Shown in pieces: positions 1 to 64,000 of a stretch of 64,000 nt of DNA (position 1 is its first letter; each line of letters begins with the position of its first letter). The notes below the pieces were generated by a model. That model worked only from the letters and a program-made list of their open reading frames with translations. It made no database searches and was not told the origin of the DNA. The DNA comes from Microbacterium sp. Bi121 (lineage in GTDB: Bacteria > Actinomycetota > Actinomycetes > Actinomycetales > Microbacteriaceae), in the NCBI RefSeq assembly GCF_918698005.1, contig NZ_CAKKLJ010000003.1, positions 124,001 to 188,000 on the forward strand, read 5' to 3'. The position numbers and the translations under genes were made by a program.

Positions 1-103
1 CGGCGAGGATCACGTCGATTCCCGCCTCGGCGGCGGCGGTGGCCGCGGTCTGCCCGGCGATCCCGCTGCCGAGCACGAGCAGGTCGGTCGTCAGGGCGGT
101 CAT
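1..103 (-). CDS. FAD-dependent oxidoreductase, N-terminal fragment
   Basis: Only the first 34 residues lie in the window; the gene continues off the left edge. The start ATG overlaps the TGA of the upstream transporter gene in an ATGA junction, so the two are probably translationally coupled. Residues 8-20 (LLVLGSGIAGQTA) form the GxGxxG dinucleotide-binding turn of an FAD/NAD(P) Rossmann fold. It resembles the start of fumarate reductase/succinate dehydrogenase-type flavoproteins such as 3-ketosteroid dehydrogenase or tricarballylate dehydrogenase, but the substrate cannot be told from this fragment. It is the last visible gene of the operon with two SDR dehydrogenases and an importer, which suggests a redox step on an imported acid. 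Confidence 0.8.
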   Translation of the reverse strand, partial: MTALTTDLLVLGSGIAGQTAATAAAEAGIDVILA

Positions 104-1428
104 CGGGTCACCCCCAGCCGGTCGAGCGGCGTCTTGTAGGTCTCACGCCCCGAGGCGATCGCGATCGCGGAGATCACGCAAGCGACCGAGGTGAAGACGG
201 CGGCGGGCCACCAGGCGTTGCCGTTCGCGGCGGAGATCGCCTGGATGATGACAGGGGAGAAACCAGTCAGCACGAGCCCGAGCTGCAGGCCGACGGCCAT
301 TCCGGTCACACGGTAGCGCGTGCTGAACAGCTCGCTGAAGTAGGAGGGATAGACGGAGTTCGTCGCCGCGAAACCGATCGAGACGCACAGCAGAACGCCC
401 GCGAAGATCATCGGGATGTTGGCCTCGGCGACCGCCCAGAAGAACAGCCACACGGCGGCGGCGCCGAACAGGTTGCCGCCGATCAGCACGGGCTTGCGGC
501 CGATCTTGTCGCTGAGCGATGCCATCAGCGGCTGCGTCACGAGGGCGACGACGTATCCGACGATGACGACCCAGAGCATGGTGCTCGCGTCGATGCCGAC
601 GACGTTGGTCGCGTAGGTGAGGCCGTACACGGGCACCGTGGTGCTGATGACGACGAGGAATGCGGCGAAGATCACGCGGATGACGTCGAACGGCTGGTTG
701 CGCAGCACGTCGCCGAGTGGAACCTTGGCCGTGGTGCCGAGCTCCTTCTCGGTCGTGAACGCCTCGGTGTCGCGCACGGTGCGGCGGATGACGAGGCCGA
801 CGATGAGGATGACGGCGCTCAGCCAGAACGGCACTCGCCAGCCCCACGCGACGAGCTGCTCCTCGGGGAGGGCGGCGACGCCGATGAAGGCGAGCGTGGC
901 GAGGATGTAGCCGACCCAGATGCCGTTGATCGCCCACGAGGTATACAGCGCCCGACGATTCGCGGGGGCATGCTCCAGCGTCAGCGACGACGCGCCCGAC
1001 AGCTCACCGCCCACCGACAGCCCCTGGCAGAGACGCAGGATGATAAGCATGGTCGGGGCGAGGATGCCGACGGAGTCGTACGAGGGCAGGCATCCGATCA
1101 GGAACGTGGCGATGCCCATGACGAGCAGCGTCAGGATCATGATGTTCCGCCGGCCGAAGCGGTCGCCGAGGTGGCCGGCGAGGAACCCGCCGAGCGGGCG
1201 GGCGATGTACGCCACGCCGTAGAGGCCCAGGGAGTAGAGCAGTCCCGTGGCGCCGGCATCCGGGAAGAAGACGCGCGCGAACACGAGCGCCGACGCCGAG
1301 GCGTAGATGTACATGTCGTAGTACTCGAGCGCCGAGCCGATGAATCCGGCCAGCGACGAGCGCTTGCTCTGGTTGCCCGGAGCGCGTGTGCTCGCGGTCT
1401 CGGAGAGGAGTGCTGTCTTCGTCGACAT
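100..1428 (-). CDS. MFS transporter, metabolite:H+ symporter (MHS) type
   Basis: Predicted 442-residue proton symporter with about 12 membrane helices. The ATG at 1428 (MSTKTALLSE) follows an AGGACA-type Shine-Dalgarno; a longer open frame extends upstream but runs through the next gene. Near residue 30 is the MHS-typical segment GSALEYYDMYIYA, and RPLGGFLAGHLGDRFGRR is the MFS motif A between helices 2 and 3. The family imports organic acids such as aromatic acids, citrate, shikimate and proline betaine. It sits between two SDR dehydrogenases and a flavoprotein in one operon, so it probably imports the substrate that they oxidise. The substrate is not determinable from sequence. Confidence 0.88.
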   Translation of the reverse strand: MSTKTALLSETASTRAPGNQSKRSSLAGFIGSALEYYDMYIYASASALVFARVFFPDAGATGLLYSLGLYGVAYIARPLGGFLAGHLGDRFGRRNIMILTLLVMGIATFLIGCLPSYDSVGILAPTMLIILRLCQGLSVGGELSGASSLTLEHAPANRRALYTSWAINGIWVGYILATLAFIGVAALPEEQLVAWGWRVPFWLSAVILIVGLVIRRTVRDTEAFTTEKELGTTAKVPLGDVLRNQPFDVIRVIFAAFLVVISTTVPVYGLTYATNVVGIDASTMLWVVIVGYVVALVTQPLMASLSDKIGRKPVLIGGNLFGAAAVWLFFWAVAEANIPMIFAGVLLCVSIGFAATNSVYPSYFSELFSTRYRVTGMAVGLQLGLVLTGFSPVIIQAISAANGNAWWPAAVFTSVACVISAIAIASGRETYKTPLDRLGVTR

Positions 1429-1469
1429 CGTGATGTCCTGTTCTGTCGGGGGTTCGGGGGAGCGGCGGA

Positions 1470-2261
1470 TCAGCAGGTGATCATGCCGCCGTTGACGTCG
1501 AGGCTGGCGCCGGTGATGTAGGACGCCTTGTCGCTGATGAGGAACTCGATCGCATCGGCGATCTCGCTGGGCTGGGCGAAGCGCGCCATCGGGACCTGCC
1601 CGATCATCTGCTCCGTCTCGGCCGACGGCACGCCGCCGGTCATCTGGGTCTGCACGAACCCCGGGGCGACGCCGTTGACGCGGATGCCGAAGCCGGACAG
1701 CTCGCGCGAGAGCGTCGCGGTGAGATTCTGCAGGGCGCCCTTCGACGCGGCGTAGGCCGCCGACGAGGGGAGGTACGGGGGGAACGGGGCGCCGGGCAGT
1801 CCGCCGGTGCCGAGCTTCGAGACGATCGAGAGGATGTTGACGATCGACCCGGTTCCGTCGCTCGGCATGTGGCGGAACGCCTCCTGCACCATCAGCAGCG
1901 GCGCCTTGACGTTCACGCCCATGACGAGATCCCACTCGTCGGGTGAGATGTCGAAGAACGGGCGCTTGTGCCCCTCGTCCTTCGGCGAGATGCCGACGCC
2001 GTTGACGACGACGCTGAGAATGCCGAGCTCGCGCGCCGCGTCGACGGCCGCCCGGTTCGTCTCGGGGTTCGTGAGGTCGCCGGCGGCGATGCGGTGGTCG
2101 CCGTTCGGCGTCGGCAGGGATGCCGCGACCTGCTCGGCGGCTCCTGCCGACGCGTCCGCGATGACGACCCGATGACCGGCGGCCGCGAGCCGCTCGGAGA
2201 CGACCCGGCCGATGCCGCCGGCGCCTCCGGTGACGATCGCGCTGCGAGTGATGCTGTCCAT
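1470..2261 (-). CDS. SDR family oxidoreductase
   Basis: A 263-residue classical short-chain dehydrogenase/reductase of the usual family length. The cofactor turn TGGAGGIG is at 11-18. NGVG at 87-90 replaces the usual NNAG. The catalytic pair is Y170 and K174 (YAASK), with the serine in the ILSIVS segment near 145-148. D36, after the second beta strand (VVIADAS), suggests NAD(H) preference; this is an inference. A Shine-Dalgarno AGGAGCACC precedes the ATG. The next SDR gene ends 7 bp upstream, so both are in one operon read away from the IclR gene. Substrate unknown. Confidence 0.88.
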   Translation of the reverse strand: MDSITRSAIVTGGAGGIGRVVSERLAAAGHRVVIADASAGAAEQVAASLPTPNGDHRIAAGDLTNPETNRAAVDAARELGILSVVVNGVGISPKDEGHKRPFFDISPDEWDLVMGVNVKAPLLMVQEAFRHMPSDGTGSIVNILSIVSKLGTGGLPGAPFPPYLPSSAAYAASKGALQNLTATLSRELSGFGIRVNGVAPGFVQTQMTGGVPSAETEQMIGQVPMARFAQPSEIADAIEFLISDKASYITGASLDVNGGMITC

Positions 2262-2268
2262 GGTGCTC

Positions 2269-3003
<735 letters not shown>

Positions 3004-3076
3004 CGATACCTCGCAGGAGACTTCATTGTTCGTTGGGGTCCGGAGTTTTTCCGGATGAAGCGATGGTAGAGGTATG

Positions 3077-3123
3077 TTGCGCTGGAAGCAATCCTGGTTA
3101 CTATGATTTGCGTGACACGCAAA
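3077..3123 (+). promoter_or_regulatory. IclR promoter and tandem operator, module 1
   Basis: Two inverted repeats flank a -10-like TACTAT at 3099-3104. The upstream element is TTGCGC-N4-AGCAATC (3077-3093). The downstream one is a perfect repeat, TTTGCGTG-A-CACGCAAA (3107-3123), and the GTG start codon at 3112 lies at its centre. The same two elements recur in front of the second IclR gene at 9454-9499. The start lies 7 nt after the -10, so the transcript is probably leaderless and the repressor would sit on its own initiation site. Confidence 0.6.
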
Positions 3124-3867
3124 GATGCATCGCGAGTGGAGTCGGTCCACCGAGCTCTCGTCCTGCTCAAGATCCTCGTCGAGGAGGGCTCGCTGGGGGT
3201 GACCGAGGCCGCGTCCGCCCTCGACGTCAACGCCTCGACGGCGCAGCGGCTCCTGGCGACCCTCGTGCACGACGGGTTCGCCGTCCAGGCCAAGGACCGG
3301 CGCTACCTCGTCGGGCCCGCGATGCAGAACCCCGGGCTGGCGACGAGGGTCCCTCAGCTCACCGATCGGCTGCGTCCGGCGCTCGAGGAACTGCGTTACC
3401 GCACGGGCGAGACCGTTCATCTCGCCGGCCTCGTCGGTACCAGGGTGCTGCACCTCGACGGCATCGAGGCGCGCACGCACGTGCTCCGCTTCGGGCTGCG
3501 CGTCGGCGTCTGGCTTCCCGCGCATGTCACCTCCAGCGGCAAGGCGCTGCTCGCGGACCTGAGCGATGAAGAGGTGGATGCCCGGTACAAGACCGTGCTC
3601 GCGGGAGCGCGGGGGCAGCACGTGGACGTCGATCTGGAGTCGCTCCACGATCAGCTCGACGACATCCGAGAGTCCCGGATCGCGTGGAACTTCGAAGAGA
3701 GCGAACCCGGTGTGGCCGCGCTGTCGATCTCGCTCGGCGAGTTCGGCGGTCAGCGGGTGGCCCTGAGCATCGCCCTCCCCGTCGCGCGCTACACGCGCGA
3801 GCGCGGCGAGAAATGGTCGCAGGATCTCATCGAGGTCGCGGCAGCCGTGGGCGCGATGCGGCAGTGA
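3112..3867 (+). CDS. IclR family transcriptional regulator
   Basis: About 251 residues: an N-terminal winged helix (SVHRALVLLKILVEEG, then the recognition region NASTAQRLLATLVHDGF) and a C-terminal GAF-like effector domain. The GTG at 3112 is preferred over the ATG at 3103 because it lies 7 nt after a -10-like hexamer with no Shine-Dalgarno, and because it aligns with the start of the paralogue at 9491. Much of the sequence, including RFGLRVGV.LPAH and NFEESEPG, is shared with that paralogue, so the two arose by duplication. It is transcribed away from the SDR/MHS operon and probably regulates it and itself. Its 3' end overlaps the convergent DMT transporter gene by 41 bp. Confidence 0.88.
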   Translation: MTRKDASRVESVHRALVLLKILVEEGSLGVTEAASALDVNASTAQRLLATLVHDGFAVQAKDRRYLVGPAMQNPGLATRVPQLTDRLRPALEELRYRTGETVHLAGLVGTRVLHLDGIEARTHVLRFGLRVGVWLPAHVTSSGKALLADLSDEEVDARYKTVLAGARGQHVDVDLESLHDQLDDIRESRIAWNFEESEPGVAALSISLGEFGGQRVALSIALPVARYTRERGEKWSQDLIEVAAAVGAMRQ

Positions 3868-4792
3868 CGCCGTGACCCGGTGTCGCGGCGACGACCACCG
3901 CGGCCAGACTCAACAGGATGCCGATCAGCACGGACGCGTCGGGGCGGGGCCCGAGCGGCAGGAACGCGTCGAGCACGACCGATGCGAGCAGCTGACCGGC
4001 GACGGTCGACAGCCCGAGCAGAAGCACTCCGGTCGCGCGGACGACGAACGTGACCAGGAGCACGTACGCGACACCGGCTGCTCCGCCGAGGTAGGCCAGG
4101 GGGTTGGCGGGCCAGGTCGTCGGCATCCCGGTGAGGAGCACAGCGACCACGGCCGTGAGGATGAGGGCGGCCAGCCCGACGCTGAAGTTCAGCAGGGTCG
4201 CGATCAGGGTGCTGCCGGTCGCCTGGCGGAGCCGGCCGTTGACCGCTGCCTGCCACCCGGTCCCGGCTCCCGCCAGCAGCGGAAGGATCACGAGCCACGA
4301 CACCGAGGCGACGGCGTGCACTCCGAGTCCTGCGACGAGCACGGCGACGACCGCCAGCGCGGCGCCGAGCGCGCGCAGCGGCCGGATGGGCACTCGTGTG
4401 CCCGTACCGAGCCCGAACCGGTCGAGCACGAGCCCGGTGAGGGTCTGCCCGGCCACGCTGCCCACCGCGAACAGCGAGGCTCCGAGCGACCGCACCGCCG
4501 CGCTCTGGGCGAGCACCAGGAACGCGCCGGCGAACCCGCCGCTCAGCGCCCACAGCGGCACGCCCCGTCGACGGAGCATAGTCACCGCTGCGCCCAGGCC
4601 GGCCGTCGCTCTGCGTGAGGAGAGCGTCAGCACCAGCAGCACGCCGATGCCGACGCAGCACGAGATCAGCGCTGCGACATAGGAGCTGCCGAGCTCGGAC
4701 CCGAGCTCGCCGTTGTACCGGGACTGGAGGGCGACCAGCGCCCCCGCGCCGACGGACAGGGCGAGCCCGGGCCACAGGCCGAGCCGGCTCAT
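3827..4792 (-). CDS. DMT family transporter (YdcZ/DUF606 type)
   Basis: A 321-residue integral membrane protein with about ten hydrophobic helices, built as two similar halves. Each half has the DUF606 pattern: the ALQSRYNGELG segment near residue 22 and the GTGWQAAVNGRLRQ segment near residue 180 are equivalent positions. Members of this drug/metabolite transporter branch have poorly known substrates. It begins 8 bp after livF and shares its direction, so it is probably the last gene of the ABC importer operon. Its own end overlaps the 3' end of the IclR gene on the other strand. Confidence 0.85.
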   Translation of the reverse strand: MSRLGLWPGLALSVGAGALVALQSRYNGELGSELGSSYVAALISCCVGIGVLLVLTLSSRRATAGLGAAVTMLRRRGVPLWALSGGFAGAFLVLAQSAAVRSLGASLFAVGSVAGQTLTGLVLDRFGLGTGTRVPIRPLRALGAALAVVAVLVAGLGVHAVASVSWLVILPLLAGAGTGWQAAVNGRLRQATGSTLIATLLNFSVGLAALILTAVVAVLLTGMPTTWPANPLAYLGGAAGVAYVLLVTFVVRATGVLLLGLSTVAGQLLASVVLDAFLPLGPRPDASVLIGILLSLAAVVVAATPGHGVTAASRPRLPRPR

Positions 4793-4800
4793 GGGGTGGC

Positions 4801-5553
4801 TCAGCCCATTCCGAGATACGAGGCCTTGACCGTCGGGTCGGCGGCGAGCGTCTTCGCGGGTCCCTCGAGTGTGACCGAGCCGGTGTCGAGCACGTAGCCC
4901 CGGTCGGCGAAGTCCAGCGCGAGGAAGGCATCCTGCTCGACGAGCAGCATCGACAGCCCCGATGCGCCCAGGCGGCCGAGTGCCTCGAACACCGTGTCGA
5001 CGATCGTGGGTGCCAGGCCCAGCGACGGCTCGTCCAGCATGAGCAGGTCGGGCTTGCTCATCAGCGCGCGGCCGATCGCGAGCATCTGCTGCTCCCCGCC
5101 GCTCATGGACCCTGCCTGCTGCTTGTGACGATCCTTCAGCCGGGGGAACAGCTCGTACACCTGGTCGAGCTGCTCCTGCACCTCGGCTCTGCGCTTCGCA
5201 TCGCCGGTGCGCGCCCTCGCCACGAGCAGGTTGTCCTCGACGGACAGCGGTCCCAGCGGCTCCCGCCCTTCGGGGACGAGGGCAAGACCCGCCCGCACGC
5301 GCTCCTGAACCGAGCGGCGCCCGAGACTCGCGCCCTGGAAGGACACTGTTCCGGACATCGGGGCGATCCGGCCGAGGATCGTCGACATCAGCGTGGTCTT
5401 GCCGGCGCCGTTCGCGCCGATCAGCGCGACGACCTCTCCCGGAGCGACCGACAGGCTGACCTCGTGCAGGACGCGGTTGCGCCCGTATCCGGCGACGAGA
5501 TCCTGCACGCTCAGCAGGTCGGCGACGCGTGCCGCCTTCGATTCACTCTCCAC
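4801..5553 (-). CDS. livF: ABC transporter ATP-binding protein, LivF type
   Basis: A 250-residue cytoplasmic ATPase of a branched-chain amino acid type (HAAT) importer. Walker A GANGAGKTT is at 46-54, the signature is SMSGGEQQ, and Walker B is LLMLDEPSLGLAP. Length and the short C-terminus are those of LivF. It overlaps the end of livG by 11 bp. In the HAAT family the same architecture imports amino acids, amides, urea or aromatic acids. Given the catabolic neighbours, an aromatic or other carboxylic acid is at least as likely as leucine; that is inference. Confidence 0.9.
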   Translation of the reverse strand: MESESKAARVADLLSVQDLVAGYGRNRVLHEVSLSVAPGEVVALIGANGAGKTTLMSTILGRIAPMSGTVSFQGASLGRRSVQERVRAGLALVPEGREPLGPLSVEDNLLVARARTGDAKRRAEVQEQLDQVYELFPRLKDRHKQQAGSMSGGEQQMLAIGRALMSKPDLLMLDEPSLGLAPTIVDTVFEALGRLGASGLSMLLVEQDAFLALDFADRGYVLDTGSVTLEGPAKTLAADPTVKASYLGMG

Positions 5554-6316
5554 GTCGGCTCCCTAGGTAGGCCTCGAGCACCTCGGGGTGCTCGCGAACG
5601 GTGGCCGGGTCGCCCTGGGCGATGACCGACCCGTGATGGAGGACGGTCAGCTCGTCCACGACGGAGAAGACCAGCTTCATGTTGTGCTCGACGAGCAGGA
5701 GTGCCACGCCCCGCTTCTCGAGGCCGCGCAGCGTCTGCCCGACCTGCTCCACCTCGGAGGGGTTCAGGCCGGCGGCCGGCTCATCGAGGCAGATGAGCAG
5801 CGGATCGGATGCCAGTGCCCGCGCGATCTCGACGAGACGCAGCTTCCCGTAGGGGAGCTCTTCCACTGGCCGGTGCGCGAGATCCGCGAGCCCGACCTCG
5901 TCGAGCAGGGCTTCGGCCGCCTCGCTCGCACTGCGCTGCTGCCTGCGCGCCCGGGGGAGGGCGAACACGCTCTCCGCGTCGGACGCCGTCAGCTTCTTGA
6001 ACGCTCCGACGGCGACGTTCTCCAGAACCGTCATCCCGGCGAGGACCGCCGAGGTCTGGAACGTCCGCCCGATGCCGAGCCGGGCGATGTGATGCGCTCG
6101 GCGTCCCTGGATCTCGGAGCCGTCGAGCACGACCCTCCCGCTGCTGGGCGGCGAGATGCCGGTGATCGCGTTGATCAGTGTGGACTTGCCGGCCCCGTTC
6201 GGCCCGATCAGCCCGTACCGGGAGCGCGCCGGAATGCGCAGCGACACGTCCGAGAGCGCCTTGAGTCCGCCGAACTGCTTCGATACGCCCTCCAGGGCGA
6301 GTACGTGTTCGCTCAT
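5543..6316 (-). CDS. livG: ABC transporter ATP-binding protein, LivG type
   Basis: A 257-residue ATPase that would pair with LivF on the cytoplasmic face of the importer. Walker A GPNGAGKS is at 38-45. The ABC signature is the LivG-type variant LPYGKLR instead of LSGGQ. Walker B is LICLDEPAAGLNP, and the H-loop region is LLLVEHNM. The gene starts 4 bp after livM ends and overlaps livF, as in a polycistronic operon. Confidence 0.9.
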   Translation of the reverse strand: MSEHVLALEGVSKQFGGLKALSDVSLRIPARSRYGLIGPNGAGKSTLINAITGISPPSSGRVVLDGSEIQGRRAHHIARLGIGRTFQTSAVLAGMTVLENVAVGAFKKLTASDAESVFALPRARRQQRSASEAAEALLDEVGLADLAHRPVEELPYGKLRLVEIARALASDPLLICLDEPAAGLNPSEVEQVGQTLRGLEKRGVALLLVEHNMKLVFSVVDELTVLHHGSVIAQGDPATVREHPEVLEAYLGSRRGE

Positions 6317-6320
6317 GTCG

Positions 6321-7259
6321 CTAGGACCTCCGCAGTCGGATGCCGGCGATGCCGCCGGGCAGGAACAGGATGAACAGGAGGAGGACCGCTCCGTAGATCA
6401 CGTGCTGGTACTCCTGCACCTCGATGAACAGCATCGGCAGCGAGATGAAGAACGCCCCGCCGATCACGGCGCCGAGGTTCGATCCCAGCCCGCCGACGAC
6501 CACCATCGTGAGGATCATGATCGACGCGTGGATGCCGAAGGTCTCCGGTGCGATGTAGTTGTCGAGGAACGCGTACAGCGTGCCGCCGAGGGCGGCGATC
6601 CCCGCAGAGATCCCGAACGCGATGATCTTGTACTTCGCGACGTTGATGCCGACGGATGCGGCCGCGGCCTCATCCGCCTTGAGCGCGCGGAGCGCCCAGC
6701 CCACCTTGGAATTCACCAGCGTCGTGATGCCGATCACGACGACGGCGAGGATCACGATGACCAGCAGGTGGTAGATCGTGCTGTCCAGTTCGATCCCGAA
6801 CAGCGCTGTCGTCGGGATGCTCATGCCGCTCGGGCCCCCGGTGAGGTCTGTCCACTGATTAAGGACGGTGTAGATCACGAGACCGACGGCGAGCGTCGCG
6901 AGCCCGAGGAAGTGATCGCGCAGACGCAGCACCGGCGCGCCGATGAGCGAGGCGATGATGATCGTCGCGATCACGGCGATGGGGATGGCGACGGCGAGAT
7001 CCGACACGAGGTTCTGCGCGACCAGGGCGGCGCCGTACGCGCCCAGCGCGTAGAAGCCGCCGTGTCCGAACGAGATCTGACCGGCGAACCCGTAGAGCAG
7101 GTTCAGCGAGAGGGCGAGGATGCTGCCGATCCCGGCGAGCGTCGCCATCCGCACCGTGAACGAGTCGGCGAACAGCGGGACGACCGCGAGCGCGATCAGG
7201 ATCGCGGCGATGATCCAGTTCTGGATCATCCGCGGCTGGGTGAGATTCTTCGAGTTCAT
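6321..7259 (-). CDS. livM: ABC transporter permease, LivM type
   Basis: A 312-residue permease with about nine membrane helices, one of the two membrane subunits of the HAAT importer. The segment SFGHGGFYALGAYGAAL near residue 60 and GGLGSNLGAVIGGAFF near residue 260 are typical of LivM. The start overlaps the livH stop by 4 bp. The N-terminus is short, unlike some LivM proteins with an extra domain. Confidence 0.9.
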   Translation of the reverse strand: MNSKNLTQPRMIQNWIIAAILIALAVVPLFADSFTVRMATLAGIGSILALSLNLLYGFAGQISFGHGGFYALGAYGAALVAQNLVSDLAVAIPIAVIATIIIASLIGAPVLRLRDHFLGLATLAVGLVIYTVLNQWTDLTGGPSGMSIPTTALFGIELDSTIYHLLVIVILAVVVIGITTLVNSKVGWALRALKADEAAAASVGINVAKYKIIAFGISAGIAALGGTLYAFLDNYIAPETFGIHASIMILTMVVVGGLGSNLGAVIGGAFFISLPMLFIEVQEYQHVIYGAVLLLFILFLPGGIAGIRLRRS

Positions 7260-8134
7260 CGTTTGCGCGCCACCTTCGGGACGAAGAAGCCATCAGGTCT
7301 CAGGAGCAGGGCGATCGGCAGCATCAGGAACACGGCCACCTCGGTGAACGAGGAGCTGATGTACCCCGACACGTAGACCTCGAGCAGGCCGACGACCACG
7401 CCTCCGGCCAGGGCGGCGAACGGGTTGGCGATGCCGCCGACCACCGCGGCGATGAAGCCGGTCACCGAGTAGCTGAGTCCCATGGTCGGCGTCGCCCCGA
7501 GGATCGGTGTGAGCAGGAACCCCGCGAGCGCTCCGAGGAGGCCGCTGACGAGGAATCCGCCCATCGTGATGCGGCGCGTGCGCACGCCGAGAAGCTCAGC
7601 GGCTCCGCGATCGACGCCGACGGCCCGTACATCGAGCCCGGAGCGGGTCCGGTACAGGTACAGCCACAGCACGACGACCAGCGGAATCGTGATGGCGAGC
7701 ACCATGAGGTTCTGGATGCCGACGGCTGCGCCGAGGATCTGCACGGAGCCGCCGGAGACGATCGGCGGCAGGTGCCGGATCGACGGGCCGAACAGGTGCT
7801 GGGCGACGGCTTCGATCACGATCGCCAGCGCGAGCGTCGCCATGACGATGACGATCGCGCTGGCGCGTCGCGCCAGGAGCGGCTTGACCGCCGCGAAGTA
7901 CACGACGCCGGCGATCGCGACGCCCGCGACGAGGGCGCCGAGGGCTGCGAGCAGGTAGTTCTGCGTCGTGCCGTAGATGAGGGCGCCCGTCATCCCTCCC
8001 ACCATGACGAAGTCCCCCTGAGCGAAGTTCAGGATCGAGGACGACGCGTAGATGATCGAGAATCCGAGCGCCACGATCCCGTAGATCGTGCCGGTCGTGA
8101 GGCCGACCAGGGTCAGCTGGATGAATGTCTCCAC
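7256..8134 (-). CDS. livH: ABC transporter permease, LivH type
   Basis: A 292-residue membrane protein with about eight helices, the second permease subunit. Recognisable LivH segments are the N-terminal GLTTGTIYGIVALGFSIIY, LNFAQGDFVMVGGM, and GGIANPFAALAGGVVVGLLE near residue 230. It begins 13 bp after the substrate-binding protein gene ends, on the same strand. A LivH-LivM heterodimer is the family norm. Confidence 0.9.
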   Translation of the reverse strand: METFIQLTLVGLTTGTIYGIVALGFSIIYASSSILNFAQGDFVMVGGMTGALIYGTTQNYLLAALGALVAGVAIAGVVYFAAVKPLLARRASAIVIVMATLALAIVIEAVAQHLFGPSIRHLPPIVSGGSVQILGAAVGIQNLMVLAITIPLVVVLWLYLYRTRSGLDVRAVGVDRGAAELLGVRTRRITMGGFLVSGLLGALAGFLLTPILGATPTMGLSYSVTGFIAAVVGGIANPFAALAGGVVVGLLEVYVSGYISSSFTEVAVFLMLPIALLLRPDGFFVPKVARKR

Positions 8135-8147
8135 AGTGCGATCCGGA

Positions 8148-9314
8148 TCAGTTCGTCGACCAGCCGTCGGGTCCGTACGTCACCACGACGACAGCGCTCT
8201 CGCTGGCACCCTCGTGATCGTCCGGCCCGAACGAGATCGACGCGCCCTCCTGACCGTGGACGGTCGGGAAGTCGGTGGTCTCCTCGATGGCGTCGCGCAC
8301 CTTGTCCCGGTCGGTGGCGCCGTCGGCACCGACCCGTGTCATCGCGTCGAACAGGACGCTCGCGGCGTCGTACCCGAGCACGGCGAAGTCGATGGAGTCG
8401 GTCGTGGAGAAGGTGTCCTGCATCATCTCTGCGAACGCCGCGCCCTCGGGCTTGGTGATGTCGAACCCGCCGGTGGCGTAGGTCCCCTCGCCGGCGGCGC
8501 CGGCGAGCTCGCCGAAGATGTTGAACAGCAGACCGCGTCCGCCCAGCAGCGGGACGTCCCATCCCATGCCGTCGGTGTTGAGCGCGAATCGGGCGCCGTC
8601 CGCGCCGAGGCTCCACATGACCACGGCATCCGCGCCCGCGTTCTTCAGCTTGAGTGCCTGAGGGGTGAGGTCGACGGCGCCCACCTCGTACCGCTCGGTC
8701 GCGACGAGGTCGAGTCCGCTCTCGGCGACCTGGGATTCGATGAGGTCGACGCCGGAGAGCCCGTAGGCGGAGGTGTCGTGCAGCAGCCCGATCTTCTCCC
8801 AGCCCTGCGACTTGGCGTATTCGACTAGTACGGCGATGTCCATCGGGTTGGTGGCCGAGGTCCGGAAGGTGTACTCGGTGTCGCCCTCCATCACCTCCGG
8901 GGACTGGGCGATCGGGACGATCTGGGGGACGCCGCGCGCCTGGGTGACCTTGACCGTGGCGATGGCCGTGCCGGTGTTCGGGTTGCCGAGCACCGCGGTG
9001 ACCTTCTCGCGATCGGCCAGATGCTGTGCGCCCGTGGTCGCCTTCTGGGCATCGCCCTCGTCGTCGTAGAACACGAGCTCGACCTCGCGGCCGTCGACGC
9101 CTCCGTCGGCGTTGAACTCGTCGGCCGCCATCTCGACGCCCTGGCGCATGGCGACGCCCATGTCGGCGCTGCCGGCGCTGAAGTCTCCGATGACTCCGAC
9201 CTTGATCGGCGAGGTTCCGTCGTCGGCGCTGCTCTGGGCGCTGCACGCACCCAGGGGCAGCAGCAGGCCCGCGAGGGCTGCTGCGAGGACGACCTTCTTC
9301 GTGGAAGTGCGCAT
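8148..9314 (-). CDS. ABC transporter substrate-binding lipoprotein, LivK-like
   Basis: A 388-residue exported binding protein, first gene of the importer operon. It starts with a lysine-bearing signal peptide and a lipobox LGAC with C24 as the predicted lipidation site. The mature part is a Leu/Ile/Val-binding (periplasmic-binding type I) fold: IKVGVIGDFSAGSADMG at the start, AVLGNPNTGTAIA at the ligand-binding hinge and LGYDAASVLFDA near the end. Ligand identity cannot be read from sequence. The divergent IclR gene 170 bp away, and that regulator's resemblance to IclRs of aromatic pathways, hint at an aromatic or organic acid ligand. Confidence 0.9.
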   Translation of the reverse strand: MRTSTKKVVLAAALAGLLLPLGACSAQSSADDGTSPIKVGVIGDFSAGSADMGVAMRQGVEMAADEFNADGGVDGREVELVFYDDEGDAQKATTGAQHLADREKVTAVLGNPNTGTAIATVKVTQARGVPQIVPIAQSPEVMEGDTEYTFRTSATNPMDIAVLVEYAKSQGWEKIGLLHDTSAYGLSGVDLIESQVAESGLDLVATERYEVGAVDLTPQALKLKNAGADAVVMWSLGADGARFALNTDGMGWDVPLLGGRGLLFNIFGELAGAAGEGTYATGGFDITKPEGAAFAEMMQDTFSTTDSIDFAVLGYDAASVLFDAMTRVGADGATDRDKVRDAIEETTDFPTVHGQEGASISFGPDDHEGASESAVVVVTYGPDGWSTN

Positions 9315-9453
9315 GGTGATGTTCCAATCTCCTGGGCGTTCATGGGGTGCCGAGGGCGCGGTCGAGGAACGTCAAGAGTCGGGTGACATCAGTGAACGTC
9401 TGTGCTTCCTCGAACGACGTCCGAAATCGGTGACAGTCACACTACGCAGATGC

Positions 9454-9499
9454 TTGCGCGATTAGCAATCGGATTCTGTAGAATTGCGTGGTGCGCAAT
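9454..9499 (+). promoter_or_regulatory. IclR promoter and tandem operator, module 2
   Basis: This repeats the architecture seen at 3077-3123. The upstream element is TTGCGC-N4-AGCAATC (9454-9470), a -10-like TAGAAT is at 9479-9484, and an inverted repeat ATTGCGTG-G-TGCGCAAT (9483-9499) encloses the GTG start codons. Six bases separate TAGAAT from the GTG at 9491. The likely ligand is the IclR protein encoded here, its paralogue, or both. Confidence 0.6.
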
Positions 9500-10252
9500 A
9501 CTCCATCGATCGGCCATGTCGAATCCGTCTCTCGAGCGCTGACTCTGCTCGACCTGATCGCGGAAGACGGTCCGCTCAGCGTCAAGGACGCCGCCCTCGC
9601 TCTCGGCGTGCACCAGTCGACCGCGCAGCGGCTGCTGGCCACGCTCGTCAGCAGCGGGTACGCGCGCCAGGACGAGCGGCGGCGATACGTGCCGGGCGCG
9701 GCCATGTTCCGCGTCCCGCGGCAGGCGGAATCCGCGCGGCAGCGTCTTCGCCCCTTCGTGGAGAGCCTCTACGAGCGGGTGGGGGAGACCATCCACCTCG
9801 CGACGCTGGTCGGAACCGAGGTGCACCACCCGGACGCAATCGAATCGGAGCACACCCTGCGCTTCGGGTTGCGCGTGGGCGTGCGGCTGCCGGCCCACAT
9901 CACCTCCGAGGGCAAGTCCCTGCTGGCGGAGCTCCCCTGGGAGGAGGTCGAGGCTCGGTACTCGCTCGCGCTCTCCGGCGGACGCGGCTGGGCGGTCGAT
10001 CTCGACCGGCTGCGGGAGAACTGGGATCAGGTCCGCGATCGCGGCTACGCGACGAACTTCGAGGAGAGCGAGCCGGGGATCGCCGCGTACTCGATGGCGA
10101 TCGGCGCCCTCGACGGCGAGTACTGCGCGCTCAGCATCGCGATGCCGATCGCCCGCTACTCCGACGAGCTCGGTGAGACCTTCGTGCGCGAACTGCGACT
10201 CGTGGTCGGCGAGGCTCGGAAGAAGTTCGGGGTGCCGACCGTCGGCGATTAG
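9491..10252 (+). CDS. IclR family transcriptional regulator (paralogue)
   Basis: About 253 residues with the same layout as the IclR at 3112: winged helix (SVSRALTLLDLIAEDG, then HQSTAQRLLATLVSSGY) and effector domain (HTLRFGLRVGVRLPAH, TNFEESEPG). A GTG three bases upstream (9488) is an alternative start; 9491 has the 6-nt leaderless spacing seen in several other genes here. It is divergent from the livK-like gene and probably controls the importer operon. Its last 4 bp overlap the stop of the convergent LysR gene. Confidence 0.88.
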   Translation: MRNTPSIGHVESVSRALTLLDLIAEDGPLSVKDAALALGVHQSTAQRLLATLVSSGYARQDERRRYVPGAAMFRVPRQAESARQRLRPFVESLYERVGETIHLATLVGTEVHHPDAIESEHTLRFGLRVGVRLPAHITSEGKSLLAELPWEEVEARYSLALSGGRGWAVDLDRLRENWDQVRDRGYATNFEESEPGIAAYSMAIGALDGEYCALSIAMPIARYSDELGETFVRELRLVVGEARKKFGVPTVGD

Positions 10253-11166
10253 CCCGAGCGTCCCCGCCGGTACTCCCCGGCGGCGACGGCATCCAGCACC
10301 ACGCTTCGGAACCAGCGCTGCGCCGGCCCCAGGCTCGCCTCGCGACGCGTGTACAGCGACACGGGGGTCGACTGCGCCGGCCACGGCAGGTCCGCGAAGC
10401 GCAGCCCGCCGAACCAGCCGCTGAACACCTCGGCGATGTGCCGGGGCACGAGCACGACGAGATCCGTCGCCTCGAGAACGGCCGGCACGGTCGAGTACTC
10501 CTCGACGGTGAGGGCGACCTGGCCCATGAGCCCGTGCTCGGTGAGCACCTGCAGCGGGAAGACATGCCCGCCGCGCGCGCTCACGCGCACGAACCGGCGC
10601 CCCTCGAACATGTCGGGCGACGTCTCGGGCAGCGGGTGCCGCCCCGACGACAGGGCCACGTACTCGACGGCCCGCACGTGCGTGCGCCACAGCCGCGGAC
10701 TGCCGATCATCGACACCGTCATGGCCAGGTCGATCGAGCCGCGGATCAACCCGTCCTCGACCTGGTCCGAGTCCAGTCTCGCGACCTGCAGGTGCGGGCT
10801 GGCGGCCTCGCGGGCCAGCGCCTCCATGATCGGCGGCAGGAACGTCTGCTCGCCGATCGAGGTGAGTCCGAGCGCCAGCTCGCCGCTGAATCCGGACGGC
10901 TCGAACGCGTCGGGATCGCTGACGGTCTGGTCGATCTGCGCGAGCGCCTCGTGCAGCGGAGCGAACAGCGCGGTCGCCTTCGCCGTCGGCACCATGTCGT
11001 GCCCCTCGCGGCGGAACAGCTCGTCGCCGAACTTCTCGCGCAGTCGGCGGAGCGTGTAACTGACCGTGGGCTGCGTCACGTGCAGGCGTTCGGCGGCGGC
11101 CGTCACGCTGCGCAGTTCGTACAGCACGACGAACGTCCGCAACTGGTTCAGATCCGCAAGCGCCAT
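10249..11166 (-). CDS. LysR family transcriptional regulator of the lig operon
   Basis: A 305-residue LysR regulator. The N-terminal helix-turn-helix covers residues 1-65 (LNQLRTFVVLYELRSVTAAAERLHVTQPTVSYTLRRLRE), followed by a linker helix and a periplasmic-binding-type effector domain. It is divergent from ligJ with a 105-bp shared promoter region, the standard arrangement for a LysR activator of an adjacent operon. A LysR protein, LigR, does this job in Sphingobium SYK-6; equivalence here is inferred from position only. The inducer is probably protocatechuate or a ring-cleavage intermediate. Confidence 0.88.
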   Translation of the reverse strand: MALADLNQLRTFVVLYELRSVTAAAERLHVTQPTVSYTLRRLREKFGDELFRREGHDMVPTAKATALFAPLHEALAQIDQTVSDPDAFEPSGFSGELALGLTSIGEQTFLPPIMEALAREAASPHLQVARLDSDQVEDGLIRGSIDLAMTVSMIGSPRLWRTHVRAVEYVALSSGRHPLPETSPDMFEGRRFVRVSARGGHVFPLQVLTEHGLMGQVALTVEEYSTVPAVLEATDLVVLVPRHIAEVFSGWFGGLRFADLPWPAQSTPVSLYTRREASLGPAQRWFRSVVLDAVAAGEYRRGRSG

Positions 11167-11271
11167 GCATAGAGGCTATCTATTCCGCAGGGGAAAAACA
11201 TCTATTGGACGGCATCCGGATGCCGACCTAGAGTCGATGCAACGGCATCCGAGTGACAAGGACGACACGCG
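11167..11271. promoter_or_regulatory. Divergent LysR/lig promoter region
   Basis: This 105-bp gap separates the LysR gene from ligJ. ATCTATT occurs twice in the same orientation, at 11178 and 11200, 22 bp apart (two helical turns), and ATAG-AGG-CTAT (11169-11179) is a small inverted repeat next to the LysR start. These are candidate LysR contact sites. AAGGA at 11258 is the probable Shine-Dalgarno for the TTG-started ligJ. Confidence 0.4.
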
Positions 11272-12303
11272 TTGATCATCGACATCCACGGCCACTACAC
11301 GACCGCCCCCGCACAGCTGGGCGCCTGGCGTGACTTGCAGATCGCCTTCGCCGACGGCAAGGGGGAAGCCCCCGACCCCGCCGACCTCAAGATCAGCGAC
11401 GACGACATCCGCGAGACGATCGAGGCCAATCAACTGCGGCTCATGAACGAGCGCGGCAGCGACCTCACCGTCTTCAGCCCCCGCGCCTCGTTCATGGCCC
11501 ACCACATCGGCGACTTCGCCGTCAGCGAGACCTGGGCGCGCATCTGCAACGACCTCGTCGCCCGGGTCGCGGGGCTCTTCCCCGACCGCTTCCTCCCCGG
11601 TGCGATGCTGCCGCAGTCCCCCGGTGTCGACCCGGCGACCACCGTGGCCGAGCTCACTCGCGCGGTCGAGGAGCTCGGCGTCGTCACGGTGAACCTCAAC
11701 CCCGACCCCTCCGGCGGAAAATGGTCGGCACCCGCACTCACGGACCGCTCGTGGTACCCGATCTACGAGAAGCTCGTCGAGTACGAGCTCCCCGCGATGG
11801 TGCACGTGAGCACCACCTGCCGCCCCGACGTCTTCCACACCACCGGTGACCACTACCTCGGTGCCGACACCACCGCGTTCATGCAGCTGCTCAAGGGCGA
11901 CCTGTTCCGCGACTTCCCCGATCTGAAGCTCGTCATCCCGCATGGCGGCGGCGCGGTGCCGTACCACTGGGGCCGGTTCCGCGGGCTCGCGATGGCCCTC
12001 GGCAAGCCCGAGCTCGAAGAGCACCTCCTGAACAACGTCTACTTCGACACCTGCGTCTACCACCAGCCCGGCATCGACCTGCTGACCGACGTCATCCCGA
12101 CCAAGAACATCCTGTTCGCCAGCGAGATGATCGGCGCCGTCCGCGACATCGACCCCCGCACCGGCCACTACTTCGACGACACCAAGCGCTACGTCGACGC
12201 GACCACCAACCTCAGCGGCTCGCAGCGTCAGGCGGTCTTCGAGGGCAACGCCCGGGACGTCTACCCCCGCCTCGACCGTGCCCTGAAGGCACGCGGGCTC
12301 TGA
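11272..12303 (+). CDS. ligJ: 4-oxalomesaconate hydratase
   Basis: A 343-residue amidohydrolase-fold hydratase of the protocatechuate 4,5-cleavage pathway. It hydrates 4-oxalomesaconate to 4-carboxy-4-hydroxy-2-oxoadipate. The N-terminus MIIDIHGHYTTAP is the LigJ signature, with metal ligands H6 and H8. The segment VIPHGGGAVPYHWGR near residue 225 holds a further conserved histidine. The start is TTG, giving MIID exactly where LigJ proteins begin. It heads an operon with ligK, ligI, ligAB and ligC, which fixes the function. No ligU-type tautomerase gene is seen nearby, so tautomerisation must be spontaneous or encoded elsewhere. Confidence 0.93.
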   Translation: MIIDIHGHYTTAPAQLGAWRDLQIAFADGKGEAPDPADLKISDDDIRETIEANQLRLMNERGSDLTVFSPRASFMAHHIGDFAVSETWARICNDLVARVAGLFPDRFLPGAMLPQSPGVDPATTVAELTRAVEELGVVTVNLNPDPSGGKWSAPALTDRSWYPIYEKLVEYELPAMVHVSTTCRPDVFHTTGDHYLGADTTAFMQLLKGDLFRDFPDLKLVIPHGGGAVPYHWGRFRGLAMALGKPELEEHLLNNVYFDTCVYHQPGIDLLTDVIPTKNILFASEMIGAVRDIDPRTGHYFDDTKRYVDATTNLSGSQRQAVFEGNARDVYPRLDRALKARGL

Positions 12304-12314
12304 AAGAGAAGAAC

Positions 12315-13007
12315 ATGCGACTGAACAACCTCGGCATCGTCCGCACCAGCATCCAACGCCCCGACCCCGATGACGTCGCGCGCCTGTCGCAGTTCGGCGT
12401 CGCCACGATCCACGAGGCCATGGGGCGCGTCGGCCTCATGCGGCCGTACATCCGCCCGGTGTACAACGGCGCGAAACTGTGCGGCCCTGCCGTCACGGTG
12501 CTGCTGCAGCCCGGTGACAACTGGATGTTCCACGTCGCCGCCGAGCAGGTGCAGGAGGGCGACGTGATCGTCGCCGGCTGCACCACCGAGAGCGAAGACG
12601 GCTTCTTCGGCGAGCTGCTGGCCACCTCGCTGACCGCCCGCGGATGCAAGGGTCTCGTGATCGATGGCGGCGTCCGCGACGTCGCCGACCTCGAGAAGAT
12701 GGACTTCCCCGTCTTCTCCCGCGCCGTGAACTCCAAGGGCACGGTGAAGGCCACGCTCGGTTCGGTCAACGTCCCGGTCGTCGCGGCCAACGCCCTGGTC
12801 AACCCGGGTGACGTGGTCGTCGCCGACGTGGACGGCGTCGTGGTCGTGCCGCGCGAGCTCGTGGGTGCGGTGGCGGATGCCAGCCGGAAGCGCGAGGACA
12901 ACGAGGAGTCCAAGCGGCAGAAGTTCCGCGAGGGCGTGCTCGGACTCGACCTGTACGGCATGCGCGAGCCGCTCGCCGCCGCCGGCCTGGAATACGTGGA
13001 GGACTGA
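12315..13007 (+). CDS. ligK: 4-carboxy-4-hydroxy-2-oxoadipate aldolase (HMG/CHA aldolase)
   Basis: A 230-residue RraA-fold class II aldolase that splits 4-carboxy-4-hydroxy-2-oxoadipate to pyruvate and oxaloacetate, the final step of 4,5-cleavage. The family also decarboxylates oxaloacetate. Visible features are TIHEAMGRVGLM near residue 31, the metal and phosphate-site segment VIDGGVRDVADL near 115, and the C-terminal extension beyond residue 190 that separates true aldolases from RraA. It starts 11 bp after ligJ and ends 3 bp before ligI. Confidence 0.92.
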   Translation: MRLNNLGIVRTSIQRPDPDDVARLSQFGVATIHEAMGRVGLMRPYIRPVYNGAKLCGPAVTVLLQPGDNWMFHVAAEQVQEGDVIVAGCTTESEDGFFGELLATSLTARGCKGLVIDGGVRDVADLEKMDFPVFSRAVNSKGTVKATLGSVNVPVVAANALVNPGDVVVADVDGVVVVPRELVGAVADASRKREDNEESKRQKFREGVLGLDLYGMREPLAAAGLEYVED

Positions 13008-13010
13008 CGG

Positions 13011-13970
13011 ATGCCGCAGACCGATACTGTTCACGGCGAGACGACGGGCCCGTTCGAGAAGACCGAGGGCTGGCTGGACTGGTACGACGGCCCCTCGAAG
13101 CCGACGTTCACGCTACCTGAGGGTGCGGTCGATGCGCACTGCCACGTCTTCGGGCCCGGAGCCGAGTTCCCGTACGCGCCCGAGCGCAAGTACACCCCGT
13201 GCGATGCATCCGCCGAGCAGTTGTTCGCCCTCCGCGACCACCTCGGCTTCGACCGCAACGTCATCGTGCAGGCCACCTGCCACGGCGCCGACAACAGTGC
13301 CCTCGTCGATGCGTTGAACCGCAGCGAGGGCCGTGCCCGCGGTGTCGCCACGGTCCGTCGCGACGTGACCGACGAACAGCTGCGGGAACTGCACGCGGCC
13401 GGCGTCCGCGGCGTTCGCTTCAACTTCGTCAAGCGTCTCGTCGACCGCATCTCGACCGACTCGCTCGACGAGATCGTCACGAAGATCGCCCCTCTCGGAT
13501 GGCATGTGGTCATCTACTTCGAGGCGGAAGACCTTCCGGAGTTCTACGACTTCTTCTCCAGCATCCCGACGGATGTCGTCGTCGACCATATGGGCCGGCC
13601 CGACGTCACCAAGGATGTCGACGGGGAAGAGTTCGCCCTGTTCCTGCGCTTCATGCGTGAGAACGAGAACGTGTGGACCAAGGTCTCGTGCCCCGAGCGC
13701 CTGAGCGTCACGGGGCCCCGCGCCCTTCCTGAAGACAACAGAGACGGCGAACTGCACGCGTACACCGACGTCGTGCCGTTCGCCCGACGTGTGGTCGACG
13801 AGTTCCCCGATCGCGTGCTCTGGGGAACCGACTGGCCGCACCCCAACCTCAAGGACCACATGCCCGACGACGGACTGCTGGTCGACTACATCCCGCAGAT
13901 CGCGACGACGCCCGAACTGCAGCAGAAGCTGCTCGTGGACAACCCGTCTCGTCTGTATTGGGCCCGTTGA
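13011..13970 (+). CDS. ligI: 2-pyrone-4,6-dicarboxylate lactonase
   Basis: A 319-residue amidohydrolase-superfamily lactonase that opens 2-pyrone-4,6-dicarboxylate to 4-oxalomesaconate. The HxH motif is in VDAHCHVFGPG near residue 42. Later segments are DHMGRPD near 194 and LWGTDWPHPN near 271, the latter carrying the catalytic aspartate. These match the LigI pattern. The first 30 residues (TGPFEKTEGWLDWYDG) are longer than in some LigI proteins. The gene lies between ligK and ligAB and is probably co-translated. Confidence 0.93.
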   Translation: MPQTDTVHGETTGPFEKTEGWLDWYDGPSKPTFTLPEGAVDAHCHVFGPGAEFPYAPERKYTPCDASAEQLFALRDHLGFDRNVIVQATCHGADNSALVDALNRSEGRARGVATVRRDVTDEQLRELHAAGVRGVRFNFVKRLVDRISTDSLDEIVTKIAPLGWHVVIYFEAEDLPEFYDFFSSIPTDVVVDHMGRPDVTKDVDGEEFALFLRFMRENENVWTKVSCPERLSVTGPRALPEDNRDGELHAYTDVVPFARRVVDEFPDRVLWGTDWPHPNLKDHMPDDGLLVDYIPQIATTPELQQKLLVDNPSRLYWAR

Positions 13971-13999
13971 ACCGCGGGGAAGACTGAAGGAGAACCATC

Positions 14000-15400
14000 A
14001 TGGCACTCGACAAGCCGTACAAGAACGTTCCCGGGACGACCATCTACGACGCCGAGCAGGCGCGTAAGGGATACCACCTCAATCAGTTCGCGATGTCGCT
14101 GATGAAGCCCGCGAATCGGCAGCGCTTCCTCGCCGACCAGGCGGCGTACCTCGACGAGTGGCCGCTGAACCCGGTGCAGCGTCAGGCCGTTCTCGACATG
14201 GACATGAACACCATGATCGCTGAGGGTGGCAACATCTACTTCCTCAGCAAGATCGGTGCCACGCACGGCATGAGTTTCCAGCAGATGGCCGGCTCCATGA
14301 CCGGCATGAGCGAGGCCGCCTACCGCGACATGATGCTCGGCGGCGGACGGAACCCGAAGGGCGCTCGCCTCAAGGACCTCGATGGCTGGACGCCGCCGTC
14401 GACCGAGAAGGCGACGACGATGCGTCCGGATGCCCCGGCGAAGTACACGTCGGCGCTGTTCACTTCGCACGTGCCGGCGATCGGTGCCGCGATGGACCTC
14501 GGCAAGACGGAGGAGCCGTACTGGAAGAAGGTCTTCGACGGGTACCAGTGGACCCGCAAGTGGGCCAAGGAGAACACCCCTGACGTCGTCATCCTCGTCT
14601 ACAACGACCACGCGACCGCGTTCGATGCGAGCATCATCCCGACGTTCGTGCTCGGCACGGGTGCGGAGTACCCGGTCGCCGACGAGGGCTACGGCCCCCG
14701 CCCCGTACCCGACGTGCAGGGCTACCCGGAGTTCGCCGCGCACCTCGCGCAGTCGATCATCCAGGACGATTTCGACCTGACGCTCGTCAACGAGATGGTC
14801 GTCGACCACGGTCTGACCGTGCCGCTGTCGCTCGTCTACGGCGAACTCGGCCCCGACGAGCAGTGGCCCGTGCGCGTCATCCCGCTCGCGGTCAACGTTG
14901 TGCAGTACCCCGTGCCGTCCGGTCGCCGGTGCTACGAGCTCGGCAAGGCCCTGCGTCGCGCGATCGACAAGTGGGACGGCGAAGAGCTCAACGTGCAGAT
15001 CTGGGGCACCGGCGGCATGAGCCACCAGCTCCAGGGCCCGCGCGCCGGCCTGATCAACAAGGAGTGGGACAACGCGTTCCTCGACCACCTGATCGCCGAC
15101 CCCATGGGTCTGACCGAGTGGCCGCACATGGAGTACGTCGACGAGGCGGGTTCCGAGGGCATCGAGCTCGTCGACTGGCTGATCGCCCGCGGTGCGATGG
15201 ACGACCAGTTCGACGGCGAGGCCCCCTCGACGGATCACCGGTTCTACCACGTGCCGGCATCCAACACCGCCGTCGGCCACCTGGTCCTCAGCAACCCGGT
15301 CGGTCGGACGGATCTCGCCGAGGACCCGGCCTCGGCCGAGATCCAGGACGGGGCGCCCGCCCCCGAGCCGGCCGAGACCGCAGCCGTGGCCAACGCCTGA
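14000..15400 (+). CDS. ligAB: Protocatechuate 4,5-dioxygenase, alpha-beta fusion
   Basis: A 466-residue extradiol ring-cleavage dioxygenase that opens protocatechuate between C4 and C5. LigA (residues about 15-120) and LigB (about 148-435) are fused in one chain, unlike the two-subunit enzyme of Sphingobium; fused forms are known for gallate dioxygenases. Aligned by eye to LigB, the Fe(II) ligands are H157, H204 and E389 (LigB H12, H61, E242), with the catalytic base H342 in GTGGMSH (LigB H195). A 35-residue Ala/Pro/Glu-rich tail ends the protein. Gallate cannot be excluded as a substrate, but the adjacent ligC argues for protocatechuate. A Shine-Dalgarno AAGGAGAA precedes the ATG. Confidence 0.93.
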   Translation: MALDKPYKNVPGTTIYDAEQARKGYHLNQFAMSLMKPANRQRFLADQAAYLDEWPLNPVQRQAVLDMDMNTMIAEGGNIYFLSKIGATHGMSFQQMAGSMTGMSEAAYRDMMLGGGRNPKGARLKDLDGWTPPSTEKATTMRPDAPAKYTSALFTSHVPAIGAAMDLGKTEEPYWKKVFDGYQWTRKWAKENTPDVVILVYNDHATAFDASIIPTFVLGTGAEYPVADEGYGPRPVPDVQGYPEFAAHLAQSIIQDDFDLTLVNEMVVDHGLTVPLSLVYGELGPDEQWPVRVIPLAVNVVQYPVPSGRRCYELGKALRRAIDKWDGEELNVQIWGTGGMSHQLQGPRAGLINKEWDNAFLDHLIADPMGLTEWPHMEYVDEAGSEGIELVDWLIARGAMDDQFDGEAPSTDHRFYHVPASNTAVGHLVLSNPVGRTDLAEDPASAEIQDGAPAPEPAETAAVANA

Positions 15401-15433
15401 CATCCTGGTATCGAACCTCGAGAGGGAGAGCGA

Positions 15434-16399
15434 ATGAGCGACAAGATCCGTATCGCCGTCGTGGGCGCGAATGGCGCCTTCGGCATGAAGCACCTGGACG
15501 GCCTTCGGAACATCGAGGACGCCGAGGTGACGGTCGTGGCCGCCACCTCGCAGGAGAAGGCGGATGCTGTCGCCGCGCAGTACGGCGTCGCGAACGCGGT
15601 CGTCGGACTCGAAGCCGTTCTCGGCCGCGACGACGTGGATGCTGTCATCCTGGCGACCCCGACCGGGCTGCACGCCTCGCAGACCCAGGCGGTGCTCGCC
15701 GCCGGCAAGCACGTCCAGGTCGAGATCCCGCTCGCCGACTCGCTGGCGGATGCCGAAGCCACCCTTGCGGCGGCCGAAGCCGTCGAGGCATCGGGCCTCG
15801 TCGCCATGGTCGGTCACACGCGTCGGTTCAACCCGTCGCACCAGCTCGTGCACGAGCGCATCGAGGCGGGCGAGTTCGCGGTGCAGCAGATGGACGTGCA
15901 GACGTACTTCTTCCGCCGCACGAACACGAACGCCAAGGGCGAGGCGCGCTCCTGGACCGACCACCTGCTGTGGCACCACGCCGCGCACACGGTCGACCTG
16001 TTCGCGTATCAGGCCGGCAAGATCGTCGAGGCGCACGCGCTGCAGGGTCCGATCCACCCCGAGCTCGGCATCGCGATGGACATGTCGATCCAGCTCAAGA
16101 GCGAGACCGGCGCGATCTGCACGCTGTCGCTGTCGTTCAACAACGAAGGCCCGTTCGGCACGTTCTTCCGGTACATCGGCGACACCGCGACCTACATCGC
16201 CCGCTACGACGACCTGTTCACCGGCAAGGAGGAGCAGATCGACGTCTCGAACGTGGCCGTCAGCATGAACGGCATCGAGCTGCAGGACCGCGAGTTCGTG
16301 GCTGCGATCCGTGAGGGCCGCGAGCCGAACTCGTCTCTTCGTCAGGTCATCGACTGCTACCGCGTGCTCGGCCAGTTGGAGGAGCAGCTCGCGTCATGA
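15434..16399 (+). CDS. ligC: 4-carboxy-2-hydroxymuconate-6-semialdehyde dehydrogenase
   Basis: A 321-residue Gfo/Idh/MocA-type NADP-dependent dehydrogenase that oxidises the ring-cleavage product, via its hemiacetal, to 2-pyrone-4,6-dicarboxylate. The Rossmann turn is GANGAFGMKH near residue 11. EIPLADS near 97 replaces the EKP motif of the superfamily. The C-terminal domain carries WTDHLLWHHAAHTVDLF near 175, a LigC hallmark. It directly follows ligAB, and its end overlaps the next gene by 4 bp. Together with ligI, J and K it completes the route from protocatechuate to pyruvate and oxaloacetate. Confidence 0.92.
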   Translation: MSDKIRIAVVGANGAFGMKHLDGLRNIEDAEVTVVAATSQEKADAVAAQYGVANAVVGLEAVLGRDDVDAVILATPTGLHASQTQAVLAAGKHVQVEIPLADSLADAEATLAAAEAVEASGLVAMVGHTRRFNPSHQLVHERIEAGEFAVQQMDVQTYFFRRTNTNAKGEARSWTDHLLWHHAAHTVDLFAYQAGKIVEAHALQGPIHPELGIAMDMSIQLKSETGAICTLSLSFNNEGPFGTFFRYIGDTATYIARYDDLFTGKEEQIDVSNVAVSMNGIELQDREFVAAIREGREPNSSLRQVIDCYRVLGQLEEQLAS

Positions 16400-17370
16400 T
16401 GCTCCCCCGCATGGGTCTAGGCTGCATGAACCTGAGCCACGCGTACGGCATCCCGCCGTCGCCCGAAGACGGGCTGGCGCTGCTGCGCACGGCCCTCGAC
16501 TCCGGCGTCACGCACCTCGACACCGCGACGCTGTACGGCGGGGGACGCAACGAGGAGCTCGTCGGTCGAGCGCTGAAGGGTCGCCGGGACGAGGTCGTGC
16601 TCGCCAGCAAGGGCGGCATGGCTCAGGTCGACGGCAAGAAGGTCATCGACGGTCGCCCTGCGACGTTGACGGCGCAGGTGGATGCTTCGCTTTCGCGGTT
16701 GGGTGTCGACCACATCGACCTGTACTACCTGCACCGCTGGGACAAGAACGTGCCGATCGGCGAGAGCGTCGGCGCCCTCGCCTCGCTCGTGGATGCGGGC
16801 AAGATCGGCGCGATCGGACTCTCAGAGGTTTCGGTCGCGCGACTGCGCGAAGCGCAAGCCGTCGCGCCGATCGCCGCCGTGCAGAACGAGTACTCGCTGT
16901 GGAGCCGGAACCCGGAACTCGGGATGCTCGAGGCCACGGCGGCCGATGGGATCGCGCTGGTCGCGTTCTCGCCGGTCGCGCGCGGGTTCCTCGGCGACTC
17001 GGTCGGCGACCCCTCCGAGTTGGCGGAGAAGGACATTCGCCGCGCGATGCCGCGCTTCTCTTCGGACAATTGGCCCGCGAATGCCGCGCTGCTTCCTGCC
17101 TGGCGTGCGCTCGCCGCGGAGGCCGGATGCACGCCGGGACAGCTCGCACTCGCGTGGTTGCTGTCGCGCGGCGACCACGTCGTGCCGATCCCGGGGACGA
17201 CGAACGCCGATCATCTGCGCGAGGACTTCGCGGCTCTCGACGTGACGGTGGATGCCGCGCTGCTCGAGCGCGCCGGCTCGCTGATCGACACGTCGACCGT
17301 GTCGGGCCCGCGCTACGCCCCCGGTCCTGCCGCCGAGGTGGATGCCGAGACCTTCGAGGATGCTGCGTGA
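16396..17370 (+). CDS. Aldo/keto reductase
   Basis: A 324-residue NADPH-dependent aldo/keto reductase with the full catalytic tetrad D42, Y47, K72 and H113 (HLDTATLY, ASKGG, YYLHRW). The fold and the C-terminal PIPGTTNADHLRED cofactor loop are those of the AKR13-like bacterial group. It overlaps ligC by 4 bp, so it belongs to the lig operon by position, although no aldo/keto reductase step is part of the known 4,5-cleavage pathway. It may reduce an aldehyde that feeds the pathway, such as a vanillin-type compound, or detoxify one; this is speculation. Confidence 0.88.
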   Translation: MMLPRMGLGCMNLSHAYGIPPSPEDGLALLRTALDSGVTHLDTATLYGGGRNEELVGRALKGRRDEVVLASKGGMAQVDGKKVIDGRPATLTAQVDASLSRLGVDHIDLYYLHRWDKNVPIGESVGALASLVDAGKIGAIGLSEVSVARLREAQAVAPIAAVQNEYSLWSRNPELGMLEATAADGIALVAFSPVARGFLGDSVGDPSELAEKDIRRAMPRFSSDNWPANAALLPAWRALAAEAGCTPGQLALAWLLSRGDHVVPIPGTTNADHLREDFAALDVTVDAALLERAGSLIDTSTVSGPRYAPGPAAEVDAETFEDAA

Positions 17371-17380
17371 AGGCCATCTC

Positions 17381-18082
17381 GTGAGGGCCATCTCCTCCAT
17401 GGCGACGCGTCAGGTGCTCGCGGACCTGGCGGCCGCGGCAGTCGAAGCCGGGCTGCCCGAGCTGGACATGGAGTCGGTCGGTGGTGTGGCTGCTGCGGAG
17501 CGCGTCGCCGCGGGGGAGTCGTTCGACCTCGTGTTCCTCGCATCCGGTGCTCTCGCGAAGCTGGCTTCTGCAGGACACGTGGACGCCGCAACGGTGACAC
17601 CGCTCATGCTGTCGCAGACCGCGGTGGCCGTGCCGTCGCACTCGTCAGAGCCCGCGCCTCGACCGGACGGACCCGCGTTCGCGGATGCTTCAGCGCTGCG
17701 TGACGCGCTTCGTTCGGCGAACCGGATCGGCTACTCGACGGGCCCCAGTGGCACCGCGCTCGTGCAGATGATCGACGACTGGGGATTGAGCGACGAGGTC
17801 GGCGACCGGCTCATGCAGGCGCAGCCGGGCATCCCCGTGGCGAAATCGGTTGCCGCCGGTGTCGTCGACCTGGGGTTCCAGCAGCTCAGCGAGCTGGTGG
17901 GTCACCCCGGCATCCGCATCCTCGGCGTCATGCCCGACGACTGCGCGATCGACACGGTCTTCGCCGGGGCCGTGGCGACGGCATCCTCGTCGCCTGCCCA
18001 GGCCGCCGAGGTGCTCGCGTTCCTGGCCTCCGACGACGCTGCGGCGATCAAGACACGCCACAACTTCGGCATCCCCGCCTGA
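17381..18082 (+). CDS. Cytoplasmic ModA-like substrate-binding protein
   Basis: About 233 residues with a periplasmic-binding type II (ModA-like) fold: AAAERVAAGESFDLVFLASGALAKL near residue 40 and IGYSTGPSGTALVQMI near residue 113. There is no signal peptide or lipobox, so it is probably soluble in the cytoplasm, and no permease or ATPase gene is adjacent. It could be a ligand-binding sensor rather than part of a transporter. The GTG at 17381 is chosen because the preceding stretch is a 14-bp tandem duplication (GTGARGGCCATCTC twice, 17367-17394), of which only the second copy opens this frame. A longer frame overlaps the AKR gene. Confidence 0.65.
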   Translation: MRAISSMATRQVLADLAAAAVEAGLPELDMESVGGVAAAERVAAGESFDLVFLASGALAKLASAGHVDAATVTPLMLSQTAVAVPSHSSEPAPRPDGPAFADASALRDALRSANRIGYSTGPSGTALVQMIDDWGLSDEVGDRLMQAQPGIPVAKSVAAGVVDLGFQQLSELVGHPGIRILGVMPDDCAIDTVFAGAVATASSSPAQAAEVLAFLASDDAAAIKTRHNFGIPA

Positions 18083-18161
18083 CGTCGACGCACAACGTAA
18101 CGTGGCGTGATTCTTCGACACACTCGCGTGCGCGCGGCGTGACGCGAGCATCCTCGAAGTC
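18083..18161 (+). promoter_or_regulatory. Intergenic region with inverted repeat before the monooxygenase gene
   Basis: This 79-bp gap contains CTCGCGT (18123-18129) and ACGCGAG (18142-18148) as inverted arms 12 bp apart, close to the LLM oxidoreductase start. It may be an operator or the leader of that gene. No clear -10/-35 pair was found. Confidence 0.3.
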
Positions 18162-19562
18162 ATGAGCGAGAACCGTCCCCTCCGATTCAACGCGTTCGTG
18201 ATGAACACGAACTCCCATATCCAGCACGGTCACTGGCGCCGGCCGGATGCCGGGCAGGTCGACTTCGAGGATGTGAGCCTCTGGATCGACCTCGCGAAGA
18301 CGCTTGAAGCGGCGAAGTTCGACGCCATGTTCTTCGCCGACGTCTCCGGGCACTACGGCGATGCGGATGCCGACTACGAGGTGTACGTGCGGCACGGCCT
18401 GCAGATCCCCAGCAACGACCCGACGGTCCTGCTCGGCGCCCTCGCGGTGGTGACCGAGCACCTGGGTCTCGCGCTGACTTCGAACGTCGCGCAGAACCAT
18501 CCCTTCAACTTCGCCCGCCAGGTGTCGACGCTCGATCACATCTCGCGGGGCCGGATCGCGTGGAACATCGTCACCGGCACGCAGGACAACGGGGCGCGCA
18601 ACTACGGGCTCCCGCAGTTGACCGATCACGCCGAGCGCTACCGCTGGGCTGAGGAGTACGTCGACGTCGTCTATAAGCTCTGGGAGGGTTCGTGGGACGA
18701 AGGTGCCGTGCTGAAGGACAAGGAGAGCGGCCTCTACGCCGATGTCACCAAGGTGCACAAGATCTTCCACGAGGGCGAGCGGTACCAGGTCGAGGGGCCG
18801 CACCTGCCCTCGCCGTCCCCGCAGCGCACCCCGTTGCTGTTCCAGGCCGGGGCGTCCGAGTCCGGGCGTCGGTTCGCCGCGCGGAACGCAGAGGCGGTGT
18901 TCATCATCGCGCCCAACCCCGAGGTCGCGAAGTGGCAGATCGATGAGACGCGCGCGCTCGCCGTCGAGAACGGTCGAGAGCCGGATGACATCAAGTTCTT
19001 CCAGGGACTGACCTTCGTGATCGGCGACACCGAGGACGATGCGAAGCAGAAGGCGGAGGAGTACAGCCGCTGGTCGAGCGATGAGGGCTTCCTCGCGCAC
19101 GCGGCGATCGTCGACAAGACGGGGCGCACGTATCCGCCGGAGACGGAGCTCAAGGACGTCGACACGAACACCATGAAGGGCTTCACCGAACTGCTGCGCC
19201 GAACGATCACCGACCGGGAGCCGACGGTTGCGGACGTCGCCGGCCGGATGACCCGCAACAACCTGATCGTCGGGACCCCTGAGCAGATCGCCGACGAACT
19301 CGAGAAGTGGCAGGCCGCCGGGGTCGACGGGATCAACGTGGTGAACGCGGTGCTCCCCGGATCGTTCGAGGAGTTCGCCGACAAGGTGCTCCCCGTCCTC
19401 CGCGAGCGCGGGCTGGCGCAGACGGAGTACGCGCCGGGCACTCTGCGCGAGAAGCTGTTCGGCGCGCCGCGTTTGAACGATCGGCATCCGGCGGCACGGT
19501 ATCGCGGGGCCTTCGCCAGCGACCGTGCCGCGACGCCGGTCGTCGAGGCCGCTCGCGTCTGA
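18162..19562 (+). CDS. LLM-class FMN-dependent monooxygenase (NtaA/SnaA/DszA group)
   Basis: A 466-residue bacterial luciferase-like monooxygenase of the nitrilotriacetate/dibenzothiophene-sulfone group, which uses reduced FMN from a separate reductase. Typical features are the N-terminal NAFVMNTNSHIQHGHWRRPD, the FADVSGHYGD strand, TSNVAQNHPFNFARQVSTLDHISRGR near 105-130, and PLLFQAGASESGRRFAARNAEAVF near 220. Known relatives attack C-N or C-S bonds in chelators, sulfones and sulfonates. The next gene is a DszC/SfnB-like flavoprotein, which points to organosulfur use. No flavin reductase gene is adjacent. Confidence 0.87.
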   Translation: MSENRPLRFNAFVMNTNSHIQHGHWRRPDAGQVDFEDVSLWIDLAKTLEAAKFDAMFFADVSGHYGDADADYEVYVRHGLQIPSNDPTVLLGALAVVTEHLGLALTSNVAQNHPFNFARQVSTLDHISRGRIAWNIVTGTQDNGARNYGLPQLTDHAERYRWAEEYVDVVYKLWEGSWDEGAVLKDKESGLYADVTKVHKIFHEGERYQVEGPHLPSPSPQRTPLLFQAGASESGRRFAARNAEAVFIIAPNPEVAKWQIDETRALAVENGREPDDIKFFQGLTFVIGDTEDDAKQKAEEYSRWSSDEGFLAHAAIVDKTGRTYPPETELKDVDTNTMKGFTELLRRTITDREPTVADVAGRMTRNNLIVGTPEQIADELEKWQAAGVDGINVVNAVLPGSFEEFADKVLPVLRERGLAQTEYAPGTLREKLFGAPRLNDRHPAARYRGAFASDRAATPVVEAARV

Positions 19563-19572
19563 GGGGGAGGTC

Positions 19573-20781
19573 ATGTCGACGACGCTCACCGCACCGACCA
19601 CCGCCGAACTGCTCGCGACCTTCCGGCCCGTGTTCGAGCGGATCGCGGAAGGTGCCGCCGAACGCGACCGGACCCGGCGGCGCCCGCACGAACAAGTCGA
19701 CCTGTTGAAGCAGGCACGATTCGGTGCGCTGCGGCTGCCGCGCGAGGAGGGCGGGTTCGGTGCGACGATCGAGCAGGAGCACGCGCTGCTGATCGAGCTG
19801 GGCGCGGCCGACTCGAACCTCCCGCAGATCTGGCGCAATCATTTCGCGTTCGTCGAGGACATGCTCTTCGATGATGAGCGTGGGCGCAACGAGCAGTGGC
19901 GGGCGGAGATCGCGACGGGAGCGCTGTTCGGCGGAGCCTGGTCGGAGGCCGGCGGCAGGTCGTTCTTCGACATGCGCACCGCGCTCACCCGCACGGCGGA
20001 GGGCGCGGTGCTGAGCGGGCAGAAGTTCTACAGCACCGGCAGCCTGTTCGCCGACTGGATCAGCGTGCTCGCCACGGGGCCGGATACCGGCGACATGAGT
20101 CTCGTGCTCATCGAGGCGGATGCCGCGGGGGTGACGCTTGTCGATGACTGGGACGGCATCGGTCAGCGGCTCACCGGCAGCGGGACGACGACGTTCGATG
20201 AGGTCGTGGTGCCCGGTGGGCGCTGGTATCCGTTCGCACAGCGCGCCCGCTACCAGGAGGCCGTGTATCAGCTCAACCACCTGGCGACCCTCGCCGGGAT
20301 CTGCCGTGCAGCGCAGCGCGACCTGACCGACGCGGTCCGCTCGCGGTTGCGCAACTACCCGCAGGGCCTCGCGGCCGCGCCGCGTGAAGACGGTCAGATC
20401 CAGGAGGTCGTCGGCCGCGTCTCGGCGCTGGCCTCTTCTGCCGAGGCATCCGTGCGCTGGGCGGCCCGTGTCCTGGACGATGTGGTGGCCGTGCTGGCTG
20501 TCGACCCCGCATCCGACGATCCGGACGTGGTCGATGCGCTGCGCGCCGCCACGATCGCGGTGTACGAGGCGCAGCTGACGGTCACGGATGCCGCGCTGCA
20601 GGCGTCTACGCTGCTGTTCGACGCGCTGAGCTCATCCGCGTTGGCAGAGGATCGGGCGCTGGATCGGCACTGGCGCAACGCCAGGACCGTGGCATCCCAC
20701 AACCCGCGCGTCTACAAGGCGCGCCTCGTCGGCGACTGGCACCTGAACGGCGCAGACCCGAGCGCGGCGTTCACGCCGTAG
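19573..20781 (+). CDS. Acyl-CoA dehydrogenase-like monooxygenase (SfnB/DszC type)
   Basis: A 402-residue flavoprotein with acyl-CoA dehydrogenase fold: LLKQARFGALRLPREEGGFGA near residue 38, a flavin-binding middle domain (GGAWSEAGG, LSGQKFYSTGSLFADW) and a helical C-terminus ending HNPRVYKARLVGDW. The middle and end match the SfnB/DszC group of FMNH2-dependent monooxygenases rather than true acyl-CoA dehydrogenases, which carry a catalytic Glu near the C-terminus. A GGGGGAGG Shine-Dalgarno precedes the ATG at 19573, 10 bp after the LLM gene. The pair probably acts together on an organosulfur or N-oxide substrate. Confidence 0.8.
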   Translation: MSTTLTAPTTAELLATFRPVFERIAEGAAERDRTRRRPHEQVDLLKQARFGALRLPREEGGFGATIEQEHALLIELGAADSNLPQIWRNHFAFVEDMLFDDERGRNEQWRAEIATGALFGGAWSEAGGRSFFDMRTALTRTAEGAVLSGQKFYSTGSLFADWISVLATGPDTGDMSLVLIEADAAGVTLVDDWDGIGQRLTGSGTTTFDEVVVPGGRWYPFAQRARYQEAVYQLNHLATLAGICRAAQRDLTDAVRSRLRNYPQGLAAAPREDGQIQEVVGRVSALASSAEASVRWAARVLDDVVAVLAVDPASDDPDVVDALRAATIAVYEAQLTVTDAALQASTLLFDALSSSALAEDRALDRHWRNARTVASHNPRVYKARLVGDWHLNGADPSAAFTP

Positions 20782-20840
20782 CGGACGATCCGAAGCGGGA
20801 CGGGCTGAGTGAGCGGTAGCGCGTCGAAGCCGGCCTCGGT

Positions 20841-20896
20841 TATGATGGTCGTATAGCGAACGTGTGTTCGCACAGCGAACATTGCGAGGAGGCGCC
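20841..20896 (+). promoter_or_regulatory. pca promoter with overlapping palindromic operators
   Basis: A -10-like TATGAT (20841-20846) is followed by two overlapping perfect inverted repeats, GCGAAC-GTGT-GTTCGC (20856-20871) and TGTTCGC-ACA-GCGAACA (20865-20881). AGGAGG (20887-20892) is the Shine-Dalgarno of pcaI. The likely binder is the IclR-family regulator encoded at the end of this operon. Confidence 0.6.
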
Positions 20897-21646
20897 GTGA
20901 TCGACAAGACCGTGGTGGATGCGGCATCCGCCGTCGCCGACATCCCCGACGGCGCGACCGTCATGATCGGTGGATTCGGTCGTGCCGGGCAGCCCGTCGA
21001 ACTCATCGACGCGCTGATCGCCCATGGCGCTCGCAACCTCACGATCGTGAACAACAACGCCGGCAATGGAGACACGGGTCTCGCGGCTCTGCTTGCCAAG
21101 GGCCAGGTCCGGAAGATCGTGTGCTCGTTCCCGCGGCAGAGCGACTCGTGGGTCTTCGATGACCTGTACCGCGCCGGCAGGATCGAGCTCGAACTCGTTC
21201 CGCAGGGCAACCTCGCCGAGCGCATCCGCGCCGCCGGTGCCGGCATCGGCGCGTTCTTCTCGCCGACCGGCGTCGGCACCGAGCTCGCCACCGGCAAGGA
21301 GGAGCGTGTCATCGACGGCCGTCGCTACGTGCTCGAATATCCGATCACCGCTGATTTCGCGCTCATCAGTGCACTGAAGGGCGACCGCTGGGGCAACCTC
21401 GTGTATCGCGAGACCGCCCGCAACTTCGGCCCCGTCATGGCGACCGCGGCCACCACGACCATCGTGCAGGTCGACGAGATCGTGCCGCTCGGATCGCTCG
21501 ACCCCGAGGCCGTCGTCACCCCAGGCATCTTCGTGAACCGCGTCGTCGCGGTCGGCGAGCGGCACTGGCTGCAGGGCGGTTCGTTCGTCGGCGGTGTCGA
21601 TCTCGAGGGCAAGCCTGCGGATGCCGCGGAAGAGGAGGCGGCGTGA
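20897..21646 (+). CDS. pcaI: 3-oxoadipate CoA-transferase, alpha subunit
   Basis: A 249-residue CoA-transferase family I alpha subunit. With PcaJ it would move CoA from succinyl-CoA to 3-oxoadipate. GATVMIGGFGRAGQPVELIDAL near residue 22 is the glycine-rich CoA-site motif, and NNNAGNGDTGLAALL near 55 is conserved in PcaI/ScoA. It starts at a GTG after a perfect AGGAGG. Acetoacetate or another 3-oxoacid is a possible alternative substrate; linkage to pcaF and a PcaR-like IclR gene supports 3-oxoadipate. Confidence 0.88.
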   Translation: MIDKTVVDAASAVADIPDGATVMIGGFGRAGQPVELIDALIAHGARNLTIVNNNAGNGDTGLAALLAKGQVRKIVCSFPRQSDSWVFDDLYRAGRIELELVPQGNLAERIRAAGAGIGAFFSPTGVGTELATGKEERVIDGRRYVLEYPITADFALISALKGDRWGNLVYRETARNFGPVMATAATTTIVQVDEIVPLGSLDPEAVVTPGIFVNRVVAVGERHWLQGGSFVGGVDLEGKPADAAEEEAA

Positions 21647-22281
21647 TGAGCACCCGCATCACCCGCGACGAACTGGCCGCGCGCATCGCGGCAGATATCC
21701 CCGAGGGTGCGTTCGTGAACCTCGGCATCGGCGCACCGACCCTGGTCGCGAACTACCTGCCCGAGGATCTCGAGATCATCCTGCATACCGAGAACGGACT
21801 GCTCGGCATGGGCAGTGCCCCGGTCGACGGCCAGGTCGATCCCGACCTCATCAACGCGGGTAAGCAGGCGGTCACCGCAGTCCCGGGCGCTGCCTACTTC
21901 CACCACGCCGACTCCTTCGCCATGATGCGCGGCGGACACCTCGACGTCTGCGTGCTCGGAGCGTTCCAGGTCGCGCAGAACGGCGATCTCGCGAACTGGT
22001 CGACCGGAGCGCCCGGCGCGATCCCCGCCGTCGGCGGCGCCATGGACCTCGCGATCGGCGCCAAGGACGTCTACGTGATGACCGATCTGCTCGCCAAGGA
22101 CGACTCGTCCAAGCTCGTTGCCGAATGCACGTATCCGCTCACCGGTGTCGGCTGCGTCAGCCGCGTCTACACCGACCACGCCGTCTTCGACGTGACACCC
22201 GAGGGCTTCCGCGTGCGCGAGGCGTTCGGCGAGAATACCGTCGCGTCTCTTTCAGAGTTGACCGGACTGGAGCTGCAATGA
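21646..22281 (+). CDS. pcaJ: 3-oxoadipate CoA-transferase, beta subunit
   Basis: A 211-residue beta subunit with the active-site glutamate E49 in HTENGLLGMG, which forms the covalent glutamyl-CoA intermediate. GAPTLVANYLP near residue 29 and DLLAKDDSSKLVAECTYPLTG near 150 are family-typical. The ATG at 21646 overlaps the pcaI stop in TGATG and lies 7 nt after GAGGAGG; a GTG three bases upstream is possible. The end overlaps the pcaF start by 4 bp. Confidence 0.88.
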   Translation: MSTRITRDELAARIAADIPEGAFVNLGIGAPTLVANYLPEDLEIILHTENGLLGMGSAPVDGQVDPDLINAGKQAVTAVPGAAYFHHADSFAMMRGGHLDVCVLGAFQVAQNGDLANWSTGAPGAIPAVGGAMDLAIGAKDVYVMTDLLAKDDSSKLVAECTYPLTGVGCVSRVYTDHAVFDVTPEGFRVREAFGENTVASLSELTGLELQ

Positions 22282-23447
22282 CCACCACCTTCATCTACGA
22301 CGCGGTTCGCACCCCGTTCGGTCGTGCGGGCGGTGCGCTTGCCGGCATCCGCCCCGATGATCTCGCCGCCACGGTGATGCGCGCGACCATCGAGCGGACG
22401 GGGCTGGATGCCGCGCGCATCGACGACGTGATCTTCGGCGACGCGAATCAGGCGGGCGAGGACAACCGCAACATCGCCCGCATGGGCGCACTGCTCGCCG
22501 GGTTCCCGACGTCCGTGACCGGCGTGACGGTGAACCGGCTGTGCGCGTCGAGCGTCGAAGCCGTGATCCAGGGATCGCGGGCGATCGAGTCGGGGGATGC
22601 CGAGATCATCCTCGCCGGTGGAGTCGAGTCGATGAGCCGGGCGCCGTTCGTGGTCGAGAAGTCGGCCAAGCCGTATCCGGCGACCGGAAATCAGACGATG
22701 TGGAACACCGCGATCGGCTGGCGCATGACCAACCGTGCGTTGCCGAAGGGGTGGACGATCTCGAACGGTGAAGCCGCCGAGAAGACCGCCGCCACCTGGG
22801 GCATCAGCCGTGAGGATCAGGATGCGTTCGCCGTCCGCTCGCACGAGCTCGCCGCCCGGGCATGGGCCGCCGGCGTCTACGACGGCGAGATCGTCCAGGT
22901 CGCAGACGCGGAACTCGCCCGCGACGAGGGCATCCGCGACGGGTCGACTGTCGAGAAGCTCGCGGGATTGAAGGCCCTGTTCGCCGAGGACGGGACCGTC
23001 ACCGCCGGCAACTCCTCCTCGATCAACGACGGCGCCTCCGCCGTGCTGCTCGGCGCCGAGGGCGCGCTGGATGCCGAACCACTGGCCCGCATCACCGGCC
23101 GCGGTGCACACGGTGTCGACCCCGACGAGTTCCCGACCGCGCCGATCGAAGCCGCGAACAAGGCGCTCGCACGCGCCGGCCGCACCTGGGCGGACGTCGA
23201 CGTCGTCGAACTGAACGAGGCGTTCGCTTCGCAGTCGCTCGCGTGCCTGCGCGGCTGGCCCGACCTCGACCCCGACAAGCTCAACATCCACGGCGGAGCG
23301 CTCGCGATCGGGCACCCGCTCGGCGCCTCCGGTGGCCGCATCATCGGCCACGCCGCGCACGAGCTCAAGCGCCGCGGCGGGGGAGTCGCGGTCGTCGCGA
23401 TCTGCATCGGCGTCGGCCAGGGCCTCGCCGTCGTGCTGGAACGGTGA
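22278..23447 (+). CDS. pcaF: 3-oxoadipyl-CoA thiolase
   Basis: A 389-residue thiolase that would cleave 3-oxoadipyl-CoA to succinyl-CoA and acetyl-CoA. C89 in NRLCASSVEA is the acyl-accepting cysteine. NEAFASQSL, GGALAIGHPLGASGGR and the C-terminal CIGVGQG carry the other conserved catalytic residues. The ATG overlaps the pcaJ TGA. No genes for the upper ortho pathway (pcaGH, pcaB, pcaC, pcaD) are in the window, so 3-oxoadipate must come from elsewhere in the genome or from another ring system. Confidence 0.88.
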   Translation: MTTTFIYDAVRTPFGRAGGALAGIRPDDLAATVMRATIERTGLDAARIDDVIFGDANQAGEDNRNIARMGALLAGFPTSVTGVTVNRLCASSVEAVIQGSRAIESGDAEIILAGGVESMSRAPFVVEKSAKPYPATGNQTMWNTAIGWRMTNRALPKGWTISNGEAAEKTAATWGISREDQDAFAVRSHELAARAWAAGVYDGEIVQVADAELARDEGIRDGSTVEKLAGLKALFAEDGTVTAGNSSSINDGASAVLLGAEGALDAEPLARITGRGAHGVDPDEFPTAPIEAANKALARAGRTWADVDVVELNEAFASQSLACLRGWPDLDPDKLNIHGGALAIGHPLGASGGRIIGHAAHELKRRGGGVAVVAICIGVGQGLAVVLER

Positions 23448-23464
23448 GCGGATAGGGTTCTCGA

Positions 23465-24247
23465 GTGACCGAATCGGATGCCGTGCCCGCCGCGAGTGCG
23501 GACTTCGTCCAGTCGCTGGCCCGCGGCCTCGCGGTCATCCGCGCGTTCGACGGCGAACCCGCCGAGCTGTCCCTCGCCGAGGTTGCTCGGCGCACCGACA
23601 TCCCGCGCGCAGCCGCTCGGCGCTTCCTGCGCACGCTGGAGCAGCTCGGGTACGTCAGGGCGACGTCGGATGCTCGATTCCTGCTGACCCCGCGCATCCT
23701 CGAGCTCGGCTACGGCTACCTCTCGTCCCTCTCGCTGCCGGAGGTCGTCCAGCCGCATCTCGACGCGCTCTCGCATCGGATCGGCGAGTCGGTGTCGGTG
23801 GCGGTGCTCGACGGCGACGAGATCGTCTACGTCGCACGCGCCGCCGCCCGCCGCATCATGAGCGTGCGGATCACGATCGGCACGCGTCTGCCCGCTGCAG
23901 CCACGAGCATGGGCCGAGTGCTGCTGGCGGCGCTCCCCGAGGCGGATGCCGCGGAGTTGGTGGACTCGCTGGTGGCGTATACCCCGCGCACTCGCGTCGA
24001 CCCATCGGACCTCGCGTCCGAATTGGATCGGGTCCGCGAGCAGGGCTGGGCGATGGTCGACGGCGAGCTCGAGGAGGGACTGCGGTCGATCGCGGTGCCG
24101 CTGCGAACGCGCACCGGAGTCACCGCAGCACTCAACGTCTCGACCAGCACCGCGCGCGGCGCTGCCGACGACATGCGGGCCGAACTGCTGCCCGCACTGC
24201 AGCAGACGGCCTCAGCGATCGAGGAAGAGCTGCGCACGGTCGCCTGA
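23465..24247 (+). CDS. IclR family regulator, PcaR/PobR subgroup
   Basis: A 260-residue IclR regulator: winged helix (LARGLAVIRAFDGEPAELSLAEVARRTDIPRAAARRFLRTLEQLGY) at about 15-70, then the effector domain. The start region FVQSLARGLAVIRAF and the phrase SVRITIGTRLPA are typical of the Pca/Pob regulators of actinobacteria. The GTG start lies 6 nt after TAGGGT (23453-23458) with no Shine-Dalgarno, so it is probably leaderless and has its own promoter although it is in line with pcaF. It probably recognises the GTTCGC/GCGAAC repeats upstream of pcaI. Confidence 0.85.
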   Translation: MTESDAVPAASADFVQSLARGLAVIRAFDGEPAELSLAEVARRTDIPRAAARRFLRTLEQLGYVRATSDARFLLTPRILELGYGYLSSLSLPEVVQPHLDALSHRIGESVSVAVLDGDEIVYVARAAARRIMSVRITIGTRLPAAATSMGRVLLAALPEADAAELVDSLVAYTPRTRVDPSDLASELDRVREQGWAMVDGELEEGLRSIAVPLRTRTGVTAALNVSTSTARGAADDMRAELLPALQQTASAIEEELRTVA

Positions 24248-24270
24248 CTACTCGGCGACCGCGAACGCGG

Positions 24271-24879
24271 TCACTCGCCGAGCAAACTCGTCCACGCGAC
24301 GGCGAGGATGTCGAGCTCCGGGCCTTCGTCCAGAGACCACGGATGCCGGATCCACCGCAGATTCGCACTGTTCAGTAACTCCATGGCCAGGTAGCCGCGG
24401 TAGCGCCGGGTCGCCTCGTCGAAGCGACCGGCAGCGGTGAGACCGGCCGCGATGTCGTCGATGACCTCGCCGAACCATGCTTCGCGCAGTTCGCGCATCT
24501 CCGGGTCGACCGCAGATGCTTCCTCGACGACCGTGATGTACGGCTTGATCTCTGGCCAGCGCGTGGCTTGAGCGCCGATCCAAGCGCGGATCGCGACGAA
24601 ACTGCCTTCGTGCGTGGCATCCACGAGCGAACCAGCTGTTGAACGGTGCTCGGGATCCTCTCGGCGATCGAGGTGCCGATTGAGTTCGCCGAACAGCGCA
24701 CGCATGAGCTCGGTCTTGTTCGGGAAGTGCGCATAGAACGTCACGCGCGTCGTGCCGACCGCTGAGGCGATGTCATCGATCGTTGTCGCGACATAGCCCT
24801 GCTCCTGGAACAGTCGCAGAGCCTGATCGAGCAGCGACTGCCTCGTCTGCTGCTTCTGCTTCTCGCGAAGATTTGCCAT
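24271..24879 (-). CDS. TetR family regulator
   Basis: A 202-residue TetR-type repressor. The helix-turn-helix at about 10-55 (SLLDQALRLFQEQGYVATTIDDIASAVGTTRVTFYAHFPNKTEL) matches the family well, and the rest is a variable ligand-binding helical domain. It is divergent from a DHA2 transporter, and the shared gap carries two copies of a 15-bp site that recurs at the P450 promoters 4.4 kb away. It is therefore the likely repressor of the whole 24.9-36.2 kb region, with a pathway substrate or intermediate as inducer. Confidence 0.9.
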   Translation of the reverse strand: MANLREKQKQQTRQSLLDQALRLFQEQGYVATTIDDIASAVGTTRVTFYAHFPNKTELMRALFGELNRHLDRREDPEHRSTAGSLVDATHEGSFVAIRAWIGAQATRWPEIKPYITVVEEASAVDPEMRELREAWFGEVIDDIAAGLTAAGRFDEATRRYRGYLAMELLNSANLRWIRHPWSLDEGPELDILAVAWTSLLGE

Positions 24880-24896
24880 GCGCCAACACTAACCAC

Positions 24897-24945
24897 ATAA
24901 CAGTCAGTAAATTCGCTTGACAAGCTATAAAGTTAGGGCCAATCT
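24897..24945 (+). promoter_or_regulatory. TetR operators and promoter of the DHA2 transporter
   Basis: Two 15-bp sites of pattern WTKAC/ATAAC-N5-RTAAA, starts 20 bp apart: ATAACAGTCAGTAAA (24897-24911) and TTGACAAGCTATAAA (24917-24931). The second contains the -35 hexamer TTGACA. The 20-bp block TTCGCTTGACAAGCTRTAAA (24912-24931) is repeated at 29422-29441. A weak -10 (CAATCT, 24940-24945) follows at 17 bp. Confidence 0.6.
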
Positions 24946-25023
24946 TGGCGGAGGGCTCGCGGGCCCGAACTGCGGGCCCACACCGCATCCGCACATGCAC
25001 TCAGGGACGAAGGAGTTCCCCCT

Positions 25024-26718
25024 ATGTCAACGCAGACCAGTACGATCATCGCCTCGCGCGGGTCAGTGCGGGCGACGTTCATCGCCGCCTTCCTGTCCGT
25101 GACGCTGGCCCAGACCGCCTACGCGGTTCCCGGCGCCCTCAACGGCGCCTTCGCCGCCGAGTTCCACGCCACGGGCGCCGGCCTCACCTGGATCACCGCC
25201 ATCTTCGAGATAGGGATCGTCGCGTTCGAGCTGACCTTCGGCCTTCTCGGCGACCTGTTCGGCCGCAAGAAGCTGATGATCGCCGGATCCCTGTTCGTCG
25301 TCGTCGGCGCAGCCCTGTCGGCCCTCGCCACCGACATCACGTTCATGATCATCGCCCAGGCCGTGATCGGCATCGGAGCGGGTCTGCTCTTCCCGATCGG
25401 ACTCGCGATGGTGTCGGCGCTCACACCCGACAAGGCCAAGCGCTCCCGCGTCATCGCGACGTGGGCCGGGTTCCTCTCGCTCGGCGCCGTCATCTCGCCG
25501 GTCATGGCCGGCGTCACCGCGCAGTTCCTCACCATCCCCGGCGCCGAGCCCGGCGCCCCGAACGAGTTCAGCGGATGGCGCGTCTCGTACTGGATCATCG
25601 CCGCCGTCGCCGTGATCCTCGTCGCGATCTCCGCCTCCACCCGTGACTCGTCGGCTCCGGCCGGTCGCAAGCTCGACCTCCCCGGTCAGATCACGTTCGC
25701 GCTCGGTCTCATCGCCGTGCTCTACGCGACGGTCACCGCCGTCGACCACGGCTTCGGCTACTGGCAGGTCATCGCCGCCTACATCGTCGGTGTCGTGCTG
25801 CTCGTCGCCTTCGTCGTCATCGAGCTGCGCTCGCCGGCGCCGCTGCTGCACCTCGAGCTGTTCCGCAACCGCACGTACTCGACCGCTGCCATCGTCGCCG
25901 TCACGGGCATGTTCGCATTCCTCGCGATCTGCTTCGCGACCTCGATCTCGATGGGTGCGCTCGCTCAGGAGCCGGTCTGGGTCATCGGCGTGCTGTTCAT
26001 CATCATCCAGGGCCCGGCGTTCGCGCTGTCGCCGGTCGTGGGGCGCCTGATCCACACGGTCGCCCCGCGCTGGCTGCTGACCAGCGGGTTCCTGCTCATG
26101 GCGATCTCGGGCTTCTGGCTGTCGTCGTACACCGTCGGCGTACCGGCTCGTTTCGGCGGTACCCCGTGGACGGACTTCATCCTGCCCCTGCTGCTGCTCG
26201 GCATCGGATTCGCGCTCACGATCGGGTCGATCACGGCCGTCGCGATCAACACGGTCCCCGAACACCAGATCGGCATGGCCTCGGCCACGACGAGCCTCAT
26301 GCGCGACCTCGGCTTCACGCTCGGCCCCGTGGTCGGATCCGCGATCGCGTTCGGCGTGGGCGCCTCGGCGTTCGCGCTCCCGATCGTCAGCGTGCTGCAG
26401 GGCACCGGCATCCCGCCGGAGGCCGTGGAGGGCCTCTCGCACGTCCCGCCGCTCGCGTGGCTGTCGGGCTGGGAGGGCGTGGTCGGCCAGTTCGCCGGCG
26501 AGATGGCCGCGGCCGGTGCGCCGGCTGAGGCCGTCGAGGGTGCGGTCGCGTCGATCAACGCGGCTCAGGGCGACATCATGGGTCTCGCCGGAGCCTCGCT
26601 CGGCGGCGGCTTCAGCATCGTCTACGTCGTCGCCGCCGTCGCGGCACTTGCGTCCGCCGCGCTCACGCTGTTCCTGCCGAGCGGCAAGAAGGCAGAGGCC
26701 GAGCTGATCGCGGAGTAA
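25024..26718 (+). CDS. MFS transporter, DHA2 (14-helix) family
   Basis: A 564-residue membrane protein with about 14 hydrophobic helices, the size of EmrB/QacA-type transporters. Motif A-like GLLGDLFGRKKLMIAG is near residue 73, and the DHA2 motif C region GAVISPVMAG is near 155. An unusual 60-residue loop rich in Ala/Gly/Val/Glu (about 475-530) sits before the last helix. DHA2 members mostly export drugs or metabolites, but some import aromatic compounds. Divergence from the TetR gene and the shared operators tie it to the P450/hydrolase operons. AAGGAG lies 8 nt before the ATG. Confidence 0.88.
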   Translation: MSTQTSTIIASRGSVRATFIAAFLSVTLAQTAYAVPGALNGAFAAEFHATGAGLTWITAIFEIGIVAFELTFGLLGDLFGRKKLMIAGSLFVVVGAALSALATDITFMIIAQAVIGIGAGLLFPIGLAMVSALTPDKAKRSRVIATWAGFLSLGAVISPVMAGVTAQFLTIPGAEPGAPNEFSGWRVSYWIIAAVAVILVAISASTRDSSAPAGRKLDLPGQITFALGLIAVLYATVTAVDHGFGYWQVIAAYIVGVVLLVAFVVIELRSPAPLLHLELFRNRTYSTAAIVAVTGMFAFLAICFATSISMGALAQEPVWVIGVLFIIIQGPAFALSPVVGRLIHTVAPRWLLTSGFLLMAISGFWLSSYTVGVPARFGGTPWTDFILPLLLLGIGFALTIGSITAVAINTVPEHQIGMASATTSLMRDLGFTLGPVVGSAIAFGVGASAFALPIVSVLQGTGIPPEAVEGLSHVPPLAWLSGWEGVVGQFAGEMAAAGAPAEAVEGAVASINAAQGDIMGLAGASLGGGFSIVYVVAAVAALASAALTLFLPSGKKAEAELIAE

Positions 26719-26727
26719 TCCCGCAAC

Positions 26728-26766
26728 GAGAACCGGCCCCGGGAGATCATCCCGGGGCCGGTTCTC
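26728..26766 (+). terminator. Intrinsic-type terminator between convergent genes
   Basis: A perfect 17-bp stem (arms 26728-26744 and 26750-26766, starting GAGAACCGGCC) closes a 5-nt loop, GATCA. It lies 10 bp after the transporter stop and 14 bp before the stop of the convergent reductase gene. No U-tract follows. It can serve both strands. Confidence 0.8.
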
Positions 26767-26780
26767 TATGTGGGGCGGTG

Positions 26781-27917
26781 TCAGTCGGATGCCGGATCCG
26801 TCAGCCGCCGCAGCCGGGGGATCGGGATGCGGTGATCGATCGCGATCACTGAGCGGATGCGACGCCGGCCCTGCCAGCGCAGCAGTGCCGGCGTCGCATC
26901 CGGTTCGCCGATCAGCACCTCCGGCGCTCCCTGGACGGGCAGTGGGCCCACGGCTTTGAGGCTGTGGCCGAACTGCTCGGTCCAGAAGTAGTTCTGGAAG
27001 CGCAGCTCGGGCGCTTCGGCGTCGAGAAGAGCGGATGCCGCGGCCTTGGCCTGCTCGATCGCACTCGTCCACAGTGGCGTGCGCACGCCGTCGCGACCCC
27101 AACGGGCGACATCGCCCGCCGCGACGATCCCTGGCGCGACGAGCCCGCGGTCGTCGGTGCGGAGGTGCCCATCCCGCAGCAGACCCGAGGAGGACAGCCA
27201 CTCGGTGTTCGGCAGGTCGCCGACTGCGCTGATGAGCGCGTCGGCGCCGAACACCCTGCCGTCCCCGGTGCGCACGACCGCTCGATCGCCGTCGGCGTCG
27301 ACGGTCGCGGTATCCGTCACCACGATGTGCAGGCCCTGCGCTGTCGCGGATTCCGTGAGGATGCCGGACACATGCGCACCGAGCTGCCGGGACATGGGCG
27401 GCGAGGTGGCGATCAGGGTCACCCGGCATCCTGCGGTCACGGCGCCGGACGCGATCTCCATGCCGAGCACCCCGCCGCCGAGCACGACGACGTCCGGCTG
27501 ATCGGCGAGGCGATCGCGCAGCGCATGCGCGTCGTCGAGCCCGCGCAGCGTGAGCTCGCCGGGGTGATCGCTCAACCGGCGGGCGCGGGACCCGGAGGCG
27601 ATCACCAGTCCGTCGAAGGGCAGCTCTGTGCCGTCGTCGAGGGTGATCGTTCGTCGGTCGGCATCGACGCCGATGGCAGAGACCCCGCGCACCTCGCGCG
27701 CGCCATGTGTGGCGGGCGCGAGCTCATGCGCCGAGAGATCGCCGTCGAGCTTCAGCAGCGCCTTCGACAGAGCCGGCCGACTGTAAGCGGCGTGCGACTC
27801 GGACCCGACGACGACGAGCTCGCCGTCGAAGCCGCGCTCGCGGAGCGTTTCGCAGGCGGTGAGGCCGGCGATGCCACCGCCCACGACGACGACTCTGCGC
27901 AGTGTCGTACTGCTCAT
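26781..27917 (-). CDS. NAD(P)H-dependent ferredoxin reductase (P450 partner)
   Basis: A 378-residue flavoprotein of the putidaredoxin/rhodocoxin reductase type: FAD site VVVGGGIAGL at residues 10-19, NAD(P)H site VVLGGGVLGMEIA near 145-155, and the second FAD motif GIVAAGDVARW near 275. The ATG at 27917 overlaps the ferredoxin stop codon by 4 bp. It would pass electrons to the ferredoxin and then to the P450 encoded upstream. A complete class I P450 system in one operon suggests dedicated rather than shared electron supply. Confidence 0.88.
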   Translation of the reverse strand: MSSTTLRRVVVVGGGIAGLTACETLRERGFDGELVVVGSESHAAYSRPALSKALLKLDGDLSAHELAPATHGAREVRGVSAIGVDADRRTITLDDGTELPFDGLVIASGSRARRLSDHPGELTLRGLDDAHALRDRLADQPDVVVLGGGVLGMEIASGAVTAGCRVTLIATSPPMSRQLGAHVSGILTESATAQGLHIVVTDTATVDADGDRAVVRTGDGRVFGADALISAVGDLPNTEWLSSSGLLRDGHLRTDDRGLVAPGIVAAGDVARWGRDGVRTPLWTSAIEQAKAAASALLDAEAPELRFQNYFWTEQFGHSLKAVGPLPVQGAPEVLIGEPDATPALLRWQGRRRIRSVIAIDHRIPIPRLRRLTDPASD

Positions 27918-28117
27918 TCCGTTTCGGCGCCGGCCAGTCGCAATGCGGCTACCGGGCACACGCGAACCGCGGCCTGCGCGCGGGCGATGTCGGCTCCGTC
28001 GACGTCCACGACGTCGATGACGAGTTCGCCCTCGTCGTCCAAGTGCATGAGGTCGGGGGCGGCCTCCTCGCACAGGCCGTGGCCCTCGCAGCGGGGACGA
28101 TCGAGTTCGATGCGCAT
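27914..28117 (-). CDS. Ferredoxin, three-cysteine (3Fe-4S type)
   Basis: A 67-residue acidic ferredoxin. The cluster ligands are C10, C16 and C54 in the pattern CEGHGLC...CP. Histidine (H13) stands where four-cysteine ferredoxins carry the second cysteine, as in many actinobacterial P450 redox partners. Such proteins usually hold a [3Fe-4S], sometimes an atypical [4Fe-4S], cluster. It lies 23 bp after the P450 gene and overlaps the reductase start. AAGGAGGA is its Shine-Dalgarno. Confidence 0.9.
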   Translation of the reverse strand: MRIELDRPRCEGHGLCEEAAPDLMHLDDEGELVIDVVDVDGADIARAQAAVRVCPVAALRLAGAETE

Positions 28118-28140
28118 GGTGTCCTCCTTCAGGATCGCGG

Positions 28141-29313
28141 TCATGCCGGCACGACCGCGCGAACGGGCAGGCTGTGGATGCTGCGTGTGATGTTCGACGG
28201 CTCGCGGACCTCGTCGCCGAGTTCGAATGAGCCGACGTGGGTCGCGAGTGCCCGGATTACGGCGTGCGCCTCCAGACGAGCGAGCCCCTGACCGGCGCAT
28301 CCGTGCGGTCCGTAGCCGAACGACAGGTGGTCGACCGGGTTGCGTGTGACGTCGAAGACGTCCGCCGTCTCGTAGTGGCGGGGGTCGCGGTTTCCGGAGC
28401 CGAACAAGATCGCCACCTGGGCGCCCTCCGGGATCACGACGCCGTCGACCTCGACGTCGCGCGTCGCGCGACGTCCCCACGCGTGCACGGGGGCCCAGTA
28501 GCGGAGCACCTCGTTGAACGCCGCGGGGATGAGTGATGCATCCTGACGCACCAGCTCGAACTGCTCGGGGTGGCGACCGAACAGGGCCACGATGTTGCCG
28601 ATCGACGCGATCGTCGTGTCGACACCTGCGCCGAGGTACTGGTGGATGATGTGGCCCGCGCTGCCCGCGGGGATCGCGCCGCGGGTCTCGGCGTCGAAGA
28701 TGCCGCGCCCGATGGATCCCTCGGCGAGGTCGGCGGCGGTGACAGTGCTGCACCAGCCGTACAGTTCACCGGCGATGGGGAAGTTCTCCTGCGTGCGCTG
28801 GTTCATCGGACCGATGACCTCCATCGCGGCCTGGCCCCAGCGCATCATGTTCTCCTTCACCTCGCCCGTGAAGCCGATGAGGTCGGCGACGATCTCGAGC
28901 GGGAAAGCGCGGGCGAGGTCGTCGATCGCCTCGAAGCCTCCGCGTGCCGCCAGCTCAGCCACGAGCGCGTCGGCCTTCGCCTCGATCTGCACGCCCAGGC
29001 CGCGCAGGGCGCGTGGGGTGAGGTTCTCGGACAGGGTCGCACGCAGCGTGGTGTGCTCGGGTGGGTCGGAGCGCAGCGAGGTTCCTGCGAGCGCCTCGTT
29101 GACCATTGGGTTGAACCCGATCGTGGCTGAGGAGAACGACTCCCAGTCGGCGAGTGCGTCGCGGATGGCTCCGTAGCGGGTGAGGGCGTAGACGTCGTTA
29201 CGGGGCAGACGCACGACGGCGCCGAGCTCGCGCAGGGCCGCGTACGTCGGATACGGATCGACGAGCACGTCGTCGGCGAACAGGTCTATGTCAGATGTGG
29301 GTGCTGTCGTCAT
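28141..29313 (-). CDS. Cytochrome P450
   Basis: A 390-residue soluble bacterial P450. The haem-binding loop is FGYGPHGCAG with C339 as thiolate ligand. The ExxR motif is E268-R271 (EVLRY), the I-helix oxygen-activation segment is GAGVDTT at 228-234, and SDPPEHTTLR near 82-91 is the conserved C-helix entry. The presence of aromatic-degradation genes and a partner ferredoxin recalls CYP199-type aromatic O-demethylases, but subfamily cannot be fixed by eye. It is the first gene of a three-gene operon divergent from the hydrolase operon. A perfect TetR site lies 48 bp upstream of its start. Confidence 0.92.
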   Translation of the reverse strand: MTTAPTSDIDLFADDVLVDPYPTYAALRELGAVVRLPRNDVYALTRYGAIRDALADWESFSSATIGFNPMVNEALAGTSLRSDPPEHTTLRATLSENLTPRALRGLGVQIEAKADALVAELAARGGFEAIDDLARAFPLEIVADLIGFTGEVKENMMRWGQAAMEVIGPMNQRTQENFPIAGELYGWCSTVTAADLAEGSIGRGIFDAETRGAIPAGSAGHIIHQYLGAGVDTTIASIGNIVALFGRHPEQFELVRQDASLIPAAFNEVLRYWAPVHAWGRRATRDVEVDGVVIPEGAQVAILFGSGNRDPRHYETADVFDVTRNPVDHLSFGYGPHGCAGQGLARLEAHAVIRALATHVGSFELGDEVREPSNITRSIHSLPVRAVVPA

Positions 29314-29517
29314 GATTCTCGTCCTCGAGTCTCGTGTCGTCCGCCTCCGTGGCGGATCACTTTACAGACAGTAAACCGTTCGTCGCATGACTTGTAAAGC
29401 GCTCTTTGATCACTGAGCAAGTTCGCTTGACAAGCTGTAAACCAAACTGGCAGGATCAACACATCCCCCGAACGCGACGTCGTGCGTCTGGGCGAAGACT
29501 CAATGGAGAGGGATCCT
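29314..29517. promoter_or_regulatory. Divergent P450/hydrolase promoter region with TetR sites
   Basis: This 204-bp gap has the best operator copy, TTTAC-AGACA-GTAAA (29361-29375), on the P450 side. On the hydrolase side is TTGACAAGCTGTAAA (29427-29441), which includes the -35 TTGACA; a weak -10 CAGGAT is at 29451-29456. ATGAC-TT-GTAAA (29386-29397) is a possible degenerate third site with shorter spacing. One regulator could therefore control both operons. Confidence 0.6.
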
Positions 29518-30483
29518 GTGAGCACAACCGTCAACACCGTCCTCGGCCCGGTCGCGGCCGAGGAGCTGGGCGTCGTCGCAATCCACGAAGCGCTGCTGTC
29601 CGTGGTGCCTGGTGCACAGTACGCGTACGACATCGACATCGATCGTGCCGAGATCTTCGAGATCCTCAAGGCCAAGCTCGAGGCGTTCAAGGCAGCCGGC
29701 GGCGGCACCATCGTCGACCGCACCGGGATGTTCCACGGCCGCGACCTGCCGCTGTACGAGGCGCTGTCCCGCACGACGGGTGTGCACATCGTGGCATCCA
29801 CCGGCATGGGCCCGGAGGAGAACCTCGGCGGCTACTTCCTCACCCCCCAGACGAACCCGCCGACTCCCTGGCCGGCCGAGCGCTTCGCCGAGCTGTTCGG
29901 CGCCGAGGCGACCGAGGGCATGGTTCTGCCGCGCGTCGAGCGCCGCGCCGCCGCCGGCCTCATCGTCACCACGCAGACCACCGCGGGCGCCACCCCGACC
30001 GATGACAGCCTGCTGAAGGGGGCTGCGCGCGCCGCCAAGGAGTCCGGTGTTCCGCTGTCGTTCTCGGCTCCGGCTGACACGATCGGCGCCCTCGAACGCG
30101 CGCTCGCCGAAGGGCTTTCCGCCGACCGCATCATCATCGGCGGTCTCGACCGCACCGGTGCCGTAGACACCGTTCGCGCGGTCGCCGAGCGCGGCGCGAA
30201 CGTCGCGATCGACCACGTCGGGCAGTCCGATGCCGACCTCCTGAGCGACGACGAGCGCGCAGCCCTGGTGGCCGAGCTCACCGCGGCCGGCCACGGCGCC
30301 CGCATCCTGCTCTCGGCCGGGGCTATAGGCGTGGCCAAGGGTCATCCCGAGACCGACGTCGCCTACGACGCCGTGCTCACCGGCTTCACTCCGAAGCTGA
30401 CGGCCCTCGGCCTCGACGAAGACAGCATCCACGGCATCCTCGTCACCAACCCTGCAAACCTGCTCGCCGTGAAGGAGGCCTGA
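29518..30483 (+). CDS. Phosphotriesterase homologue lacking metal ligands (probable pseudoenzyme)
   Basis: A 321-residue TIM-barrel protein clearly homologous to the next gene product: NTVLGPVAAEELGVVAIHEALL matches NTVTGPIAVEQLGFTSIHEHIG. Aligned by eye to that intact paralogue, five of six metal-site residues are replaced: second His of HxH to A25, carboxylated Lys to V150, His to S183, His to G209 and Asp to G268; only H23 remains. It cannot hold the usual binuclear centre. The frame is intact and starts at GTG 29518 after GAGAGG, so it is not decayed. It may be a structural or regulatory partner of the active paralogue. Confidence 0.78.
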   Translation: MSTTVNTVLGPVAAEELGVVAIHEALLSVVPGAQYAYDIDIDRAEIFEILKAKLEAFKAAGGGTIVDRTGMFHGRDLPLYEALSRTTGVHIVASTGMGPEENLGGYFLTPQTNPPTPWPAERFAELFGAEATEGMVLPRVERRAAAGLIVTTQTTAGATPTDDSLLKGAARAAKESGVPLSFSAPADTIGALERALAEGLSADRIIIGGLDRTGAVDTVRAVAERGANVAIDHVGQSDADLLSDDERAALVAELTAAGHGARILLSAGAIGVAKGHPETDVAYDAVLTGFTPKLTALGLDEDSIHGILVTNPANLLAVKEA

Positions 30484-30484
30484 C

Positions 30485-31453
30485 ATGACCCGCGTGAACA
30501 CCGTCACCGGACCCATCGCCGTGGAGCAGCTCGGCTTCACCTCGATCCACGAGCACATCGGCTACGGGATGCCCGGCAGCGAGCTCGACACCCGCTGGTG
30601 GAAGACGCCGGAGCAGCGCTACGAGGAGACGATCCCGAAGCTGCGGAAGTTCGCCGAGTACGGCGGGCAGACGTTCGTGGACGCCACCGGCATCTGCAAC
30701 GGCCGCGACATCGACTACTACCAGTCGATCTCCGAGAAGACCGGCATCAACATCATCGCCGCCACCGGCTTCGTCGGCGGAGACACGGCGCTGAAGCACT
30801 TCGCCGAAGCGAGCGTCGAGTACCTCGCCGAGCAATTCATCCACGAGCTGACCGTCGGCATCGGCCGCTCGGGCGGCAAGGCCGGCATCATCAAGGTCGG
30901 CGTCAGTCGCGGATTCAAGATGCTGCCGCTCGACTTGCGCATCTACCGCGCTGCGGCCCGCGCTTCGCTCGCCACCGGCGCGCCGATTATCACGCACCTC
31001 GCGGTCGACGCGCAGTCCGCGATCGACGTGTTCGACGAAGAAGGCCTGCCGCTCACCCGCGTGCTGTTCGGCCACGCCGACGACGGCGTCAGCCAGGGCA
31101 AGGTCGATGAAGAGGGCATCGTCGGCGCCGGCGGACGCATCGGCTTCGACACCTTCGGCTACGACCTCGAGCTCCCAGACCCGCCGTTCTGGGGCCGCCA
31201 CCGCGACGAGCGCTTCCAGCACCTCATGCGCTACCTGCGTTCAGGGCAGATCGACAAGGTGCTCGTCGCCGCCGACGCCAACTGCAGCCCGCTGGGCTGG
31301 CCGGGCGTCAAAGGCCACACGATCAACTACCTGTTCGAGCAGCTGATCCCCGACCTCAAGCAGGACGGCGTCTCGGATGCTGTCATCGACCAGCTCTTCG
31401 TCGGCAATGTTGTCGACTTCTTCTCTACGACCACCCCCCTCGAAGGCGAGTGA
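30485..31453 (+). CDS. Phosphotriesterase-family metal-dependent hydrolase
   Basis: A 322-residue amidohydrolase-superfamily enzyme with all six phosphotriesterase-type ligands: H22 and H24 (IHEH), K137 (AGIIKVG), H171 (IITHLA), H197 (LFGHADD) and D264 (VAADANC). This set builds a binuclear metal centre. Family members are lactonases, carboxyl-esterases or, rarely, phosphotriesterases; lactonase activity is the commoner native role. The gene follows its metal-less paralogue by 1 bp and precedes a flavin monooxygenase by 3 bp, so it works on a pathway intermediate, not as a general detoxifier. Substrate unknown. Confidence 0.86.
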   Translation: MTRVNTVTGPIAVEQLGFTSIHEHIGYGMPGSELDTRWWKTPEQRYEETIPKLRKFAEYGGQTFVDATGICNGRDIDYYQSISEKTGINIIAATGFVGGDTALKHFAEASVEYLAEQFIHELTVGIGRSGGKAGIIKVGVSRGFKMLPLDLRIYRAAARASLATGAPIITHLAVDAQSAIDVFDEEGLPLTRVLFGHADDGVSQGKVDEEGIVGAGGRIGFDTFGYDLELPDPPFWGRHRDERFQHLMRYLRSGQIDKVLVAADANCSPLGWPGVKGHTINYLFEQLIPDLKQDGVSDAVIDQLFVGNVVDFFSTTTPLEGE

Positions 31454-31456
31454 ACC

Positions 31457-32596
31457 ATGGATCTCAACGGACTGAACGTCGCCATCATCGGCGCCGGATA
31501 CGCAGGCGCCTCGACCGCGAAGGCTCTGAGCCTGCGCGGCGCGAACGTCACCGTCTACGAACAGGCCCGCCAGTCGGGTGAGGTCGGCGCCGGCATCGGC
31601 CTGCGCCCGTCTTCGATGGCCGCCTTCCGCGAATGGGGTGCCTTCGACGCGATCGCCGCGGTGAGCACGGCCAGCAACGGCATCCGCATCCTCACCCCGC
31701 AGGACGAGCTCGTGCACGCGGAGGAATGGCCCGAGAAGGAGCAGTTCGGCCTCACGACCCACCTCATCCACCGCCGCGACTTCATCGATGCGCTGATGTC
31801 GGTGCTCCCCGAGGGCATGGTCAAGTTCGGTCACCGCATGGAGTCCATCGTCGACAACGGCGTCACCGCCACCGTGAACTTCGGGAACGGCGAGAGCGTG
31901 ACCGCCGACCTCGTGATCGGCGCCGACGGCATCAGCTCACGCGTGCGCAACGCGCTGTTCAGCGACAACGCCCCGGTGTTCGCGCACGAGCACGCCTACC
32001 GCGCCGTGTTCGACATCTCGCTCGTGCCCGGCGTCTTCGACGAGGACGACGACTTCCGCGTCTACTTCGACGCGCCGACCAACCGTCACCTGTACCTGCT
32101 GCCGCTGCGTCACCGCGGTCAGGTGTCGTTCGACATCACGGTGCCCTCGGACGACGAGACCTGGTCGCCGGCGGTCACCCGCGAGATCATCGTGGCGTCG
32201 CTTGCGGGCTTCGACCCCCGCTTCGAGCAGGTCACCCGGTCGATCGACATCGACACCATCAACTGCCGCTCGGCCTACGACATCGACCCCGTCGACACCT
32301 GGCACAGCGACTCGGTGGTGCTCGTCGGCGACGCCGCGCACGCCATGCTCCACCACCAGGGCCAGGGTGCGAACTCGGCCATCCTCGACGCCAAGGGGCT
32401 GGCGGATGCTCTCGCTGCGGCTCCCTCGGTCAAGGAGGGGCTCACCGCCTTCCAGTCCGCCCGCAAGCCGATCACCGACGGGTATCAGAAGGTCTCCCGC
32501 AGCGGCTGGGACCCGGAGGCGCTGGATGACGGATTCCCCGGTCAGCACGGCGACGCAGAGCGCGACGACGCCGAGCCCGCGACGGCCGGAGCCTGA
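31457..32596 (+). CDS. FAD-dependent monooxygenase (salicylate hydroxylase-like)
   Basis: A 379-residue class A flavin monooxygenase. The FAD turn is AIIGAGYAGAS near residue 9, the DG motif is DLVIGADGISSRVR near 150, and the GD motif is VVLVGDAAHAMLHHQGQGANSAILDA near 285. The HHQGQG variant is common in the salicylate and 6-hydroxynicotinate group. The acidic, Ala-rich C-terminal 25 residues are low-complexity. It probably hydroxylates or decarboxylatively hydroxylates a ring substrate released by the neighbouring hydrolases. Confidence 0.87.
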   Translation: MDLNGLNVAIIGAGYAGASTAKALSLRGANVTVYEQARQSGEVGAGIGLRPSSMAAFREWGAFDAIAAVSTASNGIRILTPQDELVHAEEWPEKEQFGLTTHLIHRRDFIDALMSVLPEGMVKFGHRMESIVDNGVTATVNFGNGESVTADLVIGADGISSRVRNALFSDNAPVFAHEHAYRAVFDISLVPGVFDEDDDFRVYFDAPTNRHLYLLPLRHRGQVSFDITVPSDDETWSPAVTREIIVASLAGFDPRFEQVTRSIDIDTINCRSAYDIDPVDTWHSDSVVLVGDAAHAMLHHQGQGANSAILDAKGLADALAAAPSVKEGLTAFQSARKPITDGYQKVSRSGWDPEALDDGFPGQHGDAERDDAEPATAGA

Positions 32597-32605
32597 GGAG
32601 ACGAC

Positions 32606-33550
32606 ATGCCCCTGCATCCCGAGATCGCCCGCATCCTGGCATCCTTCCCGCATGAGGAGCCCGGCCCTCTCGACCCCGCCGCCATGCGCGCCGGCGAGGA
32701 GTCGCAGGTGCCAGCGCTCGAGGACCGCCACCCCGTCGCGCACGTCGCCGACCGGGTCGTTCCGACGGCGGCAGGCGACGTGCCGGTGCGGGTGTACTTC
32801 GACGGATCGGACGCGGATGCCGCGACCGGTGCCATCGTGTACATCCACGGCGGTGCGTACTTCCTCGGGAGTCTGAACACGCACGATCACGTCGCCCGCC
32901 AGCTGGCGATAGCGACCGGTCTGCGCGTGTTCTCGGTGGGCTACCGCCTGGCGCCGGAGCATCCGTTCCCCGCCGCGATCGACGACGTCACCGGCGTCGT
33001 CGAGTGGATTCTCGCATCCGGGCAGGACGCAGGCTGGGACGGCCCTGTGTGGGACGGCGGAGTCCTCGCGCTGGTCGGCGACAGTTCGGGCGGCACGGTC
33101 GCCACCGTCGTGGCATCCGCCCTGCACGACCGCGGCATCGACCGCGTCACGCACCAGGTGCTCTACTACCCGTCAGTCGACCTGGACCTCGATCCGCAGC
33201 GCTACCCGTCGATGGTCGAGAACGCCACGGGCTACGGCATGGAGACCGCGGGCATCGCGCCGTTCAACCAGTTCTACTTCGACAGCGGTGCCGACCCGCA
33301 GGATCCGCGCGTCTCGCCCATCAAGCGCCAGGACCTCTCCGGCCTGCCCCCGGCACTCATCCTCACGGGCGAGTTCGACCCGATGCGCGACGAGGGCGAG
33401 CTATACGGCCGGCGTTTGCAGGATGCCGGAGTGCGCACGGTCGTGCACCGTTACGAGGGGGCGGGGCACGGCTTCGTGCAGCACTTCTCGTGGCTGCCCG
33501 AATACGGCACGGCCCTCGCCGAGACCGCCGCGTTCCTCAAGGAGGCGTGA
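32606..33550 (+). CDS. Alpha/beta hydrolase, hormone-sensitive-lipase type
   Basis: A 314-residue esterase of lipolytic family IV. The oxyanion-hole motif is HGGAYFLG (81-88), the nucleophile is S160 in GDSSGG, the acid is in GEFDPMRDEG near 260, and the base is in GAGHGF near 290. Such enzymes cleave short-chain esters and lactones. The gene overlaps the next one by 3 bp. AGGAGACGAC precedes the ATG. It is the third hydrolase fold in this operon. Confidence 0.87.
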   Translation: MPLHPEIARILASFPHEEPGPLDPAAMRAGEESQVPALEDRHPVAHVADRVVPTAAGDVPVRVYFDGSDADAATGAIVYIHGGAYFLGSLNTHDHVARQLAIATGLRVFSVGYRLAPEHPFPAAIDDVTGVVEWILASGQDAGWDGPVWDGGVLALVGDSSGGTVATVVASALHDRGIDRVTHQVLYYPSVDLDLDPQRYPSMVENATGYGMETAGIAPFNQFYFDSGADPQDPRVSPIKRQDLSGLPPALILTGEFDPMRDEGELYGRRLQDAGVRTVVHRYEGAGHGFVQHFSWLPEYGTALAETAAFLKEA

Positions 33551-34473
33551 TGGTCGACATCCACCCGCTCGTCGCTCCGTGGGGCCGGTTCGGCCTGCGC
33601 AGCTTCTTCATCGACGCACCGGAGCCGGCGATCGTCGACACCGGCGTGACCGAGTCGCCCGAAGGCATGCGCGCCGGGCTCGAGGCGATCGGCCGTCGCA
33701 TCGAGGACGTGCGCTGGATCCTCCTGACGCACGGCCACATCGACCACGTCGGCGGCGCGCACGCCCTGTGGGAACTCACCGGGCGCAAGGCCGAGGTCGT
33801 CATCCACCGCGACGACGCATCGATGCTGCGTTCGCGCGAGGCGCACGTCGACGAGTGGCGCTCCGGCCGCGGGCGCTGGTTGAAAGACCCCGAGGGCGAG
33901 GCCAAACAGGAGGCGTCGCTGCGCGCGGCGATCAGCGGCGAGATGGAGCCGACGCTTGCGCTCGAGGGGGGCGAAGTGCTCGACCTCGGCGGCGTCCGCG
34001 TCGCAGCGCACGCGATCCCTGGCCACACCGCCGGCGCCATCGCCTACGTGGTCGAGGAGTCCCGCGACGTGTTCGTCGGCGACGCCGTGCAGGCGTACGG
34101 CGCAGCATCCGGATTCCCCGGCTACGAGGATGCCGACAAGTACCGGGCGAGCCTCGAGTTCCTGCGCGATGAGGTGAGGCCCGAGCGTCTGTACCTCGGG
34201 CACCCGTACCGCCGGGCGGACGGCTCACCGTTCCCCGAGGTGCTGGATGCCGCGGACGCGCTCGAGGCGATCCAAGGCAGCATCGACAACGAGGCTCGCA
34301 TCCGTTCTGCGGTCCTGCCGTACCTCGCGGGCGCGCTGGTTTCGACCGATTCCCCGTACTCGCCGTTCCAGTCCGTCGCCGAGCAGCTCGGCTACACGGG
34401 CGACCCGACGCTGGAACCGGCCCCCTTCTTCACCACCATGAACGCGTACGTCACGCAGTTCGGAGCAATGTAA
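33550..34473 (+). CDS. MBL-fold metallo-hydrolase
   Basis: A 307-residue metallo-beta-lactamase-fold enzyme with the zinc motif THGHIDH (60-66), a further His in IPGHTAG near 158, Asp in VFVGDAVQ near 177 and His in YLGHPYR near 217, so the binuclear site is complete. Related proteins include lactonases, thioesterases and arylsulfatases. The ATG overlaps the preceding stop and its own stop overlaps the next start, which implies tight co-translation. A lactonase role would fit the context but is inference. Confidence 0.85.
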   Translation: MVDIHPLVAPWGRFGLRSFFIDAPEPAIVDTGVTESPEGMRAGLEAIGRRIEDVRWILLTHGHIDHVGGAHALWELTGRKAEVVIHRDDASMLRSREAHVDEWRSGRGRWLKDPEGEAKQEASLRAAISGEMEPTLALEGGEVLDLGGVRVAAHAIPGHTAGAIAYVVEESRDVFVGDAVQAYGAASGFPGYEDADKYRASLEFLRDEVRPERLYLGHPYRRADGSPFPEVLDAADALEAIQGSIDNEARIRSAVLPYLAGALVSTDSPYSPFQSVAEQLGYTGDPTLEPAPFFTTMNAYVTQFGAM

Positions 34474-36194
34474 TGACTGACACCCAGACGATCAAGGCCG
34501 GCGGACGCGACTTCGACGTCCACAAGGACCTGCGCGTCCCGATGCGCGACGGCGTCGCCCTCGTCGCCGACGCGTACGGAGCATCCGCCGACGAACCGCG
34601 CCCGGCACTCGTGGCGCTGAGCCCCTACGGCAAGGAGCTGCAGGCGCTCGCGCTGACCATGCCGCCGCAGCGTCGCCCCTCGCCCATGTGGGACGGCTGC
34701 ATCGAGGCCGGCGACATCGCCCGCGTGATCGACGAGGGCTACGTCCATGTCATCGGCGACCTGCGCGGCTCCGGCGGCTCAGAGGGTGAGCACATCGGCA
34801 ATTACAACGCCGGCGGCGTCTCGCTCGGTCAGGACGCCTACGACTTCATCGAGTGGGTCGCCGAGCAGCCCTGGTGCGACGGCCGTGTCGGCATGATCGG
34901 CATCTCGTACTTCGGGTCGATGCAGCTGCTCGCCGCCGCTGAGCGTCCGCCGCACCTGAAGGCGCTGTTCATCTCGGGCGGCCACTACGACTTCTACGAG
35001 ACGACCTACCACGGCGGCATCATGTGGTTCATGCCGCGTGCGGCCCGCGAGGGGCGCGGCGGCGACAGCGGCTGGGCGTTCACCGATCGGGTCAAGAGCC
35101 GGATGCTGGAGACGCTGTCCGATGAGGACGTCAAAGCCCGCGTCGCGGCGCGGTTGGCCGACCCCGACGTGCAGGCGTGGCCGAACCTCGTGCACACGCT
35201 GCACTATCCGACCAACCACGAGGCGTGGTTCGACATCATCACCAACGAGCTCGACGGCGAGTGGTACGAAGAGCGCAACCCCGTGAACCTCGCATCACAG
35301 GTCGAGGTGCCGGTGTGGCTCCAGATCGATCAGGGCCGCGGCTGGACTCTCGACGGCACGATCGAGGCGTACAACCAGCTCGCAGGGCCCAAGAAGCTGA
35401 CGATCGGTTCGTACCCTCCGATGCAGTCCCGGCCGTGGGTCGAGGAGCACGACAAGATGTTCCGCTGGTACGACTACTGGATCAAGGGCATCGAGAACGG
35501 CGTCATGGACGAAGCGCCGGTGAGCGTCTTCGTCGAGGGCACGCGCGAGTACGCGACCGGCGACCAGTTCCCGCCGAAGCCCATCGAGTACAAGCCGCTG
35601 TACCTGCGCACGCGCGGTCGCCTGTCGTCCGAACCCGAGACGATGGATGCCACGGCTGCGGCTCCCGACGGCTTCTACCAGGCACCGCTCACGGTGACCG
35701 ACAAGGTCGAGGTGCTGCGCTGGGCGACACCGGTGTTCGAGGAGCCCGTCGAGATGATCGGCACGGGTGCAGCGCATCTGTTCGTCGAGATCGACCAGCC
35801 CGACACGAACCTCATCATGCGGTTCTGGGACGAAGCCCCTGGAGGCAAACGCCAGCTGCTGACCTCGGCATATCTGAAGGCCTCGCACCGCGAACTGGAC
35901 GAGGAGCGCACCCGTGAGGGCGACCCGATCCATCCGCACACGCGTGCGATTCCGGTCGAGCCAGGTGTGATCGAGGAGTACGTGCTGCGGATCTACCCGT
36001 TCGCGGCCACGCTGCTGCCCGGTCACCGCATGATCGCCGAGCTGTCGAACGACGAGCCGCTGGTCGACGAGCACAACTCGCTGCTTCCGCCCGACGCCTT
36101 CCACCTGCCGGTGGGGCGCGCGGTGGCGCATAAGGTCTACCGCGACTCGGAGCACCCGTCTCGGCTCGTGCTGCCGTTCACGGTCAAGAAGTAG
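34473..36194 (+). CDS. CocE/NonD family alpha/beta hydrolase
   Basis: A 573-residue serine hydrolase of the X-Pro dipeptidyl-peptidase (S15)/cocaine esterase group. The nucleophile is S145 in GISYFG; the C-terminal jelly-roll domain (PVFEEPVEMIGTGAAHLFVEIDQPDTNLIMRFWD) is present. The usual catalytic-His segment IGPWxHG reads IGSYPPM here, so the base is missing from its normal place or supplied by another residue. This family cleaves acyl and aromatic esters and cyclic imides or amides. It is the last gene of the hydrolase operon and contributes a fourth hydrolase fold class. Confidence 0.85.
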   Translation: MTDTQTIKAGGRDFDVHKDLRVPMRDGVALVADAYGASADEPRPALVALSPYGKELQALALTMPPQRRPSPMWDGCIEAGDIARVIDEGYVHVIGDLRGSGGSEGEHIGNYNAGGVSLGQDAYDFIEWVAEQPWCDGRVGMIGISYFGSMQLLAAAERPPHLKALFISGGHYDFYETTYHGGIMWFMPRAAREGRGGDSGWAFTDRVKSRMLETLSDEDVKARVAARLADPDVQAWPNLVHTLHYPTNHEAWFDIITNELDGEWYEERNPVNLASQVEVPVWLQIDQGRGWTLDGTIEAYNQLAGPKKLTIGSYPPMQSRPWVEEHDKMFRWYDYWIKGIENGVMDEAPVSVFVEGTREYATGDQFPPKPIEYKPLYLRTRGRLSSEPETMDATAAAPDGFYQAPLTVTDKVEVLRWATPVFEEPVEMIGTGAAHLFVEIDQPDTNLIMRFWDEAPGGKRQLLTSAYLKASHRELDEERTREGDPIHPHTRAIPVEPGVIEEYVLRIYPFAATLLPGHRMIAELSNDEPLVDEHNSLLPPDAFHLPVGRAVAHKVYRDSEHPSRLVLPFTVKK

Positions 36195-36217
36195 CCCACC
36201 ACCCCGAGAACCGCCTT

Positions 36218-36258
36218 GCACGGTGACAATTGCCGTGCCAGCACGAGTTTCGTCGTGC
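36218..36258. terminator. Two small hairpins between convergent genes
   Basis: GCACGG/CCGTGC (36218-36238, 9-nt loop) and GCACGA/TCGTGC (36241-36258, 6-nt loop) sit in the 79-bp gap between the CocE-type gene and the convergent MFS gene. They are plausible weak terminators; no U-tract is present. Confidence 0.4.
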
Positions 36259-36273
36259 GAAGCGAATCTCGCT

Positions 36274-37479
36274 CTACGTACGCGGCTCGAGCACGAACCG
36301 GTCTCGACCGGCGTACACGCCGAACACGGCCTGCGCGCTCATGCTGACGAGCAGGATGACGAGCGGGAGCGTCCAGCTGCCGGTAGTCGCGTGCACGGCT
36401 CCGAACAGCGCGGGCCCGACCGCGGCGATCGCGTAGCCGATGGACTGCGACATGCCCGACAGGGCGGATGACGCGCCATGGTCGCGCGCCCGATCCGCCA
36501 TGAGCGTGAGCGAGACCCCGAGAGAGAGGCCGGAGAAGGTTCCGAGCGGGACGACCCAGATGCCGACGGCATCCGGCCAGACCATGAGACCGGTGATTCC
36601 GGCGATGCCGAGCACCGGGAGCAGCGCCGGCGTCAGCCGCGCCGCGCGCCCGCGCATGACGAACGCCACGGCCAGGGAGCCGACCAGCGAGAAGATCTGG
36701 TAGATCATCACATCGACGCCGGCGAGGGCTGCGCTGCGTCCGGTGTCGAGGGACATGGAAGCCAGCCACGTCACCAGCACGTAGAACGTCGTCGACTGCA
36801 CGCCCATGTACCCGGCGACCTGCCACGCCACGGGGTCCCGCCAGATCCCGGTTCTCGGTGCGCGGCCGGTCGGGGCGCCGCGCATCGCTCGCAGTTCGCG
36901 CCGCCTCGTCGCCCACCAGGCCGCGAGCGCGACGGGGGCGAGGGCTCCGCCGGTGATCAGCAGCGATACGCGCCAGCCGGCGCCGGCGTCGCCGCCGGTC
37001 AGGCCCGCGAGAGGAACGGCGAGGCCGGATGCCACCGCGCCGGCCCCGCCCAGGATCGCCGAGTACACGCCCATCATGAGCGGCACACGCAGCGGGAAGT
37101 CGCGCTTGATCACGGCCGGAAGGATCACGTTCCCGACCGCCAGGGCGACGCCGATCAGCCCGGTGCCGACCCAGAGCCACACGGTCGAACCCGGGAGAGA
37201 GCGCACGACCACGCCGACGGCGAGCAGCCCCATGGCGGCGAGTACGGCTCCGCCGAGGCCTAGCCGCCGTCCGAATCCGTGCGCGAACGGCGAGACGATG
37301 GCCCAGGTGATGAGGACGATGGTCGACAAGGATCCGAGGAGCGCCAGCGGGATGCCCGTGTCGTCCGTGATCCGCTCGATGAGCGGACCGACCGCGGTGA
37401 CAGCCGGGCGCATGAGGGTCGCGACCAGGCACAGCGCGATGATGGATGCCGCGCCGCGCAGCATCCGGACACGTTTCAC
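36274..37479 (-). CDS. MFS transporter, CynX/NimT type
   Basis: A 401-residue, 12-helix MFS protein. LRPAVTAVGPLIERI near residue 23 and the GAVASGLAVPLAG segment near 150 match the cyanate/2-nitroimidazole transporter group (CynX, NimT). Length is normal. It reads away from the ABC operon and toward the hydrolase operon, with a 17-bp inverted repeat upstream, so it is probably transcribed alone. Substrate unknown. Confidence 0.85.
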   Translation of the reverse strand: MKRVRMLRGAASIIALCLVATLMRPAVTAVGPLIERITDDTGIPLALLGSLSTIVLITWAIVSPFAHGFGRRLGLGGAVLAAMGLLAVGVVVRSLPGSTVWLWVGTGLIGVALAVGNVILPAVIKRDFPLRVPLMMGVYSAILGGAGAVASGLAVPLAGLTGGDAGAGWRVSLLITGGALAPVALAAWWATRRRELRAMRGAPTGRAPRTGIWRDPVAWQVAGYMGVQSTTFYVLVTWLASMSLDTGRSAALAGVDVMIYQIFSLVGSLAVAFVMRGRAARLTPALLPVLGIAGITGLMVWPDAVGIWVVPLGTFSGLSLGVSLTLMADRARDHGASSALSGMSQSIGYAIAAVGPALFGAVHATTGSWTLPLVILLVSMSAQAVFGVYAGRDRFVLEPRT

Positions 37480-37506
37480 TCTCGAACCCTCCCACGAGCT
37501 CGCTCC

Positions 37507-37557
37507 GGTCGCGAATCCTGCCGTTCTGACGCCGCCGATGCGGCAGGATTCGCGACC
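37507..37557 (-). terminator. Long inverted repeat after the ABC operon
   Basis: Perfect 17-bp arms (37507-37523 and 37541-37557, beginning GGTCGCGAATCC) enclose 17 nt. It begins 12 bp after the last ABC gene and ends 27 bp before the MFS start, so it most likely terminates the ABC operon; an operator for the MFS gene is an alternative. Confidence 0.6.
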
Positions 37558-37569
37558 CGAACCGGTGGA

Positions 37570-38400
37570 TCAGGCGGACGCGGCCTGCTCGTCGCCGCCG
37601 CGGTTGCCCTTGGCCCGCTGGATCTCGCCGTAGATGTGATGGCGCAGTTCCACGAATCGCGGGTCGGAGCGCGTGGACAGCTGGTCGCGTTCGTCCGGCA
37701 GGTCGATCGTGACGTCGTCCTGTACGACGGTGGGCCGGTTCGACAGCACGATCACGCGCTGCCCGAGGTAGACGGACTCGTCGATGTCGTGCGTGACGAA
37801 CAGCACCGTGACACCGAGCTCCTTCCAGATCTTGCGGACGAGGTCCTCGAGATCGGCGCGAGTCTGCGCGTCGACCGCGGCGAAAGGCTCGTCCATCAGC
37901 AGGATCTGCGGACGGTACGCGACGGCGCGGGCGATCGCGACGCGCTGCTGCATTCCACCGGACAGCTGCCACGGGTACTTGTCCGCAGCGTCCGAGAGCC
38001 CGACGGCCTCAAGGGCGTCGGTGGATCGCTCACGGCGCTCGGTCTTGGAGAGCCCCGCGGCCTTCAGCGGCAGTTCGACGTTCGCCTGCACGCTCATCCA
38101 CGGGTACAGGCTGCGCCCGTACTCCTGGAAGACGACGGCCATCGTCTTCGGCGGGCCGGTGATGGCCTTGCCCTCGAGCTCGAGACGCCCGGCGGTCGCC
38201 GGCAGGAGACCCGCGATGCACTTCAGCAGCGTCGTCTTGCCGGCGCCCGACGGTCCGACGATGCAGACCAGCTGCCCCTGCGGGATGCTGAACGTCAGAT
38301 CGCGGATCGCCTCGACGGCTTCTGCCTGCGGCGTCGGTGCCGGGTAGATCTTGCGAAGGCCCTCGACGAGGAGGACGGGTGTGGTGGTTTCAGGACTCAC
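37570..38400 (-). CDS. ABC transporter ATP-binding protein, SsuB/TauB type
   Basis: A 276-residue ATPase of the nitrate/sulfonate/taurine importer family. Walker A is GPSGAGKTT near residue 49, the signature is LSGGMQQRVAIARA, and Walker B is ILLMDEPFAAVDAQTR. The C-terminal 25 residues are polar. It overlaps the upstream permease gene by 11 bp. Ligands of this family include aliphatic sulfonates, taurine, nitrate, thiamine precursors and phthalate. Confidence 0.9.
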   Translation of the reverse strand: MSPETTTPVLLVEGLRKIYPAPTPQAEAVEAIRDLTFSIPQGQLVCIVGPSGAGKTTLLKCIAGLLPATAGRLELEGKAITGPPKTMAVVFQEYGRSLYPWMSVQANVELPLKAAGLSKTERRERSTDALEAVGLSDAADKYPWQLSGGMQQRVAIARAVAYRPQILLMDEPFAAVDAQTRADLEDLVRKIWKELGVTVLFVTHDIDESVYLGQRVIVLSNRPTVVQDDVTIDLPDERDQLSTRSDPRFVELRHHIYGEIQRAKGNRGGDEQAASA

Positions 38401-39163
38401 GTTGGACTTCTCTCAATCCGTGGTACCAGCGGAGGATGTAGCGCTCGACGTAGCGGAACAGCACCGCCAGGGCGAGACCGATCAGACCCAGCAGCAGGAT
38501 GCCGCTCCACATCTCCGGGATGGCGAAGTTGCGCTGGAACTGGACGATGGTGAACCCGAGGCCGGAGGAGGTGTAGAACAGCTCCGAGATGACCATCAGG
38601 ATCAGAGCGATCGACAACGACTGCCGCACGCCCGTGAGGATCTGCGGTGCCGCGGCTGGCAGGATCAAGTAGCGCAGGCGCGCCATGCGACCCAGACCGT
38701 AGCTGCGTGCGGTGTCGCGCTGCACCTCATCGGTGGCGCGGACGCCCTCGACGGTGTTCAGCAGCACCGGCCACAGTGAGCCGAAGATGATCACGAACAC
38801 CTGCATGCGCCAGTTCACGCCCATGACGATCATGAGCAGCGGCAGCAGCACGGGCGGCGGGATCGCGCGGAAGAACTCCAGCAGCGGCTCGAGAAGCTGG
38901 CGGAGCGGCCGGAAGGATCCGATCAGCAGACCCAGACCGACGCCGACGACGACGGAGCCGATGATGCCGAGCGACAGGCGGCCCAGACTCGGCAGGAGGT
39001 CGTTCGTGAAGCGCTCGCCGAACCAGGTGTCGAAGAACGTGCCGACGAGTTCGCCGGGGCTCGGCACGAAGAACGTCGGATTGACCATCGTCGAGACCCA
39101 CCACAGCAGAACGAGGACCACCGGCAGCGCGAGCAGGAAGAATGCGGCCTTGAGGAACTTCAT
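38390..39163 (-). CDS. ABC transporter permease (SsuC type), second
   Basis: A 257-residue permease with about six helices. The EAA-type cytoplasmic loop that contacts the ATPase reads RSYGLGRMARLRYLILPAAAPQILTG near residue 145. The ATG at 39163 overlaps the preceding permease stop by 4 bp and is preferred over upstream in-frame starts that lie inside that gene. Two different permeases in one operon indicate a heterodimeric channel, as opposed to the usual SsuC homodimer. Confidence 0.88.
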   Translation of the reverse strand: MKFLKAAFFLLALPVVLVLLWWVSTMVNPTFFVPSPGELVGTFFDTWFGERFTNDLLPSLGRLSLGIIGSVVVGVGLGLLIGSFRPLRQLLEPLLEFFRAIPPPVLLPLLMIVMGVNWRMQVFVIIFGSLWPVLLNTVEGVRATDEVQRDTARSYGLGRMARLRYLILPAAAPQILTGVRQSLSIALILMVISELFYTSSGLGFTIVQFQRNFAIPEMWSGILLLGLIGLALAVLFRYVERYILRWYHGLREVQRES

Positions 39164-39990
39164 CCCGCCACCTCCATCCGCACCGAGGTGTGCCAGCGCA
39201 ACGTGCGCCGCTCGAAGAATCGCACGACGAGGTTGATGGCCACGCCGATGAGGCCGGTGGCGAGGATCAGCGCGTACATGCTCGTGATCGCTCCGCCCTC
39301 GCGCGTCTCGGCGATCTGCTTGCCGAGACCAGGAGTGCCGATGATGAGCTCTGCGGTGATCGCGAGGATCAGTGCGACGGCGGCGGCGAGCCGGATGCCG
39401 GTCATCAGATACGGCAACGCAGTCGGCCACATGACGTAGCGGATCCGCTGGAAGCGGCTGAGTCCGTAGCTGCGGGCGGTGGCGTCAGCGACGGGGTCGA
39501 CGTCCTTCGCGCCGTAGATCACCTGCAGCAGCACCTGCCAGAACGCGGCGTAGACGATCAGCAGGAGTCCTGCCTGGATCTTCACGCCGAACAGCAGAAC
39601 CGCCAGCGGGATCAGCGCCACCGATGGAACCGGGCGCAGGAACTCGATCGTCGAGTGCGTGAGGCGCTCGAGGAACCGGCTGGATCCGATGAGGAATCCG
39701 AGCACGGTCGCGGCGACCACCGCGATGAGCAGACCGAGCGACCAGCTCAGCATCGTGTCGCCTACGTCGCGCCAGAACGCCCGGTCGACGACGTACTGTC
39801 CGAAGCGGACGAGCACGTCGCTGGCCGGTGGCACGAAGCGGGAGTCGACGAGGCCCAGACGGGAGACGAGCTCCCACAGGACCAGGAAGCCGACCACGCC
39901 CGCCGCGCCGAGCAGCGCCGCCTGGGGCGAGGAGGAGGTGCGGCGGCGCAACCGCCGCACCTCGCTCACCGTGTTGAGGAGAGCTGTCAC
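39160..39990 (-). CDS. ABC transporter permease (SsuC type), first
   Basis: A 276-residue permease with about six helices and the EAA loop RSYGLSRFQRIRYVMWPTALPYLMTG near residue 168. The ATG overlaps the end of the binding-protein gene by 4 bp. It is related to, but clearly different from, the next permease. Confidence 0.88.
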   Translation of the reverse strand: MTALLNTVSEVRRLRRRTSSSPQAALLGAAGVVGFLVLWELVSRLGLVDSRFVPPASDVLVRFGQYVVDRAFWRDVGDTMLSWSLGLLIAVVAATVLGFLIGSSRFLERLTHSTIEFLRPVPSVALIPLAVLLFGVKIQAGLLLIVYAAFWQVLLQVIYGAKDVDPVADATARSYGLSRFQRIRYVMWPTALPYLMTGIRLAAAVALILAITAELIIGTPGLGKQIAETREGGAITSMYALILATGLIGVAINLVVRFFERRTLRWHTSVRMEVAG

Positions 39991-40955
39991 GGCAGAAGGT
40001 TGTCGAAGTCCGGCTCGGCCTTGAGGACGCCGTACTCCAGAGCCGCAGCCGCGAGCTTCTCGCTCGAAGCGCGGTCGAACTCGGTCGGGTACTTCGGCAG
40101 CGTGATCTTCGCGAGGACCTCGGGTGAGGTCTTCGTGTACGTCGCGATGATCTCGCGCACCGCGTCCGGGTTGGCGTCGGCGTACTCGAGCGACTTCTGC
40201 ATGGCGGCCTGGAACTTCGCCAGCAGGTCGGCGTCGACGCTGCTGAGCGCGAAGTAGGCGGCGATGTCGAGCTTCGGGTCGAAGTCGGCGTACGCGTAGG
40301 TGACGACTTCGAGGCCGGCGTCGATCGCGGCGGTGACGAACGGCTCGACGACGAATGCGGCATCCACCTGGTCGTTCTCGACGGCCGCGACGGCGTCGGG
40401 GAACGGCACCTCGACGAAGTCGATGGTCGAGGAATCGGCGCCGGCTTCGTCGACGACCGAGCGCACGGCCGTGTCGTTGATGTTGCCGACGCTGTTGCTC
40501 GAGACGGTCTTGCCGGCCAGATCGGCGGGCGAGGAGATGCCCGAGTCGGCCTTGGTGACGACCGCGCCCATGTCCTTCGACGTGTCACCAGTGGTGGCGA
40601 CCGCGGAGGAGACCATCTTGATGTCGAGGCCCTGGTCGGCTGCGACCATCAGCGACAGCTGGTTGCTGAAGCCGAACTCGTAGTCGCCCGAGACGACGGC
40701 CGGAACGATCGCGGCGCCGCCGGTCGCGGTCTCGATCGTGAGGTCCAGGCCCTCGTCCTCGAAGAAGCCCTGCGCGTCGCCGAGGTAGATGGCCGCGGTA
40801 TCGGCGATCGGGATGACGCCGACGGTCACGGGCGTCAGATCACCCGAGCCAGCGGCGTCGCCGTCGCCACCGCCTGCGGGTGCCTCAGAGTCGGTGCATC
40901 CGGTCAGAACCAGCGCGGTGATCGCCGCGAGGGCGAAGAAGCCTGCCTTTTTCAT
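39987..40955 (-). CDS. ABC transporter substrate-binding lipoprotein, NMT1/SsuA type
   Basis: A 322-residue exported lipoprotein: signal peptide, lipobox LTGC with C20 lipidated, a Gly/Asp linker, then the NMT1/SsuA fold (VTVGVIPIADTAAIYLGDAQGFFEDEGLDLTIE near 42). The segment VPFPDAVAAVENDQVDAAFVVEPFV near 190 is typical for this group. Ligand unknown. It is the first gene of the operon. On the minus strand a TTGACA-N18-TACGTT promoter (41046-41017) and two copies of the GntR site lie upstream. Confidence 0.88.
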   Translation of the reverse strand: MKKAGFFALAAITALVLTGCTDSEAPAGGGDGDAAGSGDLTPVTVGVIPIADTAAIYLGDAQGFFEDEGLDLTIETATGGAAIVPAVVSGDYEFGFSNQLSLMVAADQGLDIKMVSSAVATTGDTSKDMGAVVTKADSGISSPADLAGKTVSSNSVGNINDTAVRSVVDEAGADSSTIDFVEVPFPDAVAAVENDQVDAAFVVEPFVTAAIDAGLEVVTYAYADFDPKLDIAAYFALSSVDADLLAKFQAAMQKSLEYADANPDAVREIIATYTKTSPEVLAKITLPKYPTEFDRASSEKLAAAALEYGVLKAEPDFDNLLP

Positions 40956-41016
40956 GTCACTCCGTTGTGTGAATGGTGGGGGATTCCGAGCGGATGCTGT
41001 TCCGCTCGCTGGCCCG

Positions 41017-41072
41017 AACGTATCCATCCGCAGATGACGTTGTCAATAATGTTCGCGAGATTGATAACAATC
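41017..41072 (-). promoter_or_regulatory. ABC importer promoter with GntR sites
   Basis: On the minus strand the -35 TTGACA (41046-41041) and -10 TACGTT (41022-41017) are 18 bp apart. GATTGATAACAATC (41059-41072) is an inverted repeat matching 12 of 14 bases of the site at the GntR gene. A weaker copy (41038-41051, 10 of 14) covers the -35, its centre 21 bp away, two helical turns. Confidence 0.6.
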
Positions 41073-41087
41073 GGCACGAAACGCCGG

Positions 41088-41732
41088 TCAGGACAGCGCG
41101 GGAGCCTCCGCGAACGAACGCAGGGTCGTGATCACGCTGCCCACGTGGATGCCCATCGCCGCGCTGGCGGCCTCAGGATCGCGGGCGCAGACGCCGTCGA
41201 TGATCGCGAGATGCTCCGGCAGGGACAGGCTCGGCCGCCCAGGGACGAGGAACAGGCGGAACTGATGCCGCACCATCTGGCCGTGCAGCTGCTCGAGCAC
41301 ACGGGTGGATGCCGAGTGATTCGCGATGTCGCGCAGCGTGGAGTGCAGCGTCGAATTGAGCTCGGAGTAGCGCATGAAGTCGTTGCGATCGACGGCCGCG
41401 CGCATGTCATCGCCGACCTGGCGGAGGAAGACGATCTGCTCGTCGCTCACCTTCTCGGCCGCTCTGGCTGCGACGAGACTTTCGACCGCCTGACGGATCT
41501 CGGTGATCTCGATGGCCTCGTCGACCGTGATCTCGCGCACGCGGGCGCCGCGATTCGGCTGCAGCTCGACGAGCCCCTCGGAGGCGAGCTGGATCAGGGC
41601 GTTGCGCAGCGTGAAGCGGCTGGCTCCGTACTCCTCGGCGAGGTCGGCTTCGATCAGTCGCTGGCGAGGGGCGTACGCGCCCCTCAGGATCGCCTCGCGC
41701 AGCTGGCTGCGGACGTCAGAATTATCAGGCAC
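41088..41732 (-). CDS. GntR family regulator (FadR subfamily)
   Basis: About 214 residues: an N-terminal winged helix (SQLREAILRGAYAPRQRLIEADLAEEYGASRFTLRNALIQLASEGLVEL) and an all-helical FCD effector domain with the metal-binding His/Asp pattern (SELNSTLHSTLRDIANH). The GTG at 41732 is chosen because GGAGAGGG lies just upstream; a TTG 33 bases earlier would place the start inside the operator. It is in tandem with the ABC operon and probably senses the imported acid or a product. Confidence 0.85.
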   Translation of the reverse strand: MPDNSDVRSQLREAILRGAYAPRQRLIEADLAEEYGASRFTLRNALIQLASEGLVELQPNRGARVREITVDEAIEITEIRQAVESLVAARAAEKVSDEQIVFLRQVGDDMRAAVDRNDFMRYSELNSTLHSTLRDIANHSASTRVLEQLHGQMVRHQFRLFLVPGRPSLSLPEHLAIIDGVCARDPEAASAAMGIHVGSVITTLRSFAEAPALS

Positions 41733-41752
41733 GAGTCCCTCTCCGGTGAGCA

Positions 41753-41769
41753 AGATTGTTGACAATCTA
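41753..41769 (-). promoter_or_regulatory. GntR autoregulatory operator
   Basis: AGATTGT-TG-ACAATCT (41753-41768) is a perfect 7-bp-arm inverted repeat. On the minus strand it overlaps the likely -10 TAGATT (41769-41764) of the GntR gene. The core GATTGTTGACAATC recurs in front of the ABC operon, which suggests repression by GntR at both promoters. Confidence 0.65.
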
Positions 41770-41948
41770 GCGGACGGCGGGCTGTGTTCACCAGCATCCG
41801 GACTTCAGGATGCCGGCGTCTTGGACTGGCGCGCGCGGCGGCACGCAACCTGTTCTCGTACGTCGATTCGCTGCCCGATGGAGTGAGCGCCGAGATCGGT
41901 GAGACCGTGCGGGACCTCGCGGCTGCCATGATCCGCTCGTCCTGGACA

Positions 41949-41986
41949 CGAAACCGGGTCGCGACACATGTCGCGACCCGGTTTCG
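41949..41986 (-). terminator. Strong hairpin terminator
   Basis: Perfect 18-bp arms (41949-41966 and 41969-41986, beginning CGAAACCGGGTC) with a 2-nt gap. It lies 43 bp after the stop of the small membrane protein gene on the minus strand and is probably its terminator. The 180 bp between it and the GntR operator hold no gene I can support. Confidence 0.75.
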
Positions 41987-42029
41987 TCGGGTTGGGCCCG
42001 ATGGGGTCAGGCCCGGTCTGCTGGGGATA

Positions 42030-42194
42030 TCAGACGCGGTTCCGGCCGCCGATCACCCGGAAGAGGAAGGCGATCAGGGCGATGACTCCGACGATGAGCG
42101 CGACCCAGAGGAGCCAGTTGAGCGCGGAGCTGAGGCCACCGACGATCGCGAGGACGATTGCGACAACGATGATGATCACCAGGGCGATGTTCAT
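42030..42194 (-). CDS. Small two-helix membrane protein, 54 aa
   Basis: A 54-residue hydrophobic protein, MNIALVIIIVVAIVLAIVGG at the start, then SSALNWLLW, a second helix (VALIVGVIALIAFLF) and a basic tail, RVIGGRNRV. AGGAGA lies 7 nt before the ATG. Small two-helix proteins of this kind occur widely in actinobacteria and are often annotated as hypothetical; no function is known to me. A hairpin terminator follows, so it is a single-gene unit. Confidence 0.75.
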   Translation of the reverse strand: MNIALVIIIVVAIVLAIVGGLSSALNWLLWVALIVGVIALIAFLFRVIGGRNRV

Positions 42195-42405
42195 GGGGGA
42201 GTCTCCTTCGGTTGTGAAGCTTCGATGCTGGCACGCAGTTCGGTGGAAGCAATTGGGGTTGACGCGCGCGATCGTGCGGTGCTAACAGGCGCCCGCTCGA
42301 GCTCCGCACGCGTGATATCACGCGGAACGCCGAATCGCCTGCGAGGACTTCAAGAACCGGCGTATAGCTTTGAGCGCGTTCAATCGGCCCTTGAGGAGTG
42401 ATTCA
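42195..42405. promoter_or_regulatory. Divergent intergenic region with 16-bp palindrome
   Basis: This 211-bp gap between the small membrane protein and the MHS transporter contains a perfect palindrome, CGCGTGATATCACGCG (42309-42324), about 80 bp before the transporter start. It is a candidate operator for a regulator encoded elsewhere. GAGGAGTG is the transporter Shine-Dalgarno. Confidence 0.45.
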
Positions 42406-43965
42406 ATGTCCAGCCGAAAGAAAGCAATGACGAAGCGCAGAAGGCTCGAGGTCGACGACGTCCTCGTGGTGAAGAAGTCGAAGCTGCGCACCGCGATATC
42501 CGGAACCGTCGTCGGCAACTTCATGGAGTGGTTCGACTTCGGAATCTACGGCTACCTGGCCGTGACGCTGACAGCGGTATTCACCTCCGATGCCCCCGGC
42601 GGTCTCGGCCTGCTGCTGACGCTGTTCGGATTCGCCATCTCGTTCCTGGTGCGTCCACTCGGCGGATTCATCCTCGGGCCGCTGGGCGACAGGATCGGTC
42701 GTCAGCGGGTGCTGTTCCTGACGATGACCATGATGGCCGTGGCCACCGCACTGATCGGGATGCTTCCCACATCTGCGGCCATCGGCCTGTGGGCGATCGT
42801 GCCGCTGTACTTCCTGAAGATGGTGCAGGGCTTCTCGACCGGCGGCGAGTACGCCGGTGCGACGACGTATGTGTCGGAGTTCTCTCCCGACCGCTCGCGC
42901 GGTTACTGGTCTTCGTTCCTCGACGTGGGTTCCTACGTCGGCTTCGCGGCCGGCGCCTCGACCGTGGCCATCACGACGTGGATCGTCGAGGGCATCTCGG
43001 GTTCCGGCGCCATGGAGGCGTACGGCTGGCGGATCCCGTTCCTCGTCGCGATCCCGCTCGGGGCCGTGGCCATCTGGTTCCGTCTGAAGATCCCGGAGAC
43101 CCCCGCCTTCGAGGCCGAGGCCGAGGCCGACGATGCTCGCCTGCATGATGCCGACGATCCGCTCGGCCGGCACGGCATCATCGGGATCTTCCGCCATCAC
43201 TGGCGGGTGATCCTCATCGGCATCGCGCTGGTGGCGGCGACCAACACGGCCGGCTACGCGCTGACCAGCTACATGCCCACCTATCTCGAGACCGAGGTCG
43301 GGGTGTCCAACCTGATGGCCGCGATCGCCACGGTCCCGGTGCTCATCGTGATGAGTGCCTGCTTGCCGTTGATCGGCAAACTGTCCGACCGCATCGGGCG
43401 CAAGCCGGTCTACGGGATCGCGGTCGTCTCGACCATCGTGCTGATGATTCCGGCGTTCACGATCATGCAGATCGGGCAGGAGTGGGCGGTCATGCTGGCC
43501 CTCGCGATGGTCGCCATCCCGGTCGCGTTCTACGTCGCGATCTCGGCATCCGCTCTGCCGGCGCTGTTCCCGACCGCCTCGCGCTTCGGCGCCATGGCGA
43601 TCGCGTACAACCTCGCCGTCTCGCTGTTCGGCGGCACGACTCCGCTGTTCAGCCAGGCGCTGATCGACCTCACCGGCAACACCTACATGCCGGCGTTCTA
43701 CATCATGTTCTTCGCGGCGCTGGGCGGCGTGGCGATGCTGTCGATGAAGGAGACGGCGCAGCGTCCGCTGCTGGGTTCGTTCCCGACTGTTGAGACGAAG
43801 GCCGAGGCCAAGGAACTGGTCGCCGAGCAGGACGAGAACGACCTGCTCGACACCAGCACGATGCCGCTGGACATCATCGTGCCTGCGGTCGCCGAGATGG
43901 AGCAGGAGCGTCGGGATGCCGACCCCGAAGCTGACGCTGCCGGGAAGAAGCCGGAACCGGTGTGA
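42406..43965 (+). CDS. MFS transporter, MHS type (ProP/ShiA-like)
   Basis: A 519-residue proton symporter with 12 predicted helices: VVGNFMEWFDFGIYGYLAV near residue 38 and RPLGGFILGPLGDRIGRQ near 87 are MHS signatures. It carries a basic N-terminal extension (RKKAMTKRRR) and a polar cytoplasmic C-terminal tail of about 65 residues (AEAKELVAEQDENDLL, then Glu/Asp/Lys-rich). A charged C-terminal tail recalls osmosensing ProP, but no clear coiled coil is visible. The substrate may be proline/betaine or an organic acid. Confidence 0.86.
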   Translation: MSSRKKAMTKRRRLEVDDVLVVKKSKLRTAISGTVVGNFMEWFDFGIYGYLAVTLTAVFTSDAPGGLGLLLTLFGFAISFLVRPLGGFILGPLGDRIGRQRVLFLTMTMMAVATALIGMLPTSAAIGLWAIVPLYFLKMVQGFSTGGEYAGATTYVSEFSPDRSRGYWSSFLDVGSYVGFAAGASTVAITTWIVEGISGSGAMEAYGWRIPFLVAIPLGAVAIWFRLKIPETPAFEAEAEADDARLHDADDPLGRHGIIGIFRHHWRVILIGIALVAATNTAGYALTSYMPTYLETEVGVSNLMAAIATVPVLIVMSACLPLIGKLSDRIGRKPVYGIAVVSTIVLMIPAFTIMQIGQEWAVMLALAMVAIPVAFYVAISASALPALFPTASRFGAMAIAYNLAVSLFGGTTPLFSQALIDLTGNTYMPAFYIMFFAALGGVAMLSMKETAQRPLLGSFPTVETKAEAKELVAEQDENDLLDTSTMPLDIIVPAVAEMEQERRDADPEADAAGKKPEPV

Positions 43966-43975
43966 CGCCCCACTG

Positions 43976-44018
43976 ATACGAGAGCGGCCGACGGTTGACC
44001 CGTCGGCCGCTCTCGTAT
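43976..44018 (+). terminator. Hairpin terminator
   Basis: Perfect 19-bp arms (43976-43994 and 44000-44018, beginning ATACGAGAGC) close a 5-nt loop, 10 bp after the MHS transporter stop. It ends 11 bp before the next start codon, so the following gene must be transcribed through it or from a promoter inside it. Confidence 0.8.
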
Positions 44019-44029
44019 TGTCTGGGGAG

Positions 44030-45193
44030 ATGAGTCACCCGCACGCATTCGACGAGATCACGGAGCTCGACCTCAGGGCGGCCGGCAGCGTGAAGTGGAC
44101 GATGTTCCCTGACACGATCGGCGCCTTCGTGGCCGAAATGGACTTCGGCGTTGCGCCGGCGATCACCGAATCGATCGATGAGTCGCTGAAGGCCGGGCTC
44201 ACCGGATATCTGCCCCAGCATCTGGCGGTCGAACTCCAGGAGGCGACAGCGCGCCGCTACGGCGAGCACCACGGTTGGCACATCACGGGTGACCAGGTGC
44301 GTCTCGTTGCCGACGTCATCGTGGCGCTCGAGTTCACGATCAAGAACTTCACCTCACCGGATGCCGCGATCATCGTTCCGACTCCGGCGTACATGCCGTT
44401 CCTCTCGGTGCCGCCCCGACTAGGGCGGCGGGTTGTCGAGGTGCCCAGCATCCAGGTGGGCGGTCGCTGGGTCATGGATCTCGACGGCGTCGCCGCGGCG
44501 TTCGCGAACGGCGGCGAGCTGCTCGTGCTGTGCAATCCGCACAATCCCCTCGGTACCGTGGCGACACGCGATGAGCTGGTGGCCATCGCCGACATCGTGG
44601 CGGATGCCGGGGGTCGCGTGTTCTCGGACGAGATCCACGCACCACTCGTCTACGCGCCGGCGTCGCACATTCCCTACGCGTCGGTGTCTCCCGTAGCCGC
44701 CGGGCACACGGTGACTGCAGCATCCGCTTCGAAGGCCTGGAACCTCGCCGGCCTGAAATGCGCTCAGATAATCTTCTCCGACGCCGCATCGCTTGAGCTC
44801 TGGGAGGCGGACGGCGGGTGGACGGGGCACGGCACCTCGACCACAGGGGCGATCGCGAACCTCGCCGCATACACGTCAGGAGGCGCGTGGCTCGATGAGG
44901 TCGTCTCGTATCTCGACGGCAACAGGCGACTGCTGGTCGAACTCGTCGAGAAGCTGCCTGGCGTGCAGGTCACGATGCCGGGGGGGACGTACATCGCGCT
45001 GCTCGACTTCAGGGAGTCCGGGCTGACCGGAGATCTCGGACTGTGGTTCCGCGAGCACGCCGGCGTCGCGATGACCGACGGGGCCGCATGCGGCGAGGCG
45101 GCGATCGGGTTCACCCGCTTCGTGTTCGCGACGCCGCGGCCGATTCTGCGCGAGGCCGTTGAGCGGATCGGCCGTGCGCTGCGCGAGCGCTGA
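44030..45193 (+). CDS. PLP-dependent aminotransferase/C-S lyase, MalY/PatB type
   Basis: A 387-residue fold-type I PLP enzyme. K235 in SASKAWNLAGLK is the cofactor lysine; CNPHNPLG near 168 and SDEIHAPLVY near 199 are the substrate and PLP-ring motifs of the MalY/PatB (cystathionine beta-lyase) subgroup. The C-terminal FVFATPRPILREAVERI is typical. It may cleave cystathionine or Cys-S conjugates to release thiol or H2S. TGGGGAG precedes the ATG. It ends 6 bp before the convergent acyl-CoA dehydrogenase gene. Confidence 0.88.
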   Translation: MSHPHAFDEITELDLRAAGSVKWTMFPDTIGAFVAEMDFGVAPAITESIDESLKAGLTGYLPQHLAVELQEATARRYGEHHGWHITGDQVRLVADVIVALEFTIKNFTSPDAAIIVPTPAYMPFLSVPPRLGRRVVEVPSIQVGGRWVMDLDGVAAAFANGGELLVLCNPHNPLGTVATRDELVAIADIVADAGGRVFSDEIHAPLVYAPASHIPYASVSPVAAGHTVTAASASKAWNLAGLKCAQIIFSDAASLELWEADGGWTGHGTSTTGAIANLAAYTSGGAWLDEVVSYLDGNRRLLVELVEKLPGVQVTMPGGTYIALLDFRESGLTGDLGLWFREHAGVAMTDGAACGEAAIGFTRFVFATPRPILREAVERIGRALRER

Positions 45194-45199
45194 CTTCGC

Positions 45200-46819
45200 T
45201 CAGGCGCGCGCGGTGATGGCCGTGGCATCCACTCCTCGTGGCAGCGCGCCGTACAGCGCCCCGCCGAACGGGTCGCCCGACAGGCGCGTGGCGCAGAACG
45301 CATCCGCGACGGCGTGAGGAGCGTCGCGGACGAGCAGTGAACCCTGCAGTGCGAGCGCGAGGGATGCGACGAGGCGGCGTGCCGCGGCATCCGGAACCGG
45401 GTCGGATGCCACCTCTCGGGCGAGCCCGCGCGTGTGCTCGATCCATGCGTCCAGGCGTGCATCGGCACCAGCGGCACGCGACACTTCCATGTCGAAGGCG
45501 GCGAACGAGACAGTGTCGCGGTCGAGCGCACGCAGCACGTCGAGGGCGATCACGTTGCCGGAGCCCTCCCACACGGCCATGACGGGCTGCTCGCGGTAGC
45601 GCATCGCCAGAGGAAAGGCCTCGGTGTAGCCGTTGCCGCCGAGGCACTCGAGCGCCTCGGCGGCGTGGCCGGGGCCGCGCTTGCAGATCCAGTACTTGGC
45701 CACCGCGGTGGCGAGGCGCCGGAATGCGATCTCCTCGTCGGAGGCATCGTCGTCGTGCGCGCGGGCGAGCCGCAGCGCGGTCGCAGTCGCAGCCTCGGCC
45801 TCGAGCTGCAGGTCGGCGATGACAGCGGTCATCGCGGGCTGGTCGATGAGCGTTCGCCCGAACGCAGAGCGGTGCCGCGCGTGCCACGTGGCTTCGGCGG
45901 TCGCCTGACGCATGCCGGCGGTCGATCCGAGTACGCAGTCCAGTCGGGTGCGGGCGACCATGTCGATGATGGTGCGCACGCCGCGCCCTTCCTCGCCGAC
46001 GAGGGTGGCGACCGCATCCTCGTACTCGACCTCGCTCGACGCGTTCGCGCGGTTGCCGAGCTTGTCCTTGAGGCGCTGGATGCGGATGCCGTTGCGCGAG
46101 CCGTCGTCCAGGACGCGCGACAGGAGGAAGCACGACAGGCCGCCGGGCGCCTGTGCGAGGACGAGGAAGGCGTCGGACATAGGGGCTGAGCAGAACCACT
46201 TGTGTCCGTTGAGCCGGTACCGGCCGTCGCCGATCGGCGTGGCGGTCGTCATATTGGCGCGGACGTCCGACCCGCCCTGCTTCTCAGTCATCGCCATGCC
46301 GAACAGTGCGCTGTGCTTCTCCGTGCTCAGAGCGGGGCCGTATGTGGTGCTGAAGACGCGCGGGAGCCAGCCGACCGCGGCCTCCGCGTGCTGCTGCAGC
46401 ACCGGCACGACCGCATGCGTCATCGAGACGGGGCAGGCGTGGCCCGGTTCGATCTGGGCGTAGAGCATGAAGGTCGCTGCCCTCGCGACGTTCGCCCCCG
46501 GCATCGGCTCGACGTAGGCGCTGGTGTGCGCTCCGTCAGCGACGGCCGCGCCGATGATCCGGTGGTAGGCGTCGTCGTACTCGACCTCATCGATGCGGTG
46601 GCCGTAGCGGTCATGGGTGTGGAGGACCGGCTCGTGCCGGTTCGCGCGCTCCGCGTCGCGCTGGAAGGATGCCGTGCCCACCCGCTGCCCTGTCAGGTGC
46701 AGACGATGGTGGGCCCAAGCGGCATCATGGCGCTCGACGCCCTCGACGAGAGCGGTGTTCGTGGCGTACTCGTCGAGGTCCGAGCGGAGCGGAGACTGAT
46801 TCACGACGTCGTGAGGCAT
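45200..46819 (-). CDS. Acyl-CoA dehydrogenase family protein, AidB-like
   Basis: A 539-residue flavoprotein of the AidB branch: MTEKQGGSDVRANMTTA near 180 is the flavin/substrate loop, RTRLDCVLGSTAGMRQAT near 290 and CLGGNGYTEAFPLAMRYREQPVMAVWEGSGNVIALDVLRAL near 395-435 are diagnostic. In E. coli AidB is part of the alkylation response and binds DNA; the in vivo substrate is unknown. There is no adaptive-response regulator nearby, so a damage role is not supported by context. It is followed on the same side by a tRNA gene. Confidence 0.88.
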   Translation of the reverse strand: MPHDVVNQSPLRSDLDEYATNTALVEGVERHDAAWAHHRLHLTGQRVGTASFQRDAERANRHEPVLHTHDRYGHRIDEVEYDDAYHRIIGAAVADGAHTSAYVEPMPGANVARAATFMLYAQIEPGHACPVSMTHAVVPVLQQHAEAAVGWLPRVFSTTYGPALSTEKHSALFGMAMTEKQGGSDVRANMTTATPIGDGRYRLNGHKWFCSAPMSDAFLVLAQAPGGLSCFLLSRVLDDGSRNGIRIQRLKDKLGNRANASSEVEYEDAVATLVGEEGRGVRTIIDMVARTRLDCVLGSTAGMRQATAEATWHARHRSAFGRTLIDQPAMTAVIADLQLEAEAATATALRLARAHDDDASDEEIAFRRLATAVAKYWICKRGPGHAAEALECLGGNGYTEAFPLAMRYREQPVMAVWEGSGNVIALDVLRALDRDTVSFAAFDMEVSRAAGADARLDAWIEHTRGLAREVASDPVPDAAARRLVASLALALQGSLLVRDAPHAVADAFCATRLSGDPFGGALYGALPRGVDATAITARA

Positions 46820-46866
46820 GAAGCCATCGAATCAGACCGGGCGGTCGTTGTCAGGTGAGGTTCACG

Positions 46867-46940
46867 TGGAGGGACTGACGGGAATCGAACCCGCGCTATC
46901 TGCTTGGGAAGCAGAAGTTCTACCATTGAACTACAGTCCC
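46867..46940 (-). tRNA. tRNA-Gly (CCC)
   Basis: A 74-nt cloverleaf including an encoded CCA. The acceptor stem is GGGACTG with CAGTCCC; the D arm is GTTC/GAAC; the anticodon stem TCTGC/GCAGA encloses the loop TTCCCAA, so the anticodon is CCC; the T arm GCGGG/CCCGT encloses TTCGATT. It reads the GGG glycine codon. Confidence 0.95.
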
Positions 46941-47090
46941 GCGGCCTTGCGGCGCCTGGCCAGCATAACAAACGTCGGCATTGCGGCGGACACGTCGGCC
47001 AGTGTGGCACCACGGTGCCACACGCGCGGGTTGAAGGTTCATCCTTCAGGCGGACGCGCGCGCATGGCTTCGCCGCATAGCGTCGAAGCC
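46941..47090. promoter_or_regulatory. ABC exporter upstream region with palindromes
   Basis: The gap holds a perfect inverted repeat with arms GTGTGGCACC and GGTGCCACAC separated by 2 bp (47002-47023), and a smaller one, TGAAGG-N5-CCTTCA (47032-47048). They sit where operators of the exporter operon would be. The response regulator encoded downstream is a candidate binder, by position only. Confidence 0.4.
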
Positions 47091-48050
47091 ATGATCACAG
47101 CAGAGGGCCTCGGCAAGAGGTACGGAGACAAGACGGCCGTCGATGACGTGTCCTTCACCGTGCGTCCGGGAAGCGTCACCGGCTTCCTGGGACCGAACGG
47201 AGCGGGCAAGTCCACCACGATGCGCATGATCGTCGGACTCGATCGGCCCAGTACCGGGCGCGTCACCGTGAACGGACAGGATTATCGTCGGCTGCGGGCC
47301 CCGCTCACCGAGGTGGGTGTTCTGCTCGACGCCAAGGCGGTCCACACCGGCCGTTCGGCCCGCAATCACCTGCGAGCGATGGCCGCAACCCACGGCATCC
47401 CGTCATCGCGCGTGGACGACGTCATCGACATCACCGGCATCGCCTCCGTGGCGCGCAAGCGCGCGGGCAAGTTCTCGCTCGGCATGGGCCAGCGTCTCGG
47501 CATCGCCGCGGCCCTTCTCGGCGACCCGCACACGCTGATCCTCGACGAGCCCGTCAACGGGCTCGACCCCGAGGGCGTCCGCTGGGTGCGCCAGTTCGTG
47601 CGCCACGCGGCATCCGAGGGACGCACGGTTCTGCTTTCCAGCCATCTGATGAGCGAGATGGCTCAGACGGCCGACCACGTGATCGTGCTCGGCCGCGGCA
47701 AGGTGCTCGCGGATGCCGCGCTGCCCGATCTCGTGCGCTCCTGGACCACGGCGCGCGTGCGCCTGCGCAGCCCGCGTGCCGCTGAGCTCTCCCAATTGCT
47801 GAGCGCAGGCGCTGCTTCGACCTCGACGGTGGTCGAAGTTACGACCTCAGCCCCCGACACCCTCGACGTCACGGGCATCGAGGCCTCGCGCATCGGCGAC
47901 CTCGCCGCCGAGCGCGGCATCCCACTGCACGAACTGACCCCCACCACAGGGTCCCTCGAAGACGCCTACCTCGCCCTCACCGGCGAAGCCGTCGAGTACC
48001 GGACCCGCGGTGTCGAAACGTCCGACACTGACAACCAGGAGCCCTCATGA
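47091..48050 (+). CDS. ABC transporter ATP-binding protein (antibiotic/bacitracin exporter type)
   Basis: A 319-residue ATPase. Walker A GPNGAGKST is at 34-42, the signature is FSLGMGQR, Walker B is LILDEPVNGLDPEG, and a C-terminal 90-residue domain (ARVRLRSPRAAELSQLL) is typical of DrrA/BcrA-like exporters. The signature reads SLGMG in place of SGGQ, as in many actinobacterial members. An ATG at 47064 is an alternative start. The permease gene overlaps by 4 bp. A two-component system follows directly, as in antimicrobial-peptide stress modules. Confidence 0.88.
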   Translation: MITAEGLGKRYGDKTAVDDVSFTVRPGSVTGFLGPNGAGKSTTMRMIVGLDRPSTGRVTVNGQDYRRLRAPLTEVGVLLDAKAVHTGRSARNHLRAMAATHGIPSSRVDDVIDITGIASVARKRAGKFSLGMGQRLGIAAALLGDPHTLILDEPVNGLDPEGVRWVRQFVRHAASEGRTVLLSSHLMSEMAQTADHVIVLGRGKVLADAALPDLVRSWTTARVRLRSPRAAELSQLLSAGAASTSTVVEVTTSAPDTLDVTGIEASRIGDLAAERGIPLHELTPTTGSLEDAYLALTGEAVEYRTRGVETSDTDNQEPS

Positions 48051-48868
48051 CTGCCACAGCCACCGCTGAGCCGACGCGGGAGACTCGCGTTCAGGCATCC
48101 CCGTACCGTCTGACCTTCGTCCGGCAGCTGCGCAGCGAGCTGATCAAGCTCACCACCGTGCGCTCCACCTGGTGGTCAGTGGGAATCGTCCTCCTGCTCA
48201 CCGTGGGGATAGCCATGATGATCGCGTCCGCGATCGACATGCCCGGCTACCCCGGCATCCAGGCGGTCATCAGCCCGATCCAGTTCACGATGCTGCTCGC
48301 CGGGATCCTCGGGGCGATCGCGGTCACGGGCGAGTACTCGACCGGAATGATCCGCTCCACGCTCTCCGCCGATCCGGTCCGCGGCTCGGTGCTCGCGGCG
48401 AAGTCGATCGTGCTGGCCGTCTTCATGTTCGTGGTCTCGCTCGTCACGTTCCTGGCCGCGGCCCTTGCCGTGAGCCCCATCCTCGGTTCCAAGGACATGG
48501 CGATCGACTGGTCGGATGCCGAGATGTCGGTGTTCCCGATCCTCGCAGCCTCCGTGTCGATGGCGGTCTTCGCCCTCATCGGCGTCGCGTTCGGTTTCTT
48601 GCTGCGGTCCGGGGCCGGCGCGATCGCCGCCACCGTGGGACTGCTGTTCGTCCTGCCGATCGTGGTCAGCATGTTCGGCATGGCAGGCCCGGATTGGCAG
48701 TGGATCCTCGACGCAGGCGACTACCTGCCGATGACCGCAGCGCAGAGCGTGATCATCCCCCAGGACGGCAATGGTCTCGACGTGTCGACCGGATACCTCG
48801 CGCTCGCCGGTTGGGTGGTCGCAGGGATGCTGGCGGCCTGGGCTGTGCTTCGCGGACGCGACGCGTGA
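48047..48868 (+). CDS. ABC-2 type transporter permease
   Basis: A 273-residue membrane subunit with six predicted helices. The segment QLRSELIKLTTVRSTWWSVGIVLLLTVGI near 25-55 and EYSTGMIRSTLSADPVRGSVLAAK near 95 are typical of DUF4132/ABC-2 permeases paired with BcrA-like ATPases. It overlaps the ATPase gene and is followed by a strong palindromic terminator, so the exporter is a two-gene operon. Confidence 0.87.
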   Translation: MTATATAEPTRETRVQASPYRLTFVRQLRSELIKLTTVRSTWWSVGIVLLLTVGIAMMIASAIDMPGYPGIQAVISPIQFTMLLAGILGAIAVTGEYSTGMIRSTLSADPVRGSVLAAKSIVLAVFMFVVSLVTFLAAALAVSPILGSKDMAIDWSDAEMSVFPILAASVSMAVFALIGVAFGFLLRSGAGAIAATVGLLFVLPIVVSMFGMAGPDWQWILDAGDYLPMTAAQSVIIPQDGNGLDVSTGYLALAGWVVAGMLAAWAVLRGRDA

Positions 48869-48870
48869 CG

Positions 48871-48902
48871 TACTGGTCCCGCCCGATCGGGCGGGACCAG
48901 TA
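48871..48902 (+). terminator. 32-bp perfect palindrome, terminator
   Basis: TACTGGTCCCGCCC-GATC-GGGCGGGACCAGTA is a perfect self-complementary sequence beginning 2 bp after the permease stop and ending 21 bp before the -10 of the kinase gene. It is a likely terminator for the exporter operon. Confidence 0.8.
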
Positions 48903-48935
48903 ATGCGGTCCGCGATGACGAAATAGGGTCAGTTC

Positions 48936-50147
48936 ATGGCGAACACCTCGGACGAGCAGCTCCAGCTGCCGCGTCCCCCGGGCGCGATCCGGCGTTTCTG
49001 GGCGCGGCATCCGGTATTCGCGGATGTGTTGATCGCCCTGTTCTGCCTGATCACCTCACTTGTGCCGGCCACGACGTTCCGCACCTCAGGCGTCCTCGCC
49101 GCAGTGGCGATGCCCATCGCGGTGCTCGTCGCCTGCGTTCTTCTGCTCCGTCGACGCCGGTGGCCGGTGGTCGCATTCGCCGCGGCCTGGGTGGTGTCGG
49201 TCTGCTACCTCTTCGAGAGCGTTCCCGTGGGCGGCCCGCTGATACTGGTCGCCACGTATTCGCTCGCGGTCTACCGCTCCACCAAGGCGTGCTGGACGGG
49301 CTTGGCGATCGGCCTGTCATCCCTCGCTCTCCTCTCCTTCACCCTGTCGAGCCTCGGAGTCATCACGCTCAACATCGCGTTGAACGCCGTTATCGGTGAA
49401 CTGGTGATGGGCCTGATCGGCGGACTCATCGGCATCAATGTCGGAGGCCGCAAGCGCTACGTCGAGGCGATCATCGATCGCTCCCGGCAGCTGCTCGTCG
49501 AACGCGACCAGCACGCTCAGCTCGCCGCTGCGGCAGAACGCGACCGCATCGCCCGCGAGATGCACGACATCGTCTCCCATTCGCTGACCGTGGTGGTCGC
49601 GCTTTCCGAAGGCGCCGCCGCGACCGCCGACGCCTCGCGTGCGCAGGCGGCGTCGACCGCTGCCGCCGCGACCGCCAGAACTGCCCTAACTGAGATGCGT
49701 TCCATGCTCGGTGTGCTGCGTGAGGGCGGTGCGGATGCTCCACTCGCGCCGCTCGAACCGACGAGTCCGGCCGAGACCGTGGCCACGGCGCAGCGGGCGG
49801 GATTCGCCGCGTCTCTCACGGTGCGCGGCGACCCGGAGATGCCGCCGGCGCTGCGGTTCGCCGTCAGCCGAATCGTCCAGGAGGGAGTCACGAACGCCAT
49901 GCGTCACTCCGCTGGGGCCAGCAGGATCGATGTGCGCATCGCCCACGACGCGGATCCGATCGTCATCGAGATCGTGAACGATGGAGTCCACCGGGCGGCA
50001 TCCGAGGGCGGGTTCGGGCTGCGCGGGCTGGCGGAGCGGGCCGCTCTCCTCGGCGGGATGGTCGTGTCCGCGCCTGCCGGGAACGGACGATGGATGCTGC
50101 GCGCCGAACTGCCGACGTCGCCGCCTGCGGGCGGGGGGCACTCATGA
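48936..50147 (+). CDS. Sensor histidine kinase, NarL/DesK type
   Basis: A 403-residue membrane kinase with about five N-terminal helices (30-165) and almost no extracellular domain, then a HisKA_3 dimerisation helix with H210 (ERDRIAREMHDIVSHSL) and an HATPase_c domain ending GFGLRGLAERAALLGG. The intramembrane-sensing layout is common for kinases that guard against membrane-active compounds. It starts 6 nt after TAGGGT (48924-48929) with no Shine-Dalgarno, so it is probably leaderless. It overlaps the response regulator gene by 4 bp. Confidence 0.9.
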   Translation: MANTSDEQLQLPRPPGAIRRFWARHPVFADVLIALFCLITSLVPATTFRTSGVLAAVAMPIAVLVACVLLLRRRRWPVVAFAAAWVVSVCYLFESVPVGGPLILVATYSLAVYRSTKACWTGLAIGLSSLALLSFTLSSLGVITLNIALNAVIGELVMGLIGGLIGINVGGRKRYVEAIIDRSRQLLVERDQHAQLAAAAERDRIAREMHDIVSHSLTVVVALSEGAAATADASRAQAASTAAAATARTALTEMRSMLGVLREGGADAPLAPLEPTSPAETVATAQRAGFAASLTVRGDPEMPPALRFAVSRIVQEGVTNAMRHSAGASRIDVRIAHDADPIVIEIVNDGVHRAASEGGFGLRGLAERAALLGGMVVSAPAGNGRWMLRAELPTSPPAGGGHS

Positions 50148-50854
50148 TCCGCCTGCTGCTGGTCGATGACCAAGCCCTCATCCGCGTCGGTTTCCGGATG
50201 GTGCTTGAAGCGGAGCCCGATCTGTCCGTCGTCGGCGAAGCAGCCGACGGCGCCGCGGCGATCGCGCTCGCCGCTGAGTTGGAGCCGGATGTCGTTCTCA
50301 TGGACGTGCGGATGCCGAACCTCGACGGGATCGCCGCCACCGCGGAGATCGTGCGGCACCACCCTGGCAGCCGCGTGCTCGTGCTCACCACGTTCGATCT
50401 CGACGAGTACGCATTCGCCGCGATCCGCGCCGGAGCGGGCGGGTTCCTGTTGAAGGACGCGCAGCGTCAGGAGCTCGTCGCCGCGGTGCGCGCCGTGCAT
50501 CGTGGCGACGCTGTGCTGGCGCCGCGGGTCACGCGTGCGCTGCTGGATCGGCTGAACTCTCAGAAGCCTCTGAACTCTCAGAATTCTGCGGACGAGTCGG
50601 CCGCGCATTCTCCCGCGCCCACCGGCGATCCGACCGCAGTGCTCACCGAACGCGAGCACGACGTCTTCGTCGCCATCGCCCAGGGGCTCACGAACAGCGA
50701 GATCGCGGAGCGGCTGTTCCTCAGCGAATCGACGGTGAAGACGCATGTCGGCCGTGTGCTCGCGAAACTCGACGCACGCGACCGCATCCACGTCGTGATC
50801 CTCGCGCACCGTCTCGGCTTGGTCGATCCGGATGCTCCCCTCGCGCCCCAGTAG
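50144..50854 (+). CDS. Response regulator, NarL/LuxR type
   Basis: A 236-residue regulator: receiver domain with D54 as phospho-acceptor (VVLMDVRMPNLDG) and a LuxR-type helix-turn-helix near 170-225 (LTEREHDVFVAIAQGLTNSEIAERLFLSESTVKTHVGRVLAKL). The linker contains an 18-bp tandem duplication (50552 and 50570) that repeats LNSQ. It is paired with the upstream kinase, and the ABC exporter is the likely target. Confidence 0.9.
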   Translation: MIRLLLVDDQALIRVGFRMVLEAEPDLSVVGEAADGAAAIALAAELEPDVVLMDVRMPNLDGIAATAEIVRHHPGSRVLVLTTFDLDEYAFAAIRAGAGGFLLKDAQRQELVAAVRAVHRGDAVLAPRVTRALLDRLNSQKPLNSQNSADESAAHSPAPTGDPTAVLTEREHDVFVAIAQGLTNSEIAERLFLSESTVKTHVGRVLAKLDARDRIHVVILAHRLGLVDPDAPLAPQ

Positions 50855-50863
50855 GCTGAACGC

Positions 50864-51469
50864 GTGCTTCTCAGCGATCGCGACATCAAGGCAGAACTCG
50901 CATCCGGCCGGATCGGTCTGAACCCGCATGAGCCGGAGATGATCCAGCCGTCGAGCATCGACGTGCGCCTGGACCGCTACTTCCGCCTGTTCGACAACCA
51001 CAAGTACCCGTTCATCGACCCGGCAGAGGATCAGCCGGAGCTGACTCGGCTGATCGAGGTCAAACCCGACGAGCCCTTCATCCTGCACCCCGGAGAGTTC
51101 GCGCTCGGCGCCACGTTCGAGCAGGTCAGTCTCGCCGACGACATCGCCGCTCGCCTCGAGGGCAAGTCGTCACTCGGACGCCTCGGTCTGATCACCCATT
51201 CGACCGCGGGCTTCATCGACCCCGGATTCACCGGACACGTCACCCTCGAGCTCGCGAACGTCGCGACGCTGCCGATCAAGCTGTGGCCGGGGATGAAGAT
51301 CGGGCAGCTCTGCTTCTTCCGCCTGACGTCGGCTGCGGAGAACCCGTACGGCTCCGGTCCGTACGGCAACCGGTACCAGGGGCAGCGCGGGCCGACGGCA
51401 TCCCGATCGTTCCAGAACTTCCACCGCACCGACGTCGGCACGATCGACGCGGGGTCGCTCGGCGGCTGA
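50864..51469 (+). CDS. dcd: dCTP deaminase (probably bifunctional, dUMP-forming)
   Basis: A 201-residue trimeric nucleotide hydrolase: [16 protein letters not shown] near 29, the active-site segments [31 protein letters not shown] near 100-130 and the C-terminal [19 protein letters not shown], which folds over the nucleotide. Actinobacterial members deaminate dCTP and hydrolyse the product to dUMP; that is known for the Mycobacterium homologue. The GTG start lies 6 nt after TAGGCT (50852-50857), whose TAG is the stop codon of the response regulator gene. Confidence 0.95.
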
Positions 51470-51485
51470 TGAGCAGACTGCTGGG

Positions 51486-51836
51486 TCAGACCGATCGCAG
51501 CAGCCCGGCAACGCTGTCGAGCGCGCCCGGCACCAGGCGGTAGTACGCCCAGGTACCGCGCTTCTCACGAGTGAGGTAGCCGGCATCCACCAGGATGCGC
51601 AGGTGGTGAGACACGGTCGACTGCTGGAGCCCGAGAGGTTCAGTGAGGTCGCAAACGCAGGCCTCGGCGTCGGCGTGTGCGGCGACCATCGACAGCAGTC
51701 GCAGCCGGGCCGGATCGGCCAGTGCCTTGATCGCGCCCGATAGGCGCGTGGCGTTCTCGACGGTGATCGGCGAGGTGGTGAGCGGCGAACAGCACGCCGC
51801 CACGTCGCGCACGGGAAGGAGGTCAGCCAAGGTCAC
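51486..51836 (-). CDS. ArsR family repressor, As(III)-type
   Basis: A 116-residue winged-helix repressor. C15 and C16 near the N-terminus plus C60/C62 in ACVCDL match the three-thiolate arsenite site known from Corynebacterium ArsR1, where Cys15, Cys16 and Cys55 bind As(III). The DNA-binding helix is LGLQQSTVSHHLRILVDAGYL. The start is a GTG. There is no arsenite permease or arsenate reductase gene nearby: the only divergent unit is the 15-codon minigene at 51925. Antimonite or another thiophilic metal is an alternative ligand. Confidence 0.87.
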   Translation of the reverse strand: MTLADLLPVRDVAACCSPLTTSPITVENATRLSGAIKALADPARLRLLSMVAAHADAEACVCDLTEPLGLQQSTVSHHLRILVDAGYLTREKRGTWAYYRLVPGALDSVAGLLRSV

Positions 51837-51886
51837 CAGGCCATCGTCTCACACGCATTGACAAACGTCGATGTATTGCCTCACCC

Positions 51887-51920
51887 TTAGATCGATGTTC
51901 ATCGATGAAGACGGGAGGTG
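51887..51920 (+). promoter_or_regulatory. ArsR operator and start signals of the Cys-rich minigene
   Basis: ATCGATG-TT-CATCGAT (51891-51906) is a perfect inverted repeat that abuts a -10-like TTAGAT (51887-51892). A further TCGATG lies at 51868. GGGAGGTG (51913-51920) is a strong Shine-Dalgarno. TTGACA at 51858-51863 is too far from TTAGAT to be its -35. Confidence 0.6.
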
Positions 51921-51924
51921 CGCC

Positions 51925-51972
51925 ATGTCCACGGAGGAGAACGAATGCTGCGGCGGAATTCCCTGCTGCTGA
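51925..51972 (+). CDS. 15-aa Cys-rich peptide minigene
   Basis: The frame encodes MSTEENECCGGIPCC and stops. Two Cys-Cys pairs (residues 8-9 and 14-15) are separated by GGIP. GGAGGT lies 6 nt before the ATG, the ArsR-type operator is 19 bp upstream of the start, and a hairpin begins 6 nt after the stop, so the whole unit fits in about 120 bp. If translated, the four thiols could chelate As(III) or another soft metal; the peptide would be a minimal metallothionein-like product. Alternatively it is a cysteine-sensing leader peptide. No homologue is known to me. Confidence 0.55.
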   Translation: MSTEENECCGGIPCC

Positions 51973-51978
51973 ACCTGT

Positions 51979-52008
51979 GCGGGCCCCCGCCTCGCGGTGG
52001 GGGCCCGC
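51979..52008 (+). terminator. Hairpin terminator after the minigene
   Basis: Arms GCGGGCCCCC (51979-51988) and GGGGGCCCGC (51999-52008) pair perfectly; the intervening CGC and GCG can extend the stem with one bulge. It follows the Cys-rich frame by 6 nt. The next gene has its own promoter-like element downstream. Confidence 0.7.
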
Positions 52009-52063
52009 ATGGAGTCGACGTCCAGTGGGTGACGAACGCGACGGTCGCCCGTAGGATCGAGGC

Positions 52064-52663
52064 GTGACCGGCGATGAAACCGAGAACGTTCCCGAACCGA
52101 CGACGGATGCCGCGGCAGCTGCGCCCGCGCCGGAAGCAGACCTGACGGCGAAGGCACCGCCTGCGCCACCTGTTCCCTCTGCGGTGGATCCCTACGCCGT
52201 CCCGGAGCCGGAGACGGTCGCGGTCCCCGACGCCGAAGCGGCCATCGAGGAATTCGAAGTGCCGCCGCCGCCGGCGTTCGAGTCGGCATCGCCGCCTCCG
52301 ATCCCGGAGCCCGTCATCCCGCCGTCATCGTCCGAGGACGCAGGATCGGATGCGGATGGCGCGCCTGCGCTGCGCAAGCGCCGCACCTGGGCACCGAACG
52401 ACACGTGGACCTCCGCGTCGTCCCACAAGCAGGAGGCCGTGCCGCCGACCGCTGCGCAGAAGGCTGAGATGCGCGCGGCTGCGTCACGCGCCGCGACGGC
52501 TCGCGACGAAGCGACTCGGAACTACGTCAGCCCCGCCGCAGGCGGGACCGATGGCGCCAGCTATCGCGGCTGGACCGTGGCGATCTACCTCGGGCTCGCG
52601 GTGCTGTTCTTCGGCGCCATCGGGTTCATGGTCGCCCTGGGTATCCCGGGCTCCGGCGGCTGA
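52064..52663 (+). CDS. Pro-rich protein with one C-terminal membrane helix
   Basis: A 199-residue protein not recognised. The first 100 residues are rich in Pro, Ala and Glu, with PAPPVP and VPPPPAF runs. A basic segment LRKRRTW follows near 105. A single helix (WTVAIYLGLAVLFFGAIGFMVALGI) lies at about 168-192. The N-terminus would be cytoplasmic and disordered, anchored by the C-terminal helix. The GTG lies 6 nt after TAGGAT (52052-52057), so it is probably leaderless. It could be a scaffold for SH3-like or cell-division partners; this is only a guess. Confidence 0.7.
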   Translation: MTGDETENVPEPTTDAAAAAPAPEADLTAKAPPAPPVPSAVDPYAVPEPETVAVPDAEAAIEEFEVPPPPAFESASPPPIPEPVIPPSSSEDAGSDADGAPALRKRRTWAPNDTWTSASSHKQEAVPPTAAQKAEMRAAASRAATARDEATRNYVSPAAGGTDGASYRGWTVAIYLGLAVLFFGAIGFMVALGIPGSGG

Positions 52664-52864
52664 AGCCGCGAGCATCCGACCGATCGCCGCCCGAGACGGC
52701 GATGGCAGAAGGGTTTCCCGTCTCGCGAGAGCGTGCCACCCGAGAAAACCCTCTCCTATCGGTAGCGCCCTGACGCGGCGTGGGTCCGAGCGTGCCGACG
52801 CAGGCGAAGAACGTCGGTTGCGAGTATTCACAACCGACGTTTTCCTTCTCGCCAGAATGGCGGG
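52664..52864. terminator. Intergenic region with hairpins
   Basis: This 201-bp gap between convergent genes contains AACGTCGGTTG/CAACCGACGTT (52810-52841, 10-nt loop) followed by TTCCTT, the best terminator-like element. It also contains AGGGTTT...AAACCCT arms around a TCTCGCGAGA palindrome near 52708-52757. No gene is supported. Confidence 0.6.
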
Positions 52865-53611
52865 TCAGCGGTCGTCGCGACCGCGGCTGAGCCCGGCCTC
52901 GAAGCCGCGCTCATAGGCGCCCCGCGCGAACCGCGCGAACCGCGCTCCGCCGTGGTCGCGACCGTTGTGACCGTGACCGTTGTGGCAATGACCGGCGTGT
53001 CCGTAACTGCCGTGCGGGGTGTGACCGTGGTGGCCGCGACCCTCGCCGTGAGCGAATGGGTGCCTGTCGTGACGGCACTCACCGCGCTCGTCGAAGCCAC
53101 GTCCTTCGAAGTCGGGCGCGCCGTGCCCGGCGTGTTCGTGCTCGAATCCGCGCGGGCCGAATCCGTGACGGCCGAAACCGTGACGATGCCCGCCGCCGCG
53201 GGGCAGTGGCGTGTTCTCGTCCCAGCCGAATGCGCGGGCGAGCTGCTCGAGCGTCGCGATCGTGGTGGCGAGATCCTCGGCGGGAACCGCGTCGGCGACC
53301 TTCGCACGGATGCCCTCGACGATGCCGCCCAGGCGCTCCTTGGCGTCACGGCCTTCGTCGGTGAGGGCCCAACTGCCATCGGCATCCGTCACCCAACCGA
53401 GCTCGATGAGTCGGCTCAACTTGTGCACCGGCAACGGACGGGCGTCGGGCTCGACGGTGCTGGCGACGCGGTTCAGCATCCGCCAGTCGCGACGCGTGAC
53501 CCCGAAGGATTCGAAGGCTGTGGCGAACTCGGCCGCCATGAGGCGGTCGACGGCCTTGAGCCAGTATCCGAAGGGGCGGGGGCTCTGTTCGTTGTTCTCA
53601 GTGGTGTTCAT
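52865..53611 (-). CDS. MarR-type regulator with His-rich C-terminus
   Basis: A 248-residue protein. Residues 15-130 form a MarR-like winged helix (YWLKAVDRLMAAEFATAFESFGVTRRDWRMLNRVA, then LSRLIELGWVTDADGSWALTDEGRDAKERL). Residues 142-220 contain 19 histidines and two cysteines, in runs such as HRHGFGRHGFG and GHAGHCHNGHGHNGRDH. The tail is predicted to be disordered and to bind Ni, Zn, Cu or Co. The ATG at 53611 is chosen because it matches the winged-helix start and has AAGGA upstream. It is divergent from a second His-rich MarR gene. Confidence 0.75.
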   Translation of the reverse strand: MNTTENNEQSPRPFGYWLKAVDRLMAAEFATAFESFGVTRRDWRMLNRVASTVEPDARPLPVHKLSRLIELGWVTDADGSWALTDEGRDAKERLGGIVEGIRAKVADAVPAEDLATTIATLEQLARAFGWDENTPLPRGGGHRHGFGRHGFGPRGFEHEHAGHGAPDFEGRGFDERGECRHDRHPFAHGEGRGHHGHTPHGSYGHAGHCHNGHGHNGRDHGGARFARFARGAYERGFEAGLSRGRDDR

Positions 53612-53700
53612 GAGAGAAGTCCTTTGCTTGTAACTGTGCATGTATATGTAGTGTGACATGCAATGTGGATCCATGTCAAGTCGCATGTAAAGTTGAGTTC
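53612..53700. promoter_or_regulatory. Divergent His-rich MarR promoter region
   Basis: The 89-bp gap is AT-richer than its surroundings. It holds repeated CATGT half-sites: GCATGT (53638), ACATGC (53656), and the inverted pair TGACATG (53654-53660)/CATGTCA (53672-53678), plus GCATGT (53683). TAAAGT (53688-53693) lies 7 nt before the plus-strand GTG start. Both regulators may bind here. Confidence 0.5.
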
Positions 53701-54282
53701 GTGAGCAACGAGAATCCCGACCCGGCAGAAGCCATCGCGCACGCCCTTTCGCGCCTGCGCGGGCGGCGCTCCTTCGGCCCGCGCGCGCATGGGCATGGGC
53801 ACGGGCACGGCGGTCCGCACGGCGAGCATGGCCCGCATGAGCACGGGACCCATGAGCACGACCGGGGATTCCGCGGTGCGCCAGGATTCGGTCCGGGAAT
53901 CGGCGCGCCGCCGTGGGCCGGCGTGACCGGCGGCCCAGGAGGTCGCCTGGGGGGCCCGGCGTGGATCCGGATGCTGGACGCTCTCGCCGCGGCATCCGAA
54001 CCGCTGAGCGTCAGCGCGCTCGGCGAGGCGATCGGCGTCGACCAGCCGCGGGCATCACGACTCGTGCAGCAGGGCGTTCAGCGCGGACTCGTGCAGCGCG
54101 AGGCCGACCCGGAGGACGGCCGCCGCACACGCATCGCGCTCACCGATGAGGGGCGCCGCATCGCGCGGGGCATGCGCGGCGAACGGCGTGAGGTGCTCTC
54201 TAAGGCACTCGAGTCGTTCACGGACGAAGAGAAGAACGAGCTCGCCAGGCTGCTCGCCAAGCTCGCCGACAACTGGACCTGA
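53701..54282 (+). CDS. MarR-type regulator with His-rich N-terminus
   Basis: A 193-residue protein. Ten histidines lie between residues 30 and 53 (RAHGHGHGHGGPHGEHGPHEHG), followed by a Gly/Pro linker. A MarR winged helix covers about 86-190 (MLDALAAASEPLSVSALGEAIGVDQPRASRLVQQGVQRGLVQREADPEDGRRTRIALTDEGRRIA). The His-rich part is at the opposite end from that of the divergent partner. The GTG start lies 7 nt after TAAAGT with no Shine-Dalgarno. A metal-responsive role is inferred from composition only. Confidence 0.78.
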   Translation: MSNENPDPAEAIAHALSRLRGRRSFGPRAHGHGHGHGGPHGEHGPHEHGTHEHDRGFRGAPGFGPGIGAPPWAGVTGGPGGRLGGPAWIRMLDALAAASEPLSVSALGEAIGVDQPRASRLVQQGVQRGLVQREADPEDGRRTRIALTDEGRRIARGMRGERREVLSKALESFTDEEKNELARLLAKLADNWT

Positions 54283-54316
54283 TCAGAGACTGCGCCTGAT
54301 CAGAGACCGGGCCTGA

Positions 54317-55750
54317 TCAGACCCCGACGTCCTTCGGGAACCTCACGAACAGCAGCAGGATCAGGCCGAGGAGCAGGATCAGCCCGATTCCGAGCACGCC
54401 GTATACGATCCCGCCGAACCACATCAGGAACAGCGACCAGGCCAGCGGCGACAGGAACGAGGCCACGCGTCCCGTCGTCGCGTACAGGCCGAAGATCTCG
54501 CCCTGCTGACTCGGCGGCGTCAACCGCGTGAGCAGGCTGCGGCTGGCGGCCTGTGTCGGTCCGACGAACGCGCACAGCAGCAGGCCGCAGATCCAGAACA
54601 CGATCGTCCCGAGGTCCTTGAGCGCGTAGACGACGAAGGCCATCGCGACCAGGCCGCTGAGGGCGATCACGATCAGGCGGCGTGGTCCGATCCTGTCGTC
54701 GAGGCGTCCGGCGAGCAGCGTCGAGATGCCGGCGACGAGGTTCGCGGCGAGGCCGAAGATGATGACCTCGAGGAAGGAGAACCCGAATCCCTGGGCCGCG
54801 AGAACGGCGCCGAACGCGAACACTCCGGCCAGCCCATCGCGGTAGACCGCCGCTGACAGCATGAACCAGAACGTCGAGCGGTTGGTGCGGAAGAGCTTCG
54901 CGATGTTCTGCGCCAGCACGACGTACGAGCGGAAGAAGCCCACCTTCTGCGAGTTGCCGTACGCGGGCGACTCGGGCACGTTGCGGAACATCGGGATCGA
55001 GAAGACGATCGTCCACACCGCGCAGATGACCGCCACGAGCTTGAAGGCGAGTGGCTCGCTCTGGCCGACGACGAACAGCACCGGGATGCACACGATCAGG
55101 GCGACGACGCCGCCGATGTACCCCAGGCCCCAGCCGAGCCCTGAGATGCGCCCGACGTTCTTCGGCGTCGAAACCTCGGAGAGCATCGCGTAGTAGCTGA
55201 CGTTGCCGATCTCGCTGACGACTGCTGCGATCGCGACGGCGAAGGCGCCGAACCAGAAGTAGCTCGGGTCGGCCTCGACGAAGAAGAGCGCGAACTGCAG
55301 CAGGGCGACGCCGATCGTCGCGCCGATCACCCACTTCTTCTTGTTGCCGCGGGCGTCGGCCTGCTGACCGAGCACGGGCGCCAGCACGAGGATCACGATG
55401 CCGGCGGCGAAGTTCGCCCATCCCCACCAGGCCGACAGGTCGGTGAGGCCCCGGCAGTAGTCCGATCCGATGTACTCGGCCTGGTTGCAGTTCATGTAGC
55501 TGCCGTCGGCGAGCAGCCCCGACGCGCGCACGTCATCGTCGAGGAACATTCGCGACGTCAGGTACAGCGCGATCCAGACGAAGGTCAGGATGACGGTGTT
55601 GAACGGCTGCAGCGCCCAGTCCCACATCGCCCAGGACACGACCTGCTTCCGCGTGGCGCTCGGCGCACCCTCGTGCTCGCGCCCGAAGGCCGTCATCGCG
55701 GCCGTGCTGATCGGCGTCTCCGCGGCAGGCCCAGCGTGCTCATCGCTCAT
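54317..55750 (-). CDS. MFS transporter, UMF1 (Atg22-like) family
   Basis: A 477-residue membrane protein with 12 predicted helices. SWAMWDWALQPFNTVILTFVWIALYL near 38-65 is the UMF1 family signature, and GIVILVLAPVLGQQADARGNKKKW near 117 and GLGWGLGYIGGVVAL near 203 also match. A loop at about 80-105 carries two cysteines (NCNQAEYIGSDYC). Bacterial members have no firm substrate. It is convergent with the His-rich MarR gene and may or may not be linked to it. Confidence 0.87.
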   Translation of the reverse strand: MSDEHAGPAAETPISTAAMTAFGREHEGAPSATRKQVVSWAMWDWALQPFNTVILTFVWIALYLTSRMFLDDDVRASGLLADGSYMNCNQAEYIGSDYCRGLTDLSAWWGWANFAAGIVILVLAPVLGQQADARGNKKKWVIGATIGVALLQFALFFVEADPSYFWFGAFAVAIAAVVSEIGNVSYYAMLSEVSTPKNVGRISGLGWGLGYIGGVVALIVCIPVLFVVGQSEPLAFKLVAVICAVWTIVFSIPMFRNVPESPAYGNSQKVGFFRSYVVLAQNIAKLFRTNRSTFWFMLSAAVYRDGLAGVFAFGAVLAAQGFGFSFLEVIIFGLAANLVAGISTLLAGRLDDRIGPRRLIVIALSGLVAMAFVVYALKDLGTIVFWICGLLLCAFVGPTQAASRSLLTRLTPPSQQGEIFGLYATTGRVASFLSPLAWSLFLMWFGGIVYGVLGIGLILLLGLILLLFVRFPKDVGV

Positions 55751-55813
55751 GCTCGAAGTCTGGCCGCGTCCGGTGAACGGTGGGTAGCGGCGCGCCGACA
55801 GCGCCCGCGAGCT

Positions 55814-56701
55814 CTACGCGTAGGACGCGGCCATGAGCTCGGCGAACAGCTCTTCCGCGTCGCACTCCACGCGGTGCCTGGCGAACCAATCGCACACGTT
55901 GACGCAATCGCGGTGCAGCAGATCCAGCCCCTGAGGGTTCGCGATGATGTCGACGATCTGCGGCAGATCGATCACCCGCACGCGCCCCTCGTGCACGAGG
56001 AGGTTGTAGGGCGACAGGTCTCCGTGCGCGAAGCCGGCGCCGGCGAAGATGTGCATGAGCTCGACGACCTGTGCGAAGCAGTCGGCGAGTTCGGTCTTGC
56101 CGCCGCGGATCTGCGCGAGGCGGGGCGCGGCCGCGCCGTCTGCGCCGATGAACTCCATCAGCACCTCGGAACCGTTGACCTGCACGGGGTAGGGGACGGG
56201 GGCCCCGAGCTCCCACATGCGGCTCAGGGCGCCGAACTCGGCGAACGACCACTCGGCCGCAGCCACCTCACGACCGAACGCCGTCTTCTTCGCCAGGGCT
56301 CGGGCGTCGCGAGACTTCTGCACGCCCCTGCCCTCGGTGTAGATGCCGGACCGATGGAAGGACCGGTGCTCAGAGCTGCGATAGCGCTTCGCCGCGAGCG
56401 GGGTGCGCGCGGTCGCGTCGCCAGGGACGGCTCGTTCGATGAGGAAGACGTCCGCCTCCTTGCCGGTCTTGAGAACGCCGAGCTCGGTGTCGATCGCGCC
56501 GGCGGAAGTCACGACCCACTCGGGCCAGGGCAGCGGACCCCGCTCAGACGGGGTGATCGCCGGCCAGGTGGTCCAGCGCTGGTCTTCGCCGGGTTCGACA
56601 TCGGCGAAGGTGATGGATTCATCGAACTCGAGCGACGGGTCAAAGGAGTGCGAGGTGTCGAAAGGGACAGAAGCGTCGAAGGACGCGAAGGGTTCAGTCA
56701 C
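55814..56701 (-). CDS. RIO-type atypical protein kinase
   Basis: About 295 residues: an acidic, Phe/Ser/Asp-rich leader of about 40 residues, then a RIO1-like kinase domain. Visible are TGKEADVFLIE (nucleotide loop, near 80), LAAKRYR (ATP lysine), FAHGDLSPYNLLVHEG (catalytic loop) and RVIDLPQIVD (metal-binding loop, with Asp followed by Leu-Pro). In archaea and eukaryotes RIO1 works in ribosome maturation; bacterial roles are unclear. The GTG at 56701 with GGAG upstream is preferred; the longer frame begins with a TTG. Confidence 0.84.
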   Translation of the reverse strand: MTEPFASFDASVPFDTSHSFDPSLEFDESITFADVEPGEDQRWTTWPAITPSERGPLPWPEWVVTSAGAIDTELGVLKTGKEADVFLIERAVPGDATARTPLAAKRYRSSEHRSFHRSGIYTEGRGVQKSRDARALAKKTAFGREVAAAEWSFAEFGALSRMWELGAPVPYPVQVNGSEVLMEFIGADGAAAPRLAQIRGGKTELADCFAQVVELMHIFAGAGFAHGDLSPYNLLVHEGRVRVIDLPQIVDIIANPQGLDLLHRDCVNVCDWFARHRVECDAEELFAELMAASYA

Positions 56702-56735
56702 GGTGGTCTGCTCCGAAAGGGAGGCCACGCGCGGA

Positions 56736-56798
56736 TCAGGAGCGGGCGGCCTCGAGGGGAAGGGTGTCGGCGAGGGGCGCGACAACGACAGTGCTCAT
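56736..56798 (-). CDS. Possible 20-codon leader ORF before the RIO kinase
   Basis: An ATG with AGGAG 8 nt upstream opens a 20-codon frame (MSTVVVAPLADTLPLEAARS) that ends 34 bp before the chosen kinase start, in a different frame. It could be a leader peptide coupled to the kinase gene. The start signal is better than that of the kinase, but nothing else supports translation. Confidence 0.35.
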   Translation of the reverse strand: MSTVVVAPLADTLPLEAARS

Positions 56799-56959
56799 GT
56801 CACGGCTCCTCTCTCGCGGACTTTCTTCCGGGGGTCCCGGCGCACGAGAGAGCTTAGGCCGACCCGTCGCGCCTGTAAAGGTTCGCGCTCCGGACGATCG
56901 GTCGGTTGCGGCGGACGCTCGGTCGGGCGCGGCATCCCCGCACCTGCGAACGTGGAACC

Positions 56960-58162
56960 ATGACAACGACCGCGCCCATCCCCGTCACCACGCCGAGCAC
57001 TGCCGAGCGCATCCGCTACGGCGCGCTCATCGTCGTGATGATGCTGAGCTTCCTCCTCGTCACGGCGGAGTTCCTTCCCAACGGCATGCTCACCGAGATG
57101 GCCGACGGCCTCGGTGTCACGCCGGGGCAGGCGGGGCAGACCGTGACGGTCACCGCGCTGGTCGGACTCATCGTCGCCCCAACGGTCGGGATGGTGTTCC
57201 CTCGTCTGGACCGTCGCTCACTGCTGGTCTGGATGGCGCTCGCCGCCGCGGCATCCAACCTCATCGTCGCGATCGCGCCGAACCTGATCCTCGTGCTGCT
57301 CGCCCGGTTCCTGCTGGGTGCGGCGCTCAGCACCTTCTGGTCGATGTCGATCACCGTCGCCGTGCGCATCGCAGGGCCCGAGCGGCTCGGCCGCGCGGTG
57401 ATGTTCACCTCGGCGGGAACCTCGCTCGCCACCGTCGCCGGAGTACCGGTGGGCGTGATGCTGAGCGAGCTGATGGACTGGCGCGCGGTGTTCGCCCTCG
57501 CCGGCATCGTCACGGGGCTCCTCGCGATCGCGCTGCGGACGATGCTGCCGCCCGTGCCGGCCGCTCAGGTGTCGAGCTTCGGACTGCTGCTCGACACGAT
57601 CCGCCGTCCTGGTGTGGGACTCGGCCTCGCCGGTCACGTGCTGGTCGTGCTCGGACATTTCCTCGCGTACACGTACATCCGTCTCGCACTCGAGCGGATG
57701 CCGGATGTCGATGGCGGCACGATCGTGCTGCTGCTGGCACTGTTCGGCATCGGCGGTCTGGTCGGCAACCTCACGATCGGCCTGATCGTGGACCGGACGT
57801 TCCGGCTCTTCGCCGTGCTCGCGCCCGCCGTGATCGCCGTCACCGTCGCTGCGACGATCCTGCTGTCGGGCTCGGTGTTCGGCGTCGGCATCGCAGTGTT
57901 CGTGTGGGGGTTCTTCTTCGCCTCGTGGCTGATCGTCGTGAACACCTGGGTGGGGCACCGGATGCCGGACCGCCTCGAGGCCGGCGGGAGCCTGGTCGTC
58001 GTCGGATTCCAGGCGGCGATCATGATCGCGGCCGGGGTCGGAGGAATCCTGGTCGACAGCATCGGGGTGGAGCCGTCGTACGGGCTCGGAGCCGCAGCGC
58101 TGGTGGTGGGAGCCGTGCTGTTCGGCGCGTCCAATCGGGCGCGCGGTGCCGGCGTCGCCTAG
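56960..58162 (+). CDS. MFS transporter, DHA1 (AraJ-like) family
   Basis: A 400-residue, 12-helix MFS protein. VTAEFLPNGMLTEMADGLGVTPGQAGQTVTV near 35-65 is typical of the AraJ/CmlA-like sugar and drug efflux branch, and GTSLATVAGVPVGVMLSELMDWRAVF near 155 is the DHA1 motif C region. Substrate unknown. It ends 4 bp into the convergent AraC gene. The 160-bp gap to the RIO kinase leader carries no recognised element. Confidence 0.87.
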   Translation: MTTTAPIPVTTPSTAERIRYGALIVVMMLSFLLVTAEFLPNGMLTEMADGLGVTPGQAGQTVTVTALVGLIVAPTVGMVFPRLDRRSLLVWMALAAAASNLIVAIAPNLILVLLARFLLGAALSTFWSMSITVAVRIAGPERLGRAVMFTSAGTSLATVAGVPVGVMLSELMDWRAVFALAGIVTGLLAIALRTMLPPVPAAQVSSFGLLLDTIRRPGVGLGLAGHVLVVLGHFLAYTYIRLALERMPDVDGGTIVLLLALFGIGGLVGNLTIGLIVDRTFRLFAVLAPAVIAVTVAATILLSGSVFGVGIAVFVWGFFFASWLIVVNTWVGHRMPDRLEAGGSLVVVGFQAAIMIAAGVGGILVDSIGVEPSYGLGAAALVVGAVLFGASNRARGAGVA

Positions 58163-59040
58163 GCCGAGACCGGCGTGCGCCCGCGCTGTCTCCAGCGCGA
58201 CGGAGCGACGCCCGTCGCCTTCCGGAACGCACGGCTGAATCCCTCGTCGGAGTTGTAGCCGAGGCGACGCGAGGTGTCCGAGACGGAGCTGCCGGCCTCC
58301 AGCATCCTCTTCGCCGACTCCATGCGCACCTCGGTGACGTAGCTCGCGGGCGAGCGGCCGAGGGTCGTGTGGAAGCGCGACGCGAACACCGATCGCGACA
58401 TGGCGCCGATGCCGGCGAGCATCTCGACCGTCCACTCGCGACCGGGCTCCTGGTGGATGGCCTCGACGACGCGGTCGAGGAAGGCGTCGCCAGTCCGCGA
58501 GGGCCAGCCCTCCGGGGCGCACCCGATCGTCGACCACGCGTGGATCACGGACTGCAGCAGGGTCGTCGCCATCATGCGGCAGATCACCAGGTCGCCGTCG
58601 CGCTCAGGCGAATGGATCGCTCCCTCCACGCCGATGTGCTGCGCGAGTGCGGCCGCAGCCGGCTCGAGCTCATCGAAGCGACGGATCCATGCGATGTCGG
58701 GGAGCAGAGCGCGCAGGTGCGCTGCTTCGTCGGCCAGTGCCAGGCGCGAGACCAGAACCCCTGCCCCGGTCGGCACGCGAAGAGTGAGCGGGCTCTGCCC
58801 AGAGACGAGAAGCACGTCGCCCGAGGAGAGGGCATCGGGATGGGCGGCACCGGTCGGCAGGTGCACGTCGCCCGCGATCACGTAGATCACCGAGAGCGCA
58901 TCGGGTTCGAGCGCGATGACCTCGTCGGCGGAGGCGAGAACGCGTATCTGCGAGCGGATGCGGATGGTGAGATCGCCCAGCAGCCGCTCCAGGGCGTCCT
59001 GCCGAGCGGCGACGGGTGCTGGCATCGCGACGAGGCTCAT
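58159..59040 (-). CDS. AraC family regulator with cupin domain
   Basis: A 293-residue regulator: cupin-like sensor domain at 25-165 (IYVIAGDVHLPTG, SGDVLLVSG) and a C-terminal AraC double helix-turn-helix at 190-285 (WTVEMLAGIGAMSRSVFASRFHTTLGRSPASYVTEVRMESAKRML, then RLGYNSDEGFSRAFRKATGVAPSRWR). The Cupin_6-type sensor is typical of regulators of MFS or dehydrogenase genes. It is convergent with the DHA1 transporter, a common pairing for regulator and efflux gene. Confidence 0.88.
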   Translation of the reverse strand: MSLVAMPAPVAARQDALERLLGDLTIRIRSQIRVLASADEVIALEPDALSVIYVIAGDVHLPTGAAHPDALSSGDVLLVSGQSPLTLRVPTGAGVLVSRLALADEAAHLRALLPDIAWIRRFDELEPAAAALAQHIGVEGAIHSPERDGDLVICRMMATTLLQSVIHAWSTIGCAPEGWPSRTGDAFLDRVVEAIHQEPGREWTVEMLAGIGAMSRSVFASRFHTTLGRSPASYVTEVRMESAKRMLEAGSSVSDTSRRLGYNSDEGFSRAFRKATGVAPSRWRQRGRTPVSA

Positions 59041-59085
59041 GGTTCAGGAAACCTGAGGTCGGCCCCGGGTATTCCAGGAGCCGCC

Positions 59086-60003
59086 TCAGGGGCGCATCTC
59101 GGACGCGGTTCGAGCGGGACGGGCGTCGCCGATGAATGCCGCATCCACCGCCCGCACGCCGCCCGATGCGAAGGCCAGAACGGCGTCGAGTGCTTCATCG
59201 GAGGCGAGGATGCGGTTGTGCCCCTGGCCGCGCGTGAGCAGCAGCCGCGAACTCGCGCCGTGCGCGTCGTGCAGCGCGAGCGCGTTCGAGGCGTCGAGTG
59301 CGCGGTCGCCGGTGTCGTGGACGACGAGCAGTTCGGTGTCGGCAGGCAGCGGATGCGCGAGCGAGTCGAACAGCGCGTCGGCCTCGGCCCGCTGCAAACC
59401 GAGGCGGCTGTAGAACGCGGATTCGAAGGCGCTTCGCGCGGCTGGCGACAGCCCCATCGTCCGTGCGAACTCGGTGTGGAAGGCATCCACCCGACCGGCC
59501 CCGGCGATGGACACCACTCGCGGGGCGTCGACGCCGTCGCGGACGGCGGCGAGAGCGGCGAACGCTCCGAACGAATGCCCGACGACGAGATCGAACGGGC
59601 CTTCCTGGCGGGTGAGCAGCTGGGCGGCGGCGATCCAGTCGCGGGCGTCGGTTCGCCTCCCGGACGAGCCGCCGTGTGCAGGGGCGTCGAAGGCGTGCAC
59701 GCGGAACCCCTCCGAGACGAGATCACGCACCAGCGTCGCGAACTGCGATGCGCGTCCGTGCCAGCCGTGCATGAGCAGCGCGGCGCGCGTGCCCGTGCCC
59801 CATCGGTAGGTCTGCAGCTCATTGCCTCGCACCTCGACCACGTCGCGTCGAGCGGCGAAGTGCGTGATGTCATCCTCAGCGCGCACCCGCGTGCGCGGAT
59901 GCGTCGAGAAGAACAGGGGAACGGCGAGACGACCGCCGATGGCGGCGGATGCTGCGGCGGCGAGGCGGATGCCGCCGACCGCGAGCTTGGTCGTTGTCGA
60001 CAC
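59086..60003 (-). CDS. Alpha/beta hydrolase
   Basis: A 305-residue hydrolase with a hydrophobic N-terminal segment (IRLAAAASAAIGGRLAVPLFF, about 12-32) that may anchor it. The oxyanion loop is LLMHGWHGR near 78, the nucleophile is S145 in GHSFGA, the acid is in VHDTGDRALD near 235 and the base is in GQGHNRI near 262. It is divergent from a TetR gene and shares a 67-bp promoter with it, so that TetR protein probably represses it. Substrate unknown. Confidence 0.85.
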   Translation of the reverse strand: MSTTTKLAVGGIRLAAAASAAIGGRLAVPLFFSTHPRTRVRAEDDITHFAARRDVVEVRGNELQTYRWGTGTRAALLMHGWHGRASQFATLVRDLVSEGFRVHAFDAPAHGGSSGRRTDARDWIAAAQLLTRQEGPFDLVVGHSFGAFAALAAVRDGVDAPRVVSIAGAGRVDAFHTEFARTMGLSPAARSAFESAFYSRLGLQRAEADALFDSLAHPLPADTELLVVHDTGDRALDASNALALHDAHGASSRLLLTRGQGHNRILASDEALDAVLAFASGGVRAVDAAFIGDARPARTASEMRP

Positions 60004-60017
60004 GAGTTGCTCCTATC

Positions 60018-60064
60018 TATACGAACGATCGTGCATAGACTATATGAACGATCGTTCGTAGACT
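60018..60064. promoter_or_regulatory. Tandem TetR operators
   Basis: Two adjoining 23-bp direct repeats (60018-60040 and 60041-60063; 19 of 23 bases equal) each contain the palindromic core GAACGATCGT(G/T)C. The second overlaps TAGACT (60059-60064), the -10-like hexamer 6 nt before the TetR start. This is a typical autoregulated divergent operator. Confidence 0.7.
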
Positions 60065-60070
60065 AGGGAC

Positions 60071-60757
60071 ATGTCGGAATCCATCACCGCGGAGGCAGTG
60101 CCAGGGCTCGACGGCCGTCGTGCTCGGGGGGACGCGTCGCGGCGTTCCGTGCTGACGTACGCGACGGACCTCGTCTCGGTCGAAGGGCTCGACGGACTGA
60201 GCATCGGGCGGCTCGCCGAGGCATCGGGCCACAGCAAGAGCAGCATCGCCGGCCTGTTCCAGAACAAGGCAGGACTCCAGCTCGCGACGGTCGACGCCGG
60301 GCGCGCGGTGTTCATGGCCGTCGTCGTGGAACCGGCGCGAGAGCATCCGCGTGGGCTGCCGCGTCTCGTCGCTCTGATGGACCACCTGATCGAGTACTCC
60401 CGCACTCGCGTGTTCGCGGGGGGCTGCTTCTTCGCCGCTGTCAGCGCCGACGTCGATTCGAAGCCGGGTCCGGTCCGCGACGCCGTGCGCGTGGCCATGT
60501 CGGATTGGTACGGATACGTCGAAGCTCAGGTGCGCCATGCAGTCGACGCCGGCGAGCTCGACCTCGACGCGGAGGGCATCGAGGTGCTCGCGTTCGAGCT
60601 GCCCGCGCTGTACGAGCAGTCGAACGCACGGTCGCTGCTCTACGGCGACGAGCGCCCCTACGCCATCGCGGCAATGGCCATGCGCGACCGGCTGCTCAGG
60701 GCCGGGGCGGATGCAGCGGCGCTCGCGCTTCTCGAGGGTCCACGTACCGGACGCTAG
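60071..60757 (+). CDS. TetR family regulator
   Basis: A 228-residue TetR protein with its helix-turn-helix at about 25-70 (SVLTYATDLVSVEGLDGLSIGRLAEASGHSKSSIAGLFQNKAGLQLAT). The C-terminal domain, with GGCFFAAVSADVDSKPGPVRDAV, resembles TetR_C_6/YxaF-like regulators. The start is leaderless by spacing. It probably represses the divergent hydrolase gene and itself through the 23-bp repeats. Confidence 0.88.
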   Translation: MSESITAEAVPGLDGRRARGDASRRSVLTYATDLVSVEGLDGLSIGRLAEASGHSKSSIAGLFQNKAGLQLATVDAGRAVFMAVVVEPAREHPRGLPRLVALMDHLIEYSRTRVFAGGCFFAAVSADVDSKPGPVRDAVRVAMSDWYGYVEAQVRHAVDAGELDLDAEGIEVLAFELPALYEQSNARSLLYGDERPYAIAAMAMRDRLLRAGADAAALALLEGPRTGR

Positions 60758-60766
60758 GGTCGACCC

Positions 60767-61339
60767 ATGGTTTCCGGCCGTGTGGCGCCGCGGGCTGTCG
60801 TGCTGTTCGAGGGCAGAAGCGACAGCCTCGCGTTCCGGGCCCTCGCGCGCCGCCGTTCCGCGCCGGTGGACGATCTCGAGCTGATCGAACTCGGCGGAAT
60901 CACCAACCTGCGCCGGCAACTGCTGGCCCTGCAGGACGGAGGAGTAGCGCGCGTATTCGGCCTCTACGATGCGGCAGAGGGGCGCTACGTGAGCGGGGTG
61001 CTGCGTGGCGCCGGAATGATCGGAGACGGCGTGGAGGATCTCCGCTCGGTCGGATTCTTCGGGTGCGAGCGTGATCTCGAGGACGAGGTGATCCGGGCCG
61101 CGGGGCCGGACATGGTCCTCGAGACGCTCGCGGCGCGCGACGAGCTCACGCGCTTCCGCGTTTTCCAGGGCCAGCCGGCGCAGCGCGAACGTCGTATCGA
61201 GCACCAGCTGCACCGCTTCGCCGGCACCGCCGCAGGGCGCAAGGCCCGATTCGCGGCCGACGTGATCGACCTGGTTCCTCTCGAGCGGATGCCGCGTCCG
61301 CTCACCGAACTCCTGGATGCCGTCGCGCGGTGGCGGTGA
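60767..61339 (+). CDS. Stand-alone TOPRIM-domain protein (OLD-nuclease-like)
   Basis: A 190-residue protein that resembles the TOPRIM half of OLD-family nucleases without the ATPase half. VVLFEGRSDSLAFRAL (E15, D19) is the first acidic motif, FGLYDAAEG (D68) the second, and CERDLEDEVIRAAG (E101-D106) the following DLE segment. The DxD pair of typical TOPRIM domains is weakened to DAAE. Possible roles are nucleic-acid cleavage or repair; partners may be elsewhere. The ATG lies 6 nt after TAGGGT (60755-60760), whose TAG is the TetR stop codon. Confidence 0.7.
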   Translation: MVSGRVAPRAVVLFEGRSDSLAFRALARRRSAPVDDLELIELGGITNLRRQLLALQDGGVARVFGLYDAAEGRYVSGVLRGAGMIGDGVEDLRSVGFFGCERDLEDEVIRAAGPDMVLETLAARDELTRFRVFQGQPAQRERRIEHQLHRFAGTAAGRKARFAADVIDLVPLERMPRPLTELLDAVARWR

Positions 61340-61385
61340 CGGCGGCATCACGTACCGTGGAGGTACACCCCGAACAAGGAGCGCG

Positions 61386-61847
61386 ATGTTCCGCACCCCT
61401 GCCCGTCTGTACCGCGCCCTCGCGATCGCCGAGGCGATCACCTGGACCATCCTGATCGCCGCTCTCATCGCCAGAGCCCTGGGAGCCCCGGGGATCGTGG
61501 TGACCATCGGCGGCGGCATCCACGGATTCGTCTTCCTCGCCTACGGCGCCACGGCGATCCTCGTCGCTTTCAACCAGCGCTGGGTGATCGGCGTCGGCAT
61601 GCTCGCGGTCGTCAGCGCGGTCGTCCCCTATGCGACCATCCCGATGGAGATCTGGCTGCACCGCACCGACCGCCTAGCCGGCGAGTGGCGCCTCGAGGAA
61701 AGCGATCATCCGCAGGACCGCGCCTGGTACGACCGGGTGATGCGCTGGTTCCTCCGCCGACCATGGGTTCTCGTGGCGCTCATCGCCGTGGCCGTGGTCG
61801 CACTTTACGTGATGCTCCTGATCGTCGGTCCGCCCGGCGGGAAATGA
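61386..61847 (+). CDS. DUF3817 membrane protein
   Basis: A 153-residue membrane protein with about four helices. LYRALAIAEAITWTILIAALIARAL near 8-32 and GIHGFVFLAYGATAILVAFNQRW near 44-66 match DUF3817, found across actinobacteria; function unknown. Unlike the usual 100-residue forms it has an added soluble segment (IWLHRTDRLAGEWRLEES) and a last helix near 125-148. AAGGAG lies 6 nt before the ATG. Confidence 0.8.
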   Translation: MFRTPARLYRALAIAEAITWTILIAALIARALGAPGIVVTIGGGIHGFVFLAYGATAILVAFNQRWVIGVGMLAVVSAVVPYATIPMEIWLHRTDRLAGEWRLEESDHPQDRAWYDRVMRWFLRRPWVLVALIAVAVVALYVMLLIVGPPGGK

Positions 61848-61871
61848 GCGCTGGAGCCCTCGCGTTCAAAG

Positions 61872-61926
61872 TTGAGCCAATTCATATCAAGTTCATTTGA
61901 CAGCCGAACGTGCCTCGGAGTACGGT
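61872..61926 (+). promoter_or_regulatory. dnaK promoter with HAIR-like HspR site
   Basis: TTGAG-N10-TCAAG (61872-61891) keeps the half-sites and spacing of the HAIR consensus CTTGAGT-N7-ACTCAAG. TTGACA (61897-61902) and TACGGT (61921-61926) form a sigma-A-type promoter with an 18-bp spacer. HspR repression of the dnaK operon is the actinobacterial norm; hspR itself would lie beyond the window. Confidence 0.65.
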
Positions 61927-61997
61927 TGAGCCATCGCGACTCAGGTTTCTGATTCGCCCTCACTCTTCACTCGTACTTCAACCAGAAGGAGAATCAC

Positions 61998-63866
61998 ATG
62001 GCACGTGCTGTTGGAATCGACCTCGGAACGACGAACTCCGTCGTCAGCGTCCTCGAGGGTGGCGAGCCGAAGGTCATCGCCAACGCCGAGGGCTTCCGCA
62101 CGACCCCGTCCGTGGTCGCCTACACCAAGGACGGCGAGGTGCTCGTCGGCGAGACCGCCAAGCGCCAGGCCGTCACCAACGTCGACCGCACCGTCGCATC
62201 CGTCAAGCGCCACATGGGCACAGACTGGAGCTTCGACGTCGACGGCAAGAAGTGGACGCCGCAGGAGATCTCCGCGCGCATCCTCCAGAAGCTCAAGCGC
62301 GACGCCGAGTCCTACCTCGGCGACACAGTGACGGACGCCGTCATCACCGTTCCCGCGTACTTCAACGACGCCGAGCGCCAGGCCACCAAGGAGGCCGGTG
62401 AGGTCGCTGGACTGAACGTCCTGCGCATCATCAACGAGCCGACCGCCGCCGCCCTGGCATACGGCCTGGACCGCGGCAAGGAGGACGAGCTCATCCTCGT
62501 CTTCGACCTCGGTGGCGGAACCTTCGACGTCTCGCTGCTCGAAGTGGGCAAGGACGACGACTTCTCGACCATCCAGGTGCGCGCCACCGCCGGTGACAAC
62601 CGCCTCGGCGGTGACGATTGGGACCAGCGCCTGGTCGATCACCTCATCAAGCAGTTCAAGGAGACCAGCGGCGTCGACGTGTCGGGCGACAAGATCGCCC
62701 TGCAGCGTCTGAAGGAGGCTGCCGAGCAGGCGAAGAAGGAACTCTCCTCCTCGACCAGCACCTCGATCAACCTGCCGTACCTGTCGCTGACCGAGTCCGG
62801 CCCCGTCTCGCTCTCCGAGACGATCACCCGAGCGAAGTTCGAGGACCTGACCAAGGACCTCCTCGACCGCACGAAGAAGCCGTTCGAGGACGTCATCCGC
62901 GAGGCGAACGTCAAGGTCTCCGACATCGATCACATCGTGCTCGTCGGTGGCTCGACCCGTATGCCCGCCGTCGCCGATCTCGTCAAGCGCGAGACCGGCA
63001 AGGACGCCAACAAGGGTGTCAACCCCGATGAGGTCGTCGCCGTCGGCGCCGCACTTCAGGCCGGTGTCCTCAAGGGCGAGCGCAAGGACGTCCTGCTCAT
63101 CGACGTCACCCCGCTGAGCCTCGGCATCGAGACCAAGGGCGGCCGCATGACGAAGCTCATCGACCGCAACACCGCGATCCCGACCAAGCGCAGCGAGACC
63201 TTCACCACGGCAGACGACAACCAGCCGTCCGTCGCGATCCAGGTCTTCCAGGGCGAGCGCGAGTTCACCCGCGACAACAAGCCGCTCGGCACCTTCGAGC
63301 TCACCGGCATCGCTCCGGCTCCCCGCGGCCTGCCGCAGATCGAGGTCACGTTCGACATCGACGCGAACGGCATCGTGCACGTGTCCGCCAAGGACAAGGG
63401 CACAGGCAAGGAGCAGTCGATGACCATCACCGGCGGCTCGTCGCTGTCGAAGGATGACATCGAGCGCATGGTCCGCGAGGCCGAGGAGAACGCCGCCGAG
63501 GACAAGAAGCGCGCCGAGGCTCTCGAGCAGCGCAATCAGGCCGAGACGCTCTCGTACTCGATCGAGAAGCTGATCAAGGAGAACGAGGACAAGCTCCCCA
63601 CCGAGGTCAAGGACGAGGTTCAGGCCGACGTCGACGCTCTGAAGACGGCTCTGGCCGGCGATGACGACGACGCCGTCAAGACCGCGCTCGACAAGCTGAA
63701 TCAGTCGCAGAGCAAGCTCGGCGAGGCCATCTACGCTCAGTCGCAGGCGGACGCCGCGGCCGGAGCATCGGCCGGCTCCGCTGAGGGTGAGGCCCCGGCA
63801 GACGAGGCATCCGAAGAGGATGTCGTCGACGCCGAGGTCATCGACGACGAGGACGAGAAGAAGTAA
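61998..63866 (+). CDS. dnaK: Chaperone protein DnaK (Hsp70)
   Basis: A 622-residue Hsp70: ATPase domain from [16 protein letters not shown] through [13 protein letters not shown] and [14 protein letters not shown] to [12 protein letters not shown] near 317; linker DVTPLSLG near 365; substrate-binding domain; and an acidic, Ala-rich tail ([17 protein letters not shown]). Length is normal for actinobacteria. It folds and protects cytosolic proteins with GrpE and DnaJ. AGAAGGAGAA is the Shine-Dalgarno. grpE follows after 2 bp, as in the standard dnaK-grpE-dnaJ-hspR operon. Confidence 0.98.
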
Positions 63867-63868
63867 CC

Positions 63869-64000
63869 ATGACGGACAAGAACTTCGAAGAAGTTCCTGA
63901 GGACGAGGGGTCGGATGCTGCGGCATCCGGCCCCGCGCCGCAGGAGAACGCCGATTCCGCCGAGGCCAAGGCCGCGGAGGGATCCGATGAGTCGCCGGCC
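63869..64000 (+). CDS. grpE: Nucleotide exchange factor GrpE, N-terminal fragment
   Basis: The first 44 codons of a gene that continues off the right edge. The visible part (MTDKNFEEVPEDEGSDAAAS, then Ala/Glu/Ser-rich) is the acidic disordered leader typical of actinobacterial GrpE. The assignment rests mainly on its place directly after dnaK; the diagnostic coiled coil and beta domain are outside the window. Confidence 0.88.
   Translation, partial: MTDKNFEEVPEDEGSDAAASGPAPQENADSAEAKAAEGSDESPA

Follow-up and report, generated by a model that had tools for sequence, protein, structure and literature searches.

A minigene of 15 codons, divergent from an arsR gene in Microbacterium sp. Bi121, encodes a peptide with two Cys-Cys pairs, and short frames of the same kind recur beside related arsR genes in the Microbacteriaceae. 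We consider it probable that the minigene is translated and repressed by ArsR, and that its product, an acidic micropeptide with paired cysteines, binds trivalent arsenic and probably antimony as well. The structure of the gene, its recurrence at arsR loci, the selection on its amino acids and the arrangement of its neighbours are observations, made in a 64,000-nucleotide stretch of this genome (the window, by which we mean that whole stretch) and in surveys of related genomes.

Organisation of the minigene and its ArsR

Reading of the region between arsR and the next forward-strand gene gave the following features.

51486-51836, reverse strand: arsR, encoding an ArsR/SmtB-family repressor with Cys15-Cys16 and Cys60-Val-Cys62
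51857-51874, forward strand: operator-like element O1, ATTGACAAACGTCGATGT, identified from the sequence and including TTGACA at 51858-51863, the proposed -35 element
51882-51887, forward strand: proposed -10 element CACCCT, 18 nt past TTGACA, assigned by eye
51891-51906, forward strand: operator O2, ATCGATGTTCATCGAT, a perfect inverted repeat (ATCGATG-TT-CATCGAT) immediately 5' of the Shine-Dalgarno sequence
51913-51920, forward strand: Shine-Dalgarno sequence (SD), GGGAGGTG, by direct reading
51925-51972, forward strand: the minigene, 15 codons and a stop, encoding MSTEENECCGGIPCC, by direct reading
51975-52012, forward strand: GC-rich, terminator-like hairpin 3' of the stop, from the predicted fold, without a U-tract

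The minigene and arsR are divergent, and the minigene unit is complete from the TTGACA element through the hairpin. The inverted repeat, strong SD, 15-codon frame and GC-rich hairpin described in the original prediction are all present on direct reading, and within the window no ORF for a permease or a reductase is apparent close to the minigene, as had been claimed. That account of the locus stands, except that O1, a second operator-like element overlapping TTGACA, had been missed. The 60 nt 3' of the stop fold with a predicted energy of -40.6 kcal/mol (z -4.77), and the 183-nt stretch 51880-52062 has a folding z of -3.31; a consensus scan of the region recognised neither a promoter nor a T-tailed terminator. 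The next gene (52064-52663) lies on the same strand and starts 91 nt past the stop. Its product is rich in Pro and Ala with a hydrophobic segment at the C-terminus, and a search at 1e-8 in 38 further genomes of the genus gave no match to it.

The window's ArsR scores 90.8 bits against NCBIfam NF033788, for which the curated cut-off is 55, and the cysteine pattern attributed to it, Cys15-Cys16 with a CVC motif, is read directly in its sequence. At 1e-10 its sole solved relative is the Corynebacterium glutamicum ArsR (PDB 6j0e; E 1.3e-15), which belongs to the same family and has the Cys15-16 pair in the same position. The single further cysteine that this protein has in the aligned stretch is, however, out of alignment with the CVC of the window's ArsR, so that the likeness to Corynebacterium ArsR that had been drawn holds for the first pair and not beyond it. 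Among the matches listed, identity to the window's ArsR reaches 77% in other genera and 71% within the genus; this greater closeness to the ArsRs of other genera suggests that the gene may have been acquired by horizontal transfer.

Recurrence at ArsR loci

Loci were picked by ArsR alone, so that the presence of a peptide did not steer the choice. The family survey comprised the 90 best-ranked ArsR matches, the window's included, from 398 Microbacteriaceae genomes, in which about 65 more were listed; divergent sequence extended to 1.5 kb at 29 loci and up to 2.5-2.6 kb otherwise, limited in some cases by the contig end. A mechanical search of the divergent 2.5 kb of each ArsR locus for short ORFs with at least two Cys-Cys pairs gave, before filtering for an SD, a match at 39 of the 90 loci. 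Controls on the same 192,848 bases yielded no ORF on the reverse strand and one in the reversed sequence. An automatic match at L188 was set aside as spurious for want of an SD, as were, outside the family survey, matches at L248, L255 and L257. SD-preceded peptides of 9-27 residues with at least two Cys-Cys pairs are thus found at 38/90 of these best-ranked loci. Two further family loci (L118 and L132) have peptides with one pair; they are counted as peptide-free in the comparisons of partner genes below and as peptide-bearing in the tree.

In the genus, 50 other matches were listed and 29 of them surveyed; 8 of these 29 further loci have an SD-preceded Cys-pair peptide. Loss of the frame from relatives that keep the operator had been named in the original prediction as counting against it; in the family and genus surveys the frame withstood this test, but most peptide-free loci of the family have the operator too. 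Outside the family, peptides were found at 3 of 58 ArsR loci (0/18 from the class search and 3/40 among loci hand-picked from other families). Of the 29 loci taken automatically from the class search, 11 belonged to the window's own family or genus and had no peptide; one locus had just 95 bases left. Among plasmids, none of eight ArsR loci, drawn from 138 records with a match, has a peptide, and a nucleotide search of plasmids with the intergenic region gave short matches only. We conclude that the peptide is common beside ArsRs of the window's type and rare elsewhere.

What recurs is the Cys-pair frame; the exact ending is rare. The strict pattern CCGGIPCC-stop was found in just two of 366 genus genomes, that of the window and G238, where the order is arsR, a divergent arsC-like gene, then an SD, MTETEPCCGGIPCC and a hairpin. 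The rarity of the peptide that this pattern taken alone had suggested was overturned by the ArsR-based survey. A looser pattern matched in 75 of the 398 family genomes, as did a reversed control pattern in many, and the matches were sorted by genomic context. A contig scan gave 41 loci, of which 11 were accepted as minigenes (L060, L061, L062, L067, L068, L074, L082, L088, L093, L094 and L096), six of them apparently identical to loci of the family pattern search; the remainder were longer proteins, low-complexity stretches or frames within other genes. Related minigenes occur in Amnibacterium, Naasia, Gulosibacter, Demequina, a Microbacteriaceae MAG, a Thermoleophilia MAG and other actinobacterial MAGs.

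The peptides and selection on their frame

The 46 SD-preceded peptides (38 from the family and 8 from the genus loci) comprise 43 distinct sequences. All 46 have CC at the C-terminus, though the search did not demand this ending. Cysteine makes up 31% of their residues, and in total they contain 188 Asp and Glu, no Lys, three Arg and seven His. The smallest, MDECCEGCC and MDDCCEIGCC, have nine and ten residues and are thus shorter than the window's peptide, for which a place among the smallest chelators of its kind had been suggested; MADGCCGTDASCCEGCCENGCCETSCC has five Cys pairs. A search of NCBIfam and Pfam models at E up to 10 with eight longer members, short queries that give it little power, produced no match; its 20-residue minimum left the window's 15-mer outside.

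The pattern of substitution was analysed in 24 of the 46 loci, arranged by hand in eight clusters of equal length, with the window's own peptide excluded. The pN/pS ratio is 0.24 in the proposed frame, compared with 2.49 and 1.45 in the shifted frames. Weighted differences at the three codon positions are 20, 22 and 67, placing 67 of about 110 at third positions. In the largest cluster, of seven peptides, the cysteines are invariant, and several residues other than cysteine are preserved through synonymous changes. The low ratio confined to one frame and the excess of third-position changes lead us to conclude that this frame is under purifying selection at the amino-acid level and is a peptide gene; the coding frame originally claimed is in this way borne out in the relatives of the window's minigene.

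Operator elements and hairpin

A TTGAC element with a half-site is present at 34 of the 37 loci with the peptide as first gene, and an O2-like repeat at 36 of the 37. The same elements are found at 48/52 and 44/52, respectively, of the peptide-free family loci. Because most peptide-free loci share the layout, it is not specific to the peptide and appears to mark ArsR control, or this type of ArsR. It would place the peptide under ArsR in the way that it would arsC or ACR3 elsewhere. In 34 of the 46 cases the peptide frame is followed by a hairpin with z below -2.

At L074 (Naasia aerilata) no ArsR was found on the locus in the 8 kb searched, though its minigene has operator-like repeats, and the one listed ArsR match of the genome is about 1.7 Mb away; this locus was accordingly dropped as an example of a solitary arsR-peptide pair. 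L096 likewise combines operator-like repeats at the minigene with no ArsR found on 8 kb. Both minigenes are perhaps regulated in trans. At L088 an ArsR-like frame is present that tblastn at 1e-8 had missed.

Neighbouring genes

Of the 46 peptides, 26 precede an arsC-like gene and eight follow one; the remaining 12 lack such a gene within 1.6 kb. Such a gene lies within 1.6 kb at 29 of the 38 family peptide loci and at 41 of the 52 peptide-free ones (p 0.80). The arsC-like proteins score below the NCBIfam arsenate-reductase cut-offs, while the low-molecular-weight phosphatase fold of ArsC and the aquaporin reference pass Pfam cut-offs, and the references for ACR3, ArsA, ArsD and the arsenite methyltransferase pass curated ones. 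The reference oxidoreductase falls well under the ArsO cut-off; its assignment as ArsO was rejected, and it is referred to as an FAD-dependent, or pyridine-nucleotide, oxidoreductase.

With loci treated as independent, ACR3 lies within 1.6 kb at none of the 38 peptide units and at 17 of the 52 peptide-free loci (Fisher p 4.7e-5), and the FAD-dependent oxidoreductase at 0/38 and 21/52 (p 1.4e-6). The loci are, however, related by descent. On the ArsR tree the peptide label changes eight times, and there are two supported independent contrasts, or one when a row that is unreadable (N) across the frame, and was entered as lacking the peptide, is removed; no test is significant. Within one group (SH-aLRT 93, not starred), 39 of the 42 rows have the peptide; two of these 39 have one-pair peptides and were labelled by hand. 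The exclusion of ACR3 and the oxidoreductase by the peptide is therefore apparent and is confounded by descent. At the genus locus L194 peptide and oxidoreductase occur together.

Apart from two aquaporin units, no ACR3 or aquaporin, the exporter types covered by the search, was found within 1.6 kb in the 38 family peptide units. The order peptide-aquaporin-arsC is seen in L129 and L162, and also in L023, L024 and L026. ACR3 was the one exporter sought in 38 of the 43 carrier genomes from the family and genus surveys; a protein over the cut-off is present in six, the window's among them, and 32 have none over it. At E 1e-3, some ACR3 match is found in 12 of the 38. In the window's genome the true ACR3 belongs to a second ars region on another contig (L041, G000:C7:53000-70000), which also has a frame resembling an FAD-dependent oxidoreductase and one of 337 residues that starts with an ArsR-like domain.

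The paired-cysteine ending in other proteins

Searching with the motif itself revealed that CCGGTGCC-stop ends the ArsD-type proteins of L042, L045 and L053, beside arsA, and close variants end those of L032, L043 and L054, with arsA following; the L042 protein passes the curated ArsD cut-offs. An arsenite methyltransferase of a Chloroflexi MAG (L098:4359-5201; 274.8 bits, cut-off 263) ends in GGGCCGGSGCC. Proteins of Salinicoccus cyprini (L079) and Staphylococcus equorum (L089), ArsDs by their look, end in NGGCCGGDGCC and NEGCCGGDGCC; at L044 an arsD gene has apparently decayed, its middle gone and its Cys-pair tail left. Two Streptomyces proteins of unknown family (L078 and L090) end in PTCCGDGPCC, with no ars gene seen beside the former. 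For R773 ArsD, passages of PMC4562236 and PMC12607644 describe metalloid binding by two pairs at the C-terminus, Cys112-113 and Cys119-120; the former article assigns the chaperone role to Cys12-13-18 and not to the tail.

Function of the peptide

From these sequences we infer control by ArsR, induction, binding and sequestration of As(III), and an effect on resistance. As(III) would take ArsR off the operator elements, and derepression would give a short transcript that stops close to the hairpin. The peptide would then tie up intracellular As(III) through its vicinal cysteines, sparing the thiols of the cell, and might hand the metalloid on to an exit route. Its action would resemble that of a very small metallothionein controlled by a repressor of the ArsR/SmtB family, or that of an ArsD C-terminal tail separated from the rest of the protein. 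In most relatives its gene stands next to an arsC-like gene, where other units have ACR3 or the FAD-dependent oxidoreductase. Judged by sequence, the peptide may store As(III) or may pass it on. Four cysteines in a 15-mer offer little capacity, so buffering would need high expression.

A peptide whose main task is not to store As(III) but to carry it, from ArsC or from the cytosol, to a recipient such as an exporter, an aquaporin or ArsR, in the way that ArsD serves ArsA, would account for the CCGGxGCC-stop motif common to the peptides and the ArsD tails beside arsA, for the arsC-like gene near 29 of 38 family peptides and for the peptide-aquaporin-arsC units. We think this unlikely, since the two aquaporin units are the only ones of the 38 in which ACR3 or an aquaporin was found within 1.6 kb, 32 of 38 carrier genomes have no ACR3 over the cut-off, and the chaperone role of ArsD is placed, in the relevant passage of PMC4562236, at Cys12-13-18 and not in the tail that the peptide resembles. 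Less probable still is a polycysteine leader, in which ribosome movement over the Cys codons would sense the supply of cysteine and set downstream expression through the hairpin. Short Cys-rich frames followed by strong hairpins invite this reading, 26 of the 46 peptides precede arsC, and mycobacterial polycysteine attenuators are mentioned in a passage of PMC9094748, credited there to Canestrari 2020, which PMC9031893 also cites. In the window itself the same-strand gene 91 nt past the stop is compatible with it. For the family, a leader role is disfavoured because 20 of the 46 peptides follow arsC or have none nearby, and among these 20 the next gene, as called mechanically, lies on the other strand in 13; moreover, residues other than cysteine are held through synonymous changes, and the minigene frame has an SD, whereas the mycobacterial frames are termed leaderless.

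There is, finally, a very small chance, a little below that of a leader, that the peptide serves another soft metal (Cd, Zn, Cu or Hg) or as a general thiol buffer and is under ArsR incidentally. Cys-rich peptides bind many soft metals, and the third ligand of the window's ArsR is unlike that of C. glutamicum ArsR; on the other side stand the arsC-like gene near most family units and the paired-Cys ending, which ArsD and an arsenite methyltransferase also have. An ArsR-repressed micropeptide that binds As(III) remains the explanation we prefer.

Relation to known systems

Metallothionein modules of the smtB-smtA type, and MymT, also join an ArsR/SmtB-family repressor to a tiny Cys-rich metal-binding product. 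The minigene peptides are far shorter, at 9-27 residues, with vicinal CC pairs, a CC end and an arsenic setting with arsC. Phytochelatins are comparable in being short, acidic and rich in cysteine, and they bind As(III), as is proposed for the minigene peptide; the latter is, however, ribosomally encoded, and its cysteines are vicinal, not alternating. Like the C-terminal tail of ArsD, the peptide ends with two vicinal Cys pairs that have a few residues between them. It differs from ArsD in being free-standing, with its own SD and with neither the ArsD domain nor the Cys12-13-18 site, and no arsA lies beside it in the window. Mycobacterial polycysteine leader ORFs, as far as the passages cited above describe them, are likewise short Cys-rich frames of Actinobacteria, but the minigenes are SD-led, are often the last or only gene of their unit and show selection at the amino-acid level. 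No description of Cys-pair micropeptides adjacent to ArsR was found in open-licence PMC articles. A repressor-controlled small metal-binding product is thus known, and by this comparison the novelty would lie in the length and arsenic setting of the peptide, which is probably a regulated, metalloid-binding member of a family for which we found no name.

Implications

Operons of the ars type are described in terms of reduction and export. Here a conserved micropeptide stands beside ArsR in dozens of genomes and is as short as nine residues, below the length that most annotation considers. We tentatively propose, as a possibility somewhat short of even, that many Microbacteriaceae without ACR3 tolerate arsenic by reducing and sequestering it: ArsC would make As(III), and an ArsR-induced micropeptide of 9-27 residues with a Cys-Cys end would replace the pump. 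Such a peptide would be a genetically encoded counterpart of the phytochelatins of plants, overlooked by gene finders because it is so short. The peptides offer minimal As(III)-binding candidates for sensing or clean-up, and the family makes it testable whether cells that reduce arsenate can live without an ACR3 pump.
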